NCBI GenBank assembly: GCA_903869265.1
Contig: CAIPYE010000011.1
Location: 1-63,519 of the forward strand
Direction: 5' to 3'
DNA length: 63,519 nucleotides
Source of the DNA: an uncultured delta proteobacterium
GTDB taxonomy: Bacteria > Desulfobacterota > Desulfobulbia > Desulfobulbales > Desulfurivibrionaceae
Below, piece by piece: positions 1 to 63,519 of the stretch; position 1 is the first letter of the stretch, and every line of letters begins with the position of its first letter. The position numbers were made by a program, and so were the translations under genes. The notes beneath the pieces were generated by a model, which was given only the letters and a program-made list of their open reading frames with translations, made no database searches and was not told the origin of the DNA.

Positions 1-88
1 CCGTTCCCATTCCGCACACGGAAGTTAAGCCTCTCAGCGCCGATGGTACTGCCAGGGAAGCTTGGTGGGAGAGTAGGTCGCCGCCGAT
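1..88 (+). rRNA. rrf: 5S ribosomal RNA, 3' part (5' end outside the window)
   Basis: The first ~88 bases match the middle and 3' portion of bacterial 5S rRNA: the segments GGAAGTTAAGC, GCGCCGATGGTACTG and GGGAGAGTAGG occur in the conserved order and spacing. About 30 bases of the 5' end lie before the window. A terminator follows at once, so this is probably the end of an rRNA operon. The exact 3' end (about 85-88) is estimated from the family. Confidence 0.93.
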
Positions 89-102
89 TCATTTTTTGTA
101 GC

Positions 103-138
103 AAAACCCTTCCCCTCAAAAGGAAGGGTTTTTTTTTG
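103..138 (+). terminator. Intrinsic terminator after 5S rRNA
   Basis: AAACCCTTCC (104-113) pairs with GGAAGGGTTT (122-131) around an 8-base loop and is followed by a run of T. It sits 15 bases after the 5S end, as expected for the end of an rrn operon. Confidence 0.9.
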
Positions 139-233
139 CCTTTTTTTTTACCCACCCAATTCTTCCCCCTCTTTCATCTCCTGTACAATTCTCAATTTTT
201 TCAAAAAACTGATACGATATATGTGTCGGGATA

Positions 234-273
234 ATTAGAGAATATTCTTTAGTCTAAGAGGATATTCTCTAAT
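234..273. promoter_or_regulatory. Inverted repeat, candidate enhancer (activator) site for the Cus operon
   Basis: ATTAGAGAATAT (234-245) is exactly repeated in inverted form as ATATTCTCTAAT (262-273) with 16 bases between. It lies about 60-100 bases upstream of a sigma-54 promoter, the usual place for an NtrC-type activator site. No regulator gene for it is obvious nearby, so the function is inferred from position and symmetry. The rest of the 139-454 gap, apart from the promoter at 335, shows no gene. Confidence 0.6.
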
Positions 274-334
274 CTGGCTCCTTTCGTCTCTCTGGGTTGT
301 CAATAACTATTTGAAATTGCTAGGAACATTTTCG

Positions 335-349
335 TGGCATGCTCCTTGC
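335..349 (+). promoter_or_regulatory. Sigma-54 promoter of the Cus operon
   Basis: TGGCATGCTCCTTGC matches the sigma-54 (-24/-12) consensus TGGCACG-N4-TTGC at every position except one (T for C), with correct spacing between GG (336-337) and GC (348-349). It lies about 105 bases before the first gene of the efflux operon. It implies that transcription needs RpoN and an enhancer-binding protein. Confidence 0.8.
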
Positions 350-454
350 GTTCTTTACCTTCAAGCGTTAGGCCGGAACCTTGGAATATCAGGCTTCCCT
401 TGATTTTTAGTAAAACCGTATCTTGCATGAGATACGCAACTTGAGGAGAAACAG

Positions 455-844
455 ATGAAAAAAATAGCGGTGTTTATCCTTATTCTGCTGCTGAGTGCCG
501 GGCTTGTCTGGGCCAAGGATTATGAGATACAGAAAAAGGCCGGAAATCTGAGTGTGGTGGTAAAAATGGACAGAAATCCTGCGGTGATGGGAGAAAACGG
601 GATTATCGTAACCATCAAGGACTCCACAGGCAAGGAAGTAACCGATGCCGGGGTGAAGGCCGAGTATTCCATGCCCGCCATGCCGGGAATGCCGGCCATG
701 AATTACGGCTCCGTTTTTGCCTTGGAGAAAAATACTTACCAGGGGAAATTGAATTTTTCCATGTCCGGCCCCTGGAATGTGGTGCTGAAGATCGTGCGTG
801 GCGGCAAGACCGTGTCGACAAAGTTCAGCGTGGATGTGCAGTAG
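455..844 (+). CDS. YtkA/FixH-like exported protein of the copper-efflux operon
   Basis: This 129-residue protein begins with a clear Sec signal peptide (MKKIAVFILILLLSAGLVWA) and continues as one beta-rich domain of the YtkA/FixH type. A Met-rich patch around residues 68-80 (SMPAMPGMPAMN) resembles periplasmic Cu(I)/Ag(I)-binding segments. GAGGAG lies just before the ATG. It is the first gene behind the sigma-54 promoter and is followed after 28 bases by the TolC gene. An accessory or metallochaperone role in copper/silver export is therefore likely, but this is inferred from context and composition; the exact function of YtkA proteins is not established. Confidence 0.75.
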   Translation: MKKIAVFILILLLSAGLVWAKDYEIQKKAGNLSVVVKMDRNPAVMGENGIIVTIKDSTGKEVTDAGVKAEYSMPAMPGMPAMNYGSVFALEKNTYQGKLNFSMSGPWNVVLKIVRGGKTVSTKFSVDVQ

Positions 845-872
845 GCTTTTGGACCAAGAGAGGGGACAGCTC

Positions 873-2162
873 ATGGGATATGATTCCGGGTGGATGAAGA
901 ATTTTTTTATTCTGCTTGCCGCAGGTCTTTTGCTGTTTGTCCCGCAGGCAGCGGTATGGGGTGGGGAGTTGCAGCTTCAAGGCCTTATTGATGAGGCCTT
1001 GAAGGCCAGCCCCGCGATCCAGACGGCTCGCGCAAAGGCTTTGGCTTCCACCTTTCGGGTGCCCCAGACGATGAGTCTACCGGATCCGATGGTCATGGCT
1101 GGATACCAGAATGTGGGAACAAATCGTCTCACCTTTAACGAAGCGGCGGATTCCCAATTTGTTTTTTCCGCTTCCCAGCAGTTTTTCTTCCCCGGCAAAC
1201 GGGCTTTGAAGGGTGAAGCTGCCACCAGGGAGGCAGAAAGTCTTTCCGCCTCATCAAAAGCGGTGCGGCTCAGGACGATCGCAACGATCAAGGAACTTTA
1301 CTATGATCTGTTCCTTGCCCATCAGAGCATGGATTTGGTCAGGGAGAAGGGGGTTCTCCTCCGCAAGATCGAAGATGCTGCCCTGGCCCGCTATGCCTCT
1401 GGGGGAGGCATGCAGCAGGACGTCCTCATGGCGCAAACCGAAAAGTACATGCTTCTCGAGCGGGAGGAGATGCTCAAGCAGAGAATCAAAACCCTGGAGG
1501 CTGCGCTGAACTCCATTGTCGGGAGGGACCAGGCTGCGCCCTTGGACAGGCCTGTGGCACCAGTGTTCGCGCCGTATTCCAAACCCCTGCCCGATCTGAT
1601 TGCCGCGGCCTACGAGAATTCTCCGGAGGTCAAGTCCAGGGGAAAAATGGTGGCCTCACTTGACGCCAAGGTCCGGGTGGCAGAAAGGGAGTATTATCCC
1701 GACATCACCGTGACCGGCAATTATGGGCTGAAAGGCACGAACTACGAAGACATGTGGAGTCTGAGCACCACCGTCAACATCCCTTTATACTACACCACCA
1801 AGCAGCGACCGGCTGTTCATGAAGCCGAGGCCTCACTGAGCGGGGCAAAAAACGAACTGCAAACAATCCGCCTGCAACTCTCCTCTGCCATCCAAGAGAA
1901 TTATGCCTTGTTGCAGACCACGGAGCGGCTGATGGAGTTGTATCGCCAAGGTCTCAACAAGAAGATCCATCAGGATTTTCAAGCGGCTTTGGTCGCCTAC
2001 GCCACAGGGAAAACCGATGCCTTGACCATGATCTCCCGGATCAAAACCATTACCGAGATAGAGACCTCCTATTGGGGGCAGTTGGTGGAGCGGGAGAAGG
2101 CCCTGGCCCGGCTTGAGGCCTTAACGGGGGGGGACAGATTCCCGCATGGAGGAAGAGCTACA
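873..2162 (+). CDS. cusC: TolC-family outer-membrane efflux protein (CusC-like), fused in frame to CusB in this sequence
   Basis: Outer-membrane channel component of a tripartite efflux pump. The start at 873 (MGYDSGW...) has GAGAGGGG upstream and gives a hydrophobic signal sequence. Two TolC repeats follow, rich in coiled coil (for example ALKASPAIQTARAKA and the second repeat from about residue 210). As given, there is no stop: the frame runs through GGGGGGGG at 2126-2133 into the next gene. With one G fewer, the protein would end in MEEELQ and a TGA overlapping the next ATG (ATGA), the normal operon arrangement. I therefore treat it as a separate gene with a probable one-base insertion. 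Confidence 0.85.
2126..2133 (+). other. G8 homopolymer that joins the cusC and cusB frames
   Basis: Eight consecutive G at the cusC/cusB junction. Loss of one G gives a normal cusC end and an ATGA overlap with cusB. The site could be a sequencing or assembly error, or a slippage-prone (phase-variable) tract. The same kind of one-base excess occurs at 49695 and 50647. Confidence 0.7.
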
Positions 2163-3431
2163 ATGAACAAGATGAACAGCATGATCCTGATAGTTCTTTT
2201 TATCGCAGTCGTAGTCTTTGTCGGGTTTGTCGGCAAAGAGGGCGGGATTTTTCGTAAAAAGAGCCAGCAGGCTGCGATGCAGCCTGCAGCGCAAAGGCAG
2301 GAGCAGGCTGCGCCCTCTGGGTCCCCGGAAACCGGCGGCGAGACAGCCCCTCCGGGAAAGCAGCCTTTTTCAGGCAATGGACAACCCGTTGCCGCTCCGG
2401 AGGAAGAAGCGCCAACCGTTGAGATTCCCGAGGCAGGACAGCGGTTCATCGGGGTAAAAACCACCGCTGTCGTGGAGAAAAAGCTCAACAAAACCATCAG
2501 GACCGTGGGCCGCGTTGAGTATGACGAAAGAAAGATCGCCACGGTCAACACCAAGATCGAGGGCTGGATCGAAAATCTTCGCGTTGATTACACGGGCAAA
2601 TACGTGAAAAAGGGCGAAACGCTCGCCGAAATCTACAGCCCGGAATTGGTTGCCGCCCAGCAGGAATATCTCAATATTCTCAAGTGGTCGCACCAGGGTG
2701 CTACTTCCCCTGGAGTCGAGGATTCCTCTGGCATGAACCGCATGCTGGCGCAGGATGCCGAAGCCATGCGCCAAGCTACCCGGCAACGCCTGAGATTTTT
2801 TGATATCACCGAGGCCCAAATTCGCAAGATTGAGGAGACAGGCTCGCCCCTGCGGACCCTGGCGGTGTTTAGTCCGGTGAGCGGGTATGTGGTGCAGAAA
2901 TCCGCCTTGCAGGGGATGAAGGTGCGGCCAGGCGAGAAGCTTTTTGATCTGGTGGATACCTCCACGGTCTGGGTGGTGTCCGATATCTACGAGTATGAAC
3001 TTGCCTCCGTCAGAACCGGGCAGAAAGCGGAGATCACCGTGGGGTCATTGCCGGGTCGGGTGTTTGTCTCGGCAATCGAGTATGTGGCCCCGATTCTCGC
3101 CGGAGAGACCAGGACGGACAAGGTCCGTTTTACCTTGGAAAATAAGGGCGGACAGCTGAAACCCCAGATGTTTGCCAATGTGGAAATCAAGATTCCCCTG
3201 GGCAGCAGACTTGTCGTGCCGGATGCTGCGCTGATCAACACCGGCGCCAGGCAGCTTGTTTATGTGGACAAGGGCGATGGCTACTTTGAGCCCCGCGAGG
3301 TCACGGTGGGTGCCAAAGCCGAGGGGATGACGGAGATCATCCGTGGCTTGCAATCCGGGGAAAAAGTGGCCTCGGCCGCCACCTTCCTCATTGATTCCGA
3401 AGCCCGTCTCAAGGGAGTGGTGAAGCAATGA
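2163..3431 (+). CDS. cusB: RND efflux membrane-fusion protein, CusB-like
   Basis: Periplasmic adaptor linking the inner-membrane pump to TolC. The natural start is the ATG at 2163, which has GGAGG 9 bases upstream. An N-terminal membrane anchor (SMILIVLFIAVVVFVGFVG) is followed by a long Ala/Pro/Gln-rich linker. The CusB core follows: KTIRTVGRVEYDER, the barrel-sandwich lipoyl-like halves (GKYVKKGETLAEIYSPELV and LAVFSPVSGYVVQK), an alpha-hairpin, a beta-barrel (TVWVVSDIYEYEL) and the membrane-proximal domain. Its stop overlaps cusA (ATGA at 3428). In the sequence as given it is translated as one 850-residue polypeptide with CusC. The CusF-type C-terminal extension is absent. Confidence 0.9.
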   Translation: MNKMNSMILIVLFIAVVVFVGFVGKEGGIFRKKSQQAAMQPAAQRQEQAAPSGSPETGGETAPPGKQPFSGNGQPVAAPEEEAPTVEIPEAGQRFIGVKTTAVVEKKLNKTIRTVGRVEYDERKIATVNTKIEGWIENLRVDYTGKYVKKGETLAEIYSPELVAAQQEYLNILKWSHQGATSPGVEDSSGMNRMLAQDAEAMRQATRQRLRFFDITEAQIRKIEETGSPLRTLAVFSPVSGYVVQKSALQGMKVRPGEKLFDLVDTSTVWVVSDIYEYELASVRTGQKAEITVGSLPGRVFVSAIEYVAPILAGETRTDKVRFTLENKGGQLKPQMFANVEIKIPLGSRLVVPDAALINTGARQLVYVDKGDGYFEPREVTVGAKAEGMTEIIRGLQSGEKVASAATFLIDSEARLKGVVKQ

Positions 3432-6400
3432 TCGCCCGCGTCATTGATTTCAGCGCCCGGAACAGGTTCCTCGTTTTCCTCCTGATGTTTTCTCTCGTGG
3501 GCTGGGGAACCTGGGCCATTCGCAACACGCCTCTCGATGCGATCCCCGATTTGAGCGATACCCAGGTCATCATCTTTACCCAATGGGAAGGACGCAGCCC
3601 TGACCTGATCGAGGACCAGATCACCTACCCGATCACCTCGACCCTTCTTGCCGCACCGCAGGTTCAGGTGGTGCGCGGCTTTTCTTTTTTGGGCTCCTCA
3701 TTTGTCTACGCTATTTTTAAGGAAGGCACCGACATCTATTGGGCCAGGAGTCGGGTGCTGGAATATCTCCAGGCGGTGAAGGACAAACTGCCCGCCGGAG
3801 TGAATCCTGTTCTAGGGCCGGACGCCACCAGCGTTGGCTGGGGATTTTCCTACGCCCTGGTGGACGAGGCCGGGCAGCAGAATCTTGCCGAGCTTCGCTC
3901 CATCCAGGATTGGAACATCAAGCTTGCCCTGGAGAGCGTGCCCGGGGTTTCTCAGGTCGCCAGCATCGGCGGCTTTGTGCGCCAGTATCAGGTGAGCATC
4001 GACCCCAACCGGCTCCAGGCCTACAACCTTCCCATTACTGCGATCATGGAGGCCATTCGCAAGAGCAACAAGGACGTGGAAGGCAGGGTGCTGGAGTTTT
4101 CCGGGTTCGAGTACATGGTGCGTGGCCGGGGATACCTCAAGGGGCTTAAAGATCTGGAGAATATCGTGGTGGGGGGCAACGGCAGAGGAACCCCTGTTTT
4201 TCTCAAGGATGTCGCCAGGATCCAGCTTGGCCCGGAGATCAGACGCGGGCTTGCCGAACTTGATGGAAAGGGAGAGGTTGTCGGCGGGATCGTGGTGGTT
4301 CGGTTCGGGGAGAATGTCCTCAATGTCATCGACCGGGTTAAGGAAAAGATCCGCGAGAGCGTTGAGCCGAGCCTGCCCAAGGGGGTGAAGCTTGTTGTCA
4401 CCTATGACCGCTCCGACCTTATCCACCGCGCCATCGACACCCTGACCGAAGAACTGCTGAAGATTTCCCTGGCGGTGAGCGTGGTTTGCCTGGTGTTTTT
4501 GTTCCATCTGCCCAGCGCTCTGGTGGTTATCTTCACCCTGCCCATTGCGATCATCATCTCATTTATCTGCATGTACTACCTGGGGGTGACGGCGAACATC
4601 ATGAGCCTGAGCGGCATCGCCATTGCCATCGGGGCCATGGTGGACGCCTCGATCATCATGGTGGAGAACGCCCATAAAAAGCTGGAGGAATGGGAAATCG
4701 CAGGCAAACCTGGCAGTCGAAACGAGGTGATCATCGAGGCGGCCAAGGAGGTGGGGCCATCCCTGTTCTTCTCCCTGCTGGTGATCACCGTGGCCTTCCT
4801 GCCGGTCTTTACTCTGCAGGCGCAGGCAGGGAGATTGTTCAAACCCCTGGCGTACACCAAAACCTTTGCCATGCTTTTTTCGGCCTTTCTCGCCATCACC
4901 CTGACCCCGGTTCTGATGACCATTTTCATCCGGGGCAAGATCATGGCCGAGGATAAAAATCCCATCAGCATCTTTCTCCATTGGCTGTATGCGCCCTTTG
5001 TGCGGTTTGTCCTGCATTTCAAGAGGACGGTAATCGTTGCGGCGCTCATCGTCATGGCTGTCAGTGTGTACCCGTTCCTGAAACTCGGCTCCGAATTTAT
5101 GCCGCCGCTGTATGAAGGCGCGCTCTTCTATATGCCGGTAACCTCTCCAGGCGCAGCAATCTCCGAGGTTTCGAGGCTTCTTCAGCTCCAGGACAGGATT
5201 TTGAAGGAGATTCCTGAGGTGGCTCAGGTCTTCGGCAAGGCCGGGAGGGCGGAAACCGCCACCGACCCGGCTCCCATGGAGATGTTTGAAACCGTGATCA
5301 ATCTCAAGCCCGAGTCACAATGGCGACCGGGCATGACGGTGGAACGCCTGAAAAACGAGATGAACGACGCCCTGTCCATCCCGGGGGTGGCCAATTCCTT
5401 TACCATGCCGATCAAGGCCCGGATCGACATGCTCTCCACCGGCATCAGAACCCCGGTGGGAATCAAGGTCATGGGGCCGAATCTTGAAGAGATTGAAAAG
5501 TTGGGAACCGCCATAGAGGCTCGGCTGAACGGCATGTCCGGCCTCAGGAGCGTCTACGCGGAGCGGGTAACCACCGGGTATTTCCTCGATTTTACCATCA
5601 AGCGGGAAGAGGCGGCCCGGTACGGTTTGTCCGTGGATGAGGTGCAGGAGGTTATCCAGTCTGCCATCGGCGGGATGAACCTCACCGTGACCGTCGAGGG
5701 CAGGGAGCGCTATCCGGTGAATGTCCGCTATGCCCGGGAATTGCGGGAAGACGTTGAACAGTTGAAAAGGGTGCTGGTCCCGGTGCCTAGTGTTATGGGG
5801 GCGTCGAGGCCGGGCGACATGTCGCCGACCCAGCCTGCTCCGCCGTCCACCGGCGATCTTCTCCAAATTCCCATGGGGGTTCTCGCCGACATCCGGATCA
5901 TCAAGGGGCCGCCCATGATCAAGAGCGAGGCCGGTCTCCTGGCTTCCTATGTGTACATTGATTTTTCCGGCAGGGATGTGGGCGGATTCGTGGACGAGGC
6001 CAAGCAGCGGGTTGCCTCGCTGAAAATTCCCGAGGGCTACCGGTTGGAGTGGAGCGGGGAATACGAGCATCTGGTGAAGACCCATGAACGGCTGAAGCTC
6101 GTTATCCCGCTTACCCTATTGGTCATCTTTCTGCTCATTTTTTTAAACACCAAGTCGGTGATCAAGACGGCGATTGTCTTGCTTGCCGTGCCCTTCTCGC
6201 TGGTGGGTTCTTTCTGGCTGTTGTACATCCTGGGCTACAACATGAGCATCGCGGTCTGGGTGGGGATCATCGCCCTGGCCGGGATTGATGCGGAGACCGG
6301 GGTGGTCATGCTTCTCTATCTCGATCTTGCCTGCGAGAAATGGAAAAAGGAGGGGAAATTGCACACCCGTGACGATCTGAAGGAGGCGATCATGTTTGGG

Positions 6401-6628
6401 TCGGTGAAAAGGATTCGTCCCAAGCTCATGCTGGTATGCACCATGCTTCTCGGTCTGGTTCCCATCATGTTCAGCGCCGGCACCGGCGCCGATGTGATGA
6501 AAAGGATCGCCGCGCCTATGGTGGGAGGGATCGGCACCTCGGCCATTCTCGAGCTGCTCATCTATCCGGCGATTTATATGCTTTGGAAACAGAGGGATTT
6601 CAGAAAGAGGGCGGATGGCGTTCGGTAG
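3428..6628 (+). CDS. cusA: Cu(I)/Ag(I) efflux RND pump, CusA
   Basis: A 1066-residue heavy-metal RND transporter of full family length with 12 membrane segments and two large periplasmic loops; it uses the proton gradient to export monovalent metal ions. The three methionines that bind Cu(I)/Ag(I) in E. coli CusA (M573, M623, M672) are all matched here, in LFYMPVT, APMEMFET and ARIDMLSTG, at essentially the same spacing. This favours Cu/Ag over Zn/Co/Cd. The charged relay in the membrane (ALAGIDAETGVVMLL) is also present. Last gene of the operon, convergent with the kinase gene that ends 8 bases on. Confidence 0.94.
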   Translation: MIARVIDFSARNRFLVFLLMFSLVGWGTWAIRNTPLDAIPDLSDTQVIIFTQWEGRSPDLIEDQITYPITSTLLAAPQVQVVRGFSFLGSSFVYAIFKEGTDIYWARSRVLEYLQAVKDKLPAGVNPVLGPDATSVGWGFSYALVDEAGQQNLAELRSIQDWNIKLALESVPGVSQVASIGGFVRQYQVSIDPNRLQAYNLPITAIMEAIRKSNKDVEGRVLEFSGFEYMVRGRGYLKGLKDLENIVVGGNGRGTPVFLKDVARIQLGPEIRRGLAELDGKGEVVGGIVVVRFGENVLNVIDRVKEKIRESVEPSLPKGVKLVVTYDRSDLIHRAIDTLTEELLKISLAVSVVCLVFLFHLPSALVVIFTLPIAIIISFICMYYLGVTANIMSLSGIAIAIGAMVDASIIMVENAHKKLEEWEIAGKPGSRNEVIIEAAKEVGPSLFFSLLVITVAFLPVFTLQAQAGRLFKPLAYTKTFAMLFSAFLAITLTPVLMTIFIRGKIMAEDKNPISIFLHWLYAPFVRFVLHFKRTVIVAALIVMAVSVYPFLKLGSEFMPPLYEGALFYMPVTSPGAAISEVSRLLQLQDRILKEIPEVAQVFGKAGRAETATDPAPMEMFETVINLKPESQWRPGMTVERLKNEMNDALSIPGVANSFTMPIKARIDMLSTGIRTPVGIKVMGPNLEEIEKLGTAIEARLNGMSGLRSVYAERVTTGYFLDFTIKREEAARYGLSVDEVQEVIQSAIGGMNLTVTVEGRERYPVNVRYARELREDVEQLKRVLVPVPSVMGASRPGDMSPTQPAPPSTGDLLQIPMGVLADIRIIKGPPMIKSEAGLLASYVYIDFSGRDVGGFVDEAKQRVASLKIPEGYRLEWSGEYEHLVKTHERLKLVIPLTLLVIFLLIFLNTKSVIKTAIVLLAVPFSLVGSFWLLYILGYNMSIAVWVGIIALAGIDAETGVVMLLYLDLACEKWKKEGKLHTRDDLKEAIMFGSVKRIRPKLMLVCTMLLGLVPIMFSAGTGADVMKRIAAPMVGGIGTSAILELLIYPAIYMLWKQRDFRKRADGVR

Positions 6629-6635
6629 GGGCAGG

Positions 6636-8765
6636 TCAAGCTGTCTCAGTGGGGATGCTCAGTCTTTGTGGAAGATGTTCGGCGATTTTGGCGTTGAGGT
6701 CGGCGATCTTCATCGGTTTGGAGAGATAGTCGTCAAGCCCCCGTTCCAGGCATTTTTCCCGGTATCCGTTGATGGCGTGGGCGGTGAGGGCGATGATGGG
6801 CGTGTGCCTGCCCGAGTCTTTTTCCAGGTCGCGGATTGCCTGGGTCGCTTCAAATCCATCCATCACCGGCATTTGGATATCCATCAGCACCAGATCAAAG
6901 GGCTGTAAGCTGAAGGCGGTAACAGCCTCTTGGCCATTGTCGGCAATAATCACCCGATGGCCAGACCGTTCCAGCATCTTTGTCGCAACCTTCTGGTTAA
7001 CCAGATTGTCTTCTGCCAGAAGAATCTGTAGACGCGGGCCGACTTGCCCTTGGGCAGATTCCGTTGGCAGAAGAGACTCCCCCCCTTCGATTTGGCCAAC
7101 ATGTTCATCCGTCGCTTTTTTGAGCAGGGCAGTGAAGTGAAAAGTGGAGTCCTGCCCTTCGGCGCTTTCCAGCCAAATCTGGCCGTGCATCAGAGCAACC
7201 AGTCTTGCGCAGATGGCAAGTCCAAGGCCGGTGCCTTCATAGGGGCGGCTGTGGGACTCATCGGCTTGGGAAAAGGCCTCGAAGATCGAGGCCTGATATT
7301 CAGAGGAAATGCCAATACCGGTATCTTTGACGGAAAAATGTGCGATGATCTCATCGAGCTCGGCGTATTCTTTTGTAACCTGTACCGAGATTCCTCCCGT
7401 CTGGGTGAACTTGATAGCATTGCCAATGAGGTTGATGAGAATCTGGCTTAACCTGTCCGCATCCCCCATGAAGGTGTCCGGAATTTCGTCTGCAACGCTC
7501 CAGTCGAGGGCAAGGCCTTTCTCCTTGGCCTTGAAGGAGAATTCCCGGATTGTTGTGGCAATGGTGTCCCGCAGCGAAAAGCGCTCCTCTACCAGCGTAA
7601 GCTTGTTGGCCTCTATTTTCGAGAAATCCAGGATGTCATTGACCACCTTCAGGAGTCTATCGGAGGACTTTTCAATGAGCTCCAGGTATTCCTGCTGTTC
7701 CGGGGGCGGGGAGGCCAGCAGGGCAAGCTGGGTCATGCCGATCACCCCATTCATCGGGGTGCGGATTTCATGGCTCATGTTGGCGAGAAAATTGGATTTG
7801 GCCCGGTTGGCCGCTTCGGCTTTGTCCTTGGCGAGCATGAGTTCCCTGGTGCGGTCCATCACCCGTTTTTCCAGCAGAGTGTGGGCGTCAAGCAAGGCCT
7901 TGTTCTTTTCGTTGATCTGCAAAGCCATTTCGTTCATGGTTCTTGAGAGCAACCCCAGCTCATCCCGGCGGTTGAGGGAAAAGCGGAAGCCAAAATCGCC
8001 CTGGCCGATCCGTTGGGCGTAATGGGCCAGTTCCAGAACGGGGTTGCTCATGTTTTTTGCAAGAAAATAGGCGAGGATGACCCCGATGGCGATAAAGCCG
8101 GAGGAGAGAATAAAGAGCATGGTCAGGGCTTCATCGCGTTTCTTATGGCCCAGGTCATGAAAGGAAGATAGTCGTTCTTCCATCTCCTTGCTGATGTTTT
8201 TCAGGGAAAATCCGACCCTGACCTCGCCGAGGTAATTTTTCTTGGCAAAAACGGGCATGGACACAGCCATGGTCTCGTTTTCGATCTGTATCAAAGGAGT
8301 TTCCGTTGGCGTTGGCTGTTCCGACGCCGGGCTTGCAAGCCGTCTATCCGGGGCAGGGGGATTTTCCCCGTTAGAGTCAAGAATATCGCCTTGGGGAGAA
8401 ACAACGGAGAAGTACAGGACATCTTTTTGTTCCAGGGTATCGACACCCACATTGTGGATTGTTTCCAGATCGGCATGGGAGAGGGGAATGGCAAGATTGT
8501 CGGCCAGCAGGTGGACCATGACCGCGCCACGATGTTTGAATTGGTCGAGCATGACTTCCCGGAGGGTGTCGATGCTCAGATGAGTGATTGAGCGGGTGGC
8601 GGAGCGCAGAGTCATGAAAAACACCCCGCCCAGGGCGAGGACAGCGCCAAGCACCAGGGCAAGCACTGTGGCGATGTAACGATGTTGCAGGCTGTATTTC
8701 ATGGGGGGTGTACTTTTTTCTCGCATCTCTAATGGATACCAATTCCCGTGGCGGATGTAAATCAT
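6636..8765 (-). CDS. Hybrid sensor histidine kinase/response regulator
   Basis: A 709-residue membrane kinase. First membrane helix at about residues 29-52, a periplasmic sensor region of about 160 residues, a second helix at 215-238, then HAMP (to about 285) and coiled coil. HisKA follows with phospho-acceptor H332 (NMSHEIRTPMNG), then HATPase (NLIGNAIKFTQ, VKDTGIGI, GTGLGLAI) and a C-terminal receiver with its Asp in LVLMDIQMPVMDG. There is no HPt or output domain, so a separate partner is needed. The start is uncertain: M14 (8726) and M22 (8702) would also keep the first helix. It converges on the Cus operon, so metal or envelope sensing is possible but unproven. Confidence 0.9.
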   Translation of the reverse strand: MIYIRHGNWYPLEMREKSTPPMKYSLQHRYIATVLALVLGAVLALGGVFFMTLRSATRSITHLSIDTLREVMLDQFKHRGAVMVHLLADNLAIPLSHADLETIHNVGVDTLEQKDVLYFSVVSPQGDILDSNGENPPAPDRRLASPASEQPTPTETPLIQIENETMAVSMPVFAKKNYLGEVRVGFSLKNISKEMEERLSSFHDLGHKKRDEALTMLFILSSGFIAIGVILAYFLAKNMSNPVLELAHYAQRIGQGDFGFRFSLNRRDELGLLSRTMNEMALQINEKNKALLDAHTLLEKRVMDRTRELMLAKDKAEAANRAKSNFLANMSHEIRTPMNGVIGMTQLALLASPPPEQQEYLELIEKSSDRLLKVVNDILDFSKIEANKLTLVEERFSLRDTIATTIREFSFKAKEKGLALDWSVADEIPDTFMGDADRLSQILINLIGNAIKFTQTGGISVQVTKEYAELDEIIAHFSVKDTGIGISSEYQASIFEAFSQADESHSRPYEGTGLGLAICARLVALMHGQIWLESAEGQDSTFHFTALLKKATDEHVGQIEGGESLLPTESAQGQVGPRLQILLAEDNLVNQKVATKMLERSGHRVIIADNGQEAVTAFSLQPFDLVLMDIQMPVMDGFEATQAIRDLEKDSGRHTPIIALTAHAINGYREKCLERGLDDYLSKPMKIADLNAKIAEHLPQRLSIPTETA

Positions 8766-8873
8766 GGACTGGACCTGCAGCCGGTTCTTTTTGATGGAAA
8801 ACTTGGTGGTTCTGCTTTAGGGTAGCCTGGAGTTGTTTTTCCCCAACCTTCACTTTTTCGGCCCGACACGTTC

Positions 8874-10604
8874 ATGGCAGATTCCCTGATTCAGCAAACG
8901 GTTCTTGACGCAAACGCGCTTTTGGAAAGCAGGCAGGAGGGCATGGCCCTGCTTGATACCGAGGCGCGCTTTGTCTATGTGAATCCCGCCTATGTTCGTC
9001 TGCTGAAAGAGGTTTTTAATCTCACGGTGGGCCCGGGATCCCGCCACCAGTACGTTTTGCCCAACAGCCAGCGGGCCTGGGCCAGCGATCTGTACCAACG
9101 GGCGCTTTCCGGCAAGAAATTTACCGTGGATTTCAACCGGACTTGCCCGGAAGGCGGGGTCTGTACCTTTGAACGCTCATTTTCCCCAGTGCACCATAAT
9201 GGTCGGTTGGCCGGATTTTCCGAGGTGATCCGGGATGTGACCGTGGAGCGAAAAAGGGAGGCCGAACTGCGCCAGGCCTATGACGCTCTGGAAAAGCAGT
9301 TTACCGTCCGGACCCGCAGCTATCAGGAATACAACGCGATTCTGGCCCAGGAGATCATTGAGCGGCAGCAGGCCGAGGAGGATCTTCTCGAAAGCGGGGA
9401 ACGGCTGTCGCAGATTTTGCAGGGCAGTTCCATCCCGACCTTTGTTATCGACGAAAACCACACCATCACCCACTGGAATAAGGCCTGCGCCGTGATGACC
9501 GGGCTTACGGCCAGCGAGATGGTGGGCACCCAGAACCAGTGGAAGGCCTTTTATCTGTACCAGCGGCCCATTCTCGCCGACCTGGTGCTCAATGGTGCCG
9601 ACGAGGCGCATATCGCCAAGTTTTACACCGGCAAGTACCGGCCTTCCTCTCTGATAAAGGGTGCCTATGAGGTGGAGGATTTTTTCGACTTCGGGCATGA
9701 GAGCAAGTGGCTTTTTTTCACAGCCGCGCCGATCAAGAACCTGGCCGGGGATATCATCGGCGCCATCGAAACCTTGCAAGACATCACCGACCGCAAGCGG
9801 ATGGAGGCGGAGGTCCGGCGGATGAACGACGCTCTGGAGGCGCGGGTCGAGGAGCGGACCAACCAGTTGACCCGCACCTACGAACAATTGCTCCATGCCG
9901 AAAAATTCAGCGCGGTGGGCAAGCTGGCCGCCTCCATTGCCCATGAATTCGGCAATCCGATCATCGGCATCCGTAATTTTTTGCAGGGGCTGCGCAAGTA
10001 TGTGAAGCTTGAGAAGGGCGATGCCGAGATGCTCGATGTGGCCATTGGCGAATGCGTGCGGGTAAAGGATCTGATCAGCACCTTGCAGGACTTCAACCGG
10101 CCCACCACCGGCAAGGTCGCCTCGGTTGACCTGCACCGGATCATCGAGGAGCTTCTCCTGCTTGGCAAAAAGAAGCTCAGCGACAAGCGCATTACGGTGG
10201 AGCGGCATTTTGCCCGGGAGCTGCCCATGATCCAGGCGGTGCCGGACCAGATCAAGCAGGTGCTCCTCAACGTGATTGGCAACGCCGAGGAGGCCATCCC
10301 GGAAACCGGCGGCGCCATCACCATCACCACCGAGGTGGCCGGAGACAATGTCCGGATTTTTATCCAGGATACGGGCAAGGGCATCCGGCCCAAGGACATG
10401 GGTTCGATCTTTGAACCGTTCTTCTCAACCAAGCCAGCGGTGGAGGGCACCGGCCTGGGATTGTCCGTGAGCTACGGCATTGTCAAGCGGCACGGCGGCG
10501 ATATCACGGCCAAAAGCGCGCGCGGCAAAGGGACGCTTTTCACCATCACCCTACCCATCGACGGGGTTCCCGGAGAAGAGGATTTTTTGCCGATTTTCAA
10601 GTAG
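8874..10604 (+). CDS. Soluble PAS-domain sensor histidine kinase
   Basis: 576 residues with no signal peptide or membrane helix, so probably cytoplasmic. PAS at about residues 10-125, then a coiled-coil linker, a second PAS at about 175-310, another coiled coil, HisKA with H357 (SIAHEFGNPIIGI) and HATPase (NVIGNAEEAI, IQDTGKGI, GTGLGLSV). Cys95 in the sequence CPEGGVC and the PAS pockets could bind a ligand or cofactor, but nothing identifies one. No response regulator is adjacent. It is divergent from the hybrid kinase, whose start lies 108 bases away. Confidence 0.9.
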   Translation: MADSLIQQTVLDANALLESRQEGMALLDTEARFVYVNPAYVRLLKEVFNLTVGPGSRHQYVLPNSQRAWASDLYQRALSGKKFTVDFNRTCPEGGVCTFERSFSPVHHNGRLAGFSEVIRDVTVERKREAELRQAYDALEKQFTVRTRSYQEYNAILAQEIIERQQAEEDLLESGERLSQILQGSSIPTFVIDENHTITHWNKACAVMTGLTASEMVGTQNQWKAFYLYQRPILADLVLNGADEAHIAKFYTGKYRPSSLIKGAYEVEDFFDFGHESKWLFFTAAPIKNLAGDIIGAIETLQDITDRKRMEAEVRRMNDALEARVEERTNQLTRTYEQLLHAEKFSAVGKLAASIAHEFGNPIIGIRNFLQGLRKYVKLEKGDAEMLDVAIGECVRVKDLISTLQDFNRPTTGKVASVDLHRIIEELLLLGKKKLSDKRITVERHFARELPMIQAVPDQIKQVLLNVIGNAEEAIPETGGAITITTEVAGDNVRIFIQDTGKGIRPKDMGSIFEPFFSTKPAVEGTGLGLSVSYGIVKRHGGDITAKSARGKGTLFTITLPIDGVPGEEDFLPIFK

Positions 10605-10633
10605 GTGCCAGCGGAGTTTTTGCGAAACATCGA

Positions 10634-10736
10634 AAAACCCTTCGACAAGCTCAGGGCGAACGGTGGTCACATTTGAAATCATAGACTTCTTCCGCTCGTG
10701 GTGAGCCTGTCGAACCACAAACAAGATTTTGCAAGA
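10634..10736 (+). repeat. REPIN-like dispersed palindromic repeat, copy 1
   Basis: About 100 bases made of two inverted related modules: CCTTCGACAAGCTCAGGGCG and, in reverse, TGGTTCGACAGGCTCACCAC, separated by about 35 bases and followed by TTTTGCAAGAG. A close copy lies in the opposite orientation at 63226-63331, and a more diverged relative lies at 13079-13184. It sits between convergent genes. Confidence 0.8.
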
Positions 10737-10749
10737 GGCTCAACGGGTC

Positions 10750-11874
10750 TTATTTGCTCCCACAGCCGCCATCACAGCCGCAGCCACTATCCGACCCATT
10801 AGCATCTTTCCTGAACCACCTTCGAATCATCGCAATCATCGGCTTGACTGACAGGGCAAGAATCACCAGGGCCGCAACCAGTTGCACCGGATAGGGCACA
10901 AGCTCCCCGGCCTGGCCGACCATGGCTTTTGCCGAGATGCCATTGATTGTGTAGACCCAGTCAAGGGTCAGGCCGAAGACAACGGCGGTAACGCCAATGC
11001 AGGTAAGATAGACCACAGTGGCGCGGCGGCCCAGCAGACCGACCAGTACCGAGATGGTGGCCATGTTGGTGGCCGGACCAGCGAGCATGAAGACCAGGGC
11101 CGCGCCGGGGCTGACGCCCTTGAGGATCATGGCTGCGGCAATGGGGGTGGAGGCGGTGGCGCAGATATAGAGCGGGATGCCGAAGGCCAGCATCAGGAGC
11201 ATGGCAACAAAGCCCCCGCCCAGATAGCTGGTGATCAGGTCGTCGGGCACCAGGGCGGAGATCAGTCCGGCCAGCAGCAATCCGATGAAAAACCAGCCCG
11301 CCAGATCGCCCCAGAGTTCGCCAAAGGCATAACGCATTCCGGCCCGAATCTTTTCAAGCAAGCTGTGGTGCCTGGCATGTTCCGCAGGCGGGCAGTCTAC
11401 CCCGTCGCAACAGCCGTCCACCGCGCAGGAAAGATCGGCAGCCATGGCCAACTGGGGCCTGGGCGGGTTGAAGGTGTTTTCGATGCACCCGGCAATGATG
11501 GCGGAGACAAAGGCGGCCAGGGGGCGGGTCACGGTCATGATCGGGTCCAGCAGGGCATAACTGACGCTGATGGAGTCGATGCCCGACTCCGGGGTGGAAA
11601 TGAGAAAGGCGGTGGTGGCGCCGTTGTTGGCCCCCTGCCGTTTCAGGGCCGCCGCCGCAGGCAGCACCCCGCAGGAGCATAGGGGCAGGGGAATCCCGAA
11701 CAGGGCCGCCTTGAACACCGAGCTGTAACACCCTTGGCCCAGATGGTGGGCCACATAGGCGGGCGAGAGAAAGACCTTGAGCAGGCCGCCAATGAGGATG
11801 CCGAAGAGGATGTAGACTCCGGCGTCCAGAAGGAGCTGCCAGGATTCGCTAAGAATGTTGACGAGAAGATGCAT
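10750..11874 (-). CDS. SO_0444-type Cu/Zn efflux permease (ArsP/DUF318 family)
   Basis: 374-residue permease with two homologous halves of about four helices each, each half carrying a conserved motif (PLCSCGVLP near residue 63; GIPLYICATAST in the second half). The hydrophilic loop joining the halves is rich in Cys and His (CAVDGCCDGVDCPPAEHARHH), and the C terminus ends in a Gly/Cys cluster (CGCDGGCG). Both are suited to catching a soft metal ion. It is transcribed 3 bases after an ArsR-family repressor, the known arrangement for SO_0444-type exporters. The substrate (Cu, Zn, or arsenicals) cannot be fixed from sequence alone. Confidence 0.88.
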   Translation of the reverse strand: MHLLVNILSESWQLLLDAGVYILFGILIGGLLKVFLSPAYVAHHLGQGCYSSVFKAALFGIPLPLCSCGVLPAAAALKRQGANNGATTAFLISTPESGIDSISVSYALLDPIMTVTRPLAAFVSAIIAGCIENTFNPPRPQLAMAADLSCAVDGCCDGVDCPPAEHARHHSLLEKIRAGMRYAFGELWGDLAGWFFIGLLLAGLISALVPDDLITSYLGGGFVAMLLMLAFGIPLYICATASTPIAAAMILKGVSPGAALVFMLAGPATNMATISVLVGLLGRRATVVYLTCIGVTAVVFGLTLDWVYTINGISAKAMVGQAGELVPYPVQLVAALVILALSVKPMIAMIRRWFRKDANGSDSGCGCDGGCGSK

Positions 11875-11877
11875 GGT

Positions 11878-12228
11878 TTACTCCCTGATATGATCCAGCG
11901 CCACAAGGACAAGCTGGCTGATATGCGCATCGGTGAGGTGATAATAAAGCACCGGCCCTTCGCGGCGATTGGCCACCAGGGCCATCTGCCGGAGCAGCCG
12001 TAGCTGATGGCTCACCGCTGATTCGCTTACCCCGAGAAAAGCGGCCAGATCGCAGACGCACATCTCCTCTTGGTTCAAGGCTTGAAGAATCTTGAGCCTG
12101 GTCGGGTCGGCAAAGGCCTTGAAAAATTGGGCGAGTTTGTCGATCTCCGCCGGAGGCAAGGCACCATTTCTGGCCTTTTCCACCTGTTGTTCGTGGACAA
12201 TCCGGCATTGGCAGCGGTCGCTTGGCAT
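11878..12228 (-). CDS. ArsR/SmtB-family metal-responsive repressor
   Basis: 116-residue winged-helix repressor: FADPTRLKILQAL, then the metal-loop motif EMCVCDLAAFLG, the recognition helix SESAVSHQLRLLRQ and a wing (REGPVLYYHL). The CVC pair in the alpha-3 helix is the classic ArsR/CadC thiolate site, and an extra CQC near the N terminus (residues 6-8) resembles the CadC-type extension. GGAAG precedes the ATG. The gene lies just below a 12-2-12 palindrome that overlaps its own promoter and is co-transcribed with the permease, so autoregulation is expected, with metal binding releasing the repressor. Confidence 0.93.
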   Translation of the reverse strand: MPSDRCQCRIVHEQQVEKARNGALPPAEIDKLAQFFKAFADPTRLKILQALNQEEMCVCDLAAFLGVSESAVSHQLRLLRQMALVANRREGPVLYYHLTDAHISQLVLVALDHIRE

Positions 12229-12244
12229 ATGTGGCTTCCGTTTT

Positions 12245-12270
12245 AATATATGAGCAGTTGCTCAGATATT
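12245..12270. promoter_or_regulatory. 12-2-12 ArsR-family operator
   Basis: AATATATGAGCA - GT - TGCTCAGATATT: the arms match at 11 of 12 positions. Length, spacing and the TGAGCA/TGCTCA core are typical of ArsR/SmtB operators. It overlaps the -10 region of the promoter facing the repressor gene. Confidence 0.85.
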
Positions 12271-12294
12271 AGGGTGATTGTGTCATGATGTCAA
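12266..12294 (-). promoter_or_regulatory. Sigma-70-type promoter of the arsR-permease operon
   Basis: On the minus strand TTGACA (12294-12289), a 17-base spacer and TAATAT (12271-12266). The -35 is a perfect consensus. The -10 overlaps the palindromic operator, so a bound repressor would block RNA polymerase. Confidence 0.75.
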
Positions 12295-12412
12295 GGTCGT
12301 TTTTTATGAATGGCTTGCCAATCACCCACGGGATCGCCCGTTATAATTGGTCGTTTTTTTGCCCCGAACCGTATAGAATAGCGCTCCATTACACCAAAGC
12401 AAGGAGCGTTAG

Positions 12413-13021
12413 ATGCACAATCTGATCAACTGGCTTGTGGAGAGTATCGGAGCCATGGGCTATCCGGGGATATTCATCCTGATGGCCATGGAGAGTTCGG
12501 TAATCCCGATCCCCAGCGAGGTCGTCATGCCTCCGGCCGGGTATCTTGTCCAGGCGGGGAAGATGGAGATGCTGCCGGTTATTCTCTGCGGCACCTTGGG
12601 CAGTCTCTTTGGCGCTTACCTCAATTACTTCGCCTCCCATTATCTGGGCAGGCCGCTTCTGTTGAAGTATGGCAAGTATGTCTGGATCACCGAGGAGAAG
12701 TTTGCCAAGGTCGAGACGTTTTTCCTGAAACACGGCGAGATTTCGACCTTCATCGGTCGCCTGCTGCCGGTGGTCCGCCACCTCATTTCGCTTCCGGCGG
12801 GCCTTGCCGGGATGAACCACCTGAAGTTTTCCCTCTACACCCTGCTTGGCGCGGGGATCTGGGTGACAGTCCTTACTTGGCTCGGCTATTTCATCGGCAG
12901 CAATCAGGAGCTGATCATGAAATACTCGCACCAGGCCCTCGGCGGGGTGCTTGTTCTTTCTGGCTTGATCGTGGTCATCTACATCAAGCTGCAGCCCAAG
13001 CGGGAAGACGAGCGGGGTTGA
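12413..13021 (+). CDS. DedA-family membrane protein
   Basis: 202-residue DedA/VTT-domain protein. The motif FILMAMESSVIPIPSEVVMP near residues 20-40 and the GRLLPVVRHLISLPAGLAGM segment at about 120-140 are diagnostic. It has about five membrane segments including two re-entrant hairpins. The family is linked to lipid flipping (undecaprenyl phosphate or phospholipid) and membrane homeostasis. AAGGAG lies before the ATG. It is divergent from the ArsR operon, with the operator region between; whether that operator also affects this gene cannot be told. Confidence 0.9.
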   Translation: MHNLINWLVESIGAMGYPGIFILMAMESSVIPIPSEVVMPPAGYLVQAGKMEMLPVILCGTLGSLFGAYLNYFASHYLGRPLLLKYGKYVWITEEKFAKVETFFLKHGEISTFIGRLLPVVRHLISLPAGLAGMNHLKFSLYTLLGAGIWVTVLTWLGYFIGSNQELIMKYSHQALGGVLVLSGLIVVIYIKLQPKREDERG

Positions 13022-13026
13022 AAAAA

Positions 13027-13054
13027 AGGGGCAGCCAATATGGGTGCCCTCTTT
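13027..13054 (+). terminator. Possible weak terminator after the DedA gene
   Basis: GGGCA (13029-13033) pairs with TGCCC (13045-13049), extended by one wobble pair, followed by CTTTCTTT. The stem is short and the T run is broken, so confidence is modest. Confidence 0.4.
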
Positions 13055-13078
13055 CTTTGGTCGATCCTATTGTGCCGT

Positions 13079-13184
13079 TCGCAGTGAGCCCTTCGACTTT
13101 GCTCAGGAGAGCCCTGTCGGACCGTGGTTCTTCAGCCCCACTGTTGGCCTTCGACGGGCTCAGGCCGAACGGTACTTGGCGAAA
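13079..13184 (+). repeat. REPIN-like dispersed repeat, diverged copy 3
   Basis: Contains CCCTTCGACTTTGCTCAGG and CCTTCGACGGGCTCAGGCCG modules plus GTTCGCAGTGAGCCC, related to the repeats at 10634 and 63226 but rearranged. It lies between the DedA gene and the convergent rhodanese gene. Confidence 0.6.
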
Positions 13185-13191
13185 CGATCTA

Positions 13192-13608
13192 CTAACGTCC
13201 CTTGACGAACATCTCGGCATAGGGCCAGTCCGCAATTCCCCCTTCCAAAATCTGTAGCCGGTTTTCAACCACCCCCTTGCTCTGCAAATAGTCGTAGCTG
13301 TTCTTCGCCCCGCTCTTGCCGCGGGGGCAGAGCACGATTACCGGGGCCTTGCTCCCGTTGATCGCTGGCAACGCCTTGTCCAGACGGGATTTTTCCTCGT
13401 CGGTTTTGCCGGGGAAGGCGTTGGTTTCAATGGAGCCAGGCAGGTGCTGCTTCTCGAAGTCGGCAGCGGGCTGGATATCCACCAGGATCACTTTCTGTTT
13501 TTCGTCCAGCATTTTCTTGAGATTTGCCGGGGTGATGTAGTTGGTAGCCAGAGCGGGACCGGCAGCCAGCAGGGTAAAGGCCAGGGACAGTGCGATTCGT
13601 TTGAACAT
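13192..13608 (-). CDS. Exported single-domain rhodanese
   Basis: 138 residues with a Sec signal peptide (ends near AAGPALA, residue 21) and a single rhodanese domain: ILVDIQPAADFEKQHLPGS and the active-site loop VLCPRGKSG with the catalytic Cys. Such proteins transfer sulfane sulfur; an exported form would act in the periplasm. GGAGGAA lies upstream of the ATG. It stands alone and is convergent with the DedA gene. The thiosulfate or polysulfide substrate is not determined. Confidence 0.9.
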   Translation of the reverse strand: MFKRIALSLAFTLLAAGPALATNYITPANLKKMLDEKQKVILVDIQPAADFEKQHLPGSIETNAFPGKTDEEKSRLDKALPAINGSKAPVIVLCPRGKSGAKNSYDYLQSKGVVENRLQILEGGIADWPYAEMFVKGR

Positions 13609-13778
13609 GGTATTCCTCCGTGGGTGTTGTGAAATGTGAGAATTGCTTGTACCAGCACGGAGGACGCTTTTACCAATAGATAATAACGAAAGAGCACTCT
13701 GTTATTGATCGAGAAAAACAATGATTTTGATGGCTGGGCGAGGGGTGGTAGGATTGGATTGCCTGTGGCAGGATGTTC

Positions 13779-14858
13779 CTATATCTCGTGCGGGCAGCGG
13801 AAGTCCGGCAAGTTTAGGGGGGTCGGTCTCGTATGCTCACGGCAGAGATCGTGGCAGTACGCGCAGGCGCGGCAATTCTTGTCACAAGTCGTGAGTCGGG
13901 TAAAAAAATCCGCAGGCAATTTGTTGTTGTCCACATGCAGCCGCTTGGCCAGCCATTCCATGGTGTCCATCAACTCCAGCAGATTGCCCTCATACCGCCG
14001 GTTGGCATAGGCCCGTACCACCCGTTGCAAAAAACCGGATCCCAGGGTTCTGCCGCAGAGCTTGATCACCTCCACCATTTCTTTATAATAATGCAGATCT
14101 TCGGGCCGAATAAATGGGGATTTGAACAGTTCCGCCGGGTGCGCGGTGAGTTGTCGGATGCAGCCAAGGTCCTGGTTGGCGGCATGGGTTTCGTTTGCGG
14201 TCAGTCCCGTATTGGCAAAGGCGATCTGGGCGTCATGGGTCAGCTTGAAGGGACAGCAGTCAAGGCACCCTTCGTTGGCCAGCAGGGTCAGTTTGACTCC
14301 GGGGAAGTGTCGGCGGCATTGCTGGGAAATATCTGCAAGCTCGGGAAGATTGCGGTTGAGCGACCGGTCCAGATTGAGTTTGACCGGGGGCTTGAACGCG
14401 GTGTTGGCAACGGCTTGGCAGTAGGCCTGAATCCGCGCAAAGGAGTCCAGCATGCAGTTGACCCCAGGCACCGCCTCAAGCTGGGCGCAGGTTTCCTGGC
14501 TGGTGTCGCTCAGGGCCTGCAACAAGTAGAAATCGACAATGGTGATGCCGTGGAGGGTGCCTGCCGTGAGCAGGGTATCCAGTGCTGTGATGATTTTGAT
14601 CAGGGCAGCCTTGTCGCCATAGAGTCGAGGATGGTGGAAACGGCTGTTCAGCAGTCCGTATTTTTTCGGGGTGGGCAGTTGGGCAAGAGCAGCGGCCAGG
14701 TCACCAAACTCCGGAATACCGCTGATGGGGCGATGGCGGCCATCGGGGATGTTGTCCAGAAAAAGGCTGAAATGGATGGAATGGAGCGAAGGCTGGAGAT
14801 CGGCAAGAAATTCCACGTAATGGGGGTCTGGCAGGAATGGGACATCAAGCTGGAGCAT
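13779..14858 (-). CDS. Peptidase-U32-like TIM-barrel protein with a C-terminal Cys cluster
   Basis: 359 residues from the ATG at 14858, which has GGAG 8 bases upstream; the longer frame to 15056 has no better start. The segment LLANEGCLDCCPFKLTHD resembles the NEGC...C motif of U32-family (collagenase-like) proteins, several of which carry Fe-S clusters and work in tRNA or ubiquinone hydroxylation. The C-terminal segment (TTCDKNCRACAYCHDLC) has five Cys in about 17 residues, suggesting a metal or Fe-S site. I do not recognise a specific member. It is divergent from the short kinase gene. A TATAAT-like box lies upstream on the minus strand near 14905. Confidence 0.6.
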   Translation of the reverse strand: MLQLDVPFLPDPHYVEFLADLQPSLHSIHFSLFLDNIPDGRHRPISGIPEFGDLAAALAQLPTPKKYGLLNSRFHHPRLYGDKAALIKIITALDTLLTAGTLHGITIVDFYLLQALSDTSQETCAQLEAVPGVNCMLDSFARIQAYCQAVANTAFKPPVKLNLDRSLNRNLPELADISQQCRRHFPGVKLTLLANEGCLDCCPFKLTHDAQIAFANTGLTANETHAANQDLGCIRQLTAHPAELFKSPFIRPEDLHYYKEMVEVIKLCGRTLGSGFLQRVVRAYANRRYEGNLLELMDTMEWLAKRLHVDNNKLPADFFTRLTTCDKNCRACAYCHDLCREHTRPTPLNLPDFRCPHEI

Positions 14859-15055
14859 AGGGGTTCTCCGGCGGGCATAGTGTTCTTGGTAATCAAAATT
14901 ATAGTGTACACCATTGTCCCGGCAGAAGCCAGCAGAGCATGAAAGAGCAGTTTTCAGGCGGTGCCGACAATAGCCTGGATTTTTTACCCCCATTCCGGGT
15001 AAGCTGTACGGGAGGCCAGCCGTTCTGGCCTTTATCCTTGGGACGCGGAGGGGCA

Positions 15056-15847
15056 ATGCAGGCAGAGAAATGGGAAGAGGCGTATCTGGCGCAGAGTCAG
15101 GATGCCGCGCTGGGGCGGATGTTCCGTGGGATCATTCATAATCTCAGCGGGACTATCCAGGTTTTTTCCCTGCACACGGATCTTTCCGGAATGATGCTGG
15201 ACAAGGCAATGGCGGTGCTGGAGCAGATGCGCCAAGCCGGCCCAACGCCTGAGTTGGACACCCTGCACGATCTTCTCGCCCGGAGGGCCGATGCCCTTGC
15301 CCAAATGCAGGACAAGGTGCGGCAGAGTCAGCAGATTTTGCATCGGACCTTGATTCTGCCTGATTTTCCGCAGCTTCCTGGGGGCGTTCCCTATACGGTC
15401 AATTCCGTTATCGAGACCGAGGTGGAGTTTATGTCCGCCGATTCGTTTTTTAAGCACAAGGTGGGCAAGGAAATTACCCTGGCCGAACCGTTGCCGTCCC
15501 TGACACGTTTTCAACTGGAGTTGCACCAGATCATGCATATTCTGCTGACCAACGCCATGGAAGCCTTGCGGGGGAAGGAAGGAGCGGAGGTCGTGGTCGA
15601 ATCCGTCAAAGAAGGCGAGGGCATCGGGGTGCGGGTGCAGGACAACGGCCCAGGGCTGACCACCGAGGCAGCGGCGCATCTCTACGAGCCGTTTTATTCG
15701 ACAAAACAAGGGGAAGGGCATCTCGGCCTTGGGTTGTATCTGGCCAGGAAGCTTATTGCCCGTTGCGGGGGTGAAATTTCCTGCGAGAGCCGCCCCGGTT
15801 GCACCAGCTTCTGCCTGTTTGTTCCCCCGGAGGCCATGCAATCATGA
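15056..15847 (+). CDS. Short sensor histidine kinase (HisKA-like plus HATPase)
   Basis: 263 residues from ATG 15056, preceded by GGAGG; the upstream extension to 14939 lacks a ribosome site. No sensor domain or membrane helix. A probable dimerisation/phospho-acceptor helix carries GIIHNLSGTIQ, and a long coiled coil follows. The HATPase has the N box (LLTNAMEAL), G1 (VQDNGPGL) and G2 (GHLGLGLYLA). It overlaps rsmI by ATGA. Such short kinases usually take input from a partner protein; none is adjacent. Confidence 0.85.
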   Translation: MQAEKWEEAYLAQSQDAALGRMFRGIIHNLSGTIQVFSLHTDLSGMMLDKAMAVLEQMRQAGPTPELDTLHDLLARRADALAQMQDKVRQSQQILHRTLILPDFPQLPGGVPYTVNSVIETEVEFMSADSFFKHKVGKEITLAEPLPSLTRFQLELHQIMHILLTNAMEALRGKEGAEVVVESVKEGEGIGVRVQDNGPGLTTEAAAHLYEPFYSTKQGEGHLGLGLYLARKLIARCGGEISCESRPGCTSFCLFVPPEAMQS

Positions 15848-16731
15848 AGCAGACCAGTGAAGGCAAGCCTGCCAGCGGAGGCAGCACCAAGCCGGGCGTC
15901 CTGTTTGTGGTGGCCACCCCCATCGGCAATCTGGAGGACATAACCCTTCGGGCCCTGCGCATCCTGCGGGAGGTGGACTTGATCGCCGCCGAGGATACCC
16001 GGCACACCCGAAAGCTCCTCAGCCATTTTGATATCCATACCCCGCTCATCAGTTATTATAAAGAAAAGGAGGCGAGCCGCGCCCAGGAAATTGTGGCCCG
16101 GCTCCTTTCCGGCCATCAGGTGGCTCTGGTTTCCGATGCCGGCACGCCGGGCATTTCCGATCCGGGCGGGATTCTGGTGCACAGCGCCCAGGCGCATGGC
16201 ATCACCGTGGTGCCTGTTCCCGGGGTTTCCGCCCTGGCGACCCTCCTCAGCGTTGCCGGGTTGACCGAACCTTCCCATCTTTTTCTGGGATTTCTTCCAG
16301 CCAAGGGGACCGAGCGGCGCAAATTGCTGCAGGGTCTTAAAAATGACATCCATCCTCTGGTTTTTTATGAGTCGCCCCGGCGGATCACCGCAAGCCTTGG
16401 TGATTGCCTGGCGGAACTGGGGGACCGGCAGGCGGTGATCGGCAGGGAACTCACCAAGATGCATGAGGAGATTAGCGCAGGCGAGTTGGCGCAACTCCTG
16501 GCCGGGCTTAAGGCTCGGGAGGTTATCAAGGGAGAATTTGTGGTGCTCATCGAAGGGCTGCACGCCTCCGCGCCAGCGCGGCCGGATAATCTTGAAGACC
16601 TGCTGCGCTGGTATCGGGGGCAGGATGGGATCAGCCTGAAAGACGCGGTGGCGAATATTGCCAAGGATCTCGACCTGTCCCGCTCCGAGGTGTACCAGAA
16701 GGCCCTGGCGGTGTGGAAGGAATCGGCATAA
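15844..16731 (+). CDS. rsmI: 16S rRNA 2'-O-ribose C1402 methyltransferase RsmI
   Basis: 295 residues from ATG 15844. Tetrapyrrole-methylase fold with the RsmI hallmarks: FVVATPIGNLEDITLRAL near the N terminus, AAEDTRHTRKLL, LVSDAGTPGISDPG and FYESPRRI. It methylates the 2'-O of C1402 in 16S rRNA using SAM, together with RsmH for N4. The start overlaps the stop of the upstream kinase (ATGA), with GGAGG 12 bases before. Length is normal. Confidence 0.96.
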   Translation: MKQTSEGKPASGGSTKPGVLFVVATPIGNLEDITLRALRILREVDLIAAEDTRHTRKLLSHFDIHTPLISYYKEKEASRAQEIVARLLSGHQVALVSDAGTPGISDPGGILVHSAQAHGITVVPVPGVSALATLLSVAGLTEPSHLFLGFLPAKGTERRKLLQGLKNDIHPLVFYESPRRITASLGDCLAELGDRQAVIGRELTKMHEEISAGELAQLLAGLKAREVIKGEFVVLIEGLHASAPARPDNLEDLLRWYRGQDGISLKDAVANIAKDLDLSRSEVYQKALAVWKESA

Positions 16732-16783
16732 GGATTATTTGCACAGAATTGGCGGGGACGCCTGAGCGGTAGGAGCAGAACAG

Positions 16784-17161
16784 ATGTGGCAAAAATTGAT
16801 CTATCTCGCCGTGGCCGGGGCCTGCGGCACCCTGGCCCGCTATGGTTTGGCCGGGCTGGTGCAGCGGGTGGCCGGGGCAAGTTTTCCCTGGGGTACTGCT
16901 TCGGTGAATGGTTTGGGGTGTCTGCTTTTTGGGCTGATCTGGACCCTGACCAGCGAGCGTTTCGTCGGTACCGGTGAGCTGCGGATTATCCTGCTCACCG
17001 GTTTCATGGGCGCTTTCACCACCTTTTCCACCTTTGTCGCCGAGAGCGGAAATCTTCTGGCCGACGGCCAGCATTGGTACGGACTTGGCAATATCCTGTT
17101 ACAAAACGGGGTGGGGCTGGTGCTTTTTTTTGTGGGGATGGCCTTGGGCAGGTTGATTTAG
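16784..17161 (+). CDS. crcB: Fluoride exporter CrcB (Fluc)
   Basis: 125-residue, four-helix channel subunit. Motifs GTLARYGL (residues 16-23), WGTASVNGLGC (the Asn of the fluoride pore) and LTGFMGAFTTFSTF (the Phe-box residues) are all present. It forms a dual-topology dimer that lets fluoride leave the cytoplasm. No fluoride riboswitch was seen upstream. A DUF190 gene follows after about 300 bases; DUF190 genes often accompany crcB. Confidence 0.95.
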   Translation: MWQKLIYLAVAGACGTLARYGLAGLVQRVAGASFPWGTASVNGLGCLLFGLIWTLTSERFVGTGELRIILLTGFMGAFTTFSTFVAESGNLLADGQHWYGLGNILLQNGVGLVLFFVGMALGRLI

Positions 17162-17215
17162 GTAAAGTTTGCTTGCCAGGTAATCTCTGGAGTCAGAGGA
17201 ATATGCTTTTTCCTT

Positions 17216-17405
17216 CTGTTCATTTCTTTGCGTGTCCAAAGAAACGAACCAAAGAAAGGGCACCCTGTGTCCCTTGTCCCGCCGAAGGCGGGATGCCCTG
17301 CGCTCCTCGATGCTGCCGGGGCTTTGCAAACTCGCTGCGCTCAAACAGTGCAAATCCCTTTTCGGCAGCCTCTCCGGTGCTCGGCTGCGGGCCAATGGGA
17401 TTTTA
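17216..17405. repeat. Dispersed intergenic repeat in the crcB-DUF190 gap
   Basis: The 303-base gap holds no gene. It contains TTTGCGTGTCCAAAGAAACG, AACCAAAGAAAGGGCACCC, then CGCCGAAGGCGGGATGCCCTG and a GC-rich hairpin-forming tail. Read on the minus strand it gives a peptide with WFVSLDTQRNEQ, a stretch I have often seen in spurious small ORFs of many proteobacteria. That points to a widespread non-coding repeat rather than a gene. The family assignment is from memory. Confidence 0.5.
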
Positions 17406-17464
17406 ACTGCATAGGAAAGCACAGAACTTGTCTGAGATTGCTTGGTAATCAGAAAAAAGGAGAC

Positions 17465-17812
17465 ATGGCTATGGAACTCCCATCGGAAGCGGAGCTGCTC
17501 CGCATCTTCATCGGCGAAACCAGTAAACTTGGCCAGCGGCCGCTGTATGAACTCATTGTCGAAGAGGCCCGGAAGCGCGGTCTGGCCGGGGCCACGGTCA
17601 CTCGGGGGATCATGGGCTTTGGCAAGAACAGCCGCATCCATACCGCCAAGATCCTGCGGCTCTCGGAAGACCTGCCGCTGGTCATCGAGATCGTTGACAA
17701 GCCTGAACGGATCGCTGCCTTCCTGCCGGATCTGGATGTCATGATCGGCGAGGGGCTGGTTACCCTGGAAAAAATCCGGGTGATCTCCTACCGGAGTAAG
17801 GAAAAGAAGTAA
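17465..17812 (+). CDS. DUF190 family protein
   Basis: 115 residues from ATG 17465 with AAGGAG just upstream. DUF190 signature: LLRIFIGETSKLGQRPLYE, followed by GLAGATVTRGIMGFG and LPLVIEIVDKPERI. The fold is PII-like (ferredoxin-type). DUF190 genes often sit beside crcB, as here, and are thought to have a regulatory or accessory role in ion transport. The gap to crcB contains only the repeat, so the two may share a transcript. Confidence 0.92.
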   Translation: MAMELPSEAELLRIFIGETSKLGQRPLYELIVEEARKRGLAGATVTRGIMGFGKNSRIHTAKILRLSEDLPLVIEIVDKPERIAAFLPDLDVMIGEGLVTLEKIRVISYRSKEKK

Positions 17813-17847
17813 GAGCGTGAGAGATTTTGCCGGAACGGAGGGGAGAA

Positions 17848-18684
17848 ATGTCTCGTCAGGTTGATCCTGCCGCGCTCATGGAGTTCGTGCTCAAGCGGCG
17901 CAAGGCCACGGGCGGTTATGGCGCTACGCCGCGGCTGCCCGCCACCATTCAAGATACCTTTCAGGCAGTGGCCATCGGTCTTGTCTTGGGTCAAGACCAG
18001 CCCACCCTTCAATCAGAGTCTGCGCTGGGCGAATATCTCGCCCGGATGCTGGCCGTACCCTGGTTGGGGATCGACACCACTTTTCGTCTGCTGATTACCT
18101 GTCGCATCTGCGGGCTTGCCATGGATGGTGCGCGGGTGCGCTCCCATCTCGCCGCCTGTTTGGCCAGGGACGCTTCCCTTGCCGCCACCTATTATGTGAG
18201 TCGAATAGCCAGGGAGATTCTTGGGGAGGAGCCGGATTCTTTTGGCCCCGGACGGTCTTTGATGCTGCCTGCCCCCTGCGCGGTGGGGGATGTGGCCCGA
18301 TATCTGTTCGTGAAAAAGATGGCTGGCCAGCCGGTGGCGGGTGCGGGGGAACTGGTTGCTTGGCTTCAGCGCTCGCAGAACGGCGATGGCGGGTTCGGCT
18401 TTTTTCCGGGAACCACATCGTTCATCGAGAACTGCCATGCCGGGCTTGCGGCCTTGAGTCTTTTGGGCGCAAGGCCCATTGAGTTGGACAGCGCCAGGGC
18501 GTTCATCGTCAGCTGCCAGACGAGAAGAGGCGGCTTTGGCCGGAGTCCGAGGGCCGCTCCCTTTCTTGACGCATCTTGGCATGGTGTCGCCAGTCTTTGT
18601 CTGCTTGAGGAGATGGAGCAGCGGTCTGCGGGGGTCTTGCCGGAGATTTCAAGCCAGCGGAGTCGCCTGATTTTTTCCGTTTAA
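17848..18684 (+). CDS. Prenyltransferase/squalene-oxidase repeat protein
   Basis: 278 residues from ATG 17848 (GGGGAGAA upstream). Three repeats of the alpha/alpha-toroid type are visible: GGYGATPRLPATIQDTF, GDGGFGFFPGTTSFIENCH and RRGGFGRSPRAAPFLDASWH, each followed by a helix such as AGLAALSLLG. The last contains a DxxWHGxxSL element at the place of the zinc-ligand His in protein prenyltransferase beta subunits. No DxDD motif of class II cyclases is seen, so terpene cyclisation is unlikely. Substrate unknown. It follows the DUF190 gene by 35 bases. Confidence 0.7.
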   Translation: MSRQVDPAALMEFVLKRRKATGGYGATPRLPATIQDTFQAVAIGLVLGQDQPTLQSESALGEYLARMLAVPWLGIDTTFRLLITCRICGLAMDGARVRSHLAACLARDASLAATYYVSRIAREILGEEPDSFGPGRSLMLPAPCAVGDVARYLFVKKMAGQPVAGAGELVAWLQRSQNGDGGFGFFPGTTSFIENCHAGLAALSLLGARPIELDSARAFIVSCQTRRGGFGRSPRAAPFLDASWHGVASLCLLEEMEQRSAGVLPEISSQRSRLIFSV

Positions 18685-18700
18685 GCGGTTGCCAAGGCTC

Positions 18701-19654
18701 CTAAAAAAGGAAATCCCGGATATACTTGCCTGCCGTGATCAGCAGGCACATCACCAGAATCCATTTGATGAATTTGGCAGGCACGAATTTTTGCAGCCGT
18801 GCCCCGCAATACATGCCAGCGAAGCCGCCGATCCCGAAGAGAAAGCCCAGAAACCAATCCGGGGCGATGACCATGCCGGGGTAGTGGGGGGCCAGAATCT
18901 GGTAAAAAATCACCCCGGCCACTGAGGTGACAAAGGTTCCCATCAATGAGGCTCCTGCCACGGTATAGATGGGCAGCCCGAAGAAACTGACCAAAAACGG
19001 GGCGATGATCGCCCCGCCGCCGATGCCATACACCCCCCCCACCATACCGACAACAAGACTTAAAGCCAGGAGGCCCATGGCGTTGACCGTGAAGGTTTCC
19101 CCGTAAAAATCGTAGACGATTCGGGTTGGGGTCCATTGCCGTACCGTGACGCAAGACAGGTGCTTGCAGGAGTCGGCTTCGATACCGGTTGTCTGGGGCT
19201 GCTTTTTGCCCTGTTGTTGAAACCGCTCCTCTGTCGTGGGCGTGTTCCCATTTTTTTTGGTAAAGGCCAAATCCTTGAGCAGCCTTCCGCCCATGTAGAG
19301 GAGAACCAGTCCGGCAAAGAGCTTGAAATTTTTTGGGTCGGGCAGGTATTTGATCCGGACGATGGCCCCGACCAGAACTCCAGGCAGGGTGCCGATAATC
19401 ACGACCCAGGTCAGGGGCCAGAGCATCCGCCCTTCCTTGAGATACCGGTACACTCCGCTGGGGATGGCCACGATATTGAACAACTGGTTGGTGGAGCTGA
19501 CCGCCGGACTGGTGAAGCCGAGCACGCTGACCTGAAAGGGCAGTAGCAGGAAAGCCCCGCTCACTCCGCCCATGGAGGTGAAAAAAGAGATCCCAAAGGC
19601 AACCAGCGGCGGCATCAGCGGGTTGACCTCGATATTGGCAACCGGGAAATACAT
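18701..19654 (-). CDS. TauE/SafE (DUF81) family permease
   Basis: 317 residues from ATG 19654, which has AGGA 7 bases upstream. About eight membrane helices arranged in two halves (FGISFFTSMGGVSGAFLLLP and VVGMVGGVYGIGGGAIIAP). A Cys-containing hydrophilic loop lies in the middle (ADSCKHLSCVTV). The family exports or imports small sulfur compounds and organic anions such as sulfite or sulfoacetate. It begins 8 bases after the end of the TGA-containing CopZ-like gene, so the two are almost certainly co-transcribed. Convergent with the prenyltransferase-repeat gene. Confidence 0.88.
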   Translation of the reverse strand: MYFPVANIEVNPLMPPLVAFGISFFTSMGGVSGAFLLLPFQVSVLGFTSPAVSSTNQLFNIVAIPSGVYRYLKEGRMLWPLTWVVIIGTLPGVLVGAIVRIKYLPDPKNFKLFAGLVLLYMGGRLLKDLAFTKKNGNTPTTEERFQQQGKKQPQTTGIEADSCKHLSCVTVRQWTPTRIVYDFYGETFTVNAMGLLALSLVVGMVGGVYGIGGGAIIAPFLVSFFGLPIYTVAGASLMGTFVTSVAGVIFYQILAPHYPGMVIAPDWFLGFLFGIGGFAGMYCGARLQKFVPAKFIKWILVMCLLITAGKYIRDFLF

Positions 19655-19662
19655 CAGCGGTC

Positions 19663-19878
19663 CTATTTTTCGGAAATGCTTTTCAATGTGGCGTCCACCA
19701 CCTGGCGGACCTCGGCCAGGCATCAGCGGCCTGCTGGGTTTTTCTCCGTGCATTGGCACTGGCCGTCTTTTTTCGCGGAGACAATGCGTTCCATGATCAG
19801 CGAGCGGCCATGCAGTAAGACATCCTGGCGCAAATCATCTTCGGTGTGGCCAAAACAGTAACAGATCAGGCGTGACAT
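19663..19878 (-). CDS. Candidate selenoprotein: small CopZ/BFD-type [2Fe-2S] protein with in-frame TGA
   Basis: Read from ATG 19878 (GGAGG upstream), the frame gives MSRLICYCFGHTEDD... with CYC (6,8), CQC (41,43) and NPAGR, then TGA at 19725-19723, then CLAEVRQVVDATLKSISEK and TAG at 19665-19663. The family motif as I know it, from CopZ N-terminal and BFD-like domains, is NPxGxCCLxDV, so the TGA falls exactly on the first Cys of the CC pair. A hairpin with the features of a bacterial SECIS follows the TGA. Read this way the protein has 71 residues with Sec at 52, and the TauE gene follows after 8 bases. If TGA is a stop, the product is 51 residues and lacks two expected cluster ligands. Role inferred: redox or Fe-S partner of the permease. 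Confidence 0.75.
19689..19725 (-). promoter_or_regulatory. SECIS-like stem-loop downstream of TGA
   Basis: On the minus strand, after TGA (19725-19723) and 12 bases, GTCCGCC (19710-19704) pairs fully with GGTGGAC (19699-19693), one pair being G-U, around the loop AGGT. A lower stem TGGC/GCCA closes it with a 5' bulge. The loop begins 20 bases after TGA and contains GG, fitting the bacterial SECIS model (apical loop with G, 16-37 bases from UGA). Confidence 0.7.
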
Positions 19879-20099
19879 GAAATCCCTCCGATGGGATGTG
19901 TACAGGCAATGGCGACAGGTATCGGTCAACCTGGCAGGAAGGTTTTCTCTCTATACCCCATGGCAGATGATTTTGTCCAGGTCGGGATGCATAGTCTAGG
20001 CGCGTTCGGCACGCCATATCATATGCCGGTTGCCGCCCTTGGAGCCCAGTGCCCGGGATGTTCCTCGTCTGCAATTATTTTATTTGTCGGCGGATAACG

Positions 20100-21647
20100 T
20101 TATGAAACGCGGTGGATGGTGAGCTGCACGCTCCCATGATTGTTTCCGTACAGGCCCCAGGCATCGTTGGCAAAACAGTAGAGGTATCCTGGCGCGGCAA
20201 CAGTCAGCGGGGTTGATTCGTGGGCCGCCAGTTCGACATATTGGTGTGGAACCGGGCTGCCATCGTTTTCCACCACCTGCTTCGACCCGGCGTCGTTGGT
20301 GATGGCGCCGACCAGGGTGAACCACTTGAGACTCTCAACGCGTTTGCTGCCAGGCAGATCCATGGATTCATTTTTTGTTAGTTTTTTGAGAGGTTTTTCA
20401 AGCTTGCCAAAGAGGGCGGCGGCGCCCCGAATGAGATCGCCAGTGGTTGCTTCTTTGTTTTCAGTGCCCCGCCAGTCACAGGTGTCCTTTAAGTCCTGCC
20501 ACTGCCCTGTGGCGGAGAAGGTGAAGGAGTGGTCTTGGGGGAGGTAGACGCTGGAGTAGTTCCAGTGGGTGTCGGCGAAAACATCAACCGTATGGGATTC
20601 CCCCTTCGCGAGTATCTTGGTGGGGTGATAGGGTGGGTGGGTGATCGGCGAAACAAGCTGGCGGGTGATGGCACTGCTATGAAAGCGGGCATGATTTTCC
20701 GGAATCATTGCCTCGATGTTCCGCGGTCGGGAACGGAGTTTGGCAAAAGCGCCCTTGTAGGAATTGTGCATGGGGCCGAGCGGATTTGCTTTGATGGTAT
20801 CCTGAATGCCGTCACGAAATACAAGTCCGGCTTTGGCGCTTTCTTCCATCATCCATAGCAGAGCACCGTTGGAGAGGTCGCAGTCCGCATAGCCGCCGCC
20901 CACGTCGGAATGTACTCCTGGAAACCAAAGCTCAATGGCATTCGGATGCTGGGCGGCATTTTGCCAGCGGGTGACGCAGAAGCAGGAACGGAGCTCGTCG
21001 AGCGCCATGGCGTGGCGGGCCATGGCGACGTTTGTTTCGATTTCGGTGTTGTGGAACTCCCATTTGGCTTTGTTGTCGAAGAAATTGAGAAATTCAAGAT
21101 CGTCCGGCACTCCGAGGGCGCCAACGGTATCCCAGACGCCGATGAAACGGATGGGCGTGGGCTGGCCCTGGTGGAAGAACAGCCAGTGGGGTTCGGCCCA
21201 GTCCGTTAGTTTGGCGTTTTTGTTGCGGTAGCCTTTTTCGTAGGCACGGTGGACCCGGAGCCACGATTCTTCGGGCGAGAGATCCCGCAGATCGAGAAGG
21301 CCTTGGCCGAGAAAGCCGCCGAGGCTGCGGGCGGTGAAAGCCCCACGGCTGAAGCCGAAAAGGCAGATGTGGTCGCCTTCTTCATAATTACTGCCGAGCC
21401 AGTGGTAGGCGCTACAGATATGCCGACTGATGCCCGCGCCTACCGCCCCGCCAAGAATGGCGTTGAGCACCCCGCCTTCCCCGCCGACCCCAGGATGATA
21501 ATACTTGCGTTGCTCGATTGCACTGTGGGAGTCATGCTCCGCCAGAGCGTTGTAAATCTTGAAGACGTTGGTGGGGGCAGGAACCCCATTATCTTCCTTG
21601 GCCGGATTGTTCCATGTGCCATCGCAGCAGACAATGAGACGTTTCAT
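20100..21647 (-). CDS. DUF2235 alpha/beta-hydrolase (Tle1-like lipase family)
   Basis: 515 residues from ATG 21647 with GGGAGG 7 bases upstream. It opens with KRLIVCCDGTWNNP and YHPGVGGEGG, and contains the nucleophile elbow CLFGFSRGAFTARSL, all typical of DUF2235. Members include type VI secreted phospholipases, but no VgrG, Hcp or immunity gene is seen here, and there is no signal peptide. After the catalytic domain a C-terminal part of about 170 residues (from about 340) is not one I recognise. Likely an esterase or lipase; cellular role unknown. Confidence 0.82.
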   Translation of the reverse strand: MKRLIVCCDGTWNNPAKEDNGVPAPTNVFKIYNALAEHDSHSAIEQRKYYHPGVGGEGGVLNAILGGAVGAGISRHICSAYHWLGSNYEEGDHICLFGFSRGAFTARSLGGFLGQGLLDLRDLSPEESWLRVHRAYEKGYRNKNAKLTDWAEPHWLFFHQGQPTPIRFIGVWDTVGALGVPDDLEFLNFFDNKAKWEFHNTEIETNVAMARHAMALDELRSCFCVTRWQNAAQHPNAIELWFPGVHSDVGGGYADCDLSNGALLWMMEESAKAGLVFRDGIQDTIKANPLGPMHNSYKGAFAKLRSRPRNIEAMIPENHARFHSSAITRQLVSPITHPPYHPTKILAKGESHTVDVFADTHWNYSSVYLPQDHSFTFSATGQWQDLKDTCDWRGTENKEATTGDLIRGAAALFGKLEKPLKKLTKNESMDLPGSKRVESLKWFTLVGAITNDAGSKQVVENDGSPVPHQYVELAAHESTPLTVAAPGYLYCFANDAWGLYGNNHGSVQLTIHRVS

Positions 21648-21839
21648 GGGCAATCCTCCCTTTATATGATTGGCAGAAAACTCCTTGTTTGTTAGGTAGT
21701 GGAATCCATCGCGATTGTCAATAGTCTCGAAGGATTTAGGCCAACGTCTTGAAATATTATAAAGTTCATTTTCTGAGGCTTGGTCTCCTTGGATCTTGCC
21801 GATATTATGGCTTTATTTGGTCTCTCGCTGGGAGTTTTT

Positions 21840-22403
21840 CTAGCGGCCGTAATAGGAAATCAGCGAGGCCTTGGCCAGGGCATTCTGGTTGAGGTTGTAG
21901 CCGACCATGGCTGGCGGTGAAGCAGCCTCCAGCTCCAATCTTTCCACCTTGAGCGCATAGACGGTGAAGATGTAACGGTGCGGTTTGTCGCCCACCGGCG
22001 GGCAGGCGCCGCCAAAGCCGGGCTTGCCGTAATCGGTGACGCTTTGGACGCTCCCCTTGGGCGCGATATTTTTGGCCGGGTTGCCTGCGTCTGCGGCCAA
22101 TTGCGTGACCGTGGCCGGGACGTTGAATACTACCCAGTGCCACCAGCCGCTGCCGGTTGGGGCATCAGGGTCATACACGGTGATGGCGAAACTCTTTGTG
22201 CCGACCGGTGCATTTTTCCACAGGAGTTGGGGGGAGATGTTTTTGCCGGTGCAGCCAAAACCGGAAAAGACCTGCTGGTCTGAGAGCTGGCCGCCAAGAT
22301 CTTTGCTGGTCAGGGTGAAGTTTTCCGCCCAGGCCAAGGGGGCGGTCAGCAGTATTGCCAGGGTTGCCAGGAAGAGCCGTTTTCTCAACGCGCCAGTAGC
22401 CAT
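21840..22403 (-). CDS. Exported YbhB/YbcL-family PEBP protein
   Basis: 187 residues with a Sec signal peptide ending near PLAWA (residue 26). PEBP core: FTLTSKDLGGQLSD, then the ligand-pocket motif YDPDAPTGSGWWHWVVFN, and GFGGACPPVGDKPHRYIFTVYAL. Length and motifs fit the bacterial Raf-kinase-inhibitor-like family, whose physiological role is poorly known. AAGGAGA precedes the ATG. It stands alone on the minus strand. Confidence 0.92.
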   Translation of the reverse strand: MATGALRKRLFLATLAILLTAPLAWAENFTLTSKDLGGQLSDQQVFSGFGCTGKNISPQLLWKNAPVGTKSFAITVYDPDAPTGSGWWHWVVFNVPATVTQLAADAGNPAKNIAPKGSVQSVTDYGKPGFGGACPPVGDKPHRYIFTVYALKVERLELEAASPPAMVGYNLNQNALAKASLISYYGR

Positions 22404-22552
22404 GGTTTCTCCTTGTTGTCAGTTGCTTGAGGAATTCTTGTCGGTTTGGGTAGTCGGTCCCGTTGTCGGGCGGCAATCGTACCGTCACCATTATGGGTTA
22501 TTCGCATGCCGTTTGGCAATAATTTATGCGGCAACCGCCATTTCTCATCTGT

Positions 22553-22625
22553 CAGGTCGATGATGGTCTCCTTCGATGGCGACAGGAAGCGGATGGGCGG
22601 GTTCCAGGCGCCGACGCGCCATCTG
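22553..22625 (-). pseudogene. Degenerate C-terminal fragment of a metallophosphoesterase
   Basis: The minus strand reads VGAWNPPIRFLSP and KETIIDL, matching the C terminus of the intact enzyme at 27860-28996 (TGTWGPPIRFLAP, VTIIDL), also at DNA level. No start or catalytic part remains, and frames are disturbed upstream. The rest of the 22404-22758 gap shows only a promoter. Confidence 0.6.
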
Positions 22626-22690
22626 GGAATACAGCCTGGGAATAGATATGATGTCTTCCTGTTTGGCGCGCGTGATTTTTTTTGAGGCGC

Positions 22691-22719
22691 TTGACATGCA
22701 AGAAAAATAAGAATATTTT
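22691..22719 (+). promoter_or_regulatory. Sigma-70-type promoter of the Fur-family gene
   Basis: TTGACA (22691-22696), a 17-base spacer and TATTTT (22714-22719), in a very AT-rich stretch ending 39 bases before the regulator's ATG. Confidence 0.65.
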
Positions 22720-22758
22720 TTAAAAAAGAACAACTACTAACAAGATACTGTGCAGGCC

Positions 22759-23223
22759 ATGTCGAAAAAACTACAACAGGCAAATCTCGAAAAAAAATTG
22801 CGTGATTTTGAGCAGGCTTGTCGTGGCGCCGACCTTAAGCTGACCCATCAACGCTTGGAAATATTTCGGGAACTTGCCCTGGCTGTGGACCATCCTTCTG
22901 CGGAAACCATCCATAAAAGGTTAAAGAAAAGGCTTGCTACCTTGTCACTGGATACTGTGTATCGGACCCTGGCTACCCTTGAAAAACATCGCCTGATCAC
23001 CAAGGTGGAAACGGTGGAAAGCCAGGCCCGCTTCGAGGCCGACATGGATCGCCACCATCATGCTATCTGTCGACAGTGCGGGGCCATCACTGATTTTAAC
23101 TGGCGCTCCTTTGACGAGGTGCAACTGCCACAAGAAATTTCGGGCTGGGGCCGGATTGATAAGAAGAATATCACTCTGCATGGGATTTGTGAAAAGTGCG
23201 CAAATGCTGGACGGGCGAAATGA
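22759..23223 (+). CDS. Fur-family regulator, probably PerR-like
   Basis: 154 residues from ATG 22759 (a GTG at 22750 is an alternative). Winged helix (LKLTHQRLEIFREL, LSLDTVYRTLATLEKH), the metal-site stretch RFEADMDRHHHAICRQCGAI and the structural zinc pair CRQC / CEKC. The next functional gene is the peroxidase katG, the classic PerR target, so peroxide sensing is the best guess. An AT-rich palindrome-like stretch (TATAATATAATTTTA, near 23336) before katG could be its box. Fur or Zur cannot be ruled out. Confidence 0.88.
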   Translation: MSKKLQQANLEKKLRDFEQACRGADLKLTHQRLEIFRELALAVDHPSAETIHKRLKKRLATLSLDTVYRTLATLEKHRLITKVETVESQARFEADMDRHHHAICRQCGAITDFNWRSFDEVQLPQEISGWGRIDKKNITLHGICEKCANAGRAK

Positions 23224-23372
23224 AATGTTTTTGTGGGCTTTCAAATAGGAATAATTCTGAGATAGTTTGTTTTATTAAAAGGCGTCTGGGAAATAAGTGG
23301 GACTTTCGGGGTTAAGCGTCACTGTAACAATCTGCTATAATATAATTTTAAAAACCAAAAGAGGAGGGCACC

Positions 23373-23516
23373 ATGGCAAAGCGTAAAACCATCATGACCA
23401 CCAGAGACACCAATTCCATGGCCGACAATAAGCATTCTCTGTCGGCTGGGACTCGGAAGCCGTTGTCGCTCCAAGACCAGCAACGGATTGAAAAACTGGC
23501 CTACGAGAAGTGGTAA
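23373..23516 (+). CDS. Small protein resembling a catalase N terminus
   Basis: 47 codons with GAGGAGGG before the ATG, so it appears to be translated. The sequence has TT...ADNKHSLSAGTRKP..LQDQQRIEKLA, which parallels the N terminus of monofunctional haem catalases (TT..G....DNQNSLTAGPRGP..LQD...EKLA) but then stops at W-TAA. No further catalase follows; katG, a different family, starts 48 bases on. It may be a remnant or a retained small protein in the katG transcript. Resemblance judged by eye. Confidence 0.6.
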   Translation: MAKRKTIMTTRDTNSMADNKHSLSAGTRKPLSLQDQQRIEKLAYEKW

Positions 23517-23537
23517 ACTAAAAAACACAAAGAGTAA

Positions 23538-25775
<2,238 letters not shown>

Positions 25776-25933
25776 CCGTGGCATAAAGGTCTGTATGGGC
25801 TTCTCGTCCGGAGAAAAAACAATAAGCAAGGAACCTCCGGTTCAGCACTCGGCATACCGCCGCCGCTGAACCGGAGCGATCCCAGCAAGGTCTCGTTCCA
25901 TTCATCACCTCAAGCGTCAGAATGATATTCGTG

Positions 25934-27751
25934 TCAAGCATTGCCAACCGAATTGCCCGCCTCCGCGACCAGGGCGATGACGGTCCAGCCCGGTTGCGGG
26001 TTCAACCGTTCCTCCACGGTGAATACCTTGATTTTCCCCTTGGGGGTAATGGCAAAGAACGGGATTGCGTTTTGCCCATACTGCTGCTGATAGGCTGCAA
26101 AATCAAAGGTCTGGCTAAGCGTGGTGCTGCGCATTTTCCACTCTTCCTGGGTCAGGATTTTGGCCAGGCTGGAAAAGGTAATCTCCGGGCCAAAAAGAAC
26201 CCGCCAGTGCCGCCGGGAGACAGCCTTGCGCTCGGCAGTCATCTCCAGATCAGCGGCGGTCTGAATCGCAAAGACAGCCTCTGCGCCCAATTCCATCCGA
26301 TAGTGCATGCAGGAAAGGGTGTTAAGAGCACCTCGCGGTGAAAGGGCAAGCAATCTGCCGATTCCGACCAGATCGAGATTGCGGTCCGCATGCTCGGAAA
26401 CTGGTTCGCCATAATAGGTTTCCAACCCATCCATTCTGGCATTGCTGATTTTTTCCCAATCACTGTCAATGAGCAATACTCTGAATCCTGCCTGCTGCAA
26501 GCTCTTGCCGATGGTTCTCGCCACCAGATTGGCACCGATGATCAGAAAACCCCTGGGTTCCGGTTCTGCCACACCGAGTCCTTTCGCAATGAGGCGGGCG
26601 GTAGCGCTCTGCAGGACAACGGTGCCGATGATCACCGAAAAGGTCAGCGGCACCAAGAGTTCCGCCTCGCTGTACCCCGCAGCCTGAAGCCTTATGGCAA
26701 AGAGGGCGGAGATGGCGGCGGACACGATGCCGCGGGGGGCGATCCAGGCCAGTAGATGCCGCTCCGGCCAGCTCAGCTTCGAGCCAAGGGCGGAGATCAC
26801 CACACTTAAGGGCCTGGAGAGGAACTGGATGGAAAGAAAGATGAACGCCACCTGCCAGCCGAGATGGAAAAAGCGTTGAAAATTAAGGCGTGCGGCCAGG
26901 ACGATAAACAGAACCGAGATGAGCAGGACGCTCAAGCTCTCCTTGAAATCTAGGATCTCTTCCAGGGATACCTCCCGCATGTTGGCAAGCCAGATGCCCA
27001 TAACCGTGACGGTGAGCAACCCGGACTCATGTTGAATGCTGTTGGAAATGGCAAAAACAAAAATGACCAACCCCAGAGTGGCCACGTTGTGGAGAAATTC
27101 TGGGAGCCAATGATGCCGCAGGATAAGGCCATAGAGATAACCGGTTAAGGAGCCGAGGAAAAGCCCGATGCCGATGAGTCTTGCAAAGGCGAGTAGGGTG
27201 TGGCTCAAGGCGTTGCCGCTGCTGCCGGCCAGGATGAATTCATAGACCAAAACGGCCAGGGTTGCGCCGATGGGGTCGATGACAATCCCTTCCCAGCGCA
27301 GGATATTGGCCACGGCGGCAGTGGGCCTCACCGTGCGCAGCATGGGCACGATCACGGTGGGTCCGGTCACCGAGGTGATCGCCCCGAAGAGCAGGGCCAT
27401 CCCCCAGGGGAAGTCAAAAACCAACCGGGTTGCGGTTGCGGTGATCAGGCAGGTGACCAATACTCCGAAGGTGATCATCCTGCGGATCACCTGCCCCAGT
27501 CCGGCAATCTGATGGAAGCGTAAGGTGAGGCTGCCTTCGAAAAGGATCACCGCAACGGAAAGGGAGATAAAGGGAAAGAGCAGATCGCCGAACAGGGCGT
27601 CGGAGTTGAGCCAGCCGGTGAGCGGCCCGGCGAGGATTCCGGCAAAAAGCAGAAAAAGAATGGCGGGTAGCTTTACCCGCCAGGCAAACCACTGACAGAG
27701 CATGCCGACAAAAACGACAGCGGCCAGGATGAAACCCTTATCAATCAGCAT
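25934..27751 (-). CDS. Cation:proton antiporter (CPA1/NhaP-like) with RCK domain
   Basis: 605 residues. About 12-13 membrane helices in the first 400, with AITSVTGPTVIVPML and EGIVIDPIGATLAVL marking the ion-binding core of CPA antiporters. Then a TrkA-N (RCK) Rossmann domain (FLIIGANLVARTIGKSLQQAG, VLLIDSDWEKI) at about 405-520 and a TrkA-C-like tail. It exchanges Na+ or K+ for H+, with nucleotide gating likely. It stands alone on the minus strand, divergent from nothing and tail-to-tail with katG. Confidence 0.9.
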   Translation of the reverse strand: MLIDKGFILAAVVFVGMLCQWFAWRVKLPAILFLLFAGILAGPLTGWLNSDALFGDLLFPFISLSVAVILFEGSLTLRFHQIAGLGQVIRRMITFGVLVTCLITATATRLVFDFPWGMALLFGAITSVTGPTVIVPMLRTVRPTAAVANILRWEGIVIDPIGATLAVLVYEFILAGSSGNALSHTLLAFARLIGIGLFLGSLTGYLYGLILRHHWLPEFLHNVATLGLVIFVFAISNSIQHESGLLTVTVMGIWLANMREVSLEEILDFKESLSVLLISVLFIVLAARLNFQRFFHLGWQVAFIFLSIQFLSRPLSVVISALGSKLSWPERHLLAWIAPRGIVSAAISALFAIRLQAAGYSEAELLVPLTFSVIIGTVVLQSATARLIAKGLGVAEPEPRGFLIIGANLVARTIGKSLQQAGFRVLLIDSDWEKISNARMDGLETYYGEPVSEHADRNLDLVGIGRLLALSPRGALNTLSCMHYRMELGAEAVFAIQTAADLEMTAERKAVSRRHWRVLFGPEITFSSLAKILTQEEWKMRSTTLSQTFDFAAYQQQYGQNAIPFFAITPKGKIKVFTVEERLNPQPGWTVIALVAEAGNSVGNA

Positions 27752-27859
27752 GTTGTCTTGCTTGCCTCAGCCTAGAGTTAGTCTGACAGCACCGATGGTA
27801 GAGAGACGGATGTTCTTCTTACTCTAAGGAAAAAAAAGGCAGGGAGTCAACAGATTCCG

Positions 27860-28996
27860 CTATTTTGCAGGCACCAGATCAATGATGGTCACCTCCGGCG
27901 GCGCCAGGAAGCGGATGGGCGGACCCCAGGTGCCGGTGCCCCGGCTCAGGTAGAGAAAACCGCTGCTCAGCGCGGTGAGCTGGCCTGCACGTTGGGGATA
28001 AAAAAACCAGGTGAGCAGGTTGAAAGGAAATATTTGCCCTTTGTGGGTGTGGCCGGAAAGCTGGAGATCGAAAAGTCCCAGACTGTTTGAGGCAATTGCA
28101 GGCCGGTGTTTGAGCAGGACTGTGAAATTTTCCTTGGGCTGGGCAGCAAGAAGATCGTGTTCCGACTCGGCATGTGTGTTGCCAAAGGCTTTGACCGTCG
28201 GGTCATCCACCCCGACAACATTGATGCCGCCGACCACCACCCCCTGCTGACGCAGAATGGAAAAGCCCGATGCTTTTGTAAAATTCAGGGCATCCTGTAG
28301 CCCGGCGTAGAATTCATGGTTGCCGGTGATGGCGAATTTTCCCAGAGGCGGCTTGATTGCCGCCAGCAGCTCAGCTTCTTGAGTGAGGTGGTTGAGCTGG
28401 CCGTCAACCAGATCGCCGGTGGATACCAGAATATCTGGTTTGGCTTCCCGTATCCGGCTAAGAATTTTCTTGAGCCTTTCCTCCCGGACAATGAGGCCCA
28501 GATGCACGTCCGAGATCTGGGCAATGCGTATCCTGCCCGTGCTTGCCGTAATCTTGGGACTGGCGATTTCGATGTGTTCAAGGCGGATATCCGCTGCCTC
28601 GAATAGGCCATAACCGTACACGGAAAGCACCAGCATCGCCTGTGCCGCAAACAGTTGCCGTGGTGATACCTGTGTCAGGGCAAGTTTTCGTTTCCGGATT
28701 TTTTCCGCCGCCAGGATAGCATAACGGAGCAGATCAACCGCAGCGGAAATGGTCGCAAAGAGGAAAAGCAGCCCCATCCAGCTGAAGCTGGCATAGGCCC
28801 AGAACCGGGCCCCTGTTTCTATCCCGGCCTGTTCGGCCAACCGGACCATGATCGGCGCCGCGATCATGAGTGCCATGAACAGGACTATGCCGAGATTGGC
28901 CCTCCTGCCGGGAAGAAAGGCCGCCCTGATCTTACGGAAGGCATAGTAGTGGACAAGGGGATAGACTGACAGATAAAGAAGCAGGAAACGGATCAT
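27860..28996 (-). CDS. Membrane-anchored metallophosphoesterase (YkuE-like)
   Basis: 378 residues: four membrane helices in the first ~130, then a calcineurin-like phosphoesterase facing the membrane surface. Metal-site motifs are all present: QISDVHLG, STGDLVDG, TGNHEFY, LLKHRP and LSGHTHKGQ. Relatives hydrolyse phospholipid-derived or UDP-sugar phosphates; the substrate here is unknown. Fragments of the same gene family lie at 22553 (C-terminal) and 29951 (N-terminal), so the locus has been duplicated and broken. Confidence 0.92.
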   Translation of the reverse strand: MIRFLLLYLSVYPLVHYYAFRKIRAAFLPGRRANLGIVLFMALMIAAPIMVRLAEQAGIETGARFWAYASFSWMGLLFLFATISAAVDLLRYAILAAEKIRKRKLALTQVSPRQLFAAQAMLVLSVYGYGLFEAADIRLEHIEIASPKITASTGRIRIAQISDVHLGLIVREERLKKILSRIREAKPDILVSTGDLVDGQLNHLTQEAELLAAIKPPLGKFAITGNHEFYAGLQDALNFTKASGFSILRQQGVVVGGINVVGVDDPTVKAFGNTHAESEHDLLAAQPKENFTVLLKHRPAIASNSLGLFDLQLSGHTHKGQIFPFNLLTWFFYPQRAGQLTALSSGFLYLSRGTGTWGPPIRFLAPPEVTIIDLVPAK

Positions 28997-29082
28997 GCTT
29001 TCTCACCCGGGTTGAGTTGCGCGGAGCTGCCAGGAAAAGTCGATGATACACGTTACCCTTTCTTTCCCTGGCAGCCAGAGCC

Positions 29083-29817
29083 TCACTTGCTGCCGATTAC
29101 CTCGGCGTTTTCGATAATCACGTTGTAAAAGTACCCAGCGCCGAAGTCACGGTCCCGGGAAAGATTTCCCTTGATGGTGACCACATTCCCAACCTCCGAC
29201 ATCGCATCGGTGGTGACCACCAGATCGTTGGTCCCGGCGGCCTGGTTGCCGGTGCCGTCTTGCAGATGTAGCCAGTTTTTGCCCATGATGCCCTTGCTGA
29301 GCTTGACCACCTTGGCATGGACCGCCACCGGCTTATTCGCCAGGGCATCTTTCTTTTCAAAAATCTCGCCGACGGTATGGGCAGTGGCTCCCTTGGCCTT
29401 GCTTACCGTGATCGCCTCAGCCGGAGCGGAAGCAGCGGCTGGAGCTGAGGCAGTAGCAACGGTGCCATTGGCAGAGACCAGCCCTGTCGAAAAAACAATG
29501 CTTTCGAATGACCGATTCAGCGAAGTGCTTTTGAAGTTGTTCATCTCCATGCCCGGCTGACAGGCGATCTCACTGCCCACTGTGATCGTACTCTGGGGCA
29601 GGGCCACCCAGGTCTTGGTGCCGCCCTTGTCTACCAGGACATAGGTATAGCCGCCGCTATTCATGGTCTCGACCACCTTGCCGGATACCCCCTGCATTGC
29701 TTGGTCGCCCCCTCCGCCCATTCCAGCTCCGGCGCTGGCCTGAAGAGGATTCCATAGGAGCAGGGAGGCGGCGAGCACCAGACAGGTACGGAATGTTATT
29801 CTCTTGCTTGCATTCAT
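29083..29817 (-). CDS. Exported OB-fold protein (NrfJ-like)
   Basis: 244 residues with a Sec signal peptide (ends near LQASA) and two modules. One is a short N-terminal beta domain (GKVVETMNSGGYTYVLVDKG), and the other an OB-fold in the last ~100 residues (GKNWLHLQDGTGNQAAG, VVTIKGNLSRDRDFGAGYFY). Both resemble NrfJ and related periplasmic proteins found near cytochrome genes. An Ala-rich linker joins them. No cytochrome is near, so the role is unknown. AGAGG lies upstream of the ATG. Confidence 0.75.
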   Translation of the reverse strand: MNASKRITFRTCLVLAASLLLWNPLQASAGAGMGGGGDQAMQGVSGKVVETMNSGGYTYVLVDKGGTKTWVALPQSTITVGSEIACQPGMEMNNFKSTSLNRSFESIVFSTGLVSANGTVATASAPAAASAPAEAITVSKAKGATAHTVGEIFEKKDALANKPVAVHAKVVKLSKGIMGKNWLHLQDGTGNQAAGTNDLVVTTDAMSEVGNVVTIKGNLSRDRDFGAGYFYNVIIENAEVIGSK

Positions 29818-29950
29818 CGGGTGATACCTCTTTAGATATTTTCATGGGGTTGCCCTGGCGGCGGCAACATGAGCCAATCCAGCAGGTGATTTTTTTAACT
29901 GTAAGGTATTTTACAGATTTTGCTCATAATAACGTCAGGGCCTGGCAATT

Positions 29951-30040
29951 TCCCTGATTTTACGAAGGCATAGTAGTGGATAAGGGGAGAGCGTGACAGA
30001 TAAACAAGCAGGAACCGAGTTATGTTTTCACCCGGTTTGA
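29951..30040 (-). pseudogene. N-terminal fragment of a metallophosphoesterase
   Basis: About 85 bases match the start of the intact gene at 28996: the minus strand reads RFLLVYLSRSPLIHYYAF against RFLLLYLSVYPLVHYYAF, and similarity continues upstream into TCACCCGG. The start codon is lost and the rest of the gene is absent. It lies 3' of the isochorismatase-like gene. Confidence 0.7.
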
Positions 30041-30109
30041 TTTTGGGAAAGGACAGCCAGGAAGAGAAGATTATAATCGGAGAGAATAAAGGAATAATCT
30101 CTTTTATCT

Positions 30110-30775
30110 TCAGAAATCGATCAACTTGAACAGGGTGAGCGTGGCCTTGCCCTTGGTGCCTGGGGCATTGAGCAGATGCCATGCGGTGTATTGTTCGGCA
30201 TAGAGGGTGGCAGAGGTCATGCCGTCGAGCACTACCACCACTTGCAGGCCACGCATGACCGCCCCGGTGGCGGTATGCAGCACCGCGCCTTCCGCCGCAG
30301 TGCCGACGATGACCACGGTCTTGATCCCCCGGTCGCGCAGGATTTTTTCCAGCTCCGTGTTGTAGAACTTGTCTACCCCCGACTGGACGATGGGTGCATC
30401 ATCCAGCGGCCGCACCTCGGGCAGGATGGTCTGCGGAGTTCCCTTGGACGTGATGCTGTAGATCACACCCATGCCCTTGGCCCTTGTCCGGTCAAGAAAT
30501 ACTTTGATCCGGGGGACAGAATCCGGGCAGCGCGGCCGACGTTCGGCATTGCAGGTCCATTCCTCGATGTCGAGGATCAGCAGGGCGCTGGTTTTGGGGT
30601 CGAGGTGGACAGGTTGCAGGGCAACAGGCGGTGGCGGCTTGATTTCGCTCCAGACATCCAGGAGATTTTTTTCTTCCGCCATGCTGGGCGTCGGACAAGA
30701 GAGCAGGGAGTAGAGGAGGGCGAGGAGTACTAGTGGAAGCAGTCGCATTTTTTGCCTGGGGCTGTTGACTCGCAT
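30110..30775 (-). CDS. Exported isochorismatase-like protein without the catalytic Cys
   Basis: 221 residues from ATG 30775 (AGGAG upstream). Lipoprotein-like or Sec signal (LLYSLLSCPTPSMA), then an isochorismatase fold: ALLILDIEEW (Asp) and GVDKFYNTELEK (Lys). The usual nucleophile position reads GTAAEGAVLHTA, with Ala in place of Cys. Members with this change are known in the family, but hydrolase activity is then doubtful. Its first ~65 residues are duplicated almost exactly in the chimeric gene at 33667-34269. Confidence 0.85.
   Translation of the reverse strand: MRVNSPRQKMRLLPLVLLALLYSLLSCPTPSMAEEKNLLDVWSEIKPPPPVALQPVHLDPKTSALLILDIEEWTCNAERRPRCPDSVPRIKVFLDRTRAKGMGVIYSITSKGTPQTILPEVRPLDDAPIVQSGVDKFYNTELEKILRDRGIKTVVIVGTAAEGAVLHTATGAVMRGLQVVVVLDGMTSATLYAEQYTAWHLLNAPGTKGKATLTLFKLIDF
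30531..30705 (-). repeat. Segmental duplication, copy 1 (in the isochorismatase-like gene)
   Basis: About 175 bases nearly identical to 34025-34199, covering the codons from the signal-peptide end to NAERRPR. Weaker similarity continues through the signal peptide and ribosome site (AGGAGAA...ATGCNAGTCAAC). Confidence 0.9.
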
Positions 30776-30825
30776 GGCGGATTCTCCTGGTTGTCTCCGT
30801 GTTGAGGAAAATAAGATCCGGCTTA

Positions 30826-31131
30826 TTATTTTTTTAGTTTTTGAATCATCTCTTCAACTTCCTCATAACCCTCTTGATAAAATTTCTCTTCATCGGGGGC
30901 GAGTTCGCGTAGCAGGCGGAGAAACTCTCCAGCGTGTTCTTTTTCTTCATTGGCTATGTCAATGAGCACTTCCTTTGCAAGTTCGTTATCCGTACTCTCC
31001 GCGGTTTGTTGATAAAGCTGTATTGCTTCGTATTCTGCGGCAATCATAAACCTGATCGTGCGGACCAGTTCTGCGTGGGTAAGGGTGCGATCGTTTTTGA
31101 GACCACTAAATGGGCTACTGAATTCTGGCAT
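30826..31131 (-). CDS. Ferritin-like diiron protein (rubrerythrin/encapsulated-ferritin type)
   Basis: 101 residues from ATG 31131, which has a perfect AGGAGG 6 bases upstream. One long helical hairpin with the diiron ligands of half a ferritin fold: AAEYEAIQLY in the first helix and EEKEHAGEF in the second. A single hairpin this short must dimerise to form the site, as in encapsulin-associated ferritins. No encapsulin gene or targeting peptide is visible. Likely iron storage or peroxide detoxification. Confidence 0.8.
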   Translation of the reverse strand: MPEFSSPFSGLKNDRTLTHAELVRTIRFMIAAEYEAIQLYQQTAESTDNELAKEVLIDIANEEKEHAGEFLRLLRELAPDEEKFYQEGYEEVEEMIQKLKK

Positions 31132-31239
31132 GTTCAACCTCCTTTTAGAGTTAACATCATGGAATGGTAAATTTACTTATCGAAATGAGACTGATGGTAA
31201 TTTTTAAACAACGCATCTTTTTGCATCATTTTTATATCA

Positions 31240-31479
31240 TTACCTTACATTAAATTTGACCTTTGCCATGGTGACGATTCGCTCTGCATCCGGGGGACAG
31301 ATGTTGCCAATACCCTCATTGCATTGAACAGTTGATGCGGCCCAGTTGCAGCCGGTTCGGTCATCTATCTTCATTCGGACGATGGATTCAAAGTGGCAAT
31401 TTTCATGTTGTCCGGCTTTTTGCAGCTCTTTGTTCAGGAAACATAAGAGTTCTTTTTCTGAAACAAGTTTTCTTTCCAT
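31240..31479 (-). CDS. Hypothetical protein with three Cys
   Basis: 79 residues from ATG 31479, which has GAGGG 7 bases upstream. No signal peptide. It reads VSEKELLCFLNKELQKAG, then ENCHFESIVRMKIDDRTGCNWA and GIGNICPPDAERIV. The pattern recalls small proteins of unknown function next to stress and radical SAM genes. I do not recognise a family. It follows the radical SAM gene by 70 bases on the same strand and may be co-transcribed. Confidence 0.65.
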   Translation of the reverse strand: MERKLVSEKELLCFLNKELQKAGQHENCHFESIVRMKIDDRTGCNWAASTVQCNEGIGNICPPDAERIVTMAKVKFNVR

Positions 31480-31549
31480 GTTGTATCCCTCATTTTGCCT
31501 GTCCCGACAGTGCAGCTTAAAGTGATAAGACGTGTTGCCCATATATGAG

Positions 31550-32497
31550 TTATTGCATTTTCCTCATAAAAAAGCGGTGGCCTTCAAATTCGGTAAGGAC
31601 AAGTTTGTTGCTCAATAATAACTCCTTGATTAGCTGTTGGCCATTTTTCCGCCCCTTGAGCAGGGCGGAAACGGTCTCCTCCCGCAATGGGTGTACCGCA
31701 GTAATGCCAAGAAGCTCCTCGGCAAGATCATCACCGGCAACAGCGCAACTCTCTTCAAAACCCAGGAGATACTCCACATGCGTCAATTTTTCCTTAAACA
31801 GTTGATAGGCCGTTGTCATAACGGATTCCGCGGGAGGCCTGACCCATTTTTCCGCCGGTGGGCGAATCGGTGCGGCAAGATAGGCCTTGGACGGTTGTAT
31901 TTTGGTTAGAAAATGAGCAACCGCCTTTATGGCGTCCGGTTTGTCGTTGAGGCCGGCAACGAGCATGGTTTCGGTTGTCAACTCCCCCTCAAAATCCGAG
32001 GCAAACTCCTCTATCCCCTCCAGTACTTTCTTAAGCTGCAATCCCTGATGCGGTCGGTTGATCCTGTGCCAGCAGTGGGGATCGACCGAGTCTACCTTCA
32101 CTGAGGCCCAATTTGCCTTGGCAGCGGCCCGTCGTACCTCCGGTCGCCAGAGAAGCGATCCGTTGGTGATGATGCCAATTTTCACCCCAAGGGCATGGAG
32201 TTGTTCGATGGTTTCTCCGATCCGGCTGTCCAGAGTGGGTTCGCCTTCGGGGACAAAGGTCAGGTAGTCCACCGCGACGTTTTGCCTGGTGAGGGTTGCT
32301 AAACGGCAAGCGGTCTGGGCGCGGATTTCTTCCGGTTCAAAAAAAATACGGGGCCGGGTTTCCAATTGCATGGTCCGGCCCACCTGACAGTAAACGCATG
32401 AGTAAGTGCAGACCTTGGGTCTTATATTGTTGATTCCGAGACTGCTGCCAAGCCGCCTGGAGGCAACGGGGCCAAAGGTTATCATGGATTCTTCCAT
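31550..32497 (-). CDS. Radical SAM protein
   Basis: 315 residues with GGAGGAG just before the ATG. The 4Fe-4S motif CTYSCVYC lies at about residues 30-37, followed by QVGRT; other radical SAM elements are LTFVPEGEPTLD (the GGE-like SAM site), IGIITNGSLL and SVKVDSVDP. The C-terminal part (from about 230) is a small winged-helix-like region. The family resembles those encoded near Mrp and NifX-type genes, as here; the substrate is unknown. Confidence 0.88.
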   Translation of the reverse strand: MEESMITFGPVASRRLGSSLGINNIRPKVCTYSCVYCQVGRTMQLETRPRIFFEPEEIRAQTACRLATLTRQNVAVDYLTFVPEGEPTLDSRIGETIEQLHALGVKIGIITNGSLLWRPEVRRAAAKANWASVKVDSVDPHCWHRINRPHQGLQLKKVLEGIEEFASDFEGELTTETMLVAGLNDKPDAIKAVAHFLTKIQPSKAYLAAPIRPPAEKWVRPPAESVMTTAYQLFKEKLTHVEYLLGFEESCAVAGDDLAEELLGITAVHPLREETVSALLKGRKNGQQLIKELLLSNKLVLTEFEGHRFFMRKMQ

Positions 32498-32616
32498 AAC
32501 TCCTCCTCTATTGTTTCACAGAGTCGCACTGAAAGAACACCGGATTTTTACCCGCCTGTCAGATAGCCGGGCAGGGTTCATGCTTTGTGGATTCAGGCCT
32601 AACATGGGGAGTTACC

Positions 32617-33651
32617 TCAATTCGTGATCAGTTTGGCTATCTCTTGAAAAATAGCCCCGGCCGACGATTTTGGCTCCGCCGCCATGAGAGGTAATCCTCG
32701 GTCTTCGCTGCTTCTGATCGTGAGATCAAGGGGGATTTTTCCCAGCAGGGGCAGTTGGTATTCGCGGCTGAGCTGCTCGCCGCCGCCTTGCCCAAAGATA
32801 TTCAGGGGTACAGCCCCGGGCTCGCTGACAAAATAGGACATGTTCTCCACCAGGCCGATGATCTTGAGGTTGTACTTGCGGAAAAGGTCGATGGCCCGCT
32901 GGACATCGGCCAGAGAAACTTTTTGGGGCGTGGTGACCATCAGGATTTGGCAGCGGGGGATGGCTTGGGCGATGGTGATGGAGGGGTCGCCGGTGCCGGG
33001 TGGCAGGTCGATGACCAGAAAATCGAGGTCCCCCCACTGGACGTTGCCCAAAAGGTGGCCGATCATCTTCGCCACCAGAGGCCCGCGCCAGATAAATGCT
33101 TCGTTCTGTTGGGCCTTCATTCCGAGGGACATAATCTTGATGCCGAATTTTTCAAGAGGCAGGATCATTCCGTCCGGTGAAGATTCAGGCTCTCCGACCA
33201 GGTCCAACATAATCGGGACCGAAGGTCCATAGATATCGGCATCCAGCAGGCCGACCCGTAATCCCTGCCCAGCCAAGGCCAGGGCAATGTTGATTGCCAC
33301 CGTGGTTTTGCCGACTCCGCCCTTGCCGCTGGCCACGGCCACGATTTCTTTGACCCGAGCGATACCCCTGTAAACCGGGGGCGGGAACATCTTCTCCCAT
33401 TCCTCCCGGCTCAGTTCGCTCACCTCTATGTGGACCTTGCCCACGCCGGGCAGAGACTGCAGAGCCGAGTTGATCTGCTGCTGAAGACTCCTGCGCAGGG
33501 GAGATCGCTCACTTTTCAAGGCCAGGGTCAGGCTGACCGTATCGTTGTCAATTGCTATGTCGCGGATCATGCCCAGGTTGAGGAATGATTTTTGCGTTTT
33601 TGGGTGCTTCAGTGTCTGCAGTATTTTGCGTACCTGTTGTTCATTAACCAT
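32617..33651 (-). CDS. apbC: Mrp/NBP35-family Fe-S carrier ATPase (ApbC)
   Basis: 344 residues. An N-terminal MIP18/DUF59 domain (to about 85) is followed by the P-loop ATPase with the deviant Walker A GKGGVGKTTVAINIA, LLDADIYGPSVPIML and LVIDLPPGTGDPSI. Mrp proteins assemble and deliver 4Fe-4S clusters. The CxxC usually found near the C terminus is not seen, so cluster binding may differ. AAGGGG lies before the ATG. It follows the NifX-like chimera by 15 bases, a common Mrp-NifX pairing. Confidence 0.93.
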   Translation of the reverse strand: MVNEQQVRKILQTLKHPKTQKSFLNLGMIRDIAIDNDTVSLTLALKSERSPLRRSLQQQINSALQSLPGVGKVHIEVSELSREEWEKMFPPPVYRGIARVKEIVAVASGKGGVGKTTVAINIALALAGQGLRVGLLDADIYGPSVPIMLDLVGEPESSPDGMILPLEKFGIKIMSLGMKAQQNEAFIWRGPLVAKMIGHLLGNVQWGDLDFLVIDLPPGTGDPSITIAQAIPRCQILMVTTPQKVSLADVQRAIDLFRKYNLKIIGLVENMSYFVSEPGAVPLNIFGQGGGEQLSREYQLPLLGKIPLDLTIRSSEDRGLPLMAAEPKSSAGAIFQEIAKLITN

Positions 33652-33666
33652 GTATTTTCCCCTTTT

Positions 33667-34269
33667 TTATGCATCCATGGGTATCTTGAGTTCCTTGCGG
33701 ACTCCAGCCAATGCCTCATCCGCGTTCGATTCGGCGGTGAGCAGGATCTCCACCCCGGCGTTTCCGAAAACATAGCCCGGCCCTTTGCCCTCTTGGGGCT
33801 GTCGGGTCACCAGAATATCGAGTCTGTTTTGCAGCAGCCATTGGGCCACCTTGATACCTTTGCCCTTTATTTCAAGGAGGAAAGGGTTTGCGAGGAGACG
33901 CTCTTCGAGCACCTTGCCGTTTCTCGGCACAACGGTTATCAATTTGAAAATTGGTGCTTCACCGAAATGATCGGAGAGGCTTTGTCTGTCAGCACCCAGC
34001 GGGGCGCCAATGGTTAACAGTTGGCGTGGCCGACGTTCGGCATTGCAGGCCCATTCCTCGATGTCGAGGATCAGCAGGCCGCTGGTTTTGGGGTCGAGGT
34101 GGACAGGTTGCAGGGCAACAGGCGGTGGCGGCTTGATTTCGCTCCAGACATCCAGGAGGTTTTTTTCTTCTGCCAGGCTGGGGGTTGGACAGGAGAGTAA
34201 AGTGCAGAGGATGAGTAGGAGTAATAAAGAAGGCCGCTGTATTGTTTGGATGGGTTTGTTGACTTGCAT
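33667..34269 (-). CDS. Chimera: signal peptide plus isochorismatase N terminus fused to a NifX-like domain
   Basis: 200 residues from ATG 34269 (AGGAG upstream). Residues 1 to about 69 copy the start of the isochorismatase-like protein at 30775, including the signal peptide and NAERRPR. The frame then changes abruptly to a dinitrogenase-cofactor (NifX/NifB C-terminal type) domain: GAPLGADRQSLSDHFGEAPIF, AQWLLQNRLDILVTR and PGYVFGNAGVEILLT. Such domains are normally cytoplasmic and stand alone next to Mrp genes, as this one does. The native NifX start has probably been replaced by recombination, and the product may now be exported. Confidence 0.8.
   Translation of the reverse strand: MQVNKPIQTIQRPSLLLLLILCTLLSCPTPSLAEEKNLLDVWSEIKPPPPVALQPVHLDPKTSGLLILDIEEWACNAERRPRQLLTIGAPLGADRQSLSDHFGEAPIFKLITVVPRNGKVLEERLLANPFLLEIKGKGIKVAQWLLQNRLDILVTRQPQEGKGPGYVFGNAGVEILLTAESNADEALAGVRKELKIPMDA
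34025..34199 (-). repeat. Segmental duplication, copy 2 (in the chimeric NifX gene)
   Basis: Counterpart of 30531-30705 with about 10 differences in 175 bases. It ends sharply at the ERRPR codons, where the NifX part begins, which marks the recombination point near 34025. Confidence 0.9.
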
Positions 34270-34538
34270 GATAATGTTCTCCTGATTTCGTACAGACAAA
34301 AAACAGGAACGTTTCATAGGTTGTTATAACGTCACGCATGAGGTGCGGGACAGTGAGCTTGTCAGCGTCAGCCCCGTCGCGGTTTCCCCCCGCACTCTCA
34401 ATGCGCTTGTTCTGTGATTCCACAAATCGATTCTAAAGTGATGGGCATTCGATCTACAAACATTTGGCCATTTGAAAATTTTTAGCTTGCCCGAGGAGTT
34501 CGTACAATGTGGACAAATAAATGCGAAGGTAATGGAAA

Positions 34539-35180
34539 TTAGAACCAAACATTCTTTGTCCGCTTTAGCCACTCTTCACGGTCGGCAAGACCGATTAGTC
34601 CCCCGTTGATTTTCTTGGTAACGGATCTGATTAGGTCTTGATCAGCGAGTTCGTTGCAGCCTTTGGAGCGCCATTCGGCGGCGGCAACTTCGACACACCA
34701 CTCTGAACTTATAGCCTGATCTGGATCCAAAACAAAATCCGGGGATTCTGGGTTATATTTTTTTAGTATTTCAGAGGCCTCGCGATAGCTGTCTTTGCCG
34801 GTTAGCTGCAATAAACCTCTGCCGCGGTATTTAAAGCCATCACCCGGATCGGTATTTCCCATGCGACCGCCATAGACAGAGTTTGCCAGTTTCTCCGGGT
34901 TGTGTGCATATTCCGCAGAGACGAGAGGCCCTTTCGGCTGGAATCGAATTGGCCAAACCTTGGCTAGCCGCTCTGGGCTATAGTTTAGGCTCTCAAACTG
35001 GATAGTCAGCCCACCGCTTTCGTGTAGGATCTGAGCCATGAAATGTGCCACCCGAAGTGGGGTGGATGTAATTTCGTATTGTTCAAGAATTGACTGCGCA
35101 GAGGAAAATGCGTCGCGATAACTTGACCTTGCGCTTGGAGCAAGTTTTGCTAGCTGGGATAAGGTGATTTGTACTGTCAT
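34539..35180 (-). CDS. GH19 lysozyme/endolysin-like protein
   Basis: 213 residues from ATG 35180 (AGGAG upstream). GH19 fold with the first catalytic Glu in MAQILHESGGL, then SVYGGRMGNTDPGDGFKYRG and GRGLLQLTGKDSY. There is no signal peptide, so release would need a holin, secretion system or lysis. Resembles phage endolysins and type VI lysozyme effectors. Preceded on the same strand by a small secreted protein and a lipoprotein. Confidence 0.9.
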   Translation of the reverse strand: MTVQITLSQLAKLAPSARSSYRDAFSSAQSILEQYEITSTPLRVAHFMAQILHESGGLTIQFESLNYSPERLAKVWPIRFQPKGPLVSAEYAHNPEKLANSVYGGRMGNTDPGDGFKYRGRGLLQLTGKDSYREASEILKKYNPESPDFVLDPDQAISSEWCVEVAAAEWRSKGCNELADQDLIRSVTKKINGGLIGLADREEWLKRTKNVWF

Positions 35181-35243
35181 GGCTAGGCTCCTTCTTCAAT
35201 GTGATGAAGCCTGGTTAGTGTTTTGGTTCAATGCCGCAAAACG

Positions 35244-35516
35244 CTATCTCGCACCAGGGTCCATGCACGTATCATATTTGGATCTGACAGCCGCCAGGCA
35301 GTCGGCATGTTTACGGGTATCCTTGTGCTCTCGGAATTCCCGGTCGCAGGCCGTGACACCCCACTTCGATTCTTTGTTACAGGCGTCTGCCTGGACGGGG
35401 CTGCTCTTCGCTATAGCGTTATCAGTTGCGCCTGTTGCCAGGGGTAAAAAAATACCGCCCATGAAGCATCCCCAAAAAATAACCACTCCGACTGTTTTTG
35501 AATGTTTGATGTTCAA
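35244..35516 (-). CDS. Small exported Cys-rich protein
   Basis: 90 residues from a probable TTG at 35516, which has GGGAGG upstream; a TTG at 35531 is an alternative. A hydrophobic signal (VGVVIFWGCFMGGIFLPLATG) is followed by a mature part with four Cys (ADACNKE, VTACDRE, HADCLAA, DTCMDP), likely two disulfides in the periplasm. No family recognised. It lies 63 bases before the GH19 gene; a protective or immunity-like role is possible but unproven. Confidence 0.6.
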   Translation of the reverse strand: MNIKHSKTVGVVIFWGCFMGGIFLPLATGATDNAIAKSSPVQADACNKESKWGVTACDREFREHKDTRKHADCLAAVRSKYDTCMDPGAR

Positions 35517-35622
35517 ATCTTCCCCTCCCAAGTTATTTGTGAGAAATCAGGATCTTCGGTTTTGAGCAATAAATAAGGAGTGCCTAGGTTATTTGAGTGC
35601 GATGATGTCTCAGGACGAGAGC

Positions 35623-36498
35623 TCATTTTTGTCCTTTGACCATGCTCAAAAGGGTTTCCTCAATTGCCTCGATGCGAGCTCTTATACCCTTCGCTCCTTC
35701 GTCGGTGATGGCTGCCGCCGCCCCGATGCGATTCGTCCGAGTTTGAAGAGCGATTTCGAGCTGGAGTTTGTCTTGCTCAAGCTTGATTTTCTTTGATTCT
35801 GGATTGGGTTGCGCCCCTTCATCCAAGGCCTTTTGTAAGCCATACATGAACGCGCAGGTCTCATGATAACCGATGATATCATTAACGCTGCTTAATACAG
35901 AATAGGTGTCAATGTCGCTTGAAAACTTAGCTGAAATTGTTGCTTTAGAATTGGTTCTTGCCTCGCCGATTTTTTTTGTCACAGCCGTGACTAATAAGTT
36001 TTTGTAGACGGTTTCGTTCACGAGGGACCGTTCAGCGTTAGACAGGAAAGCCACGCTGGATAAAGCGGACTTTGCTGCAACTCCACCTGTAATCGTCGCT
36101 GCACCGGAGGCAATGTTAGTAACCGTACCCGTGAGAATGTTGAACGATGCCTCGTTGCCGAATATTGTTTTCAAGTGTTCTTGGCACATATTGTCCGATT
36201 CCGTAAGCAAGGCCATGATCGCAACATTCCTTTGCCGTTGACATGCAGCAGCTCTGGCTTTCGCAACTGGTACGTCCAGACAATCCGAATCTACTAGGCC
36301 TGGAGCGGAGGAGGATTCTTTGACGATCGCGGTAATGAGTTTAGCCCCTGCACTGTTCGCGTCGTACTTCAGTGGCATCACGGAGTAGTCACTGTAAACT
36401 TTCTCTTGTGGAAGAAAAGAGCATCCCGTGAGCCATAGCAAAGCACACGACCCAATTAAACTAAACCATCTTATGAAATTTAATTTTGTGCCTCCCAT
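35623..36498 (-). CDS. Lipoprotein of unknown function
   Basis: 291 residues with a lipoprotein signal; the lipobox is LTGC (Cys at about 26). The middle has a Gly/Ala-rich hydrophobic stretch (TNIASGAATITGGVAAKSAL) that could enter a membrane, and a C-terminal coiled coil (ESKKIKLEQDKLQLEIALQ). Several Cys pairs are present. I do not recognise the family. It is the first gene of an apparent three-gene unit with the small Cys-rich protein and the GH19 lysozyme. The DNA here looks more AT-rich than its neighbours. Confidence 0.65.
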   Translation of the reverse strand: MGGTKLNFIRWFSLIGSCALLWLTGCSFLPQEKVYSDYSVMPLKYDANSAGAKLITAIVKESSSAPGLVDSDCLDVPVAKARAAACQRQRNVAIMALLTESDNMCQEHLKTIFGNEASFNILTGTVTNIASGAATITGGVAAKSALSSVAFLSNAERSLVNETVYKNLLVTAVTKKIGEARTNSKATISAKFSSDIDTYSVLSSVNDIIGYHETCAFMYGLQKALDEGAQPNPESKKIKLEQDKLQLEIALQTRTNRIGAAAAITDEGAKGIRARIEAIEETLLSMVKGQK

Positions 36499-36825
36499 GA
36501 CATTTTGATGTTTTTAATTACCTGGCTAAAACATTAAATGGCCATTTTTTGCAACTCGGCCGGGTGTGTTGCCTCGTGGAAAGATATTTCTGGCTAAAAT
36601 TTCCGGGGTATTATACGGCTCCCTAAAAATAAAGACAAAATAGTCCATGTCTGATATTTAATTTTTGAGATGTTATCCAAACAACCTAAAGGAGTATCTC
36701 ATATTCCCTGGCTGATCGTCAACCCAGGAAAAAAGGATCCCCGGTGTTACTTCAATCCCCGAGACTCCGTGCATCACCCCTTGCAAGTTCCGCAAAACCC
36801 ATCCTCAATCGCCAGGGGATTATGC
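36499..36825. other. Intergenic region before rlmE
   Basis: The 36499-36926 gap holds no convincing gene. It is AT-rich at the lipoprotein side, and the only feature I can support is the promoter at 36826. Confidence 0.6.
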
Positions 36826-36854
36826 TTGTCAAGACGCGATAAACAGGCTAAATA
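36826..36854 (+). promoter_or_regulatory. Sigma-70-type promoter of rlmE
   Basis: TTGTCA (36826-36831), a 17-base spacer and TAAATA (36849-36854), ending about 70 bases before the preferred rlmE start. Confidence 0.6.
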
Positions 36855-36926
36855 TAACCGCTTTTCAACGATGTTTTTGTGGCGCAGCACGGCAACCGTG
36901 CAGACCCCAACCAAGGTGGCAGGCCT

Positions 36927-37538
36927 GTGAAAGAAGTTCAGGACCACTACTTCAAAAAGGCCAAGAAGGAAGGCTATCCCGCCCGTTCGGTGTACAAGCT
37001 GGAGGAGGCCCAACAGAAGCACGGGCTGCTGAAGAAGGGCGACACGGTTCTCGATCTGGGTTGTCAGCCTGGCAGTTGGTCCATGTACGCGGCCCAGGCC
37101 GTTGGCCCGCAGGGGCTGGTGGTTGGGGTTGACCTCAACTTCGGGCAGATCAACACCAAGGGCAACAGCGCTAAGTTTTCCTTTCTGCACGGCGACATCA
37201 TGAGTGCCGAGGTGTTGGACCGGGTGCGCGCCATCTGTCCGGAGTTTGCGGTGATCATCAGCGATATGGCTCCGCGCACCACCGGCAACAAATGGTCGGA
37301 TCAGCAGCACTCGTTGGACCTTTCCCGGCGGGTTCTGGAAATCGCCCAGGAGATGTTGCAGCTAGGCGGCAATTTTTATTGCAAGGTGTTTGAGGGCGAG
37401 GATTTTAAGGCCTTTGTGGATGAGGTTCGCCCCCATTTCAATCTGACCAAGATCGTGAAGCCGAAAAGCTCCCGTCCGGAAAGCCGCGAGGTCTTTGTGC
37501 TGGGGATAGGATTTAAGAAAATGAATAGGGCAGAATGA
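36927..37538 (+). CDS. rlmE: 23S rRNA U2552 2'-O-methyltransferase RlmE (FtsJ)
   Basis: 203 residues from GTG 36927 (VKEVQDHYFKKAKKEG...), the usual N terminus in this family; a GTG at 36879 would add 16 residues but lacks a ribosome site. The SAM motif is VLDLGCQPGSWSMY. The catalytic K-D-K-E tetrad is visible in YFKKAKKEGYPARS, VIISDMAP, NFYCKVFEG and RPESREVF. It methylates U2552 of the 50S subunit, helping assembly. yebC follows after 74 bases. Confidence 0.93.
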   Translation: MKEVQDHYFKKAKKEGYPARSVYKLEEAQQKHGLLKKGDTVLDLGCQPGSWSMYAAQAVGPQGLVVGVDLNFGQINTKGNSAKFSFLHGDIMSAEVLDRVRAICPEFAVIISDMAPRTTGNKWSDQQHSLDLSRRVLEIAQEMLQLGGNFYCKVFEGEDFKAFVDEVRPHFNLTKIVKPKSSRPESREVFVLGIGFKKMNRAE

Positions 37539-37612
37539 TCAATGCAGAGGGCGAAGGTAAGGTCGGTTTTTATAACTCTGCATTTTTAATTTTTAACCTC
37601 AAGGAGTAAATC

Positions 37613-38362
37613 ATGTCCGGACATTCAAAATGGGCTAACACCAAGCATCGTAAAGGTGCCCAGGACGCCAAGCGCGGCAAAATGTTCACCAAGCTTACCA
37701 AGGAAATTGCCGTGGCTGCCCGCATGGGCGGCGGCGATCCCGAGGCCAATCCCCGGCTGCGCGCCGGCATTGTCTCAGCCAGAGCCGTGAACATGCCCAA
37801 GGACAATATCGATCGGGCCATCAAGAAGGGCGTCGGCGGGCTGGAAGGGGTGAACTACGAGGAGATCACCTATGAAGGCTACGGGCCGGGCGGAGTGGCT
37901 GTGCTGGTTGACTGTCTCACCGACAACCGGAATCGGACCGTGGGCGAGGTGCGCTTTTTCTTCGGCAAGTCCGGGGGGAACATGGGGGAGACCGGCTGTG
38001 TTTCCTACATGTTTGACAAAAAAGGCTCCCTCTTGGTGGAGAAGGGGTCGATGGATGAGGAAAAGCTTCTGGAGCTCGCTTTGGAGGCTGGAGCCGAGGA
38101 TGTGGTCGAGGATGGCGATATTTTTCAGGTGCTGACCGCTCCCGAGGATTTTAATACGGTGCGTGAGGCGTTGGAAAAAGCCGGGGTTAGCTTTGTCGAG
38201 GCCTCCATCTCCATGATTCCCAAGAATACCGTTGAGGTTGCCGAGGAAAAAACGGCCATTCAGTTGATGAAACTCATCGACAATCTGGAGGATTTTGATG
38301 ACGTGCAGAAGGTGCATGCCAACTTCGATATCCCCGATGAGTTGATGGAAAAGATTTCCTGA
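37613..38362 (+). CDS. yebC: YebC/PmpR-family protein
   Basis: 249 residues with AAGGAG before the ATG. It opens with the family signature [21 protein letters not shown] and contains [20 protein letters not shown] and [14 protein letters not shown]. Members act as transcription regulators or as translation factors at difficult (proline-rich) stretches. Located directly before ruvC, the standard bacterial order. Confidence 0.96.
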
Positions 38363-38365
38363 GAT

Positions 38366-38866
38366 ATGACCCCAGGCAAAGCCAAGGCCGGGGCGGAAGC
38401 CGTCCGCATCCTCGGGATTGATCCCGGCTCGCGCGCTACCGGTTATGGGGTGATCGACCGCCAGGGCCACGCCCTTACCTTTGTCACCTGCGGCGTGATC
38501 CGAACCTCAGAAAAAAAGCCATTTCCCGAGCGGATTGAAGAGATTTACGATGGCATCCGCGAGGTGATTGCTGCCTATAAGCCGCAACTGGTCGGGGTGG
38601 AGGATATTTTCACCGCCATCAATCCCCGCTCGGCTTTAAAGCTCGGCCATGCCCGAGGTGTGCTCATCCTGGCCGCCAGGCAGTATGGTCTGCTCCTGGA
38701 GGAATACAGCCCCACCGTGGTGAAACAGGCGGTGGCCGGCTATGGTCAGGCGCCGAAAGAGCAAGTGCAGCAGATGGTCCGGGTTCTTCTCAAGCTTGTC
38801 GCCTCGCCCAGCCATGACGCGGCTGATGCCCTGGCCGTGGCCATCTGCCGGGCAAACCACAGGTAA
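38366..38866 (+). CDS. ruvC: Holliday-junction endonuclease RuvC
   Basis: 166 residues. RNase-H-like fold with catalytic acids in ILGIDPGSRATGYG, LVGVEDIF and HDAADALAVAI. It cuts Holliday junctions held by RuvAB. The gene starts 3 bases after yebC. A long hairpin begins at its last codon and separates it from ruvA. Confidence 0.95.
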   Translation: MTPGKAKAGAEAVRILGIDPGSRATGYGVIDRQGHALTFVTCGVIRTSEKKPFPERIEEIYDGIREVIAAYKPQLVGVEDIFTAINPRSALKLGHARGVLILAARQYGLLLEEYSPTVVKQAVAGYGQAPKEQVQQMVRVLLKLVASPSHDAADALAVAICRANHR

Positions 38867-38969
38867 GCGTCCACCAGCACCGCATCTGCTTTGTCATCGG
38901 TCTGTTCGCATAGAGGGCTATGGCGAACAGCCCTTTTTCGCGCATCTGCGGCACTGGTGAACGCTTACC
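38862..38969. repeat. Long inverted repeat with terminator-like core
   Basis: GGTAAGCGT.CACCAG..CCGCA (38862-38885) is repeated in inverted form at 38945-38969. Inside it, AGGGCT (38914-38919) pairs with AGCCCT (38929-38934), followed by TTTTT, which looks like an intrinsic terminator. Together this forms a hairpin of about 108 bases. It lies between ruvC and ruvA; the rest of this 312-base gap contains the repeat at 39078. Confidence 0.7.
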
Positions 38970-39077
38970 GGAAAAGATTGTTTAGGCGATTACCCGTTTT
39001 GCTGATCGGTTTTTGGTCAACAGGCTTTTTACTTCTCTTCTGGCTAAAATTCTTCCATAATAGACACCATAATGATT

Positions 39078-39174
39078 GTTGAAATCGCAAAAAAACTGCG
39101 ATTACAACGGTTATTTTTTTGGAACTGTTTTATTCTGTGTTACGGACCTGTGACCTTTTTCTTTTTTACGAGCG
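39078..39174 (+). repeat. ~100-base dispersed repeat, copy A
   Basis: It starts with a hairpin (GTTGAAATCGC...GCGATTACAAC), then CGGTTATT, a variable middle, GACCTGTGACCTTTT and ACGAGCG. A matching element in the opposite orientation lies at 43223-43321. It ends 4 bases before ruvA. Confidence 0.8.
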
Positions 39175-39178
39175 CTTC

Positions 39179-39796
39179 ATGATTGCCTGCCTACGAGGAA
39201 TGCTGTTTAAAAAATTACCCGAATCCCTCATCGTTGATGTGGGTGGAGTGGGGTATGAGGTGTTCTTCCCCCAGAGCGGGCAGGGTCGGTTGCCGGGGGT
39301 GGGGGAGGAGGTTTTTCTCCACATCCAGACGGTGGTGCGTGAAGATGCTTTCAACCTCTATGGCTTTCTTGAAACCTCGGAAAAGGAGATGTTTCAGTTG
39401 CTGAACACGGTTTCCGGGATAGGGCCAAAGCTGGCCATGCATATCCTTGCCGGTATTGCTCCGGCAGAAATGGCCCGCGCTATCTTGCACGATGATCTGG
39501 CCCGCCTCACCAGGCTGCCGGGAGTGGGCAAGAAAACCGCGGAGCGTCTCTGTCTTGAGCTGAAAGACAAGGTGCAGTTTGTGCCCGAGGCGCTGTCCGC
39601 CTCTTCTCCAGGTCTTATTGTTCCGGGAGAAGACGAACGGGTGCACGATGCGATTTCCGCCCTGCTGAATCTCGGTTATCCCGTGGTTCGGGCCAGGGAG
39701 GCGCTGAATGCGGTTAGGCAGCGGGCAGGGGCTGAGGGTTTTGCCGCCATGCGACTGGAAGAACTGCTCCGGCAAACCTTGAGGGCCTTGGTGTGA
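39179..39796 (+). CDS. ruvA: Holliday-junction branch-migration subunit RuvA
   Basis: 205 residues from ATG 39179 ([16 protein letters not shown], the standard N terminus). OB-fold, then helix-hairpin-helix motifs ([15 protein letters not shown] and [19 protein letters not shown]) and a C-terminal UBA-like domain that contacts RuvB. Its stop overlaps the GTG of ruvB. Upstream is not ruvC directly but an inverted repeat plus a dispersed repeat, so ruvA may have its own promoter. Confidence 0.96.
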
Positions 39797-40842
39797 ATCA
39801 CGAAGAACGGTTGGTTTCTCCCGTGGCCGAAGAGGTCGAGCCGGTAGATCATGCGCTGCGGCCCAAATTGCTTGACCAGTACATCGGCCAGGAGCAGCTG
39901 AAGAGCAATCTCTCCATTGCCCTCAAAGCCGCGCAGGCCAGGGGCGAGGCCCTGGACCATGTCCTGTTGCATGGCTTTCCCGGTCTGGGCAAGACCACCC
40001 TTGCCTACGTCATCGCCAACGAAATGGGCGCCAATATCCGGGTTACCTCCGGCCCGGTGATCGAGCGGGCCGGCGATCTGGCTGCCATCCTCACCAGTCT
40101 TCAGGAAGGCGATGTGCTTTTCATCGACGAGATCCACCGCCTCAATCATGTGGTGGAGGAGATTCTCTATCCGGCCATGGAGGATTATCAGCTGGATCTG
40201 ATCATCGGCCAGGGGCCGGGGGCGCGCAGCGTCAAGATGGATCTGCCGCGCTTCACCCTGGTGGGGGCGACAACCCGCACCGGCCTTTTGACCCCGCCGT
40301 TGCGGGATCGGTTTGGCATGGTGCTGCGCCTAGATTTTTATACGCCGGACGAGTTGGTGACCATTGTCAAACGGTCGGCCAGCCTCCTGGGCGTGCCCAT
40401 GGACGAGGGCGGGGCCTTGGAAATTGGCCGCCGTTCCCGGGGCACCCCGAGGATAGCCAACCGACTTCTTAAACGTCTGCGGGATTTTGCCGAGGTGAAG
40501 GCTCAAGGCAGCATCACGGCCCAGGTGGCGGACGAGGCGTTGAACATGCTGGGCGTGGATCAGGAAGGGTTGGACGAGATGGATCGGCGGATTCTTCTCA
40601 CCATCATTGACAAGTTCCAGGGCGGCCCCATTGGTCTTGAAACCCTGGCCACCATGGCTTGCGAGGAGAAGACCACCCTGGAGGATGTCTACGAGCCCTT
40701 TCTCATCCAGATGGGTCTCTTGATGCGCACCCCCCGGGGCAGGATGGCGACCCAGGCGGCTTATGAGCATTTCGGCAGACCATTTACCAAAAGGCAGGAT
40801 GTGGAATTAAGCAATGGCGAGGCCGCCTGTTTGCCTTTTTAG
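39793..40842 (+). CDS. ruvB: Holliday-junction helicase RuvB
   Basis: 349 residues from GTG 39793. AAA+ motor: [14 protein letters not shown], Walker [13 protein letters not shown], Walker [11 protein letters not shown], sensor [11 protein letters not shown], and arginine-finger region [10 protein letters not shown]-terminal winged helix (from about 265) includes GPIGLETLA. It drives branch migration with RuvA. Start overlaps ruvA by 4 bases. Confidence 0.97.
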
Positions 40843-40872
40843 GTGTCGGCAGAGTGACAAGGACGTGAGTGT

Positions 40873-41721
40873 ATGATCGGAAAAAAATTGACAGTCCGCG
40901 ATATCATCGACTTGAAGGGAGCTGGGGACAAAATCGTCATGTTGACGGCCTATGACGCCAGCTTCGCTCGATTCTTGGATCGGAGTGGGGTTGAGATCGT
41001 CCTGGTCGGGGATTCCTTGGGCATGGTGGCCCTTGGCTATGAGTCCACGGTGGTGGTGACCATGGAGGAGATGCTGCACCATTCCCGGGCGGTAAAGCAG
41101 GGAGTGGAGCGGGCGCTGCTGGTCGGCGACATGCCGTTTCTCTCGTACCAGATTGAGGCGCGGGAGGCCATTGTCAACGGTGGTCGTTTTCTGAAAGAAG
41201 CGGGCTGTGATGCGGTGAAGCTCGAAGGCGGTCTTGAGATCTGCGCGACCGTGGCGGCCATGGTCCGGGCCGGTATTCCGGTGATGGGCCACATCGGCTT
41301 GACCCCGCAGACCGCGGGAGCGTTGGGAGGCTATAAGGTGCAGGGCCGCGACGCCCAATCAGCCCGGCGATTGTTGGCAGAGGCCAAGGGGCTGGCCGAG
41401 GCCGGGGCCTTCGCCATTGTGCTGGAGTGCATCCCCGACAAGCTGGCCGCAGCCATCACCGCAAGCATCGCCATCCCCACCATCGGCATCGGGGCCGGGG
41501 CGCAGTGCGACGGGCAGGTGTTGGTGAGCCACGATCTTCTGGGCATGTTTGAGAAATTCGTGCCCAGTTTCGTGAAACGGTATGCGGATCTGGCTCCCCA
41601 GATCGCCGGGGCCATCGCCGCTTTTCGGGATGATGTCAAGGCTGGCGTGTATCCAGATGCAGGGCACAGTTTTATCATGCAGGGCGAGGTGGAAGATTTG
41701 CTCAAACAGGACAAAGGGTGA
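40873..41721 (+). CDS. panB: 3-methyl-2-oxobutanoate hydroxymethyltransferase
   Basis: 282-residue TIM-barrel enzyme, first step of pantothenate synthesis: transfers a hydroxymethyl group from 5,10-methylene-THF to 2-oxoisovalerate. Motifs MLTAYDASFARFLD, VGDSLGMVALGYEST (Mg ligand Asp), GCDAVKLEGG and IGIGAGAQCDGQVLVSHDLLG. Length normal. It follows ruvB by 30 bases; no other pan gene is near. Confidence 0.97.
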   Translation: MIGKKLTVRDIIDLKGAGDKIVMLTAYDASFARFLDRSGVEIVLVGDSLGMVALGYESTVVVTMEEMLHHSRAVKQGVERALLVGDMPFLSYQIEAREAIVNGGRFLKEAGCDAVKLEGGLEICATVAAMVRAGIPVMGHIGLTPQTAGALGGYKVQGRDAQSARRLLAEAKGLAEAGAFAIVLECIPDKLAAAITASIAIPTIGIGAGAQCDGQVLVSHDLLGMFEKFVPSFVKRYADLAPQIAGAIAAFRDDVKAGVYPDAGHSFIMQGEVEDLLKQDKG

Positions 41722-41775
41722 AATAGATTTTTTTGTAGTTTTAAGGGATATCATTTGACGGGGTGGGGTGCAGAA

Positions 41776-42366
41776 ATGACGGAATCTTTAAATCGCAGAC
41801 AGTCGGTTCGGGTCACGGACAGGGTGATGCTGGCAATTCAGACGGCTTCCTCGGAAAAGATGCAGGCTGTTGCCAAGGATTTTCAGCAGGGGATTTCTCC
41901 GTACAATCAGGAAGGGCTCACAGATATCCAGCTGTTCATCGGCGCCCAGAGCGCCTTGGCTAATTTGCGGGAGCGGGATGCGGATCTGGCGGATTATTTA
42001 CAGCATCTGGACAACAAGATGAACATGATGTTGAAGCAGGTCCGGGGGGGAGAGAGTCCCCTGGACGCACTGATCATGCGCAAGGCCAATATCAGCGCCA
42101 ACGGCATCGCCTTTTTCACCGATACTCCGGCCAAGCTGGATGAGATTGTCGAGACCCATCTTGTCCTGCTCCCCACCTATATTTATGTGTATTCTTTTTG
42201 CAAGGTTATTGCCTGCGATTCTGCCTCCGAAAAGGAAGAGCCCGGCTCTAAATTTCGGGTTGCCCTGGAGTTTGCCTTCGTTCTCGATGAAGACCGGGAA
42301 AAAATCATCCAACATACCTTCAGGCAACAGAGTTTGGCCCTGCGCAACCGTCGGCTCAATCCGTAA
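41776..42366 (+). CDS. PilZ-domain protein
   Basis: 196 residues from ATG 41776. It carries RRQSVRV near the N terminus (the RxxxR c-di-GMP motif of PilZ) and, after a helical insert, ANISANGIAFFTD (the D/N-x-S-x-x-G element) and a beta-barrel (HLVLLPTYIYVYSFCKV, FRVALEFAFVLDED). Binding of cyclic di-GMP is therefore likely; partner unknown. It follows panB by 54 bases and is 9 bases before fumarase alpha. Confidence 0.8.
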   Translation: MTESLNRRQSVRVTDRVMLAIQTASSEKMQAVAKDFQQGISPYNQEGLTDIQLFIGAQSALANLRERDADLADYLQHLDNKMNMMLKQVRGGESPLDALIMRKANISANGIAFFTDTPAKLDEIVETHLVLLPTYIYVYSFCKVIACDSASEKEEPGSKFRVALEFAFVLDEDREKIIQHTFRQQSLALRNRRLNP

Positions 42367-42375
42367 CGTTCAATC

Positions 42376-43212
42376 ATGCGAGAGATTGACAGCAATGAAA
42401 TCCGCAAGGCCGTCAGGGATATGGCCATTGCCGCAGCCCACGACCTGGAGCCGGATATCCTGGAGGCCCTGCTTGCTGCGCGCGACCGGGAAACCGGGGA
42501 GCTTGCCTGGAACATCTTAGACCTTCTGCTCACCAATGCCGATATCGCCAGTCGGGAGCGGATTCCGGTGTGCCAGGATACTGGCACCGGCATCCTCTTT
42601 CTTGAACTCGGCCAGGAGGTCCACATCCAGGGCGATCTGAACGAGGCATTGCAGGAGGGGGTGCGGCTTGGCTACGAGGAAGGCTATCTGCGGAAATCTG
42701 TCTGCGATCCGTTGACCCGCAAGAATACCGGGACCAACACCCCGGCCGTGGTGCATCTGGAGATTGTTCCGGGTGATCATCTCACCATCCGTTTTCTCCC
42801 CAAGGGCTGCGGCAGCGAGAACATGAGCAGTCTGGCGATGCTGCCGCCTGCCGCCGGCACGGAAGGTGTGGTTCGCCATGTGATCGACCGGGTGCTGGCC
42901 GCAGGCTCAAATCCCTGCCCGCCCATGATTGTCGGGGTTGGCCTTGGCGGTTCTTTTGAAAAGGCAGCCCTGCTGGCCAAAAAAGCCCTGCTCAGGCCGG
43001 TTGGCGAGAAAAGCGCCAGGCAGGATGTGGCTGTGCTTGAAGAGAGGTTGTTGCGGGAAATTAACGCCAAAGGCCAGGGGGTCCACGGCTTTGGCGGGAT
43101 CACCACGGCTCTGGCCGTGCACATGGAAATCTTCCCCTGCCATATCGCCAGCCTGCCGGTGGCCATCAATATCCAGTGCCATGCCCATCGGCACAAAGAA
43201 ATTGTTTTGTGA
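42376..43212 (+). CDS. Class I fumarase/tartrate dehydratase, alpha subunit
   Basis: 278 residues. N-terminal half of a 4Fe-4S hydro-lyase. The cluster Cys are seen in VCQDTGTGILF, LPKGCGSENMS and, later, NPCPPMIVGVGLGG; H in QGVHGFGGITTAL. It interconverts fumarate and malate (or a similar diacid) together with the beta subunit encoded just downstream. A dispersed repeat separates the two subunit genes, where a tight overlap is usual. Confidence 0.93.
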   Translation: MREIDSNEIRKAVRDMAIAAAHDLEPDILEALLAARDRETGELAWNILDLLLTNADIASRERIPVCQDTGTGILFLELGQEVHIQGDLNEALQEGVRLGYEEGYLRKSVCDPLTRKNTGTNTPAVVHLEIVPGDHLTIRFLPKGCGSENMSSLAMLPPAAGTEGVVRHVIDRVLAAGSNPCPPMIVGVGLGGSFEKAALLAKKALLRPVGEKSARQDVAVLEERLLREINAKGQGVHGFGGITTALAVHMEIFPCHIASLPVAINIQCHAHRHKEIVL

Positions 43213-43222
43213 AAATTGATGG

Positions 43223-43321
43223 GCTCGCAAAAAAAAAAAGGAAAAGGTCACAGGTCGTAGCACAAAATTAAAGAGTTATAGGCCAATAACCGTTGAAATC
43301 GCGGCTTTTTGCGATTTCAAC
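43223..43321 (-). repeat. ~100-base dispersed repeat, copy B
   Basis: Inverted counterpart of 39078-39174. On the minus strand it has GTTGAAATCGC...GCGATTTCAAC, CGGTTATT, GACCTGTGACCTTTT and GCGAGC. It fills most of the 145-base gap between the fumarase subunit genes. Confidence 0.8.
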
Positions 43322-43357
43322 AAAACTGAACGCTGAAGGCAGAGGACTATACCCATT

Positions 43358-43951
43358 ATGTCGTTGCTGCGCAGTGAACCTGCTTTTTTTGATAACCTGC
43401 CGGAGGTGCGGCTGCCTTTTTCCCCGGAGGCCCTGACCTCGCTTGAGGCCGGTCAGTTGGTAAGCCTGAGCGGGACGCTGTACACCGGGCGAGATCAGAC
43501 CCATCGCCGGCTCTGCGCTTTGCTGGAAGATGGAAAGGAATTGCCGGTGGATTTGGTCGGGCAGTTGCTTTATTATGTCGGTCCGAGTCCGGCCCGGCCC
43601 GGCCGAGTAATCGGCGCGGCAGGCCCCACCACTAGCTACCGGATGGACAGCTACACCCCGCGCCTGCTTGCCCTTGGGCTTGCTGCGACCATGGGCAAGG
43701 GAGCCCGTTCCGCTGAGGTGCGTCAGGCGATGCTGGCGCATGGCGCAGTGTATCTCGCTGCCATTGGCGGGGCTGGGGCGTTTTTGTCCAGATGTATCAA
43801 GAAGTCCGAGTTGGTCGCCTTTGCCGAAGCCGGACCGGAGGCCCTGTTTCGGTTCGAGGTGGAAAACTTCCCGGCTGTGGTGATCAACGATCTCGCTGGT
43901 CGTGATTATTACGCGCTGGTTGCCGCAGCAAAGAAAAAAGGAGAGGGCTGA
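43358..43951 (+). CDS. Class I fumarase/tartrate dehydratase, beta subunit
   Basis: 197 residues corresponding to the C-terminal half of class I fumarases: LVSLSGTLYTGRDQTHRRL, VGPSPARPGRVIGAAGPTTS, YTPRLLALGLAATMGKG and VENFPAVVINDLAGRDYY. It completes the active site with the alpha subunit. A terminator overlaps its end. Confidence 0.93.
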   Translation: MSLLRSEPAFFDNLPEVRLPFSPEALTSLEAGQLVSLSGTLYTGRDQTHRRLCALLEDGKELPVDLVGQLLYYVGPSPARPGRVIGAAGPTTSYRMDSYTPRLLALGLAATMGKGARSAEVRQAMLAHGAVYLAAIGGAGAFLSRCIKKSELVAFAEAGPEALFRFEVENFPAVVINDLAGRDYYALVAAAKKKGEG

Positions 43952-43967
43952 ACCTCTCCTTTTTTTG
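43936..43967 (+). terminator. Intrinsic terminator after the fumarase beta gene
   Basis: AAAGGAGAGG (43937-43946) pairs with CCTCTCCTTT (43953-43962), followed by T residues. It overlaps the stop codon and faces the convergent ctpA gene. Confidence 0.85.
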
Positions 43968-44009
43968 CGTCAATGATCAGCCGTCAAGGTTGAGTCTCTG
44001 TCCTGTGTT

Positions 44010-45392
44010 TTACTTCTTGCCGAAAACGTTCAGACCCTTGAGTAGCGTGAGCGCGGTACTCAACTGCTGATCCTTGCTCAGATCCAGATCCTCGGGTTGC
44101 GGCTTTTCTTTTGTCGTAGGGGTTTTTCCTTTGGTTTTCAGCTTCTCCTCGGGTTTTGTCTTGTCCTCTTTTTGAGTCATGTCTTCTTTTAGGCCATTGC
44201 CGATGTGATGCTTCAGATCTTTTTCCCGCAGGTATTTTGGTTTTTTGTCCTGCTCATCATCCTTGTCGTCGTTTTCCACCGCCATGGTCGTGGGGGAGGG
44301 GACGATAATGTCCGGGGTAATGCCCGTTGCCTGGATCGAGCGGCCACTGGGGGTGTAATACCTCGCCGTGGTCAGCCTGAGGCCTGCTCCGTTGTCCATG
44401 GGGATGATGGTCTGCACCGAACCTTTGCCAAAGGTCTGGGCGCCGATGATCACCGCTTTCTTGTGATCCTGTAAGGCTCCGGCCACGATCTCCGAGGCGC
44501 TGGCGCTGCCTTCATTCACCAGCACCACCAGAGGAAAGGTGTATTTGGGATTATTGTCGCGGGCGTAGAACACGGAGTTCTGCTCCTTGATCCTCCCCCT
44601 GGTGGAAACAATCACTCCCTCGTCGACGAAGATATCGGCAATCTTCACGGACTGGTCGAGAAGTCCGCCCGGATTATTGCGAAGATCCACGATGAGTCCT
44701 TTTATCTTCCCCTGCTTTTCCAGGTCGGCGAACGCTTTCTTGAAATCAGCCGTGGTCTGCGCCTGGAAGTTGATGATGCGGATGTAAGGATATCCTGGTT
44801 CCAGCAGTTTCGATTTGACGCTGTGGATGGGGATAATATCGCGGACCAGGGTGATTTCCTTGACGTCGGACCACCCCTTGCGAAAGATGGAGATGGTCAC
44901 TTCCGAGCCTTTCGGGCCACGGAGCCGTTTTACCGCCTCCATGAGGCTCAGGTCCTGGGTCTGTTCTTCGCCGATCTTGACGATTTTATCCCCGGCTTTG
45001 AGCCCTTTGGCAAAGGCCGGGGTTCCTTCGATGGGGGAAACAACCGTGAGGATGTTGTCCTTCATGGTTATTTCTATGCCGATGCCGGTGAAGCTGCCCT
45101 GGGTTTCTACCTGCAATTCCTTGAAATCATCAGGTTTCATATAGGAAGAGTGGGGGTCCAGGGTGTTGAGCATCCCCTTGATCGCCCCTTCAATGGCTTT
45201 TTGGCTGTCCACCTCTTCGACATAGTTTTCCTGCACCAGATTGAGCACGTTGGAAAAGGCCTCAAGACTTTCGTAGGTGTCCTGGGTTGTCGCGGTGACT
45301 GTTGAGTAATTCCAGGCCAGCAAGGAGCCGGCGGCTACACAGAGAGTGACAGCAATAATTTTTATAACCGACCGTTTTGTCGAGCTTTTCAT
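44010..45392 (-). CDS. ctpA: C-terminal processing peptidase (S41) CtpA
   Basis: 460 residues: N-terminal membrane anchor or signal (IKIIAVTLCVAAGSLLAWN), a PDZ domain at about 95-180 (GSFTGIGIEITMKDN) and the S41 domain with catalytic Ser in NEGSASASEIVAGAL and Lys in GAQTFGKGSVQT. The C terminus is a Lys/Glu-rich tail of about 80 residues. Periplasmic tail-specific proteases often tune cell-wall hydrolases. It is the last gene after ftsE-ftsX-envC on the minus strand, with a 125-base gap. Confidence 0.95.
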   Translation of the reverse strand: MKSSTKRSVIKIIAVTLCVAAGSLLAWNYSTVTATTQDTYESLEAFSNVLNLVQENYVEEVDSQKAIEGAIKGMLNTLDPHSSYMKPDDFKELQVETQGSFTGIGIEITMKDNILTVVSPIEGTPAFAKGLKAGDKIVKIGEEQTQDLSLMEAVKRLRGPKGSEVTISIFRKGWSDVKEITLVRDIIPIHSVKSKLLEPGYPYIRIINFQAQTTADFKKAFADLEKQGKIKGLIVDLRNNPGGLLDQSVKIADIFVDEGVIVSTRGRIKEQNSVFYARDNNPKYTFPLVVLVNEGSASASEIVAGALQDHKKAVIIGAQTFGKGSVQTIIPMDNGAGLRLTTARYYTPSGRSIQATGITPDIIVPSPTTMAVENDDKDDEQDKKPKYLREKDLKHHIGNGLKEDMTQKEDKTKPEEKLKTKGKTPTTKEKPQPEDLDLSKDQQLSTALTLLKGLNVFGKK

Positions 45393-45517
45393 GACTGGTC
45401 CTTAACCGGAAAATGCCAAAGGAGGCTTGTTTGTTGTCTGTAGTGGAGGTAATGCTTTTTATCCTAGCATGTTTCGTGCCGGGAAACAACGATTTATCTG
45501 GGTTGGCAAGGTGAGAA

Positions 45518-46801
45518 TCAGCGGGGAGCTTTGGGGGTCGCCTTGATGGTGAGCTTGGCGTTGTTTACCCATTGCAGAGGATTTTCCGGCGTTGTTCCAT
45601 GGCGGATCTCAAAATGGAGCCCTTCTCCCAACAATCCTTCCTGGTCGCTCATTACGCCAACCACCTCGCCCTTGGCGACCGTGTCGCCTTCTTCCTTGTA
45701 AAATTTCGCGGCCCGGGAAACAAGGCTGATATATTGCTGGCCATGGTCAATGATGAGCAGGTTGCCATAGCCGCGCAGGAATTTTGCGTAGATTACCTTG
45801 CCCTCGTAGATGGCGGTGATTTCCGTGCCCGGCGCTGTTTTGATGTCAATGCCGTTGGCAAAGGTGGTAATGCCGAATTTTGCTTGAACGCTCTTGCCGA
45901 ACAGGGTTGTAACCGTTCCCGGCGCCGGAGGAGAAAGACGACCTTTCTGGGCGGCAAAGCCGAGATTGTCCGAACGGGATTTATGGGTGGTGGCCGACCG
46001 GGTCTCTTTGGGGCGCGTCTCTTTCTGGCGGGCTTTGGCTGCTTCGGTTTTGAGCTGTTCAAGGGTGTTGGTCAGCCTGTCTGCCGCCCCTTCGAGTTCA
46101 TCCAATGCCATTTGGTACAGTTTTTTCTCGGTTTTTACTTTTTGCAACAACCGCATTCGCTCCTCGCGGGTGGAGGCCAGCTGCTCTTCCTGTCCCTTCA
46201 CCTTGGAGATGGTTTCCACCAGGGCCTGCTTTTCCTGGTGGAGGCCGATCTGCGTTTTCTCAAGCGTCGCCACTTTTTCCCGGTATTCCCGGATAACGTC
46301 CTGGTCTCGCTTGAGCAGGGCGTCGAAATATTCGCGAAAGGCAAGAAGGTCTGGCAGCTCACTGGTGGAAAAGATGACATTCATCACGCCGATATCTCCC
46401 ATCCGGTAAAAGGAGTTGAGTCGTTTTTTGATATGGCGTTTTGCCTGTTCCTTGGCTTCCTTCGCCTGAGCGGCCTCATCCTGTTTGGCAGCCATGAGTT
46501 GTTCGTGTTTGCTCAAATCCTTTTTGAGACGGGTGAGCTTGTCGCCTTCATTCTGGATATGTCCATTCAGCCGTTCCAGCTCTGTGAGCAGGGAGCTTTC
46601 CTGTTTTTTGGTGGTCTGCACCCTGGATTTCTGATCTTCGATGCCTTTTTTCAGGCGCTGGAATTTTTTTTGCTCCTCGATAATCTTGGAGTCCACGGGG
46701 GTGGTTTCTGCGGCCAGACACAGGCGTTGGCCGAGGCAGATGGCCAAGGTCAGAGTCAAGGCGCAGACAGGAAGATATGGGCGGCGAAAAAGAGAAATCA
46801 T
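45518..46801 (-). CDS. envC: EnvC-like murein hydrolase activator with a degenerate LytM domain
   Basis: 427 residues: signal peptide, a long coiled coil (residues 30 to about 270), and a C-terminal LytM/M23 domain. Zinc ligands are only partly kept: the usual HxGxD is FANGIDIK, and the usual HxH pair reads GLHFEIRHG with the preceding YAH replaced by VSRAAKF. It is therefore probably not an active peptidase but an activator of amidases, as EnvC is in E. coli. It follows ftsX by 3 bases, matching FtsEX control of EnvC. Confidence 0.9.
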   Translation of the reverse strand: MISLFRRPYLPVCALTLTLAICLGQRLCLAAETTPVDSKIIEEQKKFQRLKKGIEDQKSRVQTTKKQESSLLTELERLNGHIQNEGDKLTRLKKDLSKHEQLMAAKQDEAAQAKEAKEQAKRHIKKRLNSFYRMGDIGVMNVIFSTSELPDLLAFREYFDALLKRDQDVIREYREKVATLEKTQIGLHQEKQALVETISKVKGQEEQLASTREERMRLLQKVKTEKKLYQMALDELEGAADRLTNTLEQLKTEAAKARQKETRPKETRSATTHKSRSDNLGFAAQKGRLSPPAPGTVTTLFGKSVQAKFGITTFANGIDIKTAPGTEITAIYEGKVIYAKFLRGYGNLLIIDHGQQYISLVSRAAKFYKEEGDTVAKGEVVGVMSDQEGLLGEGLHFEIRHGTTPENPLQWVNNAKLTIKATPKAPR

Positions 46802-46804
46802 GCG

Positions 46805-47692
46805 TCAGATGCGGATAAATCTGCGGATTGAGAAAAGACTGCCCACCGTGCACAGCACGATGCCGGCCAGCAGGATTGAGGCCGTGAGTTCCGGGGGAAA
46901 GAAGGCAAAATCAAAAAGTTTCAGGAACCCTGGGCCGCTGAATCGGCTGGCAATATATTGATAGAGGAAGTATAGCGCGGCAAGTCCCAAGCTTGAGCCT
47001 AAAAACCCCTGCAACATGCCTTCGAGCAGAAGCGGCAGGCGGATATAGGCGCTGGTGGCGCCAAGCAGCCTGAGAATCTCAAGTTCGCCTTGCCTGGAAA
47101 GTACGGTGAGGCGAAGGGTGTACGAAACGATAAAGGTCATGCTGATAATGAGCAGGCCTCCGCTTAACAGCACCACAGCTCGGAGAAGATTGGTAAAGTA
47201 GCCGAAACGACGGAGCCAGTCGCTGCCGGACTGGACCTTGGCCGCGTGGGGCAGGGTCAGGAGGAAATCCGAAAATTGGCTGATCTTGGTCAGGTCATTA
47301 AGGGTTTTCAGGGGATACACTTCTATGGAGGGCGGAAGAAAGTCGGGCCCCAGATCGTTTAAGACATCCTTTTCTTTGCCCAGCTGGGCGCTGAGCCTGG
47401 CAAAGGCCTCGGTGCGGGAGACAAAAACGATTTTTTCTACCGGCCCGAAATCGCGGATCTTTTTTTCCAGCCCCGGGCGCATCTGTTCGGCAACCTCCTG
47501 GTCAAGATAGACAATGAGGCGTACATCATCGCCCAGCCGTGCGCTGGCCCTGAGCATGTTGGTGTAGATGAGAAAGAAAAAGGCAAAGAGCAGCACGGAG
47601 AGGGTCACGGTCAACAGGGTCATGACTTGTGTTCCCCAGGTTTGCCTGAGATTTTTCCCTGTTTGGCGTAAGATGTAGGCCAGAAACTGCAT
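46805..47692 (-). CDS. ftsX: Cell-division ABC transporter permease FtsX
   Basis: 295 residues with four membrane helices. The first (TLLTVTLSVLLFAFFFLIY) is followed by a periplasmic loop of about 140 residues, the region that in other bacteria docks the EnvC/RipC/PcsB partner. The last three helices form the FtsX core (LRLTVLSRQGELEILRLLG). It works with FtsE to couple division to peptidoglycan hydrolysis. ftsE lies upstream, 60 bases away. Confidence 0.95.
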   Translation of the reverse strand: MQFLAYILRQTGKNLRQTWGTQVMTLLTVTLSVLLFAFFFLIYTNMLRASARLGDDVRLIVYLDQEVAEQMRPGLEKKIRDFGPVEKIVFVSRTEAFARLSAQLGKEKDVLNDLGPDFLPPSIEVYPLKTLNDLTKISQFSDFLLTLPHAAKVQSGSDWLRRFGYFTNLLRAVVLLSGGLLIISMTFIVSYTLRLTVLSRQGELEILRLLGATSAYIRLPLLLEGMLQGFLGSSLGLAALYFLYQYIASRFSGPGFLKLFDFAFFPPELTASILLAGIVLCTVGSLFSIRRFIRI

Positions 47693-47752
47693 CGTTTGGT
47701 GCTCCTTGCAAAGGAAAGCGGTTGTGCCCCGAAGTTCTGAGCTTAGCGGCGG

Positions 47753-48481
47753 CTATGCTTCAAAAAGTTCGATTTGTCGTGGCGAACGGTTGGGGTGGGC
47801 GGAAAGCTGCCCCTTGTTAAGCGCCATGACCCGGTGCTCCGTGTCCGCGTAAATTGAGGGATCATGGGTGGCGACCACGATGGTTGAGCCATTTTTTTCG
47901 TTTAAGTGCCGGAAGAGATTGATGACCAGCTCTGTCGCCGTTGGGTCCAGGTTGCCGGTTGGCTCATCGGCCAGCAGCAGGCTCGGCCCATTGGCGGCGG
48001 CCCGCGCCAGGGCCACCCGTTGCTGTTCTCCGCGGGAGAGTTCGCCGGCAAGTTTGTCCCGTTTATCGGAGAGGTTGAGCAGGGCCAGCAATTCATCCAC
48101 CCTTGCCCGAATGACTTTGGTGCTTGTGTAAGTCACCTCCATGGCCATGGCAATGTTTTGGAGAACGGTTTGTTTGTCCAGTAGCCTGAAATCTTGGTAG
48201 GCAACGCCGATTTTTTGACGCATGCGCTGGATGCCGGCCGAGCTGATCCGGGAGAGGTCGCGTCCGGCCACCTCGATGAGGCCGCGGGTGGGCGTTTCAA
48301 GGCAGCAGATCAGTTTGATCAAGGTCGTTTTGCCCGCCCCGCTCATGCCGGTGAGAAAAAGGATTTCTCCCTTGTAAATCCGCAGGGAAACGTCTTCTAC
48401 GGCGACAACATCAGGCGGATAGATCTTGGTGACGTTCACCAGTTCAACCAGGGGTTTGTCCGTGCTTGCGTCTCTCGGCAT
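47753..48481 (-). CDS. ftsE: Cell-division ABC transporter ATPase FtsE
   Basis: 242 residues from ATG 48481, which has AAGG upstream; the longer frame to 48631 is not supported. ATPase motifs: Walker A GMSGAGKTTLIKL, signature LSRGEQQRVALARA, Walker B SLLLADEPTG. It partners FtsX at the septum. It is the first gene of the ftsE-ftsX-envC-ctpA run and is divergent from a sigma-54 regulator. Confidence 0.95.
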   Translation of the reverse strand: MPRDASTDKPLVELVNVTKIYPPDVVAVEDVSLRIYKGEILFLTGMSGAGKTTLIKLICCLETPTRGLIEVAGRDLSRISSAGIQRMRQKIGVAYQDFRLLDKQTVLQNIAMAMEVTYTSTKVIRARVDELLALLNLSDKRDKLAGELSRGEQQRVALARAAANGPSLLLADEPTGNLDPTATELVINLFRHLNEKNGSTIVVATHDPSIYADTEHRVMALNKGQLSAHPNRSPRQIELFEA

Positions 48482-48592
48482 GTGAAAACCTTTTTTAGTC
48501 GGACGGATGGAACGCCATCCGGATGGCGGCCAGGCCATACAATTGCATAACATTCCAATAATTAATGATAATTTATAGCATGTGAAAAAAAA

Positions 48593-48622
48593 TTGACACT
48601 TTTTTTGTGAATAATGTATACA
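48593..48622 (+). promoter_or_regulatory. Sigma-70-type promoter before the sigma-54 regulator gene
   Basis: TTGACA (48593-48598), an 18-base spacer and TATACA (48617-48622), about 57 bases before the ATG at 48679. Confidence 0.65.
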
Positions 48623-48678
48623 AAAGAACATAAGCTGTGAAATTTATTAAAAGAAAATAAGAAATTCATGATGGTGGT

Positions 48679-50062
48679 ATGACGCACAATCCCCTGCTCC
48701 TTCTGCTTCTTGATTCTTCCGGTCGTTCTTCCGATCTGGTCAAGGCTCTGCAGAAAAAAGACCTGGCCTTAACTGTTGTCCGCTCCGAGGCGGAAGCCCG
48801 GCGCTGGCTTGAGGAAAATCAGTGTCAGGCGATCCTCTTGGCGGTGTCCTCGCTTCAGTCCCATGACTCTTTTCTTGGCGATCTCCAAGAGGTTGCTTCC
48901 CCGGTGGCGATAATCGTGGCGGCAAGTGAACCGTCGGTCAATGATGCGGTTGTCGCCTTGCAGGCCGGAGCCACCGATTACCTTGAGGCGCCGGTGAACG
49001 AAACCCGTCTTGACGCGGCTCTTGACAAGGCCGGGGTGAGCAGACGGAATTCTCCGGTCGTTCCGGCCCCGGCAAAGGCAGGGAAAGGGTGCGCCGCCAT
49101 CATCGGCAACAGCAGCGTCATGCGGCAGGTTTTTTCCCTGATCAAAAAAGTCTGCGATGCCGAAACCACCGTGTTGGTTCGAGGCGAATCCGGCACCGGT
49201 AAAGAGCTTATCGCCCAAGCCCTCCATTATGAAGGGGTGCGCGGCGGAGGTCCTTTTGTGCCGGTGAATTGCGGGGCTATCCCAGGGGAATTGCTGGAAA
49301 GCGAGTTGTTCGGCCATGAAAAAGGGGCTTTCACCCACGCAATCCGGACCCGGCTCGGCCGTTTTGAACTGGCCAACGGGGGCACGGTTTTTCTGGATGA
49401 GATTTCCGAGATGAGTCCCATGCTCCAGGTGAAATTGTTGCGGGTACTTCAGGAAAAAGAGTTTGAGCGGATCGGGGGCACCAAGACCATCAGCTCGGAT
49501 TTTCGGGTTGTTGCCGCGACCAATAGGGATCTTGAGCAGGAGGTCCAGGCCGGGCGTTTCCGGGAAGATCTTTATTATCGCCTTAATGTTATCCCCATTG
49601 AGGCGCCGCCCCTGCGGGAGCGGCTTCAGGACATCCCTCTGCTGGCCGAGCATTTCGTGGCCAGATTCAACCGACTCCGGAAGAAAAAAATCAAGGGGGG
49701 TGGCGGATGAAGTCATGCTCAGGTTTGCGCGCTACGCTTGGCCCGGCAATGTTCGGGAGCTTGAAAACATGCTGGAGCGTATGGTGATTCTCGCGGGCGG
49801 CGATGTGCTGTCCATGGCTGATCTGCCCGAACGGTTGCTGGAGGTGGGGGCCGCTCCGGTCGAGCGGTTTGAGGAACTTCCGGGGCAGGGTTTTTTCCTT
49901 AACGAGGTGCTGGCTGATTTTGAAAAACGCTTGATCCTGCAGGCCCTTGAGCAGACGGACTGGGTCAAGAACAGGGCTGCCAAACTTTTGAATGTGAACC
50001 GGACTACCCTCATTGAGAAGATGAAACGATTCAAGTTGGTTTCCTCTTCTGCCGAGGCGTAG
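48679..50062 (+). CDS. Sigma-54-dependent regulator with pseudo-receiver, frameshifted in this sequence
   Basis: Intended product about 460 residues. The N-terminal receiver-like domain has lost its phosphorylation Asp and the conserved Lys ([14 protein letters not shown]). The AAA+ domain has [18 protein letters not shown] and LRERLQDIP, but the sigma-54 contact loop reads GAFTHA rather than GAFTGA. The C-terminal Fis-type helix ([20 protein letters not shown]) is in another frame: the given sequence stops at 49710 because of G6 at 49695-49700. Removing one G restores KKIKGVADEV and the rest. It probably controls the flagellar or downstream genes. A start other than 48679 is possible. Confidence 0.8.
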
Positions 50063-50144
50063 AAATAGGGTGCGCCATTTCTCTCTGGTGGCGTGTCCTG
50101 GTAGGGGTCAACAACGCTGGGCCTTGATTCCCGTGAAAAAAATC

Positions 50145-52233
50145 ATGAAAAACATCCAGTTACTCCATTCTCTTCGTGTCCTGCCGCTCTTCATTCTTTT
50201 CGGCGTTGGCCTTCTCGTGGGAGGGCTTCAGCCGGATCAGGGATGGGCCAAGGAAGTCGTGTTGCCGTCACGGCAAACGGGGCAGGCACCGGTGCCTGTG
50301 GAGACCCCGGCGGAGGTCTGGCAAGAGGCGGTGGAGGCGGCAAAGGGTGGGGATTTGGCAAAAGCCGCAGCCGCGTATCAACGGTATTACGAAAAATTTC
50401 GTGAGACGGATCAGGCGGAAGAGGCGCTCTGGCAGGCAGCCCAAAGCCTGAAGCAGCTGGCCATGAAAAGCGCAACGCCGGAGTGGGACAATGTTCGCGA
50501 TATCTTCCGCAGGTATGGCGCTGATTTTCCAAAGGCAAAACGAGCGGCTGAGGCGTATTACGAGGTAGGCTATGCTCATTACCGCATGCGCTTCTACCGT
50601 GAGGCGCTCATCTATTTCAAACTTTTCCTCACGCGTTATCCCGATTCCCCCCCTGCGGGATCGAGCGCGACTCGCGCAGGCTGACACCCTTTCTGCCGTA
50701 GGCAGGGTGGCTGAAGCGCTGGATATCTATAAGAAGGTTTCCGAGTCCGGCAATGACGATATCAAGGCCCAGGCCTTGATGGGGCTTGGTGAGATCATGG
50801 CCGCCAACAAGGATCCTGTCGGTGCCTTGCAAGCATTTGCCACGCTTTTTGAAAAATATCCGGACTATCACTACCGGCACCCGGAACTCTTGCGCAAGCT
50901 CGGCTTTGTCTATCTGCGTTTGGGCAAGGAGGAGGATGCCAGGAAATCCCTGTTTAACTACCTGAACCTGGCGGATAACCCTCCTGATCGGAGAGAGATT
51001 CTTTTTGAATTGGGCGAGAGTTATCTGCGGGGAGGGGATGGGCGCACGGCCTTGAAGCTCTATGAACGAGTTCTCGAAGATGGCACCCGCGAAGACCGGG
51101 TAGCTATTTTGGCACGGTTCCGGCGGGCTGAATTTAGGGATAATCCAGAATGGAGAGCGGCCAAGGGGCAACCGGCCCCGGACCTGACCGACCCGGAGGG
51201 AGACAAGCCTTTTCTGGCGGTGGTTGAGGCGTATCCTGGCGAGCCCATTGCCCAGGACGCCAGGCGCGCCCTGTTTCTCCGTTATCAGGCCCGCAATAAC
51301 ACCGAGTCCGCCGCTGATATTGGCGGGAGCTATCTGCGTCATGACAAGCCGGGGCCTGTTTTTGGGAAAAAGGAAAATTTTTCCGGCAAGATTCTGCTCT
51401 ATCTTGGGGAAGGATTTTTGGCCCGGAAAGAATACGAGAAGCTCTATCAGTTGTATGTCGCCGAATACCGCCATGTCAGCACCTTGGACAATGGGCGCTT
51501 TCTCTATTTGGTTGGGCAGGCGCTTGAGGCGTTGTCCCTGCTTGATCAAGCCTCGGTGGTCTATTTTCGGGCCCAGGGGTTGCCCTTGTCTGATGAAGAT
51601 AAGGCCGACCTCTATAGCCGGAGGGCAGAGGTCTATCTTTTGCAGAAAAATTTGGCTGCCGCTGACAGGCTGCTTCGCTATGTATTGGATATCTATAAAG
51701 AGAGCGAATACATTGGGGAATTCTATTATTTGACCGGCAAGCTCAACGAGGCCCAAGGGAAAAAGAACGAGGCGCTTGTCTGGTATGCCAAGGCCACTAC
51801 AGCTGCGCCTGTGCCGACAAAAATAAAAGTCTATGTGGAGGCGCGTCTGCGGATGCTGGCAGCTCTTGGCCTGTATCCCGAGGGGATCGAGGTTCTCTCG
51901 CGTTCTCGGCAGAATAAATGGTTGGGGCCGGAAGCCTTGCAGGGCTGGTACCGAGAGTTCGGCGACGGGTTGGCCGGACAAGGCGCCCGGGCGGCCATTG
52001 ACGCCTACCTGGCGGGAGTCGACGGGGATATGCCCAAGGACAGTAAGGCTGCCCAGCAGATCCATCTGCAACTGGGCGATTTGTATCGCAAGGGTGGGGA
52101 GATGGAGAAGAGCCGCGGGCATCTCCAGAAGGCGCAAGCCGGGCCGGACGAGCTTCTCAAGAAAAAAGCGAAAACCACCCTGAACCAGATTGAGATTGAT
52201 CAGGGGAGAAAATCAAGGAAGGGTGCCCGGTGA
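50145..52233 (+). CDS. Exported TPR-repeat protein, frameshifted in this sequence
   Basis: Intended product about 695 residues. It starts with a signal peptide (ATG 50145; LFILFGVGLLVGG), then many TPR-type helix pairs (AAAAYQRYYEKF, AYYEVGYAHYRMRFYREALIYF, ALDIYKKVSESG, ALMGLGEIMAANKDP, LYQLYVAEYR). The frame breaks at C7 (50647-50653): as given it ends at 50684. With one C fewer it reads RYPDSPLRDRARLAQ and runs to 52233. Likely a periplasmic scaffold; its place just before the flagellar-type kinase/regulator pair is suggestive only. Confidence 0.8.
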
Positions 52234-52273
52234 AAGTTGTGACGCATGCATGCTGTTTGAGCCGGAGCGTCTG

Positions 52274-53395
52274 ATGGCGCAGGCGACATTCGATACCCCG
52301 GAGCATTTGCGGGAATTCTTTTTTGCCATGATCGAAAGCCTACCGGGCGGGATTCTGCTTGCCGACCGGCAGGGAAATCTGTTGGCGGTAAACCAGAAGG
52401 GTGCCCAGCTTCTCGATCTTGCCGGGTGTTCCCCCCAGAACAAAACTTGCTGGGGGGTGCTTTCCCAAAAATTCGGCCTGACACATGAGCTTGTGGCCCT
52501 GCATCATTCCGGCGGTCGGCTGCTTTGCGAGACGCAGGTTTCGACAGGCGGGGATGAAAAACGTTGCATCCTCATCAGCCGCAACGATTTGCAAAGCCCG
52601 TTCCTGCATGTGGCCGGATTTTTTCTCTCCCTGGAGGATGTGACTTTCCCGGCCATGATGGAAATGCATCTCGATCGGAGCAAGCGTTTTGCCGCCATGC
52701 AGGAGATGGCCGAGGCCATGAGCCAGGAATTGAAGAATCCCCTGGGCAGCCTTGAGCTGTATGCCTCGATTCTTAAGCGGGAGCTGGCGGGTGACCCTGA
52801 CAACGAGCGGGTCGCAGCCCGGATGCTGGGAGCGGTGCGAACCATGCATCATCTGCTGGATAATTTCGTGACCTTTTCCGGGTTCCCGCTTCCGCAAATA
52901 CAGAGACTGGAGATGGTCGCGGAACTCAAGAAAAGCATGGAAACTCTCCGTGAAATGGCCGGAGAGCATGGTATACTCTTGGAAAGCCGGATTGAGGCGG
53001 GGCAGGCATATCTTCTCGGGGATCAGGCCCTGCTGGGACAGCTTTTGCTCAATCTCGGCCTGAATGCCATTGAAAGCATGCCGAAGGGCGGGACGTTTTC
53101 CTTGGGTCTGCGAGCGTTGCCGTCGGACAGGGAGCATGGCGCCCTGGTGGAAATCAGGGTGCAGGACCGGGGGGTGGGGATCACCCAGGAAAACCTGCAA
53201 AAAATCTTTGATCCGTTTTTTTCGACCAAGGGTCGGAATCGCGGACTGGGTCTGGCCATCAGCCATGCCATTGCCGAGACGCATCACGGATTGATCGAAG
53301 TAGAGAGCGAGTTGGGCAAAGGCACCACCTTCAAGGTGCTGCTGCCAGCGAACTCCGGGGCTACAACAGAAATCAGTTGGGGAAAAGATGTCTGA
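52274..53395 (+). CDS. NtrB/AtoS-like sensor kinase lacking the phospho-acceptor His
   Basis: 373 residues from ATG 52274 (GGAG upstream). PAS-like N-terminal domain (ESLPGGILLADRQGNLLAVN), then a HisKA helix where the expected AHE(I/L)xNPLG reads SQELKNPLGSLELYA; the codon at 52724-52726 is CAG (Gln). The HATPase looks intact (NLGLNAIESM, VQDRGVGIT, NRGLGLAIS). No membrane helix. It overlaps the sigma-54 response regulator by 8 bases. It may be a pseudokinase, or the residue may be wrong in this sequence. Confidence 0.88.
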   Translation: MAQATFDTPEHLREFFFAMIESLPGGILLADRQGNLLAVNQKGAQLLDLAGCSPQNKTCWGVLSQKFGLTHELVALHHSGGRLLCETQVSTGGDEKRCILISRNDLQSPFLHVAGFFLSLEDVTFPAMMEMHLDRSKRFAAMQEMAEAMSQELKNPLGSLELYASILKRELAGDPDNERVAARMLGAVRTMHHLLDNFVTFSGFPLPQIQRLEMVAELKKSMETLREMAGEHGILLESRIEAGQAYLLGDQALLGQLLLNLGLNAIESMPKGGTFSLGLRALPSDREHGALVEIRVQDRGVGITQENLQKIFDPFFSTKGRNRGLGLAISHAIAETHHGLIEVESELGKGTTFKVLLPANSGATTEISWGKDV

Positions 53396-54824
53396 ACAGA
53401 CCCATAAAATACTGATCGTGGATGACGAGCAGAACATGCGCGTTGCCCTTTTTGAAGCGTTGAGTCGCAATGGGCACGAAGTCGCGGTCGCGGAAAATGG
53501 GCAGATGGCCTTGGAGATGATTGCCAGGCAACCGCCTGAGTTGGTGATTACCGATATAAAAATGCCGGGTATGGACGGTCTTGAGCTTTTGCGGCAGGTA
53601 AAGGCGTTGCGTCCCGAGCTGCCGGTGGTGATCATGACGGGTTTCGCCACGGTGGACACGGCGGTGGAGGCCATGAAACAGGGGGCCTTTGATTATCTCT
53701 TAAAGCCGTTCCCGGTGGAGGTCATTGAAGAGACGGTGGCCAGGGTTTTTGCCCTTGCGCGCAGATTGCCGCAATCGGTCGATCGTCCGGGGGTGCAGAA
53801 AGCAGCGGAAACACCCGTTCTTGAAAAACCGATCGTCGGTCAGGACGGCAAACTATTGCAGCTCATGGCCCGGGCCAGAAGCGTGGCTTCCAGCAAGGCC
53901 ACTGTGCTCATCCTCGGTGAATCCGGAACGGGCAAGGAGGTCTTTGCCCGCTTTATCCATCAGGAAAGTGGTCGAAGAAACGGGCCGTTCGTGGCCTTGA
54001 ATTGCGCCGCCCTGCCGGAGGGGCTTTTGGAAAGCGAGTTGTTCGGCCATGAGAAAGGGGCGTTCACCGGGGCCATTGTCACCAAGAAAGGAAAATTCGA
54101 ACTGGCTGACACCGGCACCCTGCTACTGGATGAGATCGGGGAGCTTCCCTTGCACCTCCAGGCCAAACTCCTGCGGGTGCTCCAGGAGGAAGAGGTGGAT
54201 CGGCTGGGGGGAAGAGCCCCTTTCAAGATCGATGTGCATGTGCTGGCCACCACCAACCGCGATCTGGAGCAGGCGGTGAAGGAAGGCACTTTCCGGCAGG
54301 ATCTGTACTACCGCTTGAACGTCATTCCCTTGAAGTTGCCGCCCTTGCGCGAACGGAGGGAGGATGTCGGTTTGCTGGTGGATTTTTTCATTTTGAAGTA
54401 TGCGGCCCAATACGGTAAGCCGGTGAAAAAGCTTTCTTCCGCGGTCTGGGCCAGGTTTGCCGATTATGGCTGGCCAGGCAATGTGCGGGAGATGGAGAAC
54501 CTGATCGAACGGGCCATGCTCCTTTCCCAGGGCCATGAGCTTGAGCTGTGGGATTTCTGGGATGATGTCGAGCCGCCGTCACGGATCGAACCTGCGGCGG
54601 CTGTTCCTCAAGCTTCCGGTCATTCCGCGGTGGCGGCGGCCAATACTTCGGCGGCCATGGACATCGGGATGCAGACCTTGCGAGAGGTGGAGCGTCAAAT
54701 GATCCTACAGGTCTTGCAGGCAAACGACAATAATCGGACACATGCGGCCGAGATTCTCGGGATCAGTGTCCGCACCCTGCGCAACAAACTGCATGAATAT
54801 CGCTCCCAAGGCATAATCGATTAA
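53388..54824 (+). CDS. Sigma-54-dependent response regulator, probable flagellar regulator (FlgR/FleR-like)
   Basis: 478 residues. Intact receiver with Asp in LVITDIKMPGMDG and Lys in YLLKPFPVE; AAA+ domain with [35 protein letters not shown] and LRERREDVG; Fis-type DNA-binding helix (NRTHAAEILGISVRTLRNKLHEY). It should activate sigma-54 promoters, and such a promoter stands 181 bases downstream, before flgB. Partner of the overlapping kinase. Confidence 0.92.
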   Translation: MSEQTHKILIVDDEQNMRVALFEALSRNGHEVAVAENGQMALEMIARQPPELVITDIKMPGMDGLELLRQVKALRPELPVVIMTGFATVDTAVEAMKQGAFDYLLKPFPVEVIEETVARVFALARRLPQSVDRPGVQKAAETPVLEKPIVGQDGKLLQLMARARSVASSKATVLILGESGTGKEVFARFIHQESGRRNGPFVALNCAALPEGLLESELFGHEKGAFTGAIVTKKGKFELADTGTLLLDEIGELPLHLQAKLLRVLQEEEVDRLGGRAPFKIDVHVLATTNRDLEQAVKEGTFRQDLYYRLNVIPLKLPPLRERREDVGLLVDFFILKYAAQYGKPVKKLSSAVWARFADYGWPGNVREMENLIERAMLLSQGHELELWDFWDDVEPPSRIEPAAAVPQASGHSAVAAANTSAAMDIGMQTLREVERQMILQVLQANDNNRTHAAEILGISVRTLRNKLHEYRSQGIID

Positions 54825-55004
54825 AGCCTCTGGTTTGGCCAGTGGTGGTATTTTTTAAATGCTGTTCTGTTTTTTTCTTATTTTATTCCAGTATGTTGCG
54901 TGTTTCACTTTTGCGTTGCGCTCTCAGTAGTTTCCTTTGTTCTCCCCCCCATTCTGCCGATCTTTTGTTTTTAGCGGCACTCTTGTTGAGAAAATATTGA
55001 TCGG

Positions 55005-55020
55005 TGGCATTTTTTTTGCA
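55005..55020 (+). promoter_or_regulatory. Sigma-54 promoter of the flagellar operon
   Basis: TGGCATTTTTTTTGCA has the sigma-54 TGGCA and TTGCA blocks with GG (55006-55007) and GC (55018-55019) at the correct 12-base offset. It lies 44 bases before flgB. The rest of the 54825-55063 gap has no gene. Confidence 0.85.
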
Positions 55021-55063
55021 TGACTATCTGGCAGGTTGTTTGGCCCCCAAAAAGGAGAATGTC

Positions 55064-55450
55064 ATGCCCATAAATAAGTTGTTCGACGGTAATATCGAAA
55101 CCATGCGCCAGGCACTCAGCCTGCGTCAGGAGCGGCAGGGGCTGATTCAGTCCAATGTCGCAAACTGTGAAACTCCGGGTTATACGGAGCAGGATTTCAA
55201 TTTTGCCAAGGTCATGCAGAGTGCGATGAGCGGCCAGGGGGAGTTGGCCAGAACCGACAAAGGGCACATGCAGCTTGACGTTATGGAAGCCAGCAAGACC
55301 AGGGAGTTTGCCAGTGAGAAAAGGCCGGTGGACCTGGATCAGGAGATGGTGAAAATGGCTGAAAACCAGTTGATGTTTCAGGTGATCGCCAAGAGCATCG
55401 GGAAAAAATTCGATACACTGCGCTATGCCATTGACGAGGGAGGCAAATAA
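55064..55450 (+). CDS. flgB: Flagellar basal-body rod protein FlgB
   Basis: 128 residues from ATG 55064 with AAGGAG upstream; the longer frame to 55004 would overlap the promoter. Rod signature LRQERQGLIQSNVANCETPGY near residues 21-40 and the C-terminal LMFQVIAKSIGKKFDTLRYAI, typical of the proximal rod. First gene of the operon; flgC follows after 3 bases. Confidence 0.96.
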   Translation: MPINKLFDGNIETMRQALSLRQERQGLIQSNVANCETPGYTEQDFNFAKVMQSAMSGQGELARTDKGHMQLDVMEASKTREFASEKRPVDLDQEMVKMAENQLMFQVIAKSIGKKFDTLRYAIDEGGK

Positions 55451-55453
55451 CAA

Positions 55454-55885
55454 ATGGATACGTTAACAGCCATGCAGATCAGCGGTTCCGCGCTCAAGGC
55501 GGAGCGGGCTCGCCTCAACATCGCGGCCATGAACCTGGCCAACGCCAACACCACCCGCACCATCGAAGGCGGGCCGTACAAGGCAAAATCCGTGGTTTTT
55601 GCGGCCAAACCCTTGGATGGCGTGAATTTTCAGGATGCGCTCAACTCCACCACCGAGCGGCTTCGCAAGGTTGAAGTGGTGCAGGTAAGCGAAGACAAGG
55701 CCCCGTTCAAGGAGGTCTACGATCCTTCCCATCCGGACGCCGATGCCAATGGGGTGGTTCGTTTTCCCAATGTCAACGTGGCCGAGCAGATGGTGGACAT
55801 GATGAGCGCCCGGCGTTCATATGAAGCCAATGTCACGGCTCTGGATGCTGCCAAAAATATGGCGCTTAAGGCTTTGGAGATATAG
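55454..55885 (+). CDS. flgC: Flagellar basal-body rod protein FlgC
   Basis: 143 residues. The N terminus has ISGSALKAERARLNIAAMNL and ANANTTRTIEGGPYKAK, and the C terminus has NVNVAEQMVDMMSARRSYEANVTALDAAKNMALKALEI, both standard for FlgC. It builds the proximal rod with FlgB and FliE. Confidence 0.97.
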   Translation: MDTLTAMQISGSALKAERARLNIAAMNLANANTTRTIEGGPYKAKSVVFAAKPLDGVNFQDALNSTTERLRKVEVVQVSEDKAPFKEVYDPSHPDADANGVVRFPNVNVAEQMVDMMSARRSYEANVTALDAAKNMALKALEI

Positions 55886-55949
55886 TAGCTGGCTGAAAAG
55901 GATGTGGGCTTATTTGTCAAGCAAACCGTGTGCAACTGGAGGTATATAG

Positions 55950-56249
55950 ATGAAAGAGATAACCATGCAGCCGATCAGTCTGCCCGGAGCATCACCGCTC
56001 AAGTCCCCCGGAGCACCAGGCGCTGCGGCCACTGGGTTTTCCGAGATTCTCAGTCGCTCGATTGCCGAGGTGAACGGCCAGGACCAGGAGGCGAACCAGC
56101 TGATGAAAGGGCTTGCCGCAGGGGAACACGCCAATATCCATGAAACCATGATCGCCATGGAAAAGGCGGGCATCTCCTTTCGGATGATGACCCGGGTGCA
56201 GCAGAAGGTCATTGACGCGTACCGTGAAATCATGAGAATGCAGATTTAG
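55950..56249 (+). CDS. fliE: Flagellar hook-basal body protein FliE
   Basis: 99 residues with GGAGG before the ATG. FliE signature FSEILSRSIAEVNGQDQEAN and the C-terminal HETMIAMEKAGISFRMMTRVQQKVIDAYREIMRMQ. It connects the MS ring to the rod. Gap to fliF (70 bases) contains a hairpin GAAGCCGT/ACGGCTTC without a T run. Confidence 0.95.
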   Translation: MKEITMQPISLPGASPLKSPGAPGAAATGFSEILSRSIAEVNGQDQEANQLMKGLAAGEHANIHETMIAMEKAGISFRMMTRVQQKVIDAYREIMRMQI

Positions 56250-56319
56250 TAGGTGCTGGGAAGCCGTGAACGGCAGCAGTGTTAACGGCTTCTAAACCTC
56301 TCAGGGAAAGGAACAGGAC

Positions 56320-57930
56320 ATGGCTACCCCAAAAGAAATTCTTGAGCAGATCGCTTCCATTGCCAAGGGGTTGAGTATGACCCAGAAAATACTCGGACTC
56401 GTGGTAATCGCCGTGGTGGTTGGCGGCCTGTTGAGCCTGACCACCGCCGGCAAGGAAACCTCCTACAAGGTTCTCTTTTCCGGGCTGAATCAGGAAGATG
56501 CCGGCGAGGTTTTGACGAAACTCAAGGACCAGCGCATCCCGTACAAGTTGTCCGATGATGGCGGAGCCATCCTGGTTCCTGCCTCGCAGGTGTACGAGGT
56601 CCGGTTGACCCTGGCAGGCGAGGGCTTGCCCAGAGGCGGCGGTGTTGGTTTTGAGATCTTCAACCAGACGAGCTTCGGACAGACCGATTTTGTCCAGCGT
56701 TTGAACTATCAGCGTGCCTTGCAGGGAGAGTTGGCAAGAACCATAAGGAATTTTCAGCAGGTCATTGAGGCCAGGGTCCATATCGCCACTCCCAAGGAGT
56801 CGGTGTTCGTCGAGGATGCAAAGCCCCCCACCGCCTCGATCAGCGTCAAGCTGCGGGGCCGGGAAAAACTCAGCCAGCACGAGATTCAAAGCATTGTCAA
56901 CCTGGTGGCCAGCGCGGTCCCGGGTCTTACCACGGAAAATATCACCCTGGTGGATACCAGCGGTCGTCTGCTCTACCGGAAACAGGGCGATGGCGAGGGG
57001 GTGCTCACCGGGAATCAGTTGGAGTACCAGATAAAGATCGAAGATACCCTGCGGCAGAAGGTGGAAACCATGCTGGAGGAAGTGGTTGGCGTCAATCGGG
57101 CCAGGGCGCGGGTCACTGCGGAAATAGATTTCAACAAGATTGATCGGACCGAGGAAAGTTTCGACCCTGAGGCCCAGGTGGTGCGTAGCGAGCAGATGCT
57201 CACGGAAAACGATCAGCGGGGCGGCGCGACGGCCGAAGGGATTCCTGGGGTCAAGGGCGAGCTTGCCACCTTTGCCGAGGAGGGCGGGGAAGGAAAGGCC
57301 GCAGCCGGATACAATCGCAACAATGTCACCCGCAATTACGAGATCAGCAAGCAGACCAGGCACATTCAGGACAAGGGCGGGTCTGTCAAAAAACTGTCCA
57401 TTGCCGTTATGGTCGATGGTTCCTACGAAAAGAGCGTTGACAAGGATGGAAAGACAAGTCTAAAATATCAGCCGCGCAGCCCTGAAGAAATGCGGAATTT
57501 GGAGAAGCTGGTTAAGAATGCCATTGGCTATAGCGAGGAGCGGGGCGATCAGGTGGAAGTGGCGAGCCTGCCCTTTGCCCTTTCCTCCGTTCCCGAACCG
57601 GAGGTGGATGCCATGGAGAAATATCGGGCAATGATGGAATGGCTGGCCATGCCCCTGATCTATCTGTTGGTTGCGGTCCTGGTGCTCCTCTTCGTCATCA
57701 AGCCGTTTTTGAAGATTCTTGCAACCAAACAGTTGGAAACCCGCACTGGCGGTGCCATGGGTAGGCCCGGTGCGCATGGTCCCGCAGTCGGCGGACTTGG
57801 GGCCGAGGAGGAAGACCTTACCCTTGCCCCGCGAGGACTCAGCGATCAGGAACGGATCTACCGCTTGGCCCAGAGCGATCCTGACCGGGCTGCCGATCTG
57901 GTGCGCCGCTGGTTACGTGAAGAGGCCTAA
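56320..57930 (+). CDS. fliF: Flagellar MS-ring protein FliF
   Basis: 536 residues. N-terminal membrane helix (KILGLVVIAVVVGGLLSLTT), the ring-building repeats (YKVLFSGLNQEDAGEVL, RVHIATPKESVFVED) and a second helix near 450-475 (MPLIYLLVAVLVLLFVIKPF). The C-terminal cytoplasmic tail (SDQERIYRLAQSDPDRAADLVRRWL) binds FliG, whose gene follows after 3 bases. Confidence 0.97.
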   Translation: MATPKEILEQIASIAKGLSMTQKILGLVVIAVVVGGLLSLTTAGKETSYKVLFSGLNQEDAGEVLTKLKDQRIPYKLSDDGGAILVPASQVYEVRLTLAGEGLPRGGGVGFEIFNQTSFGQTDFVQRLNYQRALQGELARTIRNFQQVIEARVHIATPKESVFVEDAKPPTASISVKLRGREKLSQHEIQSIVNLVASAVPGLTTENITLVDTSGRLLYRKQGDGEGVLTGNQLEYQIKIEDTLRQKVETMLEEVVGVNRARARVTAEIDFNKIDRTEESFDPEAQVVRSEQMLTENDQRGGATAEGIPGVKGELATFAEEGGEGKAAAGYNRNNVTRNYEISKQTRHIQDKGGSVKKLSIAVMVDGSYEKSVDKDGKTSLKYQPRSPEEMRNLEKLVKNAIGYSEERGDQVEVASLPFALSSVPEPEVDAMEKYRAMMEWLAMPLIYLLVAVLVLLFVIKPFLKILATKQLETRTGGAMGRPGAHGPAVGGLGAEEEDLTLAPRGLSDQERIYRLAQSDPDRAADLVRRWLREEA

Positions 57931-57933
57931 TCC

Positions 57934-58959
57934 ATGAGTAAAGCCGATAAAAAGAGCGGGGAAGCCCTCACCGGCCCAGAGAAAGCGGCAGTCTTTCTGC
58001 TCACCGTGGGCGAGGAGTTTGCCTCCCAGGTTTTCCAGAGGCTCGATGCCGAGGATATCAAGCAGGTTGGCCGGCAGATGGCCAGGATCGACAAGGTCGA
58101 TAAAGAGGACCTGACTGCCCTGGTCAACGAGTTCAAGGCCGACACCGGTGACACCGACATTTTCCTTTCCGGCAACGAGATGCTGGAAGGCGCGCTGAAG
58201 CGGGCGCTTTCCAGTGACAAGGCCAGTGAGATACTTGAAGAGATCCGCTCCGACTGGAAGCTGACTCTTTTTCAGAAGGCGCGCAAGCTTGAACCCAAGG
58301 TGCTGGTCAACTTCCTGCGCAACGAACATCCCCAGACCGTGGCCTTGGTCCTCTCCGTTCTGGAGCCTGTCCAGTCGGCCCAGATCCTTATGGAGTTCAG
58401 CGAGGAGATTCAGGTGGAAGTCATGATGCGCATGGCGGAACTCGACAAGGTAAGCCCCGAGATTCTTGTGGATGTGGACCGCGTGTTGCAAGACGAACTC
58501 CTTTCCGTGGAAGGCATGGAGGGCCAGCGCCTTGGCGGGGTGGAGGCTGTGGCTGAAATCCTGAACAATGCCGATCGAGGGCTCGAGGCGTCAATTCTGG
58601 AAGGGATTGAAGAACAGCGCGAAACCCTGGCCGATGAAATCCGCCGACTCATGTTTGTCTTTGAAGATCTCATTGGCGTGGATGATCGTGGGGTCCAGTC
58701 CATTCTCAAGGAGGTCAGCACCGATGACCTGAAGCTGGCCCTCAAGCTCGCTTCCGAGGAACTCAAGGAAAAGATATTTGGGGCCATGTCTTCAAGGGCC
58801 GTGGAAATGCTCAAGGAGGACATGGAAATCATGGGGCCTACCAGGGTAAAGGATGTAGAGGCTGCCCAGCAGTCCATAATCAAGATCGCCAAGCGTTTGG
58901 AGCAGGAAGGCAAGATCCAGCTCATGAGCGGCGGCGGCGGCGAGGACGAATTTGTCTAA
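57934..58959 (+). CDS. fliG: Flagellar motor switch protein FliG
   Basis: 341 residues. Motifs: EKAAVFLLTVGEEFASQVF at the start, LRNEHPQTVALVLSVLEP and EIQVEVMMRMAELDKVSPE in the middle, and the torque helix region MFVFEDLIGVDDRGVQSIL with charged residues. It couples stator to rotor. The last bases overlap the TTG start of fliH. Confidence 0.97.
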   Translation: MSKADKKSGEALTGPEKAAVFLLTVGEEFASQVFQRLDAEDIKQVGRQMARIDKVDKEDLTALVNEFKADTGDTDIFLSGNEMLEGALKRALSSDKASEILEEIRSDWKLTLFQKARKLEPKVLVNFLRNEHPQTVALVLSVLEPVQSAQILMEFSEEIQVEVMMRMAELDKVSPEILVDVDRVLQDELLSVEGMEGQRLGGVEAVAEILNNADRGLEASILEGIEEQRETLADEIRRLMFVFEDLIGVDDRGVQSILKEVSTDDLKLALKLASEELKEKIFGAMSSRAVEMLKEDMEIMGPTRVKDVEAAQQSIIKIAKRLEQEGKIQLMSGGGGEDEFV

Positions 58960-59689
58960 GATTATCAAACTGCAGCAGGATCGGGTGGTGCAGACCGCGC
59001 CAAGCCTGGAAACGGACGATTTCCTGTCCTTTGAGGATTTCTGGCAGGTCAAACCTGGCAGCGCCGAAGCCAAACGGCTTGCAAAGCATAGGTCTCCGCG
59101 GGAAATTGCCATGGAGGAGGCGGTGGAGATTGTTCGCCAGGCCGGGGATCAGGCGGAAAAACTCAAGCAGGAGGCCTATGCCGAGGGAAAGGCTGCGGGC
59201 GAGGCCGAGGGCAAGGCGGCTGGGTTGGCCCAATATGAGCAGCGGCTCCAAGAGTTTGATGCGTTGCTTGCCGCCCTGGATGGGGAACGGGAAGCGTTTT
59301 TGCGGCAGCATCAGGAGAGCATGCTCGCCCTGATCACCACCATGGTGGACCGGCTTGTGTACCATGAGGTCTCCGTGAATCCCCTGGCGATCCAGGCCTG
59401 CCTCAAAAAGGCCATGGAATTTGTGGTGGAAAACTCCACGGTGCAGATCCATTTGCATGGCGATGATTTCGCTCGGTTGAAAAAGGCGAGTCTTGAGGAT
59501 TCCCGTTTGATCGAAGGCAAGAACCGGATCCAGCTTGTCGAGGATCCCAACATTGCCGAGGGCGGTTGCTTTCTGAAAACAGATTTCGGCGAGATCGACG
59601 CCACTTTGGAAACCTGCAAGGCAAGGCTGTATGCCGCGGTTGAGCAGGCCTTTCTTGCGGCCATGGCTGCGGATACTACTGACAGCTGA
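58952..59689 (+). CDS. fliH: Flagellar export regulator FliH
   Basis: 245 residues from TTG 58952 (GAGG upstream), overlapping fliG by 8 bases. An acidic N terminus, a Glu/Ala/Gly-rich coiled coil (AYAEGKAAGEAEGKAAGLAQ, GxxxG-type repeats typical of FliH) and a C-terminal V-ATPase-E-like domain (NRIQLVEDPNIAEGGCFLKT, DFGEIDATLETCKARLY). It holds the FliI ATPase in check. Confidence 0.92.
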   Translation: MSKIIKLQQDRVVQTAPSLETDDFLSFEDFWQVKPGSAEAKRLAKHRSPREIAMEEAVEIVRQAGDQAEKLKQEAYAEGKAAGEAEGKAAGLAQYEQRLQEFDALLAALDGEREAFLRQHQESMLALITTMVDRLVYHEVSVNPLAIQACLKKAMEFVVENSTVQIHLHGDDFARLKKASLEDSRLIEGKNRIQLVEDPNIAEGGCFLKTDFGEIDATLETCKARLYAAVEQAFLAAMAADTTDS

Positions 59690-59718
59690 TGGCTATAAGC
59701 TTGCAGCTGTCAGCTTTT
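59679..59718 (+). terminator. Terminator-like hairpin between fliH and fliI
   Basis: CTGACAGCTG (59679-59688) pairs perfectly with CAGCTGTCAG (59704-59713), followed by CTTTTT. It begins inside the fliH stop region and lies 14 bases before fliI. It may act as an attenuator or RNA-processing/stability site within the operon. Confidence 0.55.
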
Positions 59719-59731
59719 TAAGGATAATCCC

Positions 59732-61057
59732 ATGAATCTTTCCAACTGTCTCCAGGTTGCCCAGGACACCTCGCTGGTAAGCGTGGGCGGTCGGGTGAAC
59801 CAGGTCATCGGCATGGTCCTGGAGAGTCTGGGGCCAGGAATCCCGGTGGGCAGCATCTGTGAAGTTTCGGTGTTCAAGGGTACGGGCACGGTGCTGGCCG
59901 AGGTGGTCGGTTTTCGGGAGGGCCGGGTGCTGCTCATGCCATTGGGCGAGATGCGCGGGGTTGAGCCGGGCAGCGCCATCCGGCTGGTGGGCGAGCAGGC
60001 CGGGGTGCCGGTGGCCGAATCCCTGTTGGGCCGGGTTATCGACGGCTTGGGCAATCCCATGGACGGCAAGGGCCCATTGCGGGCCGAGACGCAGTATCCC
60101 CTCTATGCCACGCCTCTAAACCCCATGGAGCGTGAGCGTATCCTTGAGCCGGTGGACGTTGGAGTGCGGGCGATCAACGGTCTGCTGACCCTGGGCAAGG
60201 GGCAGCGTATCGGGATTCTCGCCGGTTCCGGGGTGGGAAAAAGCACCTTGTTGGGCATGATCGCCAGGCACACGGCTGCCGACATCAGCGTCATCGCCCT
60301 GATCGGCGAGCGTGGCCGTGAGTTGAAGGACTTTATCGAACGGGATCTCGGCCCCGAGGGGCTGGCCCGTTCCGTGGTGGTGGTGGCTACTTCGGATCAG
60401 CCGCCCCTGGTGCGGATGCGCGGAGCCTATCTTGCCACGGCTATCTCCGAGTTTTTTCGCGACAAGGGCCGCGACGTGATCCTGATGATGGATTCCGTCA
60501 CCCGTTTTGCCATGTCCAGCCGGGAGGTCGGCCTTGCCATCGGCGAGCCGCCCACCTCGCGCGGCTATACCCCCTCGGTGTTCGGGCAGCTCCCCAAACT
60601 GCTGGAGCGAGCCGGAACCTGCATGGGCAAGGGGAGTATCACCGGCATCTACACGGTGCTGGTGGAAGGCGATGACATGAACGAGCCCATTGCCGATGCG
60701 GTGCGCTCCATCGTGGATGGCCATATTATTCTGAGCCGGGACTTGGCGAGCCAGGGGCATTACCCGTCCATCGAGGTTATGGGCAGCATCAGCCGGTGCA
60801 TGACCGATGTGGTGCCCAAGGAGCAGATGCGCTTCGCCCATAAATTTTTGGAGGTCATGTCCACCTACCGCCGTGCAGAAGACCTGATCAATATCGGCGC
60901 CTATGCCAAGGGCAGCAATCCGAAAATCGACATTGCCATTACCATGATCGACCGGTTGAACGGCTATCTCAGACAGCCGGTGGAAGAAAAGATTTCCTTT
61001 GCCGAAAGCGCCCGACAGCTTGTGGAAATTTTTGCCACGGATAGCCAAGGTGTATAG
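59732..61057 (+). CDS. fliI: Flagellum-specific ATPase FliI
   Basis: 441 residues. F1-type ATPase: Walker A GILAGSGVGKSTLLGM, ALIGERGRELKDFIERDLG, Walker B DVILMMDSVTRFAMSSREVGL and PPTSRGYTPSVF. It energises export of flagellar subunits together with FliH and FliJ. A terminator-like hairpin lies in the 42-base gap before it. Confidence 0.97.
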   Translation: MNLSNCLQVAQDTSLVSVGGRVNQVIGMVLESLGPGIPVGSICEVSVFKGTGTVLAEVVGFREGRVLLMPLGEMRGVEPGSAIRLVGEQAGVPVAESLLGRVIDGLGNPMDGKGPLRAETQYPLYATPLNPMERERILEPVDVGVRAINGLLTLGKGQRIGILAGSGVGKSTLLGMIARHTAADISVIALIGERGRELKDFIERDLGPEGLARSVVVVATSDQPPLVRMRGAYLATAISEFFRDKGRDVILMMDSVTRFAMSSREVGLAIGEPPTSRGYTPSVFGQLPKLLERAGTCMGKGSITGIYTVLVEGDDMNEPIADAVRSIVDGHIILSRDLASQGHYPSIEVMGSISRCMTDVVPKEQMRFAHKFLEVMSTYRRAEDLINIGAYAKGSNPKIDIAITMIDRLNGYLRQPVEEKISFAESARQLVEIFATDSQGV

Positions 61058-61080
61058 GCAAGAGGTGCTGAGAGGAAACA

Positions 61081-61530
61081 ATGGCGTATCATTTCAAACT
61101 TGAAACAGTTCTCGGCCTGCGACGGAATCTGGAAGAGGTTGCCCAGCAGAAACTTGCCAGGGAGCTCACCCTGCTTGAACAGCATAAGCTGCGGCTTGCC
61201 GAGCTGAAGCAGCAACGGCAGGAACTGATTGCCGAATTTGAAGAAGAAAAGCGCCAACAGATGCTGGCCCCGGTTTTTGCTTTGTATGTGGAAGGCATCT
61301 TCCGTAAGGAGCAGGAGGTCGAGGATGGTCTTGCCCGGATAGAAGCCCAGCAGGGGGCGGTTGTCCAAGCTAGGGCGGAGCTTACCGTTAAGGTGCAGGA
61401 TAAAAAGGTGATGGAAAAAGCCAGGGAGCGGGATTATCAGAAATTCCTCCTGGCTGGATTGAAGAAAGAGCAGAACGAGGCGGACGAGATGATGGTGCTT
61501 CGCTTCGGACGCAAGGGCAATCTTCACTAG
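61081..61530 (+). CDS. fliJ: Flagellar export chaperone/protein FliJ
   Basis: 149 residues, almost wholly coiled coil: YHFKLETVLGLRRNLEEVAQ at the start (the usual FliJ opening, F-x-L-x-x-VL-x-x-R) and long charged helices after it. It rotates within the FliI hexamer as the central stalk. Located between fliI and motE, the usual position. Confidence 0.88.
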   Translation: MAYHFKLETVLGLRRNLEEVAQQKLARELTLLEQHKLRLAELKQQRQELIAEFEEEKRQQMLAPVFALYVEGIFRKEQEVEDGLARIEAQQGAVVQARAELTVKVQDKKVMEKARERDYQKFLLAGLKKEQNEADEMMVLRFGRKGNLH

Positions 61531-61571
61531 GTAGGGACTGCTGGGTTTCACGACCCACTCCGGACGGGATT

Positions 61572-62066
61572 ATGAAAAAACGCAATCGCAGATACGTCAT
61601 CCAGTTGCTCACCGTGCTGTTGACCCTGGTGGTGACCATCCCCGCTTTCACCGAGGAGAAAACCCCGGTCAGACTCACGCCCCAGGAAATTTCCAGTGCT
61701 GCCGTGTTGAAGGAGCGTGAAGATGCCCTTGCCGCCAAGGAAAAGGCCATGGCCGAGAAGGAGAAGGAGCTTTCCGCCCTGAACAAGGAAGTGGACGAGA
61801 AGTACACCAAGCTCAATGCTCTACAGGAAGAACTCAAGGGTCAGCTTGGTGGGGCGGTTAAGGGCAAGGATCAGCAGTTTAAAAATCTGATCAAGATTTA
61901 CAGCGCCATGAGCCCATCCAAGGTGGCTCCCCTGCTTGACAAGATGGAAGATGTCGAAGCTGTGGAGATTCTGCGAGCCATGAAGACGGAGGCGGTGGCC
62001 AAGATTATCCCCAAATTGAGTCAGGACAAGGCGGTGCGGGTGAGCAGGCTTCTTGGGTTGCCCTGA
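61572..62066 (+). CDS. MotE-like flagellar protein (MgtE-N-type domain)
   Basis: 164 residues: signal anchor (YVIQLLTVLLTLVVTIPAF), a coiled coil (AAKEKAMAEKEKELSALNKE), then an MgtE-intracellular-N-like segment (KIYSAMSPSKVAPLLDKMED, EAVEILRAMKTEAVAKIIPKL). This is the make-up of MotE, a periplasmic chaperone/partner of motor proteins, and the gene is usually at this position after fliJ. An insertion sequence stands directly after its stop. Confidence 0.85.
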   Translation: MKKRNRRYVIQLLTVLLTLVVTIPAFTEEKTPVRLTPQEISSAAVLKEREDALAAKEKAMAEKEKELSALNKEVDEKYTKLNALQEELKGQLGGAVKGKDQQFKNLIKIYSAMSPSKVAPLLDKMEDVEAVEILRAMKTEAVAKIIPKLSQDKAVRVSRLLGLP

Positions 62067-62073
62067 TCTGAGT
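62067..62073. repeat. Target-site duplication of the IS, left copy
   Basis: TCTGAGT immediately before the IS left end, repeated exactly at 63116-63122 after the right end. It begins one base after the motE stop codon. Confidence 0.85.
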
Positions 62074-63115
62074 TGTGCGATTCACAGAGATCCTTTCACT
62101 TTTTTTAACTGCAGATCGAGAAAATAATTGGCTTCTCGAAAGCGCTCTTGCTTGGGATCAAAGGTATCACAAACCTCTTCCCTCAGAGGCGTAACGTCTT
62201 GTAGTTCACAGACTCGATCAACAGGGGATTTTCCACCCAGGCTGCCGTGAGGCCGTTGCCAGTTGTAGTAGAATTGCCATTCCTCAAGTCGATCTGGCAG
62301 CTCTGGGTCTGTGAAATCAGCCGTTGCCCAGAACTCAAACAAATCCGTCTTCTGGGAACGCTCCACCTTGCCATTAAGGTGCGGGGAGCGAGGCTTCACC
62401 GGCCTAAACTTGATTGCCCACTCCATCAGGCGTGCTTGGACGTTATAGGCAAAAAACTCTCGACCTCGGTCTGTCTGGATTCGCTGAATAGGGAACGGCA
62501 TTTCTTCACAGACCCTCTCCAGGAAATTGAGTGTATTCTCTGCGGTGCGTCGAGGATACAGCCCAAGAACGCGCCAGCGCGAGCAATCATCCACAGCAGT
62601 ATATTGGTAAAATCCAGGAGCAATTTTCATAGTATCCATCTGGACACGGTCTCCCGGAACTGGTCTTGAATATCGTTTTACAACTCGTTTCCTCTTCGGC
62701 AACCCTAAAGGTTTTACCTCGTTGCTCATCAAGATCTTATGAATTGTTGCCAGCGACAAGCGATAATCATGCATGCGGACCAGTTCATTCTGAATACGGC
62801 GGGCACCGAGATTGCGGGTTTTTCGGAGATCAAGAATCCACCCCTCTTCCAGGGACGTAACCTTCAAGGTTGGCAAAGACAGAGGACGGCGGCTAAGAGC
62901 TTTCAGACCGTCAACACCGTGAGTTTCAAAGCGACGCACCCACTTTCGCAACGTGGGTCTGGAAATGCCACAACGGCGGCAGGTCAAACCAGCATCCCCA
63001 AGTTTTTGATAAAGCTCAACCCACAACAATCTCATCCGAACATCGCGATCCATAAAGCACTCCTTTTTCAAAATCAGAATGCCATACGAGTGAAAGGATG
63101 TCTATGAATCACACA
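62074..63115 (-). mobile_element. IS481-like insertion sequence (1042 bases)
   Basis: Bounded by imperfect inverted repeats of 27 bases (62074-62100 and 63089-63115, 24 matches; outer end TGTG, inner end ATCCTTTCACT) and flanked by a 7-base exact duplication (TCTGAGT). It carries one transposase gene on the minus strand. Inserted between the motE stop and the operon terminator at 63148, so the transposase lies antisense to flagellar read-through. Confidence 0.92.
62082..63053 (-). CDS. IS481-family DDE transposase
   Basis: 323 residues from ATG 63053, with AAGGAG 6 bases upstream. N-terminal helix-turn-helix (GLTCRRCGISRPTLRKWVRR) and HTH-like second part, then the rve integrase core with acidic residues in VQMDTMKIAPG, IQTDRGREF and NGKVERSQKT. 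It is complete, so the element could still be active. The stop lies 8 bases inside the left inverted repeat. Confidence 0.93.
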   Translation of the reverse strand: MDRDVRMRLLWVELYQKLGDAGLTCRRCGISRPTLRKWVRRFETHGVDGLKALSRRPLSLPTLKVTSLEEGWILDLRKTRNLGARRIQNELVRMHDYRLSLATIHKILMSNEVKPLGLPKRKRVVKRYSRPVPGDRVQMDTMKIAPGFYQYTAVDDCSRWRVLGLYPRRTAENTLNFLERVCEEMPFPIQRIQTDRGREFFAYNVQARLMEWAIKFRPVKPRSPHLNGKVERSQKTDLFEFWATADFTDPELPDRLEEWQFYYNWQRPHGSLGGKSPVDRVCELQDVTPLREEVCDTFDPKQERFREANYFLDLQLKKVKGSL

Positions 63116-63122
63116 TCTGAGT
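63116..63122. repeat. Target-site duplication of the IS, right copy
   Basis: TCTGAGT directly after the IS right end, matching 62067-62073. Confidence 0.85.
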
Positions 63123-63147
63123 AGAGGTGTTTCGGTTTTGATTTTTT

Positions 63148-63182
63148 AGCCCTTCCGGTGGTTAGCCGGAGGGGCTTTTTTT
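63148..63182 (+). terminator. Intrinsic terminator, probably the original end of the flagellar operon
   Basis: AGCCCTTCCGG (63148-63158) pairs with CCGGAGGGGCT (63166-63176, one wobble), followed by seven T. Without the IS it would lie about 80 bases after motE. Confidence 0.85.
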
Positions 63183-63225
63183 GTTTATTTGAGAAGTTAG
63201 CGGATAACAACATTGCATCGGTGGT

Positions 63226-63331
63226 TCTTGCAAAATCCTTGCTTGTGGTTCGACCGGCTCACCACGAACGGAATGAGGTCAATGATTTCAAGACAACTAC
63301 CGTTCGCCCTGAGCTTGTCGAAGGGGCTTTT
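63226..63331 (-). repeat. REPIN-like dispersed palindromic repeat, copy 2
   Basis: Inverted copy of the element at 10634-10736. On the minus strand it has CCTTCGACAAGCTCAGGGCG, GAAATCAT, CGTGGTGAGCC, GTCGAACCACAA and ATTTTGCAA in the same order and spacing. Confidence 0.85.
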
Positions 63332-63442
63332 ATCTTTTTTCTGGCAGAATCGTATTGTTCTCCCCCTCCCTCGACGGGTGTATAGACCGGAGACATAGGT
63401 TACACCTGTTCGGGGAGATGGGTAACAGTTTTAAAACACATT

Positions 63443-63519
63443 ATGAAACTCTCAGATCAATTTGTGCAATACATTGTTGGCAAAAAAAGACCTTCATCCG
63501 GCCATCTTCGCTGGCTGGC
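63443..63519 (+). CDS. Partial ORF, possible transposase start (runs off the window)
   Basis: ATG at 63443 opens a frame reading MKLSDQFVQYIVGKKRPSSG and continuing past the end. Upstream, GGAGACATAGGTTACACC and GAGATGGGTAACA form two related motifs like the ends of integrase-type IS elements, so this may be the left end of a second mobile element. Only about 25 residues are visible, so the call is tentative. Confidence 0.4.
   Translation, partial: MKLSDQFVQYIVGKKRPSSGHLRWL

Follow-up and report, generated by a model that had tools for sequence, protein, structure and literature searches.

A Probable Single-Domain CopZ/Bfd-Type Selenoprotein Encoded Beside a TauE-Family Permease

Insertion of selenocysteine (Sec) at an in-frame UGA codon is strongly supported for a small gene carried by a stretch of 63,519 nucleotides (the window) from an uncultured delta proteobacterium. 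The case is built on the Sec machinery, the recurrence of the codon in relatives and the SECIS element, and it bears out an earlier note on this DNA, in which the TGA was proposed to replace the first Cys of a CC pair with Sec. Taken as a whole, the explanation that best accounts for the comparisons is a selenoprotein gene with Sec insertion at residue 52 of a single Bfd-type domain, and we consider this reading very probably correct; the role of the protein is graded separately below. The gene is a further member of a selenoprotein kind that has already been catalogued. What is added here is the single-domain layout, the conservation of the SECIS element, and the ars/TauE context.

The gene and the decoding of its UGA codon

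The product can be written as MSRLICYCFGHTEDDLRQDVLLHGRSLIMERIVSAKKDGQCQCTEKNPAGR-UGA-CLAEVRQVVDATLKSISEK-TAG (Table 1). Its N-terminus is MSRLICYCFG, followed later by GQCQC and then by NPAGR immediately before the TGA. The earlier note had described a frame split by an in-frame TGA, with these flanking motifs, a TAG, and a gap of 8 bases before the TauE start codon, and all of this was confirmed on the sequence. The two genes presumably share a transcript. In another family (locus L191), a relative of the prenyltransferase-toroid protein that faces the TauE gene in the window lies 7 bp 5' of the Sec gene.

Table 1. Features of the window, with positions counted from its first letter
Feature	Positions	Strand	Basis or remark
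CDS of 71-aa Sec-containing CopZ/BFD-type protein	19663..19878	(-)	ATG at 19878, UGA as Sec52, TAG at 19665-19663
UGA codon at residue 52, strongly supported as encoding selenocysteine in the first position of the CC pair	19723..19725	(-)	sequence and comparison with relatives
Ribosome-binding site GGAGGG	19884..19889	(-)	read from the sequence, 5' of the ATG
TauE/SafE-family permease, 317 aa	18701..19654	(-)	ATG at 19654, 8 nt downstream of the Sec gene TAG
SECIS apical stem-loop: 7-bp stem GUCCGCC/GGUGGAC, loop AGGU, 19 nt after the UGA	19693..19710	(-)	folding and comparison
SECIS with 4-bp lower stem (UGGC/GCCA) and 4-nt bulge	19689..19718	(-)	folding and comparison
Upstream gene matching the Tle1-like phospholipase effector catalytic domain (PF09994)	20100..21653	(-)	
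Prenyltransferase-toroid protein (PF00432), facing TauE	17881..18684	(+)	
5S rRNA gene, 3' part, at the window edge	1..89	(+)	

The genome to which the window belongs (2.8 Mb in 17 contigs, 99% complete) encodes both SelA and SelB and contains a tRNA-Sec gene that scores 72.5 bits, above the Rfam cut-off. Its selD gene (L048, G000:C14:1869-2792) carries one in-frame TGA of its own and is likely a second Sec gene. The earlier note had named a lack of Sec machinery as evidence against its reading; selA, selB, selC and selD are all present in this genome.

The TGA codon recurs widely among relatives. Across 58 genomes, comprising the window's own genome and related ones, 32 matches were found in 31 genomes, and a TGA lies inside 31 of the 32, the window gene included. 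A sample of the class (243 genomes) yielded 131 matches in 119 genomes, of which five partial matches fall short of the codon and were set aside; of the 126 that span it, 123 carry TGA, and the three that lack it (G211, G046, G084) are all weak. A sample of the phylum (395 genomes) had matches in 67 genomes, with TGA in 61 of 67 matches and six matches without it. The class and phylum counts were made by hand from match listings, the three samples overlap in genomes, and for matches whose loci were not fetched the count records only a TGA inside the match, its position not having been read. Among the 90 distinct TGA members that were read, the TGA is at exactly this codon in every one. Of the 148 distinct rows, 90 have TGA and 58 have a Cys codon at position 52, with Cys built in for the 57 Cys rows that came from a pattern demanding CC. 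This is the alternation that the earlier note had proposed to look for in the family, and homologues that end at NPxGR, which were sought as evidence to the contrary, were not found.

The composition of the Cys set deserves care. The contig scan demanded NPxGRCCL and hence returned Cys relatives; it biases that set, builds in the Cys conservation at this motif, and says nothing about the frequency of TGA in named genomes. The 58 distinct Cys rows derive from 56 of the 63 pattern-found loci (L055 contributing twice) plus L229, and the loci giving no Cys row are L062, L086, L091, L105, L106, L111 and L112. Fifteen of the 63 Cys loci lie outside sets A2 and A3 (L070, L078, L089, L091, L098, L100, L102, L104-L107, L109, L111-L113). 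Of the 30 loci L009-L038, 29 make up set A1; L009 is the window gene, and the incomplete L026 is omitted. In a tree of the 90 TGA and 58 Cys rows (67 columns) the Sec rows form one group with support 99/96, which points to a single origin relative to the pattern-chosen Cys rows and L229. Among the phylum's matches without TGA, only G611 (L229) is in the tree; G046, G084, G211, G294, G326, G416 and G577 are among those outside it.

Among the 119 class genomes in which the family was matched, SelB was found in 104; the other 15, a list completed by elimination, had no SelB match at E 1e-60. Nine of these 15 have tRNA-Sec, 13 have SelA, and 14 have one or the other, leaving only draft G190 without a match to either. 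Because most genomes of the class have SelB in any case (208 of 243), its co-occurrence with the family is a matter of consistency and not of proof. The three family-positive drafts of genus g55 without a SelB match at this threshold differ in their remaining machinery, with tRNA-Sec and SelA in G193, SelA only in G191, and neither in G190. A second tRNA-Sec match in one genome (G207:C82:16686-16784) scores 58.7 bits, above the Rfam cut-off.

A hairpin with the sequence GUCCGCC-AGGU-GGUGGAC begins 12 nt after the UGA and, as the earlier note had stated, presents an AGGU loop above a lower stem and bulge. The bSECIS model given in PMC13188914 calls for a loop of 3-9 nt whose first two positions include a G, a stem of 4-16 bp, a distance of 16-37 nt from the UGA, and a minimum free energy of -7.5 or lower. 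The window element falls within these limits (AGGU loop, 7 bp, 19 nt, -16.4 kcal/mol), as do the elements of 79 of the 90 TGA members versus 8 of the 58 Cys members; the energy limit alone is reached by 88 of 90 and 32 of 58, respectively. At least six of the seven stem pairs can form in 87 of the 90 TGA members versus 1 of the 58 Cys relatives at the same positions, and all seven in 57 of 90 versus none of 58. Pairs 2 to 6 are kept in 89 or 90 of the 90 members; pair 1 is broken in 12 members and kept in 78, and pair 7 is broken in 22 and kept in 68. Double-sided changes are found at the third pair (C-G to U-A in 12 members), the sixth (C-G to G-C in two), the seventh (C-G to A-U in three) and the first (G-C to C-G in one), and at the fifth pair only one side varies.

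The Cys relatives do not serve perfectly as a control for the stem, since their protein sequences diverge as well; shuffling of codons within columns is the fairer control. Across 2000 such shuffles of 85 distinct 36-mers, the mean number of pairs was 6.41 (sd 0.02, highest 6.52) versus 6.58 observed, and full stems numbered at most 51 versus 52 observed. This excess is small, though it lies outside all 2000 shuffles. Random synonymous recoding gave all seven pairs in 0.8% of cases. Folding energy from a single sequence was rejected as proof of a SECIS element, given that 17 of 200 dinucleotide shuffles of the window element fold as well (z = -1.46). That energy is unexceptional, and the argument for Sec rests on comparison and not on the single sequence.

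Other readings of the codon can be weighed against these observations. A stop is the standard meaning of TGA and would leave a truncated domain of 51 residues with an untranslated remainder, a reading to which draft G190, with no detected SelB, tRNA-Sec or SelA, lends some support. However, C53 lies 3' of the TGA and is kept in 90 of 90 TGA members, the SECIS element is conserved, the window's own genome has the complete machinery, and the C-terminal helix belongs to the predicted fold. The plain stop was rejected as very unlikely. If instead the UGA were read as some other residue, such as Trp or Cys, by suppression or through an altered code, the open frame through the TGA would look identical. 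Yet TGA is also the terminating stop of this same gene in 44 of the 90 members, and therefore UGA is not recoded wholesale; with a SECIS element and the Sec machinery present as well, general recoding was rejected as extremely improbable. As for a sequencing error or a pseudogene, no supporting point was found, and its probability is close to negligible: the TGA recurs in other genomes (123 of the 126 matches noted above), which refutes an error, and the Sec rows form one well supported tree group.

Predicted fold and candidate cluster ligands

The NCBIfam model that best matches the protein is NF047645 CopZ_Nterm_CC (E 2.9e-14, 53.5 bits versus a cut-off of 100, model positions 86-137 of 138), followed by NF045877 CopZ_Nterm_CU (E 1.6e-8, 34.7 bits versus a cut-off of 190, positions 98-161 of 161). 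In both cases only the C-terminal part of the model is matched and the score lies below the curated cut-off. The CopZ_Nterm models match all 29 members of A1, the window member falling below the cut-off. The Pfam score for Fer2_BFD (PF04324) is likewise below its gathering cut-off (14.3 versus 26 bits), but the relation to this family is supported nonetheless because the predicted fold matches Bfd. Frames of the Sec form are short, with 65-95 codons from the first start in 72 of 90 members, and those of the Cys relatives run to 120-265 aa in 48 of 56 whole frames. By eye, many Cys relatives start with CxxC-rich sequence and a few extend into MerT-like or heavy-metal-type stretches.

An AlphaFold model of the Sec protein has a mean pLDDT of 95.5 and a pTM of 0.82. 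Aligned with VIA-align, it matches Pseudomonas Bfd at Z 6.3 (53 residues, rmsd 2.4 A) and the N-terminal domain of Archaeoglobus fulgidus CopZ (CopZ-NT, 2HU9) at Z 3.8 (58 residues, 2.3 A), values to be read with the aligner's warning that a Z under 8 may reflect a common arrangement. An unrelated ribosomal chain reaches Z 3.2, so close to the value for 2HU9 that the relation to CopZ-NT rests mainly on sequence. In a profile search of the PDB, 2HU9 was the sole relative (E 2.4e-4 with A1, 1e-7 with A2), and no PDB entry reached E 0.001 in a Foldseek search with the predicted structure. Overall, the fold is predicted to be Bfd/CopZ-like, which would be fitting for a [2Fe-2S] domain.

Conservation of the Cys residues suggests how such a cluster might be held. 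Every one of the 90 Sec members keeps C8, C43, residue 52 and C53. C6 and C41 are each kept in 89, the exceptions being a gap at C6 and a Ser at C41; among the Cys members, C41 is kept in 51 of 58. The Bfd alignment spans residues 3-69 on Bfd residues 1-57, with offsets of 2 and 12 at its ends, and by these offsets C6, C8 and C53 fall on Bfd C4, C6 and C41, which we take to be cluster ligands. Judging from alignment end points, with no coordinates read, C53 and not U52 would occupy the position of Bfd's fourth ligand, and U52 would sit beside a ligand. The most likely ligands of the expected [2Fe-2S] cluster are C6, C8, C43 and C53, in which case C41 and U52, both conserved, could serve as additional soft ligands or form a redox pair.

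Genomic context and possible role

The earlier note had paired the gene with a TauE permease, a claim that holds in part. TauE lies directly 3' of the Sec gene in 13 of 14 loci of the window's own genus (L009-L022) and in 6 of 7 loci read from genus g25, the seventh (L129) showing a distant partial match only. The pair was not found in the remaining loci checked, with flanks of up to 1.5 kb for Sec loci and up to 10 kb for Cys loci. In six further loci a TauE-family gene is nearby, within ars-type clusters. The Sec-TauE pair may have moved as a unit, because the tree group of 21 rows that unites the 14 own-genus and 7 g25 members joins two families with support 100/100.

Genes of arsenic-type systems recur around the Sec form. 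Sixty loci were fetched with flanks of up to 5 kb, one of them (L229) Cys-type, which together with the window makes 60 Sec loci. Clustering of the neighbors in all 61 loci placed an ArsP-like permease in 17, ArsR in 10, thioredoxin in 9, ArsC in 8, an Acr3-like SBF protein in 8, and a TauE-family protein in 6, where each name denotes a cluster of neighbor proteins with Pfam run on one example. The chance level for ArsP was estimated by eye at about 0.4 of 60 loci, on the basis of some 2 copies per 3.5 Mb. In 19 of the 60 Sec loci, representing 12 of 32 families, one or more of the ArsP, ArsC, ArsR and Acr3-like genes lies within about 5 kb; the other 41 have no clustered ars gene within that distance, some of their flanks being cut by contig ends, and in the window no ars gene was found beside the Sec gene. 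In seven loci, five of them from family f89, an ArsP-like gene on the same strand ends no more than 45 bp upstream of the Sec gene, and L182 and L192 share the order arsR-arsC-ArsP-Sec-TauE. A putative redox protein of the C_GCAxxG_C_C type (PF09719) is encoded about 78 bp upstream of the Sec gene in L190.

Searches with tblastn of 59 fetched Sec loci versus 63 Cys loci (552 versus 861 kb of DNA) found ArsP in 13 versus 0, ArsC in 13 versus 0, ArsR in 17 versus 11, Acr3 in 9 versus 2, and MerT-like sequence in 3 versus 24. The MerT-like stretches adjoin or are fused to the Cys relatives (among loci L051-L113), hinting that these relatives are mercury chaperones. ArsP of Campylobacter exports trivalent organoarsenicals, according to PMC6205960.

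From these observations a mechanism can be proposed. SelB and Sec-tRNA, guided by the hairpin just 3' of the UGA, would insert Sec at residue 52, a step inferred from the conserved sequence, the machinery, and the SECIS element. The resulting single Bfd-type domain with its expected [2Fe-2S] cluster would then work with the membrane permease encoded beside it, which is TauE here and ArsP in some relatives. In this setting the protein could be a small chaperone or a reductant or redox partner for soft metalloids or chalcogens, an assignment that we offer tentatively. A more specific version, in which Sec52 and Cys41 beside the cluster pass trivalent arsenicals or comparable soft species on to the ArsP and TauE permeases, seems rather unlikely in full detail; it would make the family a one-domain [2Fe-2S] selenoprotein chaperone, widespread in the phylum and parallel to the Cys relatives beside mercury-transporter-like genes.

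The main rival to a soft-metalloid role is electron transfer, by which the same selenoprotein would act as a Bfd-like one-electron carrier or as a thiol/selenol reductase serving a pathway of sulfur or peroxide, and the ars neighborhood would reflect the hitch-hiking of a stress gene. This is a possibility to be taken seriously, if a doubtful one. Bfd is the best structural match, and the 41 Sec loci with other neighbors include, by eye, flavin-reductase-like and MsrA-like genes, along with the C_GCAxxG_C_C gene. On the other hand, the commonest redox partner among the 25 largest neighbor clusters is thioredoxin, which mostly accompanies ars genes; ArsP-like permeases recur in 17 loci; and Cys relatives lie near MerT-like transport genes in 24 of 63.

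Relation to known systems

The earlier note did not recall a Sec-Cys pair being described for this small family, but a related selenoprotein is already on record. The selenoprotein tables of two reviews (PMC13188914 Table 1; PMC9312934) list a "(2Fe-2S)-binding protein (CopZ family) form 1," represented by WP_245779778.1, and a related (seleno)protein model exists in NCBIfam. As tabulated in PMC13188914, the motif of form 1 is GxUC and that of form 2 is CU. NPAGRUC in the window protein conforms to the form 1 motif and lies in a CopZ-like Fer2_BFD-like domain. The table entry agrees with it in domain type (cd10141 CopZ-like Fer2_BFD-like), in the single Sec, and in G-x-U-C, and these features of the entry are the extent of the comparison. 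The main text of PMC2398784, the source cited for the review entry, does not contain the words copper, BFD, 2Fe-2S or Fe-S. In the open-licence papers searched, no report of an ars/TauE context for the Sec form was found.

With these additions a bare catalogue entry becomes a system that can be tested. The Sec family occurs across the phylum sample and forms one tree group, with a conserved SECIS element, a structure predicted with confidence, and a gene order with arsenical-type permeases that recurs, and it raises a chemical question about the role of a selenolate beside a [2Fe-2S] cluster. There is also a practical lesson for annotation, as gene finders that stop at TGA would truncate this gene at 51 codons, and family matches occur in nearly half of the class genomes (119 of 243).

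Several known proteins frame the comparison. Bfd acts on bacterioferritin and is not known to have a CC or UC pair with an NPxG insert. The predicted fold of the Sec protein matches that of Bfd (PDB 4E6K, 6E6R). A search of a plasmid collection gave nine records, all under 60% identity, five of which are annotated as copper chaperone Copz family protein. The putative iron-sulfur metallochaperone of NF047645 is the best NCBIfam relative, yet the window protein scores under its cut-off. The Csac_0668 family (NF045877, review form 2) has a related domain with a Sec in a Cys pair, but its listed motif, CU, places Sec second in the pair, whereas Sec is first in the window protein. In the N-terminal domain of A. 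fulgidus CopZ, C75, C77, C109, C118 and C119 align with C6, C8, C43, U52 and C53; this protein differs in being longer, in its description as holding Zn and a [2Fe-2S] cluster, and in having Cys instead of Sec at 118. As a domain expected to hold a [2Fe-2S] cluster, the Sec protein is comparable to the part of the CopZ N-terminal region that binds the cluster, and it lacks the additional N-terminal segment present in most of the Cys relatives read.
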